Of a DNA stretch of 27,492 nucleotides, positions 1-27,492 are shown one piece after another. The DNA is from a virus, in IMG/VR virus record IMGVR_UViG_3300021600_000021, positions 1 to 27,492 of that record. The stretch is one strand, 5' to 3'. The notes beneath the pieces were generated by a model, which had not been told where the DNA came from, ran no database searches, and saw only the letters and a program-made list of their open reading frames with translations. The first letter of the stretch is position 1; every line of letters begins with the position of its first letter. The position numbers were made by a program, and so were the translations under genes.

Positions 1-2
1 AT

Positions 3-920
3 ATCGGTGGTATTTGGCATTTTTTAAATACTATTAGAAGATTTATTGAAGAACAAAATTTTGATAAAGTTGTTGTATTTTGGGATGGTGAGGAAAATTC
101 TTTAAGTAGAAAACTTCTTTATCCCCAATACAAAGAGAATAGAGTAAAGGAAGTTAATGAGTATAAAGAGACTTCATTCCAATACCAAAATGAAAGGGTA
201 AAACAATATTTAGAAGAAATGTTTATTAGACAAATAAACATCACTAATAATGAGGCCGATGACCTTATTGCTTACTATTGTCAAATCTCTCATAACGAAC
301 AAAAGACCATTTTTTCTTCAGATAAAGACCTTACACAACTTATCTCCGACAAGGTGAGTATCTACTCCCCTTCTACAAAGAAGACGTATCATAACGGTGA
401 TAAAATCCGAATTTACGAGTATGAAATTCCTCATGAGAATATAAAAACATATAAAATATTAGCGGGTGATAAATCTGATAATATTGATGGGATTTATTAT
501 TTGGGTGAAAAAACTTTAATCAAATTATTCCCTGAGTTACTTGACGAAACGGTTAATATTACCGATATTTTAACAAAGGCTGAACAATTGTTATCTAAGG
601 ATAAAGATAACACGGTCTTAAAAAATCTTTTATCAGGTAGAACAAAAACAGGTATTTATGGAAATGAATTTTTTGAAATTAATGAACAAATTGTTGACTT
701 ATCAAAACCATTAATTACCGATGAAGGTAAAACACTCGTAGAATTATATTACACAGAACCATTAGACCCTGACGGTAGAGGACACAGAAATATCATTAAA
801 ATGATGATGGAGGATGGGTTCTTTAAATTTCTACCTAAAGGAGACAATAATTGGGTGAATTTCTTGACCCCATTTTTAAAACTAACAAGAAAAGAAAAGA
901 AAAACTATAAACAAAAATAA
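3..920 (+). CDS. 5'-3' exonuclease / flap endonuclease, FEN family (T4 RNase H-like), 5'-truncated
   Basis: The reading frame is open from base 3, so the true start lies upstream; an internal ATG at 219 would cut off conserved motifs and is not the start. It keeps the FEN core in order: VVVFWDG followed by YPQYKENR (metal-site and arch region), EADD (acidic cluster), SSDKDL.QLI, and GDKSDNIDGIYYLGEKT, the helix-hairpin-helix DNA-binding element of T5 D15, T4 RNase H and the Pol I 5'-nuclease. The family removes RNA primers and 5' flaps from lagging-strand fragments, which fits its place three bases ahead of the next gene and just upstream of the replicative helicase. About 306 codons are present, near the usual full length of phage members, so only a short N-terminal piece is missing, probably including the first catalytic Asp. 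The family call is firm; in vivo role is inferred. Confidence 0.9.
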   Translation: MGGIWHFLNTIRRFIEEQNFDKVVVFWDGEENSLSRKLLYPQYKENRVKEVNEYKETSFQYQNERVKQYLEEMFIRQINITNNEADDLIAYYCQISHNEQKTIFSSDKDLTQLISDKVSIYSPSTKKTYHNGDKIRIYEYEIPHENIKTYKILAGDKSDNIDGIYYLGEKTLIKLFPELLDETVNITDILTKAEQLLSKDKDNTVLKNLLSGRTKTGIYGNEFFEINEQIVDLSKPLITDEGKTLVELYYTEPLDPDGRGHRNIIKMMMEDGFFKFLPKGDNNWVNFLTPFLKLTRKEKKNYKQK

Positions 921-926
921 ATTATG
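913..926 (+). promoter_or_regulatory. A/T-only translation leader AAAAATAAATTATG (copy 1)
   Basis: This 14-base string ends with the ATG of the gene at 924 and recurs identically at 3744-3757, ending with the nrdA ATG. No Shine-Dalgarno sequence is seen at these starts or elsewhere in the window. A/T-rich leaders with A before the ATG are the usual initiation context in Bacteroidota, so this supports both start choices and the host guess. Confidence 0.5.
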
Positions 927-1382
927 ATTACAAAAGACCAAGAAACGACCAAATTAGAATTTTTAATGATGGTTAACGACAACATCATTGTCCAAAGATT
1001 TTTTAATGTAAGGGATTACAATTCCAAAGCAAAAAACTCGAATGAGTTTTATGATTACCTTTACACTTTAAAGGAGACTTTAGAATACGATTTAAAAATG
1101 AAATCGATAACTTATTTGTTGGATAACTCTTACGAAATTAAACAGAACCCATCGATGCTTGAAACATCAAATACTGATGGACCTGAGAATTTTAATATCT
1201 TTATTAAGGATGGGGATATGACAATTTGTCACAGACAGATGGATGCAAAAATCTTCCCGCCGAAGATAAGATACACCGTAGACATACGCCCGCACATAAA
1301 AAGTATACTTTCCGAATTAACTGACATTTTCTCGGCAAAAAATTTAACATACGGTTACAATGTAGTTCCGAACAAGGCGTAA
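924..1382 (+). CDS. Hypothetical protein, 152 aa, in the replication cluster
   Basis: I do not recognise this protein. It is soluble-looking and charged, with no membrane segment, signal peptide or cysteine motif. A proline/aromatic segment near residues 108-122 (KIFPPKIRYTVDIRP) is its most distinctive part. It starts three bases after the exonuclease stop and is preceded by AAAAATAAATTATG, the same 14 bases found at the nrdA start, which supports this ATG. It ends 28 bases before the helicase gene, so it is probably co-transcribed with the replication genes. A replication accessory role is a guess from position only. Confidence 0.75.
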   Translation: MITKDQETTKLEFLMMVNDNIIVQRFFNVRDYNSKAKNSNEFYDYLYTLKETLEYDLKMKSITYLLDNSYEIKQNPSMLETSNTDGPENFNIFIKDGDMTICHRQMDAKIFPPKIRYTVDIRPHIKSILSELTDIFSAKNLTYGYNVVPNKA

Positions 1383-1410
1383 TATTTATCTTTAATAACA
1401 CTAAAATTAC

Positions 1411-2787
1411 ATGGCATCAAACAAAAATTTCGATTATCTAGGAAGTACTTTTCAGATACAATTATTAAATCAAATCATAGTAGATAAAGACTTTTCAAGG
1501 TCAATCATCGATGTTATTGAAAACACTTATTTTGAAAACAAGTACTTTAAGATAATTATTCAAATGATTAAGGAGTATTACTCCAAATATGAACACACAC
1601 CAACGTTTGACACCTTAGAACAAATTACAAAATCAGAATTACAACAAGAGTTAGCGTCTAAAATCGTTTTAGACACTTTAACAAAAATTAAAGACGCTCC
1701 AACTGAAGGACAAGAATTTGTTCAAGAGAAAGCGTTAAAATTCTGTAAACAACAGGAATTACAGAAAGCGATAACTAAAGCTCAAAAAGTTATTGATGGT
1801 GGTGAGTTTGAGAATTATGATACTTTGGAGACTCTTGTTAGAGAGGCTTTACAAGTAGGTGAGAGAGAAGATGGTACGGAAGACGTTTTTAACAACTTAG
1901 ATGAGGTTTTAAACGAGGATTATAGACATCCAATACCAATGGGTATACCTGGTATCGATAGACTATTAAAGGGTGGATTAGCTCGAGGAGAAATAGGTGT
2001 GGTATTAGCGCCGACAGGAGTTGGTAAATCAACATTATTAACCAAAATATCTAATCACGCATTTAATTTAGGATATAATGTTTTACAAATATTTTTTGAA
2101 GACAATCCTAAGATTATACAAAGAAAACACATCACATTATGGACAAAAGTACATCCTGATGAGTTAACGGCAAAAAAAGATGAAGTAATGGCAAAAGTTA
2201 ATGAGATTAAAAATTCTATGGAGAATAAGTTAATCCTTAAAAAATTACCATCGGATACTGTAACTATGTTACAAATTAAAGGACAAATCAGAAAAATGAT
2301 TGCTGATGGTAATAAGGTTGATATGGTATTACTTGATTATATTGACTGTGTTGTTCCTAATAAAAATCTTGGGGACGAATGGAAATCAGAAGGGTCAGTT
2401 ATGAGAGCGTTTGAATCGATGTGTCATGAACTAAACTTAGTTGGATGGACGGCAACTCAAGGTAACAGAAGTTCAATATCTTCGGACGTTGTAACTACAG
2501 ACCAAATGGGTGGGTCAATCAAAAAGGCTCAGGTTGGGCACGTAATCATTTCCGTGGCAAAATCATTACAACAAAAAGAAATGAAGTTAGCAACAATAGC
2601 AATAACTAAATCAAGAATTGGTGACGATGGTGTTGTATTTGAGAACTGTAAATTTGATAACGGTATGTTAGATATTGATACAGAATCTTCGGTAACTTTT
2701 TTAGGTCTTGAAGAACAAACTGAAGAAAGAAATAGACAAAGAATTAAAGATTTAATTGATAAAAGAAAAGAAAGAGAAAAACAATAA
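1411..2787 (+). CDS. Replicative DNA helicase, DnaB/T4 gp41 family
   Basis: 458 residues, close to T4 gp41 (about 475). The N-terminal 1-150 resembles the helical DnaB N-domain and linker region. The RecA-like C-terminal domain has GIPGIDRLLKGGL (residues 178-190), Walker A APTGVGKST (200-208), Walker B VDMVLLDYID (303-312), a sensor-type TATQGNR (347-353) and the late TKSRIGDDG (399-407), which holds the basic residues expected to contact the neighbouring subunit's nucleotide. The family forms hexameric rings that unwind the fork 5' to 3' on the lagging strand. A TATTTAT box sits 28 bases before the ATG. The last 25 residues are a highly charged Arg/Lys/Glu tail. No loader (gp59) or primase gene is visible, so those would lie elsewhere. 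Confidence 0.93.
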   Translation: MASNKNFDYLGSTFQIQLLNQIIVDKDFSRSIIDVIENTYFENKYFKIIIQMIKEYYSKYEHTPTFDTLEQITKSELQQELASKIVLDTLTKIKDAPTEGQEFVQEKALKFCKQQELQKAITKAQKVIDGGEFENYDTLETLVREALQVGEREDGTEDVFNNLDEVLNEDYRHPIPMGIPGIDRLLKGGLARGEIGVVLAPTGVGKSTLLTKISNHAFNLGYNVLQIFFEDNPKIIQRKHITLWTKVHPDELTAKKDEVMAKVNEIKNSMENKLILKKLPSDTVTMLQIKGQIRKMIADGNKVDMVLLDYIDCVVPNKNLGDEWKSEGSVMRAFESMCHELNLVGWTATQGNRSSISSDVVTTDQMGGSIKKAQVGHVIISVAKSLQQKEMKLATIAITKSRIGDDGVVFENCKFDNGMLDIDTESSVTFLGLEEQTEERNRQRIKDLIDKRKEREKQ

Positions 2788-2793
2788 GAAACT

Positions 2794-3741
2794 ATGGAAA
2801 AAATATTAAAAGAAAATAAAGACAGATTTGTCATTTTCCCAATTGAACATGACGATATTTGGGAGTATTATAAACAACATCAAGCGGCGTTTTGGACTTC
2901 AGAGGAAGTTGATTTATCAAATGATATCAGAGATTGGGAAAATTTGTCTGAAAATGAAAAGTATTTTGTTAAGAATGTATTATCCTTTTTTGCAGCATCT
3001 GATGGTATTGTAAACGAGAATTTAGCTGAAAATTTTTTAAAAGAAGTACAATATCCTGAGGCGAAATTCTTTTACGGATTTCAAATTATGATGGAAAATA
3101 TTCACTCATTAATGTATTCGTTACTTATCGACACTTACATATCAAATCCACAAGAAAAAGATGAATGTTTTCACGCTATTGATAGATTACCAGCGGTTCA
3201 AAAGAAAGCAACTTGGGCGTTAGATTGGATTAAAAATTCTACATTTGAAGAAAGATTAATTGCTTTTGCTGCGGTTGAAGGTATCTTTTTTTCAGGTTCG
3301 TTCTGTTCAATTTTTTGGTTAAAATCGAGAGGTATTTTACAAGGATTATGTAATGCTAATACTTTAATTTTTAAAGATGAAAATTTACACTGTGACTTTG
3401 CAATTCATTTATTAAATCATCATATTGAAAATAAACCAAGTGAAAAAAGAATTAGAGAAATTCTATTATCAGCATTAGAAATTGAGAAAGAATTTATCAC
3501 AGAATCTTTACCGGTGTCCCTTATTGGTATGAATTCAAACTTAATGATACAATATCTTGAATTTGTTACCGATGGATTATTACTTAAACTTGGATGTAAA
3601 AAAGAATTTAATGTTGAACAACCATTTAAATTTATGGAACAAATTGCGGTTGAAACGAAGGGTAATTTCTTTGAATCAAGAACTATGGAATATCAAAAAG
3701 CTAAATTAAACGAAACACTATCATTTACGGATGATTTCTAA
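2794..3741 (+). CDS. nrdB: Ribonucleoside-diphosphate reductase, small (beta) subunit, class Ia-type
   Basis: 315 residues of the ferritin-like R2 fold. All six expected metal ligands can be placed against E. coli NrdB: D70 (AASDG), E101 and H104 (MMENIH), E162 (AAVEG), E196 and H199 (DENLH). The radical tyrosine is Y108 (SLMY), at the normal spacing from H104. A C-terminal tyrosine (TMEYQKA, near residue 299) matches the one that relays the radical to the large subunit. It is therefore a canonical tyrosyl-radical R2, not a Tyr-less variant. It begins six bases after the helicase stop and ends 13 bases before nrdA, an order opposite to T4 (nrdA then nrdB). It makes deoxynucleotides from host ribonucleotides for phage replication. 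Confidence 0.96.
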
Positions 3742-3743
3742 AT

Positions 3744-3757
3744 AAAAATAAATTATG
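3744..3757 (+). promoter_or_regulatory. A/T-only translation leader AAAAATAAATTATG (copy 2)
   Basis: Identical to the leader at 913-926. Here it lies in the 13-base spacer between nrdB and nrdA and fixes the nrdA start. Confidence 0.5.
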
Positions 3758-6184
3758 TCATTAAAAATTAAAAAAAGAGGGGATGATGAGGTGTCTTTTA
3801 ATCCTCAAAAAATCTATCAACGAGTTAAAAGAGCTGCAAAGGGGTTAAATGTTAATTCTGATGAGATATTCATTAAAGTTATTACATCGGTACCTACTGA
3901 AGGTAGCGTTACAACAAAAGAGTTAGATAAGTTGGTTTATGAAATAGCCGCAGCGTATACTGGAAGTCATCATGATTATTCAAGATTGGCATCATCGGTA
4001 GCAATTTCGTCTTATCATAAAGAAACTAATCCTAGTTTTTGTGAAACGATGAATGAATTATATAGTAATGGTATTATTAATGAAATTTTAATGAAAACCA
4101 TTGAAGATTATGGTTCACAAAATATTGATAATATTATTAATCATGATAATGATTATAATTTTGATTACTTCGCTTGGCGTTCATTACAAGAAATGTATTT
4201 GTTAAAATTATCGAATGGTAAAGTAATTGAAAGACCTCAACATATGTACATGAGGGTTGCTTTATGGGTAACTAAATCATTTGAAGAGGCGGTGGACTAT
4301 TATAATTCATTATCAAATCAATTAATTTCACCGGCAACACCAATCATGATTAATGCTGGAACAAAGACACCACAGTTGGCGTCATGTGTTTTACATTACA
4401 ATAATTCAGACTCTCGTAAAGGTTTATTAGGAACTTTAAACGATATTTCAACATATTCATCGGATGCCGCGGGTATTGGATTATCTATGTCTAATATTAG
4501 AAGTAAAGAAAGTAGAATTTCAAGTTCAGGAGGATTTGCGGGTGGACTTTTAAAATATTTAAAAATTGTTAATGAATCACTTAGATTTTTTAATCAACAA
4601 GGACGTAGACCTGGTAGTGCCGCAATCTATATTGAGCCATGGCACAAGGACATAATTGACTTATTGGAGATTAAAAAGAATACTGGGTCAGAAGAAATGA
4701 GGGCTCGTGATTTATTTACCGCACTTTGGATACCTGATAACTTTATGAAAGCGGTTGAGTCTAATGACGATTGGTATTTATTCTGTCCAAATGATATTAT
4801 TAGTAACGGTATTAAACCATTACAAGAATGTTATGGAAGTGAATATGAAGAAAATTATAATAAAGCGGTTTCTTTAGGTATTGGTAAACGAGTTAAATCT
4901 CAAGATATATGGAATAAAATTATTGAATCTCAAATTGAAACAGGAGTTCCTTATTTATGTTCAAAAGACAACGCTAATAAGAAGACTAATCATCAAAATA
5001 TTGGTGTTATTAAACAATCAAATTTATGTAATGAGATTTATCAATTTACTGATGAAAATACTACCGCAATTTGTACTTTATCATCTATGGTGTTAAAAAA
5101 CTTTATTAATGAGGGTAAATTTGATTTTGAATTATTGTATTCCGAAGTTAGAAAGGTTGTTAGAGCGTTAAATAAGGTTGTAGATATTAATAGTTATTCG
5201 ACTGAAAAGGGTCGTAAAGGAGGTCTTGAACAACGAGCAATTGCTATTGGAACTCAAGGACTTGCGGATGTATTCTATTTGATGGATTTTATTTTTACAT
5301 CTGAAGAGGCTAAAAAATTAAATAAAAATATTTTTGAGACAATATACTTTGCGGCAATTACTGAAAGTATGAATTTATGTAAGTCTGGTGAATATCTACC
5401 GTATAAATTTTTTGATGGGTCTCCAATGTCAAAAGGAATATTCCAATTTGATATGTGGGGGTTAGATAAAACAGGTTTAAGTGAGATGTGGGATTGGGAT
5501 TCTCTTAAGTTAGAGGTTTCTAATCACGGAGTTTGTAACTCTTTATTCACGGCACAAATGCCTGTAGCGTCTTCGGCAAAAATTACGGGTTCTTTTGAAA
5601 TGACTGAACCGGCTCACTCGGCGTTATTTAATAGACGTGTTGTTGGTGGTGAAATTTTGATTGTTAACAAATACTTAATTAGTGATTTTGAAAAAATTGG
5701 TATTTGGTGTGAAGATTTGAAGAATGAAATTATTATGAATGAAGGTTCAATTCAGAGTATTAATTTTAATCATTATTTAGACACTGAAGATAAAAATTAC
5801 AATAAAAAAGTTAAACGAATTGAACATTTAATTCCAAAATACAAAACTATTTGGGAAATATCTCAACGAGAATTAATTGATATGGCTGCGGATAGAGGTC
5901 CATTTATTGACCAATCACAATCAATGAATATCTATATGTCGGCACCAACATTACCAAAAATTTCATCGGCACATTTTCATGGATGGAAACAAGGATTAAA
6001 AACTCTTTGTTATTATGTTAGAACTAAAGCAATTTCAACGGGAGCAAAACACTTAGCGGTCGATATTTCTAAAATTGAAAATTCAAGAATGGAGAAACAA
6101 ATACCAAAAATTGATATCATTACTGTTGACCCAACAATTAAACCAACCGATTCTGAATTTGAATGTTTTGGATGTGGTTCTTAA
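3755..6184 (+). CDS. nrdA: Ribonucleoside-diphosphate reductase, large (alpha) subunit, class I
   Basis: 809 residues. Residues 1-90 form an ATP-cone allosteric domain (VSFNPQKIYQRVKRAA; SRLASSVAISSYHKE), so dATP feedback may be kept. The catalytic barrel has C211 (LASCVLHYN), the N423-C425-E427 active-site triad (SNLCNEIYQ) and C440 (AICTLSSM); these match E. coli C225, N437/C439/E441 and C462. A tyrosine pair in LCYYVRT near residue 750 serves the radical path. The C-terminal tail ends ECFGCGS, with C804 and C807 in a CxxC spacing as the redox pair recharged by thioredoxin or glutaredoxin. The start shares the AAAAATAAATTATG leader with the gene at 924. No intron, intein or split is visible, unlike many phage nrd genes. 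It is the last gene before the terminator. Confidence 0.96.
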   Translation: MSLKIKKRGDDEVSFNPQKIYQRVKRAAKGLNVNSDEIFIKVITSVPTEGSVTTKELDKLVYEIAAAYTGSHHDYSRLASSVAISSYHKETNPSFCETMNELYSNGIINEILMKTIEDYGSQNIDNIINHDNDYNFDYFAWRSLQEMYLLKLSNGKVIERPQHMYMRVALWVTKSFEEAVDYYNSLSNQLISPATPIMINAGTKTPQLASCVLHYNNSDSRKGLLGTLNDISTYSSDAAGIGLSMSNIRSKESRISSSGGFAGGLLKYLKIVNESLRFFNQQGRRPGSAAIYIEPWHKDIIDLLEIKKNTGSEEMRARDLFTALWIPDNFMKAVESNDDWYLFCPNDIISNGIKPLQECYGSEYEENYNKAVSLGIGKRVKSQDIWNKIIESQIETGVPYLCSKDNANKKTNHQNIGVIKQSNLCNEIYQFTDENTTAICTLSSMVLKNFINEGKFDFELLYSEVRKVVRALNKVVDINSYSTEKGRKGGLEQRAIAIGTQGLADVFYLMDFIFTSEEAKKLNKNIFETIYFAAITESMNLCKSGEYLPYKFFDGSPMSKGIFQFDMWGLDKTGLSEMWDWDSLKLEVSNHGVCNSLFTAQMPVASSAKITGSFEMTEPAHSALFNRRVVGGEILIVNKYLISDFEKIGIWCEDLKNEIIMNEGSIQSINFNHYLDTEDKNYNKKVKRIEHLIPKYKTIWEISQRELIDMAADRGPFIDQSQSMNIYMSAPTLPKISSAHFHGWKQGLKTLCYYVRTKAISTGAKHLAVDISKIENSRMEKQIPKIDIITVDPTIKPTDSEFECFGCGS

Positions 6185-6202
6185 TATAAAATAATTACTA
6201 AT

Positions 6203-6234
6203 AAAAAAATCACGGCACATGTCGTGATTTTTTA
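6203..6234 (+). terminator. Rho-independent terminator after nrdA
   Basis: A-run, then ATCACGGC, loop ACAT, then GTCGTGAT and a T-run. The paired arms span about 6203-6216 and 6221-6234 with one G-T wobble; the A/T flanks extend the stem and supply the U-tract. It lies 19 bases after the nrdA stop and separates the DNA-metabolism genes from the tail operon. The A-run on the left would let it also work on the other strand, although no - strand gene is visible nearby. Confidence 0.85.
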
Positions 6235-6281
6235 TTTTATATCTATTCACCGAAAATATTGTAACACTATATTTATGATAA
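6235..6281 (+). promoter_or_regulatory. Probable late-operon promoter region with TATTTAT box
   Basis: This short A/T-rich stretch lies between the terminator and the first baseplate gene, so a promoter for the structural operon is expected here. It has a TATTTAT box at 6270-6276, the same heptamer that precedes the genes at 1411, 8656, 17539 and 26338. No convincing -33 element was seen. The box is the reverse complement of ATAAATA, the core of T4-type late promoters, so its orientation is unresolved. The promoter function is inferred from context. Confidence 0.4.
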
Positions 6282-6737
6282 ATGGCTGAAGGAAAAACAT
6301 ATGGTATTAATTTCCCTTTTAAAGAATCTTTAAAAGGTAATTATCTTTCGTTGTCGCAAGATAGTGATGAAGAAATTAGAACGGATTTAATTCACTTATT
6401 ATTAACAAGAAAAGGTACGAGATATTATTTACCTGATTTTGGTACACGATTATATGAATATATTTTTGAGCCAATGGATGGACCAACATTTTCTGATATT
6501 GAGGCTGAGATAAGAGATTCTGTTTCAGAATATATTCCTGGAATCACTATCACTAAAATAAGTGTAACTGCCGCGTCTGATGGGGAGGAAGATAAGGGAA
6601 CTTATGTCCAAGGGGATGTAAGAGTTTATAGAGTCCCTGGTATAAGTGAAAAAGAACATACGGCTAAAATTAAAATTGATTATATAATCACAGATTCAGC
6701 ATTTAATCAGAGTGATTTCGTAATCATTAATATTTAA
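6282..6737 (+). CDS. Baseplate wedge protein, gp25/gpW family
   Basis: 151 residues, near the 130-150 typical of T4 gp25 and P2 gpW. The family signature is clear: DEEIRTDLIHLLLTRKGTR (residues 29-47) followed by PDFGTRLYEYIFEP (51-64), with the late EP corresponding to the family's core EPR-type motif. These proteins sit at the centre of each baseplate wedge and start assembly of the contractile sheath. It is directly followed, after six bases, by a gp6/gpJ-like wedge protein, the usual W-J pairing of contractile tails. It is the first gene of the structural operon, behind the terminator and a TATTTAT box. Confidence 0.92.
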   Translation: MAEGKTYGINFPFKESLKGNYLSLSQDSDEEIRTDLIHLLLTRKGTRYYLPDFGTRLYEYIFEPMDGPTFSDIEAEIRDSVSEYIPGITITKISVTAASDGEEDKGTYVQGDVRVYRVPGISEKEHTAKIKIDYIITDSAFNQSDFVIINI

Positions 6738-6743
6738 TAATAT

Positions 6744-8582
6744 ATGGCAAATAAAAAAATATCGTATACGACAAGGGATTTTCAGTCAATAAGAACTGAG
6801 TTAATTAATTTTACCCGAACATATTATCCCGAATTAATTGATAGTTTTAATGATGCGTCAGTTTTTTCAGCGTTATTAGATTTAAACGCCGCGGTTAGTG
6901 ATAATTTACAATTTAATATTGACCGAAGTATTCAGGAAACTGTTTTACAATATGCTCAACAAAGGTCATCAATTTTTAATATCGCCAGAACTTACGGATT
7001 AAAAGTACCGGGCCAAAGACCTTCAGTTGCTTTAGTTGATTTTTCAATTACAGTGCCGGCGTTTGGTGATAAAGAAGATTTAAGATATTGTGGTATATTA
7101 AGAAGAGGGTCGCAAGTCAATGGTGCGGGACAAGTATTTGAAACGGTTTACGATATTGATTTTGCGTCGGCAATTAATGCTGATGGATATCCAAATAGAT
7201 TAAAAATACCTAATTTTGATTCAAATAACAAGTTACTTAATTATACGATTGTAAAAAGAGAAACGGTTGTTAATGGTATTACAAAAGTATATAAAAGAGT
7301 AATGACACCGAATGATGTTAAACCATTCTTTGAAATGTTCTTACCTGAAAAAAATGTTTTAGGTGTTACAAGTGTTTTATTGAAAGATGGGACACAGTAT
7401 GCAAATATGCCTTCCTCACAAGAGTTTTTAGGATTAGATAATAGATGGTATGAAGTTAAAGCATTAATTGAAGATAGAGTATTCATTGAAGACCCTACTA
7501 AAGTCTCTGACCAACCTGGTATTAAAGTTGGGAAATATATTACAACAAGTGATAAGTTTATAACTGAGTTTACTCCTGAAGGTTTTATGAAAATGACTTT
7601 TGGTGGTGGTACTCAATCTGCTGATGAACAATTAAGAGAATTTGCTCGAAATGGTTATAATTTAAATTTGTATAAATACTCAAATAATTTAGCTTTAGGT
7701 AGTACAGTTAAATCGAATACTACGATGTTCATTCAATATAGAATTGGTGGAGGAACGGGAAGTAATTTAGGTGTTAATGTTATAACACAAATAGGTACCG
7801 TGTCTTTCTTTGTTAATGGACCTTCAGATTCGGTTAACACAAGTGTGGTTAATTCATTAAGTTGTACAAATGTAACCGCAGCAATTGGTGGGGCGGCATC
7901 ACCAACAACTGAAGAAGTTAGAAACTTAGTGGCGTTTAATTTTTCCGCACAAAATAGAGCGGTTACAATAAATGATTATGATTCTCTTATTAGAACAATG
8001 CCATCACAATTTGGGGCTCCGGCTAAAGCGGCGATAACTGAAGAAAATAATAAAATTAAAATAAAAATGTTATCTTACGATGATTCAGGTAAACTAACTG
8101 AACTCGTATCAAATACATTAAAAAACAATGTTGCTAATTATCTATCTAACTATAGAATGATTAATGATTATATCTCAATCGAGACTGCAAATGTTATTGA
8201 CTTGGCAATGAATCTTGATGTTGTTTTAGATAATAGTCAAAATCAAGGAGCGGTTATTTCACAGATTATTAATATTGTTTCAACATATTTTGACCCTTCA
8301 AATAGACAGATGGGACAGAATGTTTATATCTCCGAAATTAGAAGACAAATACAAAGTGAGAACGGAGTTATTTCGGTTTCAGGTATTCAAGTTTTTAATA
8401 AAGTTGGTGGGCAATATTCTTCATCACAAACTTCTCAAAAATATTTAAATTCTGAAACTCGAGAAATTGAATTAATTGATGAAACAATTTATGCTGAACC
8501 AAGTCAAACATATCAAGTTAGATTTCCGGGTAAAGACATTAATGTTCGTGTTAAGAATTTAAAAACGGTTAATTTCTCCTGA
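6744..8582 (+). CDS. Baseplate wedge protein, gp6 / gpJ (baseplate J-like) family
   Basis: 612 residues, compared with about 660 in T4 gp6. The N-terminus (residues 1-90) has the gp6-type helical start: TTRDFQSIRTELI, SALLDLNAAVSDNLQFNIDR and QQRSSIFNIARTYGLKVPG. The C-terminal half has the J-family elements TTEEVRNL (about 387-394) and RAVTINDYDSLI (about 405-416), followed by repeated alpha/beta units ending in ISEIRRQIQ near residue 535. In contractile tails this protein dimerises around the gp25-like hub to form the iris-like inner ring that opens on sheath firing. Family assignment is firm; the ring role is taken from the family. Confidence 0.9.
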   Translation: MANKKISYTTRDFQSIRTELINFTRTYYPELIDSFNDASVFSALLDLNAAVSDNLQFNIDRSIQETVLQYAQQRSSIFNIARTYGLKVPGQRPSVALVDFSITVPAFGDKEDLRYCGILRRGSQVNGAGQVFETVYDIDFASAINADGYPNRLKIPNFDSNNKLLNYTIVKRETVVNGITKVYKRVMTPNDVKPFFEMFLPEKNVLGVTSVLLKDGTQYANMPSSQEFLGLDNRWYEVKALIEDRVFIEDPTKVSDQPGIKVGKYITTSDKFITEFTPEGFMKMTFGGGTQSADEQLREFARNGYNLNLYKYSNNLALGSTVKSNTTMFIQYRIGGGTGSNLGVNVITQIGTVSFFVNGPSDSVNTSVVNSLSCTNVTAAIGGAASPTTEEVRNLVAFNFSAQNRAVTINDYDSLIRTMPSQFGAPAKAAITEENNKIKIKMLSYDDSGKLTELVSNTLKNNVANYLSNYRMINDYISIETANVIDLAMNLDVVLDNSQNQGAVISQIINIVSTYFDPSNRQMGQNVYISEIRRQIQSENGVISVSGIQVFNKVGGQYSSSQTSQKYLNSETREIELIDETIYAEPSQTYQVRFPGKDINVRVKNLKTVNFS

Positions 8583-8655
8583 TAATTTATTTTATTAAAT
8601 TATGGTTTATCTTTTTGAAAGTGGCAAATAAACTATTTATCAAAAAAGATTAATA
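8583..8655 (+). promoter_or_regulatory. 73-base gap with TATTTAT box ahead of the giant structural gene
   Basis: The gap is almost pure A/T and encodes nothing. TATTTAT lies at 8634-8640, 22 bases before the ATG, and a TTTTTG occurs about 16 bases upstream of the box. This could be an internal promoter that boosts the downstream structural genes. No hairpin is visible, so read-through from the gp6-like gene is also expected. Evidence is motif recurrence only. Confidence 0.3.
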
Positions 8656-11600
8656 ATGTCGAATTCATATAGGATAAGAACTCAAGTAGGTGTAGATAAA
8701 TCAATTAAAGTTTTAATAGACCAAGATTTTGAATATCTTGAAATTTTATCACTTAAAATATTACAGAGTCAAATTTACACAAGACAATGTTCTGATTACG
8801 GAGTTATCATTGGTAGAGTTACGGCTAACGATGGTTTTGGAATACCTAACGCTAAAGTATCGGTGTTTATTCCATTAACAAATGACGACTCTACAAATCC
8901 AATTATTTCCGATTTATATCCCTATAAAACATTATCTGAATTAAACGAGGATGGTTATAGATATAATTTATTACCATATCTACCATCTTATAGTAATCAC
9001 TCACCAACAGGAACTTTTTTTGATAAGAATGATGTTTTAGTTGACCCAACATTAATTGAGGTTTATGACAAATATTTTAAGTATACCGCAAGAACTAATG
9101 ATAGTGGTGATTATATGATATTTGGAGTTCCTACAGGTTCACAAACAATTCATGTTGATATTGACTTATCTGATATTGGGGAGTTCTCTTTATCACCTCA
9201 GGATTTAATTCGTATGGGTATTGCAACTCCCGCACAAGTTGCCGGAACAAAATTTAAGAGTTCAACCAATTTAAATGAGTTACCTCAAATTATTAGTATA
9301 AATCGTATTATTGAAATTGAACCATTATGGGGGCAACCTGAGGTATGTAATTTAGGTGTAACACGAACAGATTTTGATTTAACGGATGAAGCCAATATTA
9401 CAATAACTCCAACCTCAATTTTTATGGGGTCTATTTTTTCATCTAATGATGACCAATTCCAAAAGAGAAACTGTAAACCAAAATTAAAACAAGGTAGTTT
9501 ATGTAATTTAGTTGCAGGTCCCGGTGAAATTTTAGCAATAAGACAAACAATCGCTCAAGATGTTAGTGGAAAACCTATATTAGAAACGGTATCATTAGAA
9601 GGTGGAGGACAAGTTATTGATGAGAATGGAACTTGGTTAGTTGATGTCCCAATGAACTTGGATTACATTATAACAAACGAATTTGGTGAAAGAGTATTAT
9701 CTAATGACCCTAAGAAAGGAATACCTACAAAAGGAAAATATAGATTTAAAGTAAAATGGAATCAATCACCATCATTAAGTGAGGCAGTCAAACGAGGGTA
9801 TTTTTTAGTTCCAAATATTAGAGAATATGGGTGGACAGTTGGTGGTAGTGACCCACTTAAATCTCCATTTACTAATTATTCTACTGCAATTAAAACTTAT
9901 GCGTTTAGTTTAGATTGGAATGATTACGCTGACCCACAATCGGCCATTAATTGTGAAGACACCTTTTACGAAATGTTATATAATAAAGTGTATACTGTGT
10001 CACAAATGATTGACCAATATAGACAAGGGTATCTTCCTAATAGAATGATAACTGTGAAAAATATATTGGACGATTCTTGTGAAAGTGATACAGTTAAGTT
10101 TCCAACAAATGATTCGGTATTAAGATTTGACATTATATATCTTTTATTTGTTATTATAATGTTTAGTATAAAACCTACAATAATCCTATTACTAATAGTT
10201 TCACATATTTTAGCGTTTTTATTAAAGTTTATTTTAGGACCAATTTTAGCCATACAAGTGGCGGTTGTTTTTACCATAGTTATTATACTTTGTAATATTG
10301 TGAAAGCAATTACCGACGCAATAAATTCATTACCTGGTATTAATGTGGGTGGGCCTAGTAGTTGCCCTACTTTTACCGACATGCAATCATTGGTTAATGA
10401 CATGTTAAATTTGTGGAAATTATTTACTCACTTACGATTACCTAATTTATCATACCCCGATTGTGAATTATGTGCCTGTAAAGAAGGTGATACGGTTGAA
10501 GGAGATGCTCCTGGAGATTCACCAGTTCCTGTTGACACTGAAGCCATTATCGCAACATCAGGGATTAATGGAATTCTATCACAATACTCTCAATCAACAA
10601 ACTATAATAATAGTCTTTTACCATCGACATTAACCTATCCTGGAGCTTTTACCGCAATGATGGCGGGGTTACCAATTAGTACTAATAGTCCTACTTCACA
10701 ATCTTTAGTTCCTCAATTACAGGGTTATGGGACAGACAATGGAGGAGATAGACATATGTTTACATCAAGTCTTACTTTAGATGAAAGAATAAATTTATTT
10801 AATAATAAGGCAAAATATTTTGAAGATTTTGGAGGTTTAAATCCTGGTGGTGGTTATAATAGAATTAAGGTAACATTTAATACGGGATTAAATAATCCTA
10901 CTACTAAATATCATTACGATAATGTTGTGGTTATCTCATGTCGTGAAAGTCAATTAGCTAGTTTTCCTGCGGGACAATTAATTTCATTTCAAGACCCAGG
11001 ATTATCGATGGATAAGAATTTGACAGGGTTTACTTCATTAAATCAATTTGGGACTGCGAGTATTACGGGAACTTCAATTAATGACGCTCCGGGTAGTACT
11101 ATAACTATCGACTATTCAAATCCTTTTACACCGACAGGGTTACCGGTTCAGACTACGGTATATCAAATAACAGGAAATACTGATGACGCATCATACGCAA
11201 AATTTGCTATGGATACCGAATATTTCCAAGTTATTACTGCAATGACTTATAATATTTTTTCAGGGTCTTGTAATCCATCAGCGAGTGATTTAAGTTTAAA
11301 TAAAAGATATTTGTTTAATAATATGTCTTTTACATATTTGTCTAGTGATAATTGTTCGGGACAATTGACTCAACCATTATCATATAATCCGTTATCGATA
11401 TTCACAGATGCGAATAAACAAGTTATTGTAATACTTGTAAGGGGAGTTGACCCGTATTCATCTAGATGTCAAAATAGATATGACTTAAGTGTGTTATTTG
11501 GTAATTCATTAGGAACAAATATTGTTACGGGGTCATACAAATTAAATCATCCTATTAAAGGAGGGATACAATCGGTAAGACATACTATGAACGCTAATGT

Positions 11601-13737
11601 AATGAATACGGATACATTTGGTAATCATTTATATTACGACTCTTTTCACTTCCAACCATCGTTAATAGGACCGGCATCGTATAGTGCGTTTACATCAAAT
11701 TTACCTAGTTATTATTCTTCACTTGATAATAGTAATTCGGCATTTACTCCTTCAGGAGCTCCACCATTATCAACTGCGTGTCAGACAAATTATGGTGCAT
11801 CATCGATAAAACCATTCAATGGGTTTACATTAAAATGGGGGGTTAATCCAATTCCGGTATTTGGATGTACATATAGTTCTCCAATTAATAGTGGTGTGAT
11901 ATCATCTACTAATGTTTATTCTACAGATACTCAAGGATATTTTGTTAATGAAATTGTTGATGGAGGTTCTGTTATGTTGCAACAACTTTCAATCCCTGTT
12001 GGTACGGTTACGACACCTACTGTTACGGGATATTATTACGCGCCTAGATATTCAGGAGTTTACGCATATCCGGTTGGATTGGGAACAAGTGGTAGACAAA
12101 TTATTATGAGGTCAGATAGATTACCAACATCTACTTTAACTCTTGATACTGCCGGTAACAGTTATGCTTTACAACAAAACTCTAATTTTTCCGCATACCA
12201 AATTAGTGATGATGGAACAGTTGCAAACACTGCGGGAATTGTAAGTAATTCACCATCAGCGGCTGAAGGTGGTGATGAGCCATTAAGTTCGTCTAGTCTT
12301 GATAACTCTGTTTTAGATACCTTTAGTTGTGGTAGTATGATACCTTTAGGTTGTTATAATGATATTCCTACGGGAAAATTTCACTATTATCCAAAGCCTG
12401 ATGCCTGTTATGAGAATGGAACGTCTAATCATGAAATAATTATGGAAAACGGATGTTATATTTTCATAACAAAAATTTTCTCATCTTTAGGTAAAGATAT
12501 TAAACTAATTGCTGAGTGGTCTTCAAGAATTCAAATTACTTTTGGAGCTTGTCGAGATGTTTGGTCGCATATTTTTACAAACAATTGGATTAATGGTACA
12601 TTATATGCCTTTGCAATTAAGAATGATAGATTTTTTACGTCACCAGTTGTATCACCGACAAATCCTATACCAAATAGACCTTATAGTTTGTATTGTAGGG
12701 ACACCGTTGTTTTACACCCAACAAATAATTTTTACTATAGAAGTAGTCCTTGGGACGGTACTAAATTTATTGGAGCAAATCCACCAACAGGTGTTTTTGG
12801 TTCTTATGGTGGAAATGATAAAAACTTAAAAACTCCAACAACTATCATGGATTTAGGACCTAGAAGTCAATATCTTCAAGAGATTGTTATGTCGGATGAA
12901 TATGATGGGTATGTAGTTAATAAAATGGGGGCAACAACTTTTACCGATGTATCCGAAATATTAAATTTATTTATTATTAGTCGATTAGCAAATACAGGGT
13001 TTTTAGCTTTATTATTGGGGGCTGGTGGAGGGAATATTCTTTCATATTTTGATAAACGAAGTAAACGATTTGTTGATGCTGATTACGCTCAAATGTTATC
13101 TATTAGTTCAGAATTAGGTATTTCCGATTTTGAACCGGCAAACTACCCACCAATTACCGGAGCTCAAGACCCTATTTATTTTAATGGTAATGGAACTTCG
13201 GATGGGATTATAGGTATTTTCTTTTCATCTGACACACAAGTAAGAGATTTTATTACACCTAAAAGAACTATTATTGATGATACTGCAATGGTTACCGATA
13301 CTTGTGCGTTTAACTATTTTAATGTTTTTACACAAGCGGTTCCTTTTTATCAATGGGAAGTAAAAGAAGGACTTCCAGATAGTATTTTTGGGTCACAAAG
13401 TAATGATTGGTATACTAACCCATTATCTAATGGAGAATTTTTTACTTACAAATATCAGAATTTAGATAGAATTGACCAAAATTCAAGATACTTTAGAACA
13501 AATGGTAGTACTGAAATAAAAGATTATAAGGGTTATATATATTCTGTGGATAGTTTAGGGGATTATAATCCTATTTCTGGTTCGCAAGACCCTAATACTA
13601 TTTCTTTTAGTAATCCTAATAGTAGGGTAATTACTGTTGGAGCACCGTTCCACTTTTATTTTGGACTTAAAAAGGGTAAAACGGCATTTGACAGATTTGC
13701 AATTAAATGGATAGGATTTGAAACAATAACAGATTAA
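8656..13737 (+). CDS. Giant virion structural protein, 1693 aa, with internal hydrophobic segments (function unknown)
   Basis: The longest gene in the window; I do not recognise it as a whole. The N-terminus (about 50-170) looks like a carboxypeptidase-regulatory-type beta-sandwich: GRVTANDGFGIPNAKVSVFIP, then TNDSGDYMIFGVPTGSQTIHVD. Residues 490-556 are strikingly hydrophobic and could form two or three membrane helices (about 491-504, 507-529, 531-549). C570 and the cluster C603, C606, C608 follow. The region 620-1400 is Ser/Thr/Asn/Gly-rich, as in beta-structured fibre or baseplate proteins. A second hydrophobic stretch, FLALLLGAGGGNIL, lies near 1450. Position after the gp25-gp6 pair suggests a baseplate or tail-tip protein; T4 has gp7 here, but I see no sequence resemblance. 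The hydrophobic part could be a membrane-contacting tip or a buried trimer core. Confidence 0.8.
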   Translation: MSNSYRIRTQVGVDKSIKVLIDQDFEYLEILSLKILQSQIYTRQCSDYGVIIGRVTANDGFGIPNAKVSVFIPLTNDDSTNPIISDLYPYKTLSELNEDGYRYNLLPYLPSYSNHSPTGTFFDKNDVLVDPTLIEVYDKYFKYTARTNDSGDYMIFGVPTGSQTIHVDIDLSDIGEFSLSPQDLIRMGIATPAQVAGTKFKSSTNLNELPQIISINRIIEIEPLWGQPEVCNLGVTRTDFDLTDEANITITPTSIFMGSIFSSNDDQFQKRNCKPKLKQGSLCNLVAGPGEILAIRQTIAQDVSGKPILETVSLEGGGQVIDENGTWLVDVPMNLDYIITNEFGERVLSNDPKKGIPTKGKYRFKVKWNQSPSLSEAVKRGYFLVPNIREYGWTVGGSDPLKSPFTNYSTAIKTYAFSLDWNDYADPQSAINCEDTFYEMLYNKVYTVSQMIDQYRQGYLPNRMITVKNILDDSCESDTVKFPTNDSVLRFDIIYLLFVIIMFSIKPTIILLLIVSHILAFLLKFILGPILAIQVAVVFTIVIILCNIVKAITDAINSLPGINVGGPSSCPTFTDMQSLVNDMLNLWKLFTHLRLPNLSYPDCELCACKEGDTVEGDAPGDSPVPVDTEAIIATSGINGILSQYSQSTNYNNSLLPSTLTYPGAFTAMMAGLPISTNSPTSQSLVPQLQGYGTDNGGDRHMFTSSLTLDERINLFNNKAKYFEDFGGLNPGGGYNRIKVTFNTGLNNPTTKYHYDNVVVISCRESQLASFPAGQLISFQDPGLSMDKNLTGFTSLNQFGTASITGTSINDAPGSTITIDYSNPFTPTGLPVQTTVYQITGNTDDASYAKFAMDTEYFQVITAMTYNIFSGSCNPSASDLSLNKRYLFNNMSFTYLSSDNCSGQLTQPLSYNPLSIFTDANKQVIVILVRGVDPYSSRCQNRYDLSVLFGNSLGTNIVTGSYKLNHPIKGGIQSVRHTMNANVMNTDTFGNHLYYDSFHFQPSLIGPASYSAFTSNLPSYYSSLDNSNSAFTPSGAPPLSTACQTNYGASSIKPFNGFTLKWGVNPIPVFGCTYSSPINSGVISSTNVYSTDTQGYFVNEIVDGGSVMLQQLSIPVGTVTTPTVTGYYYAPRYSGVYAYPVGLGTSGRQIIMRSDRLPTSTLTLDTAGNSYALQQNSNFSAYQISDDGTVANTAGIVSNSPSAAEGGDEPLSSSSLDNSVLDTFSCGSMIPLGCYNDIPTGKFHYYPKPDACYENGTSNHEIIMENGCYIFITKIFSSLGKDIKLIAEWSSRIQITFGACRDVWSHIFTNNWINGTLYAFAIKNDRFFTSPVVSPTNPIPNRPYSLYCRDTVVLHPTNNFYYRSSPWDGTKFIGANPPTGVFGSYGGNDKNLKTPTTIMDLGPRSQYLQEIVMSDEYDGYVVNKMGATTFTDVSEILNLFIISRLANTGFLALLLGAGGGNILSYFDKRSKRFVDADYAQMLSISSELGISDFEPANYPPITGAQDPIYFNGNGTSDGIIGIFFSSDTQVRDFITPKRTIIDDTAMVTDTCAFNYFNVFTQAVPFYQWEVKEGLPDSIFGSQSNDWYTNPLSNGEFFTYKYQNLDRIDQNSRYFRTNGSTEIKDYKGYIYSVDSLGDYNPISGSQDPNTISFSNPNSRVITVGAPFHFYFGLKKGKTAFDRFAIKWIGFETITD

Positions 13738-13738
13738 G

Positions 13739-15529
13739 ATGGGAAATAGACAAGATACAAGAGTAATTTTAGGTTCGTTACGTTATAAATCGGCCCCTGA
13801 TACTACGTTATTATTTAACGTACCGTTAATACAAACTGCGAAGGAAAATGTTGAATTTGACAGAAATATTGATGTTGATTTAGAACAAGTCTTTGATGAT
13901 GAACGACAAAAATCGGATATTATTAGACCTACCTGTAAATTTTCACTTTTATTCCAAAACGCTTACTCAGGATTCACCAATTATCCTCCATTTGAGAATA
14001 ATTTATATTATTTAAATAGTGCGGCGGCTGCGGCGGCGGCATGTGGTTTAGGTGACCCAACAACGATTTCTTGGACAGGGGTTCCACAGTATAATGAATT
14101 TGATTTTATTAGAACTGATTATAATGTTAGTGGTTACACACAACCACCAAACGAACATTTAAATTTTATTCCTCAAAGTGCTTCAAGTTACAATTGGAAC
14201 TTCTTTGTTAGTTATGGTTATGAAAATGATTATACTAAACACATGACCGCCACGGATAAAAAAACAGGGTTAATTATGAATTGGATTGCCGGAGATGGTA
14301 TACCATTTATAATTGAAAATACAAATTATAATGGTAGAAATATTGTTTCGTTTAGATGTCCTGTAAAACATGGGATGTCGGTCGGAGAATATGTTAAATT
14401 AAGTTTTTCTTATAACGGGGTTGATTTATTCCAAGTAGATTCGTTAGGTGTTAGTACTTTTGGAAGTGAAGAATATGTGTTTAATATAATTGATGTTGGA
14501 TATTTAGGGTCAACGTTTAATAATGGGACAACTGGAACTGCGAAAAGAGTTATCTTAAACACTCAGGAAAAAGACACTATTTCAACATACTATGTCAGAC
14601 GAAATAAAATTTTAACAGACTCAGAAAATGCCGTCTTAGTTAAAGCGGGGTTTGAACAAAATATTTTTGGTGAAAAGAAAAAATATGAAAGTAGTGGATT
14701 TACACCGGACCATGTTGCCAGAGTATCTGTTAAAGAAGGGTCACAATCTTATACCTTATCTTTTAATAAAGACGTTAGAGTTAATCCAATTAGAGATAAT
14801 CAAAAAAGACCGATTACTGAATTATTTTTTACAGTGATTTATAAAGGGTATTTTGGATGGATGTTTGGAATACCAAATGGTGGTGGTAGTTATCATGGAT
14901 TAAAACAAGGTTGGGAGTTTAATTTACCACTAAATTCTCTTGGAACTCCAAATAGTTGGTGGAGTAATTCTAATAGTACTTCTGAGACAGGATTCCCTAT
15001 TGGAAGTTATACTACACCTGTTAGTGCGGGATATGGACCTGCCGGAGGGCCGATAACGTTTACTTATATTAAGTCACTTAAAGAAGGTGATATTATTGAC
15101 GGTGATTATTGTGAGTGGAATGATTATGACCAAAAAGAAAGGGTTGTTTCAATTCTATATCATAAGTTAAGATTTAATCCTTTTTCATTTAGAATTGGTC
15201 CAAGTCCTGTGAATCAATTTGGATATTACTATCAACCACATCATGTATTAACCACTCGAGTTTATTCGAATTATATTGAGGATGGGGATATTAAGAATGT
15301 TGTTGGTATACCTGATTACGCTCACTTCTCAACCACTAAAAATTTATTTATTTGGAGAGATTTATATCCTTATGGATTTATTGATAGTAGTGGTATTGGG
15401 GTTAATTATCCTTTTTTAAACGGGGTTCATTATCCTTTTAAGAATATTATTTTTAGAATAATCCCTGAAGGAACTAATTATAAAGAACAAACCATAATCG
15501 CAGAACCAATCATAGATAATTGTGAGTAA
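13739..15529 (+). CDS. Putative baseplate/tail structural protein, 596 aa
   Basis: Not recognised. It begins one base after the stop of the 1693-residue gene, so the two are translationally linked. The composition is Tyr/Asn/Gly/Phe-rich with few charged runs, like other beta-rich tail proteins in this operon, and there is no membrane segment or signal. Residues 95-101 are a run of seven alanines encoded by a GCG-rich tract, followed by Cys; that tract is very unlike the AT-rich surroundings. The section near 370-430 (GWMFGIPNGGGSYHGLKQG) is Gly/Trp-rich. Location between wedge and fibre genes makes a baseplate or fibre-connector role plausible, but this is inferred from position. Confidence 0.75.
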   Translation: MGNRQDTRVILGSLRYKSAPDTTLLFNVPLIQTAKENVEFDRNIDVDLEQVFDDERQKSDIIRPTCKFSLLFQNAYSGFTNYPPFENNLYYLNSAAAAAAACGLGDPTTISWTGVPQYNEFDFIRTDYNVSGYTQPPNEHLNFIPQSASSYNWNFFVSYGYENDYTKHMTATDKKTGLIMNWIAGDGIPFIIENTNYNGRNIVSFRCPVKHGMSVGEYVKLSFSYNGVDLFQVDSLGVSTFGSEEYVFNIIDVGYLGSTFNNGTTGTAKRVILNTQEKDTISTYYVRRNKILTDSENAVLVKAGFEQNIFGEKKKYESSGFTPDHVARVSVKEGSQSYTLSFNKDVRVNPIRDNQKRPITELFFTVIYKGYFGWMFGIPNGGGSYHGLKQGWEFNLPLNSLGTPNSWWSNSNSTSETGFPIGSYTTPVSAGYGPAGGPITFTYIKSLKEGDIIDGDYCEWNDYDQKERVVSILYHKLRFNPFSFRIGPSPVNQFGYYYQPHHVLTTRVYSNYIEDGDIKNVVGIPDYAHFSTTKNLFIWRDLYPYGFIDSSGIGVNYPFLNGVHYPFKNIIFRIIPEGTNYKEQTIIAEPIIDNCE

Positions 15530-16334
15530 TAAATTTTTATTTACCATTCCGAAAGGAAATAAAACAATTGATTTACCAATTGAAATCAAATGGGATTTCT
15601 ATGGTAGAGACGATAGTATCGAGATTTATGAAGAAGAAGTTTTGGTTGATATTATTGGGGTTGCAAAAGATTTTGAAATCTTAAGGTTTAATCATTCACC
15701 ATATGCTCCGAATCAAAAAACAGAGATTAAATATGATTTTTATTTTTATGACTCCAGTTCACCTGTAAGTGCTTCTACCGTTTCGACGGATTGGGTTAAT
15801 AGTTATTTGTTTCCAAGTGCAACACCGTCAGGGTTTTCTTCAACACAAGTTTATTATTATGAGAAACCATTCACTAAATCATTTTTTAAACTTGATTTTT
15901 ATGATACTAAAGATACTCAAAGCCAAACAAATTATTTTACAATAATAATTCCAGTACAACAAGGAGCGACCGAGAGTGCTAGTATTTCTCCATTAACACC
16001 AAATGTTAATATTAGAAAACCATCATATACTTTGGATTTTGTTGGTGATAAAGAAGGGTTTTTTATTTATTGGTTAAAAAATGAGGCGTTTTTAAATATT
16101 GACACATTTTATATGTCAGCAAAATTTTTTGATGGTAGACTTGGAGTCTTTGTTAAGATGATGAACGAACCTCAATCATCATTATCGGATAAATTTATAT
16201 TTGACGGAAGTCGATATTTTTTCAATAAAGTAATTATAGACTATACAACAAAAACTTATCAAGTTTTTGATTACTTAAATAACCGTATAGGTGCGGGTTC
16301 ACCAATAAAGTGGTATGAATATATTAACCCATAA
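15522..16334 (+). CDS. Putative tail/baseplate structural protein, 270 aa, GTG start
   Basis: Not recognised. The frame opens with GTG at 15522, which overlaps the last eight bases of the preceding gene (GTGAGTAA); no nearby ATG fits, and translational coupling explains the unusual start. The protein alternates short hydrophobic and aromatic strands (FLFTIPKGNKTIDLPIEIKW; FFKLDFYDTKD), which suggests a beta-sandwich. It contains a Ser/Ala/Pro-rich middle (about 75-110) and no membrane helix or cysteine motif. Its stop overlaps the next start by one base (TAATG). A small connector or decoration protein of the tail tip is a reasonable guess. Confidence 0.75.
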   Translation: MSNKFLFTIPKGNKTIDLPIEIKWDFYGRDDSIEIYEEEVLVDIIGVAKDFEILRFNHSPYAPNQKTEIKYDFYFYDSSSPVSASTVSTDWVNSYLFPSATPSGFSSTQVYYYEKPFTKSFFKLDFYDTKDTQSQTNYFTIIIPVQQGATESASISPLTPNVNIRKPSYTLDFVGDKEGFFIYWLKNEAFLNIDTFYMSAKFFDGRLGVFVKMMNEPQSSLSDKFIFDGSRYFFNKVIIDYTTKTYQVFDYLNNRIGAGSPIKWYEYINP

Positions 16335-17521
16335 TGGACGATAGATATTATAGTATACGAATTTCCCCTGAAGTTATTAATGGTGATTTATTCACGGTTC
16401 CTTATGATGCCGGTACTTCACAGTTTAATTTGAGTGGAGACCCTTGTTGTGATATAACGACAACAACCACCACTAGCCAATATACAGGTTATACTCGTGT
16501 ATACTCCGCCATGACTCAAATCGTGTCAGGTGGTACCGGAGGAACTTCATTATTAACAGGTTTAACTATCCCAATTTTTCTTAGTGAAACAACTATAGAT
16601 ATTGGATATTATTCAGTATTTGATGGTATGGTGTTACAAAAAGATACGATGACAAATTTCTTATTTTCGGCGTCTACTTATGCTCCAAACACCTATTATT
16701 TTTATAATACTTCGGATACTGAGTTCAAAAAGTATTTAGCCTTTGCCACATATCAGATTGATTGGGGTGATGGTTCTCCCTCGCAATTAGTACCTAACAC
16801 CGCACCTAACTACTATAGTCATACTTACGCATCTTATGGTGAATATACCATTACAATGTCAGGAATGAGTCCTTGGGGTTATAATGTGGTTAAAAAAGAT
16901 GTTACCGTCCCATACACTGGTGTTACAATAACTAATCCTAACGGAACCGCGTATTTTACTCCTGCTGGAGGTAATTGGTCGGGAACTTCGTTAATGTATG
17001 ATTATCTATTTACAGGTGATTCTAATTGTGATGTATATGACCAATCCAGTTACAATTATACGACAGTACCATTCTTAATAACAGGATATACTAACTCAAC
17101 GATGAGTGACTTAATACAGTATGGTAGTAAATACGACCCGACAAGATTTGCCGGTAAGTATAAGATAGGTGTTCAGGTTACAGGGACATCAGGTAATGTT
17201 GGAACTTTTTTTGGTCCGTCTATCGATAACTTATATACCGCCTATACAATTAATGATATAAACTACTATGATTATGAGGATGGGACAACAGTGTTCACGG
17301 TTTATTCCTCAGGAATGACTCCAGATATGATGGTTTGTTCGGCAATAACAAAGAATGAAGTATTATTAAATGTAATCGCTGAGGCGGAAGTACAATCCAA
17401 CGTCTTTATCGAACGAGGTAAGAACTCTGTGTTAGAAAGATTAGAAAGATTAGGGGAAGTTGATAATGTGGGGGACCTTGAAAAGTATGGGTATCGTTAT
17501 TTTAATATAATAAAAATATAA
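16334..17521 (+). CDS. Tail structural protein with PKD-like domain and poly-Thr linker, 395 aa
   Basis: Residues 42-47 are six threonines after a Cys-Cys-Asp, a flexible linker like those in the adhesin at the end of the window. Residues about 139-195 fit a PKD domain: YQIDWGDGSPSQ, then YYSHTYASYGEYTIT. PKD folds are beta-sandwich modules common on Bacteroidota surface proteins and on phage fibres, where they act in display or carbohydrate contact. The C-terminus (about 355-391) is a charged helix and short motif (IERGKNSVLERLERLGEVD, then DLEKYGYRYFN) that may anchor the protein to the baseplate. It overlaps the upstream gene by one base (TAATG). The endonuclease gene follows 17 bases later, so the ancestral downstream partner was probably the gene at 18481. 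Confidence 0.8.
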   Translation: MDDRYYSIRISPEVINGDLFTVPYDAGTSQFNLSGDPCCDITTTTTTSQYTGYTRVYSAMTQIVSGGTGGTSLLTGLTIPIFLSETTIDIGYYSVFDGMVLQKDTMTNFLFSASTYAPNTYYFYNTSDTEFKKYLAFATYQIDWGDGSPSQLVPNTAPNYYSHTYASYGEYTITMSGMSPWGYNVVKKDVTVPYTGVTITNPNGTAYFTPAGGNWSGTSLMYDYLFTGDSNCDVYDQSSYNYTTVPFLITGYTNSTMSDLIQYGSKYDPTRFAGKYKIGVQVTGTSGNVGTFFGPSIDNLYTAYTINDINYYDYEDGTTVFTVYSSGMTPDMMVCSAITKNEVLLNVIAEAEVQSNVFIERGKNSVLERLERLGEVDNVGDLEKYGYRYFNIIKI

Positions 17522-17538
17522 AATGGATATTTATTGTT
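17522..17538 (+). promoter_or_regulatory. TATTTAT box directly ahead of the homing endonuclease gene
   Basis: The 17 bases between the PKD protein and the endonuclease contain TATTTAT at 17528-17534, ending four bases before the ATG. The endonuclease may carry its own promoter, as free-standing phage homing genes often do. The box is so close to the start that a transcript from it would be leaderless or begin inside the gene, which weakens the call. Confidence 0.25.
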
Positions 17539-18477
17539 ATGAATAATGAAGACTATATTAAAACTTGTTCTAATTGTGGAGGATTACAATCTTATACTAC
17601 TAAAAATAGGTTAAAATGTTCTATCCGAGAAAATTGGAAGTGTAATAATTGCTCTTCAACTCATATGAAAAAAATATATAGTGATGAGGTTGTTAATGAG
17701 GTGGTTAAATTATATAAAAATGGGGTTAGTTATAGTGAGGTGTGTATGATAATGAATATTGGTCGTAAAAATGTTAAAACTATTTTGATTGAAAAAAATG
17801 TTTGGATTAAAAATAGAAATAAAATTAAAAAAGAGTTTAGTGTTGATGATATTGAAACCATAATTAAAAAATATAACAAAGGGTTATCGGTGAAAAAAAT
17901 TTCGATAGAATTTAATGTTAGTGTTGGCCCGATTAAAAGAATTTTAAAAGAAAAAAATATATTAAGGAAAGGTCGTAGTAATGGTGTTAAAATTAACTTA
18001 TCTGAAGAACAAATTAGTTTAATTAAAAGGTTGTATTTGGATGATTATAAAAATAGTGAAGAAATTGGTTGTCAGTTAGGCTTAACAAAATCTTTTATAG
18101 ATAAATATTTGGGATTAACAATGTATCGTAGAAATATGAGTGAGGGGAACTCGGTTGGTACTGTAAAAAGATTTAGAGGAATATCATACAACAAATACTT
18201 AAATATTAAAGATGATTATAAGAAATATAAAAATGATGTTATGAAGGTAACAAGACAACAATCTATTAATCAATTACCTAATTATGAAAAAAGAAATAAT
18301 TCTGGTGTTGACGGGGCGTATCAGTTAGACCATAAATATTCAATTATAGAAGGATTTAAAAATAATATATCACCTGAAATTATTGGGGGAATTAAAAATT
18401 TGGAGTTTATTCCTTGGGAAGAAAACATTAAAAAAAGAACTAAATGTTCAATAACAATAAATGAATTAATACTATAA
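17539..18477 (+). CDS. Free-standing HNH homing endonuclease (putative)
   Basis: 312 residues. An N-terminal zinc-ribbon-like unit has C10-x2-C13 and C35-x2-C38. Three helix-turn-helix-like repeats follow at about 48-89 (LYKNGVSYSEVCMIMNIGRKNV), 101-140 (YNKGLSVKKISIEFNVSVGPI) and 155-195. The C-terminal nuclease signature is LDHKYSI (D264, H265), then KNLEFIPWEENIKK with N287 and N296, the D/H...N...N layout of HNH enzymes. DNA-reading repeats joined to an HNH cleavage domain are typical of phage homing endonucleases. It is visibly more A/T- and Lys-rich than its neighbours and splits two structural genes that otherwise sit in a tightly packed operon. It is intact, with no stop or missing catalytic residue, so it may still be active. 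Confidence 0.85.
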   Translation: MNNEDYIKTCSNCGGLQSYTTKNRLKCSIRENWKCNNCSSTHMKKIYSDEVVNEVVKLYKNGVSYSEVCMIMNIGRKNVKTILIEKNVWIKNRNKIKKEFSVDDIETIIKKYNKGLSVKKISIEFNVSVGPIKRILKEKNILRKGRSNGVKINLSEEQISLIKRLYLDDYKNSEEIGCQLGLTKSFIDKYLGLTMYRRNMSEGNSVGTVKRFRGISYNKYLNIKDDYKKYKNDVMKVTRQQSINQLPNYEKRNNSGVDGAYQLDHKYSIIEGFKNNISPEIIGGIKNLEFIPWEENIKKRTKCSITINELIL

Positions 18478-18480
18478 AAA

Positions 18481-19389
18481 ATGTCAACTGGAATTTATGG
18501 AACTGTGAGAAGCGCCGATGTCTCACCCGAAGATGTGGAGATAATTTTGAATTTTACCCCATCAAGGGATGAAACAGATAATTTTGTTTTAACTAAGTTA
18601 GACGCACCGTCTATCCTAAGACCATACTTCAACAATGCGAGTACGGGAGGAAATGCTGATGTTGAAATTTTAGGTGGTTTATATAATTTAAAATTACCTG
18701 CAGACCAATTCAATAAGATTGGAATTTATACTTTATTAATTAGACCTAATCAAATAAGAACTAAAATATTGGATTGTGGTGTTTTATCTGCATTACCTAA
18801 TGTTAGAGGTATAGTTATTGATTTAAATTCAGTGCCTGTTGAAAATAGAAATAAATTTATCAATCAAGGATTAATTGGGTTTAGAATAGAATATTTAAAT
18901 TCGGATGGAACAAAAATTCCTAATTTCTTTAGATTAATTACTTCTTCTTTTTTTTGTGAACCTATTGTACAAAATTTAACAAATACTTCTCAGAAAGCAA
19001 TTAGATATCGATATACCGATAATAATACTAATTTAATATTCTGTACACTATCACCATCGTCGGCACCGACAAATAAGCCAAATGCTATACCTTATATCGG
19101 ACAACCTGACCAGTCTATAACAATTACGAATACCTTTTTTAATCCAATCACTTTGGATGTTGAAATCGCTGAACATGACTTCTCAACATTAGCAATTGCG
19201 TTATTTGGTAATCAAACCAAATCAATTGATGATGGTATCTATACATTGTACGATAGTCAAAACAATATTTACAAACAATACAATTTATACGAAATTAGAA
19301 ACCAATTTAATGAGTTGTTATATGAAGTTAGACAGGATAGAAATAATAATATTGATTTTAGTAAAAACTTCACAAACATAACTCAATAA
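18481..19389 (+). CDS. Putative baseplate/tail structural protein, 302 aa
   Basis: Not recognised. It starts three bases after the endonuclease stop and its own stop overlaps the next start by one base (TAATG). The N-terminal half alternates strands and polar turns (YGTVRSADVSPEDVEIILNF; NKIGIYTLLIRP). A short N/T/S/P-rich stretch near 180-200 looks like a linker, and the C-terminal 70 residues end in a Tyr/Asn/Arg-rich segment (YDSQNNIYKQYNLYEIRNQF). No membrane segment or catalytic motif is seen. Coupling to the wedge-like 1006-residue gene suggests that it binds that protein in the baseplate. The function is inferred from position. Confidence 0.75.
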   Translation: MSTGIYGTVRSADVSPEDVEIILNFTPSRDETDNFVLTKLDAPSILRPYFNNASTGGNADVEILGGLYNLKLPADQFNKIGIYTLLIRPNQIRTKILDCGVLSALPNVRGIVIDLNSVPVENRNKFINQGLIGFRIEYLNSDGTKIPNFFRLITSSFFCEPIVQNLTNTSQKAIRYRYTDNNTNLIFCTLSPSSAPTNKPNAIPYIGQPDQSITITNTFFNPITLDVEIAEHDFSTLAIALFGNQTKSIDDGIYTLYDSQNNIYKQYNLYEIRNQFNELLYEVRQDRNNNIDFSKNFTNITQ

Positions 19390-22300
19390 TGGCCACTAAA
19401 AAATACACTTGTCCACCACAATCTGCAACAGGAGCCGGTACTTTTTCTGACAATTTAGTTGGGTTACAACTTGTTGCCGGAGGAGGTCTTACGCAAGGTA
19501 ATTTTGAATTTACTTCGTCGGCTAATGAAAAGACAAATAGAAGTTTTAGTACTGGTACTTTTTCTAGTCCTATAAATTTAGATTCATTGGGAATTGAGAC
19601 CATTAATCAATCAAAGACTATTGTTGAAAACAATTTTAAAGTTTACCCTAATTTTGATTTAACACAAGTTACAAACTTTACAATGTATGGTTCTATGGTT
19701 AAAAGAATGTCGGCGTCTATTACAACAATCATTAGTTACTTCCCTGGAGCATTAGAGGCGACTTATTTGGGAACTAACTATGTTGCGGGGCCTACTGCAA
19801 ACAATATTATATATGACATAACAAATAATGAGACAAGTTTTGAATTAGACTTGTCAAGATTAAGAAATCCGTTTGATGTTGATTTCACAACTAACTCAAC
19901 AAGAAATTTACAGTTAAAAGAAATCCAAGTCTCTCCGTTAAGAGATATGACGGTTGAATATGCTAAGTATTCGTTATATTATAATGGGGTTGGGTATAAT
20001 GTGTTAGGTATTGTCCCAACAACAAGTTTAACAAGTGGAACGTTAAAATTATATGTTTATGGTGACCCATTTTCCGGAAATACTTTTAGTGAAGACGATT
20101 TAGTTATAAGACCAAATGATTTGGAGGTTAATAAAGTTTTTAATGAAAATTTGGATGAGGTTGAAAACTTTTTATTAAATAGAAATGTAAGTCCAAAATA
20201 TACTGCGACATTTAAAGTACCTCAAGAATCTGAAGACGGTACTTATTATATTCAGAATACAAACATTACTTGGCCGTTATATGGTGAATGGAATATTGAT
20301 ATCATAACAAAATCATTTGTAACATATATTACCACAATAAATGATATTAGTGAATCTTTTGATTTATATAGAACAAATTTAGTATCACGATTTTTAACAA
20401 CAGGAGCGTTTAAAGAGTTTGATACTTCTGACCATAAAGTTGAAAAAGTGTTACAACTTTACGGTAAAAGTTTTGATGACGTTAAAAAATACATAACGGC
20501 ATTATCTTATATGACTTCGGTTAATTATAATGTGGGTAATGATATCCCGTCACAATTACTTAAGAATCTTGCTCAAACTCTTGGGTGGAATACAAATATT
20601 TCGCCAATATCTGAAACTGAATTATTGACATCGGTGTTTGGAACGACAAATAATAATGCGTCAGTTTATCCGGGAATATCTCAACAACAAACTCCTGATG
20701 AATTAAATTATCAATATTATAGAAATTTAATTTTAAATTCTGCTTTTTTATTTAAATCAAAAGGAACACGAAAATCTATTGAGATTCTAATGAGATTAAT
20801 TGGAGCTCCTGAAGCCTTGGTTGAATTTAACGAATACGTTTATCTTGCTGACCAAAGAATTAATTTAAATCAATTTGATACCCAATTCTCTCAAATATCA
20901 GGAGGAACTTATTTACAACAAATACCTATATTAGAACCGGGAAATATATTCTCAATATTTGGAACAACTTATACAGGTTTTACGACGACTGGTGATATCC
21001 AAGATGTTAATATAACTATTGATGAATATCCTATGGATGAGAATGGTTATCCAACAACACCAGTTAATTCTGAAAGTTATTTCTTTCAAATGGGTAGTGG
21101 ATGGTTTGAACAAACTCCTCAACATAGAGCACCTGAAAATGTTGACCTTACAAATAGTGTATTTGTTGGTAATAACCCAAATTATCAAACAGTATTATTA
21201 CCATACTCGTATGGTCAAGAATATTTGAACAGATATCGTAAATTCCCTTTTATGAATTTAGGGTATACGTTGAGAGAAACAATTGATAATAATAAAAGTT
21301 GGGTTGATACTGAAGTTGGTATTAGAACAAATCTTGATGGTAGTTTTAATGCTAGATATTATGTTTCGGATGATAGATTAGTGTTAAATGTTAAGAACGT
21401 TGATTTATTTTTAAATCCTGCGCAAGGTATTGCCTATGATATATGGTATATGTCTCAACAGTATAATTATCCAATTCCTAATGAAGGATTAAATTATGTA
21501 ACACCAACTGCTTGTGACCCAAAACCATATAGTCCATACCCAAGTAGAGGTGGTGTGGATTGGACAGAAATTAACCCACAACCAAAAAGAAAAACTTTCT
21601 TTGAATTTGCCCAAACATTTTGGTTAAATACCATTAACGTTAGAAATAGACAATTCTCATCTAACGGTAAGACAGGTGGATATCCGACATTAGAATCTAT
21701 ATTTTGGAATTACTTACAGTCAAACGAGACGGTTGGTATTCCGAATGATAATTTTTCATATAAAACAATGTTGGAATATGTTAATGGGTTAGGTGATTAT
21801 TGGATACGATTGGTAGAACAAATGGTTCCAGCAACAACAATATGGAATACTGGTGTTAGACTTGAGAATTCAATTTTCCATAGACAAAAATTTGTTTGGA
21901 GAAGACAAGAGGGTTGTCAATTAATGAGAGTTCCTTGTAAACCATGTTCAATTACTTCAAATTTATTTTCACATGATTGTCCATTAGAGACAGTTGAATG
22001 TCCTGTATATCCTTGGACTAATCACCCAACAATAACTAATTTTAATGGTGTATTAGGTCAATTAATGACTAATTATTTGGTGGCAAATGGTTTTAATTTA
22101 AGTGATTGTGATTTTAATGGGATGACAAGTGAATGGTTTGTGGATTTAATGATTGACGATGTTACTGTTGTAAGTTATTCGTTTTTTGATGGTATAGGGT
22201 ATAGTAGTCCTATTTATAGTGTACCAACAATTGCGGAATGGAATTCTGCTCTTTTAATTGGTTTAGAGAGTTTAAAAGATTATGGTTATAACTATTATTT

Positions 22301-22409
22301 AACGACAACTGATACTGTAATATTATCTAATCAAGTATGTTCAGTATCGGAACTAGGAATCAATTTTAAATTGAATGTTGGAATAAACTTTAATATTTTA
22401 TGTAATTAA
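19389..22409 (+). CDS. Large baseplate protein with gpI/gp7-like wedge segment, 1006 aa
   Basis: Residues about 384-480 resemble the P2 gpI / phage tail protein I fold of contractile baseplates: SQLLKNLAQTLGW, then YYRNLILNSAFLFKSKGTRKSIEILMRLIGAP. The KGT-(x)-SIEILMRLIG element is the most telling part. In simple contractile tails gpI follows gpW and gpJ and bridges the wedge to the fibres, the place of T4 gp7. Here it lies about 11 kb beyond the W-J pair. Residues about 725-840 (FFEFAQTFWLNTINVRNRQF; IRLVEQMVPATTIW) look structured, and a Cys-rich stretch near 842-872 (EGCQLMRVPCKPCS, SHDCPLETVECP) may bind metal or form cross-links. The start overlaps the previous stop and the stop overlaps the next start. 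The gpI similarity is by eye. Confidence 0.7.
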   Translation: MATKKYTCPPQSATGAGTFSDNLVGLQLVAGGGLTQGNFEFTSSANEKTNRSFSTGTFSSPINLDSLGIETINQSKTIVENNFKVYPNFDLTQVTNFTMYGSMVKRMSASITTIISYFPGALEATYLGTNYVAGPTANNIIYDITNNETSFELDLSRLRNPFDVDFTTNSTRNLQLKEIQVSPLRDMTVEYAKYSLYYNGVGYNVLGIVPTTSLTSGTLKLYVYGDPFSGNTFSEDDLVIRPNDLEVNKVFNENLDEVENFLLNRNVSPKYTATFKVPQESEDGTYYIQNTNITWPLYGEWNIDIITKSFVTYITTINDISESFDLYRTNLVSRFLTTGAFKEFDTSDHKVEKVLQLYGKSFDDVKKYITALSYMTSVNYNVGNDIPSQLLKNLAQTLGWNTNISPISETELLTSVFGTTNNNASVYPGISQQQTPDELNYQYYRNLILNSAFLFKSKGTRKSIEILMRLIGAPEALVEFNEYVYLADQRINLNQFDTQFSQISGGTYLQQIPILEPGNIFSIFGTTYTGFTTTGDIQDVNITIDEYPMDENGYPTTPVNSESYFFQMGSGWFEQTPQHRAPENVDLTNSVFVGNNPNYQTVLLPYSYGQEYLNRYRKFPFMNLGYTLRETIDNNKSWVDTEVGIRTNLDGSFNARYYVSDDRLVLNVKNVDLFLNPAQGIAYDIWYMSQQYNYPIPNEGLNYVTPTACDPKPYSPYPSRGGVDWTEINPQPKRKTFFEFAQTFWLNTINVRNRQFSSNGKTGGYPTLESIFWNYLQSNETVGIPNDNFSYKTMLEYVNGLGDYWIRLVEQMVPATTIWNTGVRLENSIFHRQKFVWRRQEGCQLMRVPCKPCSITSNLFSHDCPLETVECPVYPWTNHPTITNFNGVLGQLMTNYLVANGFNLSDCDFNGMTSEWFVDLMIDDVTVVSYSFFDGIGYSSPIYSVPTIAEWNSALLIGLESLKDYGYNYYLTTTDTVILSNQVCSVSELGINFKLNVGINFNILCN

Positions 22410-24793
22410 TGGGGTGTACTTTATCAAATACTATAAGTGTAACAGGTGACTGTTTAAATAATTTATCAGGGGCATTTAGTCTTGATATTACGGGAAGCGC
22501 TCCTGATTATACAATACAATGGATTAGTCCTTATACGACAACAATACCATTAGGGTCTGGTATAACTAATTTTTATCAATCGGGTTTATCCGCAGGAACT
22601 TACACTTTTAATATAATTGATAGTTGTGGGCCACCTAATACTATATATCCTGTTAATATCTATATCTCAACAGGTACTTGTGTCAGTTTAATAAGTGAAA
22701 TAAATACTTTATGTGGTTTAGATAATGGGTCGTTAACGGCTTCAACGTCTAACTTATATGGAACCGCTAGTTTTTATTTATACGAAATGTCATCAGGGTA
22801 TATTACTTCGGGTGTAAGTTTTAGTTCTTCATATGCTTTTGGAAGTTTATCGGCAGGGACTTATTATGTCGTAGCAAATGATGGTGGTGGATGTACGGGT
22901 AAATCTGAAACATGTATCATTAAAGATTCTGTTCCACTTGAAATTGGATTATATACTGTGAATGATGCCGGTTGTGCGGTTAATTCAGGTTCTATACATA
23001 TTACAGGATTAACAGGAACACCGCCTTACACTTATTTATGGGGTCCTAATGGAGAAACAACTCAATCAATAACAGGTTTAACCGCAGGACCGTATACAAT
23101 TACTGTGACCGATGGTTCGGGGTGTGTACAAAGTAGTGGAGTTACCGTAACAACAGTTGCACATGTAGGGATAGGAGCGTTTACTGTTGTAAATCCATCT
23201 TGTTTTTCATCTGATGGTGAAGTAACGGTGATAATAACCGGAGGGACCGCACCTTATTATTATTCAGGGTCAAATGGGTCAGTTGCCGTTAGTTTTGCTA
23301 CAACGCATACTTTTACGGGTCTTGCGTCAGGAATTTTTTCTGTACAAGTAACGGATGCGGGATTATGTAATTTTACTTCATCGACTTCATTATTAACACC
23401 TGGAGGACTTTCAGTAACCTCGGTAAATATTACAAATTCAACTTGTAATGATAGTTCAGCCAAAATTAAAGTAGTTATTTATGGAGGGTCTGCTCCGTAC
23501 ACGTACACATTAACTGACTCATTAAGTAATTCTACAGTAATTACAGGAAGTTTTACAACATGGACGTTTAATGGATTATCTTCGGGTGATTATGTTTTAA
23601 CAATATCTGATATGGGTACATGTGTGTATACTCACACTTATACGATAGATAATGTTGTTTTATTTGATTTATCAGTTGATACTACAGGAACTACATGTAA
23701 TCTGAATGAGGGGGCGGCAACTTTGACTATTACTACAGGAGGAACCGGTCCATATCAGTTTGAAATTGATGGACAGTCAACAATCATAAGTGATTTATCA
23801 TACACTTTTACCAATTTATCTTCGGGTAATTATACGGCAACTGTTACGGATTCAAATGGTTGCGCTCAAGTGTTACCATTCACTATTAATGATTCTGGTT
23901 CGGTTGATTTTGTTTTAGTTGGGTCTGATTCAACTAACGGAACTAATGGTTCTATAACTACATTTATAACAAGTGGGGAACCACCATTTACTTTAAATTG
24001 GAGTTTAAATGTTGGAGGGCAAACAGGTTTAACCGTTAATAGTTTATCGGCAGGAACGTATACTTTAACCGTTATTGATAATAATGGATGTTCACAAACA
24101 AGAAGTATAACTATCAATGGGTTCAATGTTTTATCGTCATATCAAACATTTAATATTTGTAATGATGATTTTATGAACACAGGTCAAACTATTAGAAAAG
24201 GTCCTCAACAAATGGTAACGGAGGGATTTTATGATTTAACTAGCGGTGATACTAATTGTCTTTTACAACAAACAATTTTTACTGCGCTGGTAACCGTTAG
24301 TGGGAATACTCTAACACAATCTTTTTACACTGGTACAACATTAACGGACTTTCCTTCGGATAGTTCATTTTATGATGTTGTGAAAGAACTTTTATTATCG
24401 TATGATGGGGTTGGGCAAGTTCTTTTGGATTATTTAGATAATAAAATAACAATTAATACTGATTGTAATTCAAACGTGTCTTTAATTGATGCTGACGTTA
24501 ATATTTCTTTAAAAATATCTTATGACATTGATTGTCAAAGTTGTGGGCCCGCAATTACGCCAACACCTACACCAACTCCAACACCAACACCACCCTCGGC
24601 ACCATGTTTTACATACTCGTTGACGGTTTATGTGGGAACCCCTGTCGAATTTTTATTTAATGGTTGTTGCGCTAATTTAGGTTTAAATAGTCTTAGTATT
24701 TCTAATACCTCCCAAACAATATGTTCAACTATCTTACCAACAACAACTGGAGAGGGGTTTGTTCAATTAATCGGGGGATGTTCTTCGTGTTAG
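22409..24793 (+). CDS. Tail fibre/adhesin with seven SprB-like repeats, 794 aa
   Basis: Residues 15-561 contain seven tandem beta-sandwich units of the SprB type, each with the frame C....G.....I.GG.PPYT...L.SG.Y...V.D..GC (15-73, 102-162, 189-239, 265-320, 346-405, 430-485, 509-561). SprB is the surface adhesin of Flavobacterium gliding, and such repeats are common on Bacteroidota surface proteins. An unrecognised domain with an EGFYDL motif and scattered Cys follows (about 572-712). A six-fold Thr-Pro linker (717-728) leads to a C-terminal Cys-rich module (CFTYSL, GCCANLG, ending CSSC). The start overlaps the wedge gene by one base (TAATG), so the product is probably made with the baseplate and mounted on it. 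Host receptor binding is inferred. Confidence 0.85.
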   Translation: MGCTLSNTISVTGDCLNNLSGAFSLDITGSAPDYTIQWISPYTTTIPLGSGITNFYQSGLSAGTYTFNIIDSCGPPNTIYPVNIYISTGTCVSLISEINTLCGLDNGSLTASTSNLYGTASFYLYEMSSGYITSGVSFSSSYAFGSLSAGTYYVVANDGGGCTGKSETCIIKDSVPLEIGLYTVNDAGCAVNSGSIHITGLTGTPPYTYLWGPNGETTQSITGLTAGPYTITVTDGSGCVQSSGVTVTTVAHVGIGAFTVVNPSCFSSDGEVTVIITGGTAPYYYSGSNGSVAVSFATTHTFTGLASGIFSVQVTDAGLCNFTSSTSLLTPGGLSVTSVNITNSTCNDSSAKIKVVIYGGSAPYTYTLTDSLSNSTVITGSFTTWTFNGLSSGDYVLTISDMGTCVYTHTYTIDNVVLFDLSVDTTGTTCNLNEGAATLTITTGGTGPYQFEIDGQSTIISDLSYTFTNLSSGNYTATVTDSNGCAQVLPFTINDSGSVDFVLVGSDSTNGTNGSITTFITSGEPPFTLNWSLNVGGQTGLTVNSLSAGTYTLTVIDNNGCSQTRSITINGFNVLSSYQTFNICNDDFMNTGQTIRKGPQQMVTEGFYDLTSGDTNCLLQQTIFTALVTVSGNTLTQSFYTGTTLTDFPSDSSFYDVVKELLLSYDGVGQVLLDYLDNKITINTDCNSNVSLIDADVNISLKISYDIDCQSCGPAITPTPTPTPTPTPPSAPCFTYSLTVYVGTPVEFLFNGCCANLGLNSLSISNTSQTICSTILPTTTGEGFVQLIGGCSSC
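22451..24091 (+). repeat. Seven tandem SprB-like protein repeats
   Basis: The units are 50-60 codons each and are delimited by cysteines. They diverge at the nucleotide level, so this is an old domain array rather than a recent DNA duplication. Units 3 and 6 are closest to the family consensus; unit 2 is the most degenerate, and unit 7 lacks the opening Cys. Confidence 0.75.
24557..24592 (+). repeat. Thr-Pro codon repeat (flexible linker)
   Basis: Six ACN-CCN codon pairs encode (TP)6 between the unrecognised domain and the C-terminal Cys-rich module of the SprB-repeat protein. Near-identical hexanucleotide units make slippage in copy number possible. Confidence 0.85.
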
Positions 24794-24827
24794 TAAATTT
24801 GAACATAAAATAATAATTAAATAAGAT

Positions 24828-25157
24828 ATGGAAAATAATTACCCAAAAATTTTATATAAATCACAAGTTAGAGAATATAAAGGTTATTTAAAATCGTTTT
24901 ATGATTTACCTGAAGATATACAAGAGAATTTTAAAAAAATTAAAATATATCTTGAAAAATATTTTGATAAAAAAATTCCAGTATTTGTTTGGGGTAGTTA
25001 TTTACGAGGTACTTGGGGAGAAACGTCAGATTATGATGTGATAATTTTAGAACCCGTAACAGATAAAACTTTAATTCCAAATATACGAAAAGAATTAAAT
25101 ATAAAAGTTGATATTTTTACTAATGACGGTAAGGAGAATGTTATCGAAATCCCATAA
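24828..25157 (+). CDS. Orphan minimal nucleotidyltransferase (MNT / Pol-beta superfamily), 109 aa
   Basis: The motif VFVWGSYLRGTWGETSDYDV (residues 52-71) gives the superfamily hG-S...D-x-D signature with G56-S57, D68 and D70. A third acidic residue, D95 in IKVDIF, completes the catalytic triad on the expected next strand. Such proteins transfer nucleotide monophosphates to proteins, RNA or small molecules; the stand-alone bacterial version (MntA) AMPylates and silences a HEPN RNase toxin. No HEPN-like gene is adjacent, and the 104 bases downstream encode nothing. The start follows A/T-rich leader AATTAAATAAGAT. It sits between two adhesin genes but is not overlapped with either, so it is more likely an accessory (moron-type) gene than a virion part. 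The substrate is unknown. Confidence 0.8.
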   Translation: MENNYPKILYKSQVREYKGYLKSFYDLPEDIQENFKKIKIYLEKYFDKKIPVFVWGSYLRGTWGETSDYDVIILEPVTDKTLIPNIRKELNIKVDIFTNDGKENVIEIP

Positions 25158-25261
25158 TTATAAAATACTTTATTTTTTAATTAACTTACCTTAAAGACTT
25201 ATTAGTTTAAGTGTTTTAATTTTCATTAAATATAGTTTGACTCACCATTTATTAAGATTAA
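25158..25261 (+). promoter_or_regulatory. 104-base non-coding gap ahead of the glycosyltransferase
   Basis: Very A/T-rich and without coding potential. A TATAGTTTGAC at 25234-25244 resembles the Bacteroidota -7 element (TAnnTTTG) but with one extra base, so a host-type promoter for the glycosyltransferase is possible. A weak 6-bp inverted repeat (CTTAAA at 25190-25195, TTTAAG at 25206-25211) has no T-run and is not called a terminator. Confidence 0.3.
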
Positions 25262-26266
25262 ATGTTTAATATATTTAAAACAAAGTCTACTATGAAACAT
25301 GATTTAGTATTTGTTACGGCTCAACCTGATGTCCCATATTTTCATTGGCAAGTCAAAGTGTATTCATATAATTTTATTGAAATGGGTATCAACCCTAATC
25401 AAATTCATGTGATTTTTTCTATGGTTAATGGAGTTACGGAACCTACTAAGGAATCGTTAGAACTTAAATCAATGGGAATAAACGTTCACCATTATTTAGA
25501 TAATAGACATCAAAAACATTATATTCCTAATATCAAACCGTATTTAATTCATAAATGGTTAGAACAATTTCCTGAATTTGGAAAATGTTTTTTCCTACAT
25601 GATGCTGATATTATTTTTAGGAAATTACCTGACTTTGAAACATTATTATCGGATGACATAACTTACTTGTCAGACACGGTTGGGTACATTGGTTACAATT
25701 ACATTAATGATTGTTGTGATAGATATGAAAAACATCATCCTACATCTAGTAAAGGACAATTAATTCAGGAAATGGTTGAAGTTGTTGGTATCTCAGTTGA
25801 GTGTATTAAATGTAATCAAGAAAATTCTGGTGGTGGTCAATATATTATAAAAAATACTGATTCATTTATGTGGAATAAAATTTATGAGGATTGTACTCCT
25901 CTATATGACCAAATGAAAAGTTATCAAAGAAGATTCCCAATAAGTCCTGGGGAGATACAGTTTTGGACTGCTGAGATGTGGTCTTTATTATGGAACCTTT
26001 GGTTGTTTGGAATTGAGACAAAAATAACGGATGAATTAAATTTTTCATGGGCAACTGATGATTTAAAAATTTATGAAAAAAGACCTATATTACATATGGC
26101 GGGAGTGACACAAGATTTAAAAGATACTAAATTTTATAAGGGTGAGTTTATCAATATTAGCCCTTTAATTAAGTTAAAAGAAAATATTAATTATTTTGAT
26201 TTTGTTGATGAGAACAGTTCAACCATAAAATATATTGAGATAATGAAAAGGATTGTAAAAAAATAA
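25262..26266 (+). CDS. Putative GT-A-type glycosyltransferase, 334 aa
   Basis: A HDAD motif at 113-116 (FFLHDADIIFRKL) is the DxD metal/nucleotide-sugar site of GT-A enzymes. Other marked segments are VTAQPDVPYFHWQVKVYSYN (18-37), YIPNIKPYLIHKWLEQFP (87-104), a Trp-rich acceptor-like stretch EIQFWTAEMWSLLWNLWLFG (near 232-251) and a late LHMAG (near 272). The layout, especially the WQ near the N-terminus and the late AEMW, reminds me of plant hydroxyproline and serine glycosyltransferases, but this is memory and not a search. A second possible start is M11. It is flanked by Thr/Pro-linker adhesins, so it may decorate these, or modify host surface glycans or phage DNA. The fold call is moderate and the acceptor unknown. 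Confidence 0.7.
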   Translation: MFNIFKTKSTMKHDLVFVTAQPDVPYFHWQVKVYSYNFIEMGINPNQIHVIFSMVNGVTEPTKESLELKSMGINVHHYLDNRHQKHYIPNIKPYLIHKWLEQFPEFGKCFFLHDADIIFRKLPDFETLLSDDITYLSDTVGYIGYNYINDCCDRYEKHHPTSSKGQLIQEMVEVVGISVECIKCNQENSGGGQYIIKNTDSFMWNKIYEDCTPLYDQMKSYQRRFPISPGEIQFWTAEMWSLLWNLWLFGIETKITDELNFSWATDDLKIYEKRPILHMAGVTQDLKDTKFYKGEFINISPLIKLKENINYFDFVDENSSTIKYIEIMKRIVKK

Positions 26267-26337
26267 TAATAAAATAAAAAGAATAGTAAGGTATTTATAA
26301 ACTGAGTTACTCACTTAAAAACAAACTTTAAATAATC
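26267..26337 (+). promoter_or_regulatory. Leader of the last adhesin: TATTTAT box and small palindrome
   Basis: The 71-base gap holds TATTTAT at 26292-26298 and, just after it, the perfect palindrome TGAGTTACTCA (26303-26313). The 39 bases from the end of the box to the ATG leave room for a normal 5' leader. This is the best-spaced copy of the box in the window. The palindrome may be an operator or mean nothing. No Shine-Dalgarno sequence is present. Confidence 0.35.
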
Positions 26338-27492
26338 ATGATTTGTACATTGTACCAACTACATAATTTCACCATATCTTCTCAAGTCCAGAGTTTTACT
26401 GACTGTAATGGTAATATATGCAGTGTAACGGTTAATGTTAATTCTAATTATTTTATAACTGCAGACTCAACTAGTTTTACTGCAAATCCTTCATTAACTA
26501 TAGAAAGTTTCAATATTGACAGAGCATTTTCATTTAGTAGTTGTTGTTCTAATGATGTTTTTCATATATTAGGTAAATACGGACAAACATTTAATGTAGG
26601 TGATTTAGGTAGAAGTATTTGTGTAACAGAAATAACAAACATATCTGATTGCTCAATTAATACCACATTAGATGAAAATTGTTATACCTTTGTTAGTATC
26701 GACGCAAACTATGCGAACGCTTTAGGAAACCAAGTTTATTTACAATATACTAGCGCGTTCATAAATTGTAATAGTTGTTTTGCAAGTTGTCTTCCTTGTG
26801 CTACAACTACAACAACTGTCGCCCCTACAACTACTACTACTACTATTGCTCCTACAACTACAACAACTACAACCGTAGAACCTACTTGTATAATAACAGG
26901 AATAAGTGATTGTAGTGTAATAACCATATTTCAAATGGGGGTTCAATGTTTAGTATCACATCCCACTGAACCTAATTCTACTGATGGAATTGCTTCATTA
27001 TTAATTACGGGTGGAACTCCACCGTATGTTGTTACTTGGTCGAATGGTAGTATCGGTTCAATTATTTATAATTTAAGTGCCGGCTCCTATGGGGCAACAG
27101 TAATTGATTATTATGGTGATTTTACCGCCAACACTACTTGTGTTTTGACAGGTGTAACACCGACAACGACTACAACTAGTACTACTACAACTTCACCATT
27201 TCCTACTGAATATGAGTTGTGTTTAACTACCAATATTTTAACAAGAGGAAGTTATGTTGAAACTCAAACACATTTTAACCCTGATGTAATATATAATGGA
27301 AAACCATCATGGATTTCTGATGATAGTCAACAGTCAATTATTTGGAATTCTTCACTATTACAGTGGGAAGTGTCCGCCTCAACACCAACATTGTATGTTA
27401 TAACAAATTTAAATCCGACATATCCTCCAATTTATGGTAGTTGGAATTTAATAGGTGCAACTGGTAGTGTTATTGTAAATGAAGGTCTTTGT
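26338..27492 (+). CDS. Adhesin/tail fibre with Thr-rich linkers and a SprB-like module, 3'-truncated
   Basis: The frame opens at the ATG at 26338 and has no stop to the end of the window: 385 codons, incomplete at the 3' end. Layout: a Cys-rich N-terminal module (1-154) with CTLYQL, FTDCNGN and SSCC; a linker (156-183) of three Thr runs split by VAP, IAP and VEP; one SprB-like unit (about 204-268) with ITGGTPPYVVTWSNG and NLSAGSYGATVID; a second Thr linker (274-287); and the start of a third domain with a Trp-rich stretch. Poly-Thr hinges joining beta modules are typical of long fibres. It lies behind the glycosyltransferase gene, so O-linked sugars on the Thr runs are conceivable. Receptor binding is inferred from the shared module with the protein at 22409. 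Confidence 0.85.
   Translation, partial: MICTLYQLHNFTISSQVQSFTDCNGNICSVTVNVNSNYFITADSTSFTANPSLTIESFNIDRAFSFSSCCSNDVFHILGKYGQTFNVGDLGRSICVTEITNISDCSINTTLDENCYTFVSIDANYANALGNQVYLQYTSAFINCNSCFASCLPCATTTTTVAPTTTTTTIAPTTTTTTTVEPTCIITGISDCSVITIFQMGVQCLVSHPTEPNSTDGIASLLITGGTPPYVVTWSNGSIGSIIYNLSAGSYGATVIDYYGDFTANTTCVLTGVTPTTTTTSTTTTSPFPTEYELCLTTNILTRGSYVETQTHFNPDVIYNGKPSWISDDSQQSIIWNSSLLQWEVSASTPTLYVITNLNPTYPPIYGSWNLIGATGSVIVNEGLC
26803..26886 (+). repeat. Poly-Thr linker with APTTTTTT units
   Basis: ACN codon runs of five, six and seven threonines are separated by V-A-P, I-A-P and V-E-P. The ACA/ACT triplets give a trinucleotide repeat prone to slippage. The reverse strand of this tract has an open frame rich in Val or Ser/Cys, which is an artefact of the repeat and not a gene. 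Confidence 0.85.
27157..27198 (+). repeat. Second Thr-rich linker
   Basis: A 14-codon tract, T-P then five Thr, Ser, four Thr, Ser-Pro, closes the SprB-like module and leads to the next domain. It is shorter than the first linker and interrupted by an AGT serine codon. Confidence 0.8.

Follow-up and report, generated by a model that had tools for sequence, protein, structure and literature searches.

The closest published parallel to the phage protein described here is the BACON tandem-repeat tail protein of crAssphage, which is built from an Ig-like domain common to Bacteroidetes surface proteins (PMC6949934). In crAss-like phages the BACON arrays are associated with the tail, have a poorly conserved C-terminus and are distinct from the bacterial domains, and the BACON repeats of Bacteroidetes are described as linkers with no carbohydrate binding of their own (PMC6949934). 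However, both the domain family and the phage lineage differ from those of our protein, which carries seven units of the SprB type. SprB proper is exported by the type IX secretion system (T9SS), whereas the protein studied here has neither a T9SS signal nor a signal peptide; it also differs from the T9SS adhesins in its fixed, small number of units and in being encoded in a phage baseplate operon. The neck whisker Wac of E. coli phage RB43 has one SprB unit above the cut-off (41.9 bits); RB43-like Wac, unlike our protein, is a fibritin with other Ig domains, an Escherichia host and a neck position. Finally, a 714 aa protein of an uncultured Caudovirales phage (A0A6J5LD72, 'SprB repeat'; BFVD/UniProt) matches our protein structurally over its full length (E=1.3e-64, 33% identity) and apparently has the same core. 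Unlike our protein, it is nearly tipless as judged by its length, and it bears a domain label only; we found no published function for it in the literature.

We analysed a stretch of viral DNA of 27,492 nucleotides (IMG/VR record IMGVR_UViG_3300021600_000021, positions 1 to 27,492), hereafter called the window, in which one gene had been predicted from the sequence to encode a phage tail protein made of seven SprB-type gliding-adhesin repeats and to lie in a structural operon (Table 1). The operon setting is supported by the gp25 (PF04965) and baseplate-J/gp6 (PF04865) genes found upstream; baseplate wedge proteins, among them that of Flavobacterium phage immuto, align with the gp6 homologue over 91% or more of the latter's length at 24–29% identity. 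The stop codon of the gene immediately upstream overlaps the start codon of the seven-unit gene (TAATG). In the 1006-aa protein that it encodes, hhalign matched residues ~253–483 to the large protein of the baseplate operon in immuto, Microcystis phage Mel-JY01 and LR756508 with a probability of 86–92%, and the profile match of this one domain makes the 1006-aa protein a probable baseplate wedge protein. Over its last ~110 residues it is homologous to the module that follows the seven units (95.7%, E=9.5e-9; hhalign), and the order of helices and strands is identical in the models of the two. The model of the 1006-aa protein has a mean pLDDT of 40 and is poor outside the C-terminal domain and some short stretches, and a fold search with it gave no significant match; a tblastn comparison of the protein with phage records gave none either.

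Table 1. Features of the seven-unit gene and of its operon, with coordinates in the window
Feature	Position	Strand	Evidence or remark
Baseplate wedge gp25 homologue	6282..6737	+	PF04965 E=1.5e-12
Baseplate wedge gp6 / baseplate J homologue	6744..8582	+	PF04865 E=1.8e-7
Probable baseplate wedge protein, 1006 aa	19389..22409	+	Domain match to phage baseplate-operon proteins
Seven-unit SprB-repeat tail protein, 794 aa	22409..24793	+	ATG 22409, stop 24791-24793; PF13573 E=4.8e-22
Unit 1, residues 1-91, divergent	22409..22681	+	Units 3-7 profile; modelled beta-sandwich; no SprB match of its own in Pfam
Unit 2, residues 92-178, Ig_7-like	22682..22942	+	Ig_7 E=4.6e-4; units 3-7 profile; modelled beta-sandwich
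Unit 3, residues 179-254, SprB	22943..23170	+	PF13573 25.3 bits
Unit 4, residues 255-335, SprB	23171..23413	+	PF13573 39.5 bits
Unit 5, residues 336-420, SprB	23414..23668	+	PF13573 34.7 bits
Unit 6, residues 421-497, SprB	23669..23899	+	PF13573 22.6 bits
Unit 7, residues 498-573, divergent, first Cys absent	23900..24127	+	Own clade, support 77; modelled beta-sandwich; no SprB match of its own
C-terminal alpha/beta module, residues 574-712, order H-E-E-H-E-E-E	24128..24544	+	hhalign; model; common to the wedge protein
Pro-Thr hinge, TPTPTPTPTPTPP	24545..24604	+	Sequence; 6-base tandem repeat 24560-24592; low model confidence
Tip, ~62-residue Cys-rich domain	24605..24790	+	Unrelated domain instead, or none, in relatives
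Fibre-like gene, runs off the window end	26338..27492	+	One further SprB-like unit 26977-27051; Thr-rich linkers

The SprB-like unit in the downstream fibre-like gene scored 18.2 bits against PF13573, which is below the cut-off, and 38 bits against a profile of the phage units. Between the two fibre genes (24828–26266) lie a small gene with a nucleotidyltransferase domain (NTP_transf_2, E=6.5e-8) and a 334-aa gene without assignment, and an HNH/HTH homing-endonuclease-like gene (17539–18477) is inserted within the baseplate operon. Also upstream of the seven-unit gene are genes for a 5'-3' exonuclease, a DnaB helicase and a ribonucleotide reductase, as well as several undescribed genes. A 1693-aa baseplate-operon protein (8656–13737) contains a strongly hydrophobic, transmembrane-like stretch of ~60 residues (residues ~490–555) that is conserved across relatives; such a stretch is unusual in tail proteins and might insert in the host membrane. 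The start of a protein from another locus (L162:3115-7452) resembles that of the 1693-aa protein, but here six C-terminal SprB units are grafted on this other baseplate-operon protein.

Membership of the units in the SprB family was borne out by Pfam, where the 794-aa protein as a whole reached 77.7 bits against PF13573 (cut-off 28) with four stretches matched; 24 of 24 homologues tested also matched SprB, and the search did not place the units in an unrelated Ig-like family. When the units were searched singly, units 3 to 6 matched the family, units 4 and 5 above the cut-off, and unit 2 gave a weak match to the related family Ig_7 ('CHU_C associated'). Units 1, 2 and 7 gave no match to PF13573 by themselves, so that not every unit is recognised as SprB on its own, a stricter demand than that of Pfam. 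The motif given in the original prediction likewise fits units 3–6 best. However, a profile built from positions 3–7 only recovered seven units in every intact homologue, and units 1 and 2 were thus recognised although they are absent from the model. In an AlphaFold2 model based on a 24-sequence alignment, residues 1–570 form seven consecutive beta-sandwiches with a local pLDDT of mostly 80–90, whose last strands lie at residues 79–86, 163–171, 240–247, 321–328, 406–413, 486–493 and 562–569, followed by a separate alpha/beta domain. Units 1 and 7, despite being outliers in sequence, fold like the others, and the profile and the model thus bear out the predicted number of seven units. The alpha/beta module, the Pro-Thr hinge and the variable tip that come after them did not figure in the prediction. 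Both framing cysteines are kept in 36 of 49 phage core units and in 68 of 81 bacterial units, and the conserved pair in most units suggests that disulfides may form in this cytoplasmically made protein. With 27 Cys (3.4%) and only 10 Lys/Arg among its 794 residues, it contrasts with most other proteins of the window.

IMG/VR scans gave 26 loci with the seven-unit protein as query and 33 loci with its wedge neighbour. Seven units were found in all 53 distinct full-length homologues (40–100% identity), in which the core measures 696–723 aa. Since full-length alignment was the criterion for this set and could have concealed homologues with a different number of units, loci selected by the wedge gene were also counted, and here seven core units were present in each of the 22 whose downstream array gene is intact; an eighth unit occurs in L055, inside the tip. 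Next to the distant wedge homologues (L057 and L061, 41–43%; L062–L064, 29–31%) no such array was found in the adjoining DNA covered, and it therefore seems that the array belongs to one lineage. As 65 of the best 80 viral loci in a scan with a generic SprB consensus were this seven-unit protein, it is usable as a marker for the phage group, some contigs of which exceed 300 kb.

The part that follows the core, on the other hand, varies between 0 and 589 aa across the 53 homologues and is also variable in fold. The window protein shares 83% of its core with that of L035, yet the tips are unrelated, while L036, which is more distant (about 70%), has a tip that resembles that of the window. Over 231 pairs, the mean alignment score per aa was 0.48 for the tip versus 2.74 for the core. 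Strong matches among the tip domains are to DUF285 and FISUMP, and weak ones to beta-propeller, CBM-like and Hint-like families. Six of the 53 homologues are essentially tipless (0–5 aa), and the tip is therefore not indispensable. A constant stalk with an exchanged tip reads as a spacer bearing a receptor-binding end, and the family has both the conserved base and variable distal end of a phage tail fibre and a position in the baseplate operon, downstream of gp25, gp6 and the wedge-like gene. We consider it likely, with a probability of about 0.7, that the seven-unit protein is a baseplate-attached tail fibre, or adhesion arm, with a fixed-length stalk and an exchangeable receptor-binding tip. 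The seven SprB-type Ig domains would form the stalk and act as a spacer, the alpha/beta module homologous to the wedge C-terminus would probably dock or oligomerise the fibre, and the Pro-Thr hinge would present the C-terminal tip, which would contact the host surface; incorporation into the virion, attachment to the baseplate and receptor binding by the tip are steps that we infer. Such a fibre would be a noteworthy variation on a type already known from phages.

The matches of the units among known proteins would also allow another location, in which the protein decorates the head or forms a neck whisker (Hoc-, pb10- or Wac-like) and sticks weakly to surfaces through Ig beads placed on the capsid or neck. 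The PHROG families that match best are labelled 'virion structural' and 'Hoc-like head decoration', and among PDB structures the unit profile matches a neck whisker (9occ, E=1.1e-7), the decoration proteins 5lxk and 8zvi, and the T9SS adhesins RemZ (8gl8, E=1e-5) and GhpA; the SprB unit in RB43 Wac points the same way. However, the overlap of the start codon with the stop of the probable wedge gene, downstream of the gp25–gp6 block, the C-terminal module common to the seven-unit and wedge proteins, and the large exchangeable ends, which are a trait of fibres, make a head or neck location unlikely. The top PDB structural matches of the whole protein are pieces of GhpA, the grappling hook of Aureispira (9flp, 9fly and 9flw); TM scores are low, as flexible arrays do not superpose, and the likeness is claimed for the fold of the single domains only.

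The duplication that gave rise to the array is old, since the units of the window protein are only 17–35% identical to one another and no tandem repeat is seen at the DNA level. Across phages, each of the seven positions forms its own clade (support 77–98), and the array therefore predates the radiation of the group and has not been shuffled since. Mean identity is 46–60% between orthologous units and 31% between units within one protein, and the stalk is under purifying selection (dN/dS about 0.10–0.17). Each window unit is 42–52% identical to its best bacterial unit, versus 37–52% for other phage positions. When all 49 phage core units were placed in one clade, the tree scored 37.6 log units above a quick free tree (p-AU 0.80), in an alignment whose 79 columns are too few for deep order and with a free-tree search that was poor, as the better score of the one-clade tree shows. 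A single origin of the phage core units would be allowed by these trees, and a direction of transfer between phage and bacterial units is something that we would infer. The beads of the stalk probably share ancestry with the repeats of T9SS-secreted adhesins of Bacteroidota, but would serve in the phage as a spacer.

The original prediction went further and proposed that the repeats may imitate modules of the host adhesin so as to bind surface polysaccharide or the gliding machinery. In such a reading, the repeats as such would attach to glycans of the host surface or to gliding adhesins, by mimicry or by homotypic contact. The SprB profile match and the identity of the window units to their best Bacteroidota counterparts are consistent with this, and the literature considers SprB and RemA as candidate phage receptors in Flavobacteriia (PMC13288928), and gliding proteins likewise for flavobacterial phages (PMC7345892). 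However, unit number and length are fixed, dN/dS is low and the diversity sits in the tips; the module after the units is common to the neighbouring wedge protein, a unit of this type also occurs in RB43 of E. coli, and the analogous BACON Ig-like beads are described as linkers without carbohydrate binding of their own (PMC6949934). We therefore regard binding by the repeats as improbable. Neither mimicry of the gliding machinery nor binding to it appears to be indicated by these data, and it seems more improbable still that virions travel along the gliding cell to an injection site through contact of the SprB-type stalk with the T9SS track or with mobile surface adhesins of the host.

Even less probable, in our judgement, is that the protein acts outside the virion as a secreted, host-modifying adhesin which the T9SS would display on infected cells. 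Although such proteins exist on other phage-labelled records (LR756502), no T9SS sorting domain was found in the window protein by NCBIfam, nor CHU_C or Por_Secre_tail by Pfam, and its N-terminus (MGCTLSNTISVTGDC), as read from the sequence, has no hydrophobic signal peptide. Weak sorting-domain scores in the relatives L050 and L055 lie within the repeats, and the gene sits in the baseplate operon.

Proteins of a secretion type are found elsewhere. The 642-kb uncultured phage record LR756502.1 encodes a 1670-aa protein (L152:13804-18816) that starts with a signal-peptide-like stretch, carries 13 SprB units, PKD and a CHU_C T9SS signal (E=5e-14), and is apparently meant for export by the type IX system of the host; two more CHU_C matches lie on the same record (418085–418297 and 597571–597774). 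At a second locus (L164:5011-7470), an SprB-repeat protein whose start resembles a signal peptide and which carries a CHU_C T9SS signal is encoded between tail-sheath/tube and baseplate-hub genes, and proteins matching it in length and layout are present in L184, L185 and L187. With its two sheath genes, the L164 locus may belong to a contractile injection system instead of a phage.

The repeat had also been taken as a hint of the host. The closest cellular relatives of the units are Bacteroidota proteins in 76 of 79 genome loci, and sites resembling Shine-Dalgarno sequences are nearly lacking (0 of 15 genes in the window and 2% of 82 genes in the family), from which the phage group likely infects Bacteroidota. 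This part of the hint stands, but it does not follow from the repeat alone, since the whisker of RB43, which infects E. coli, has an SprB unit, and since the unit profile matches solved structures of phage whisker and decoration proteins as well as of T9SS adhesins; nor are repeats of this type limited to phages of non-Bacteroidota hosts. Flavobacterium phage immuto is among the phage isolates nearest in gp6 and DnaB (26–27% identity), as is, at a similar level, a Microcystis phage. No relative of the seven-unit protein was found in GTDB genomes and no tRNA that could give a clue to the host was found in the loci tested. A Bacteroidota promoter motif was set aside as host evidence, its enrichment being slight and uneven, and phrog_2 was dropped as a phage marker, as it matched most control genomes.

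The label 'SprB repeat' on a phage protein should accordingly not be read as a sign of a gliding adhesin, and the secretion-type SprB proteins of LR756502.1 and L164 would be where to look for a genuine connection of phages with T9SS adhesins. The exchange of tips marks the probable seat of host range, and a widespread set of uncultured phages appears to have turned a repeat of the bacterial-adhesin type into a fixed fibre stalk whose length does not vary.
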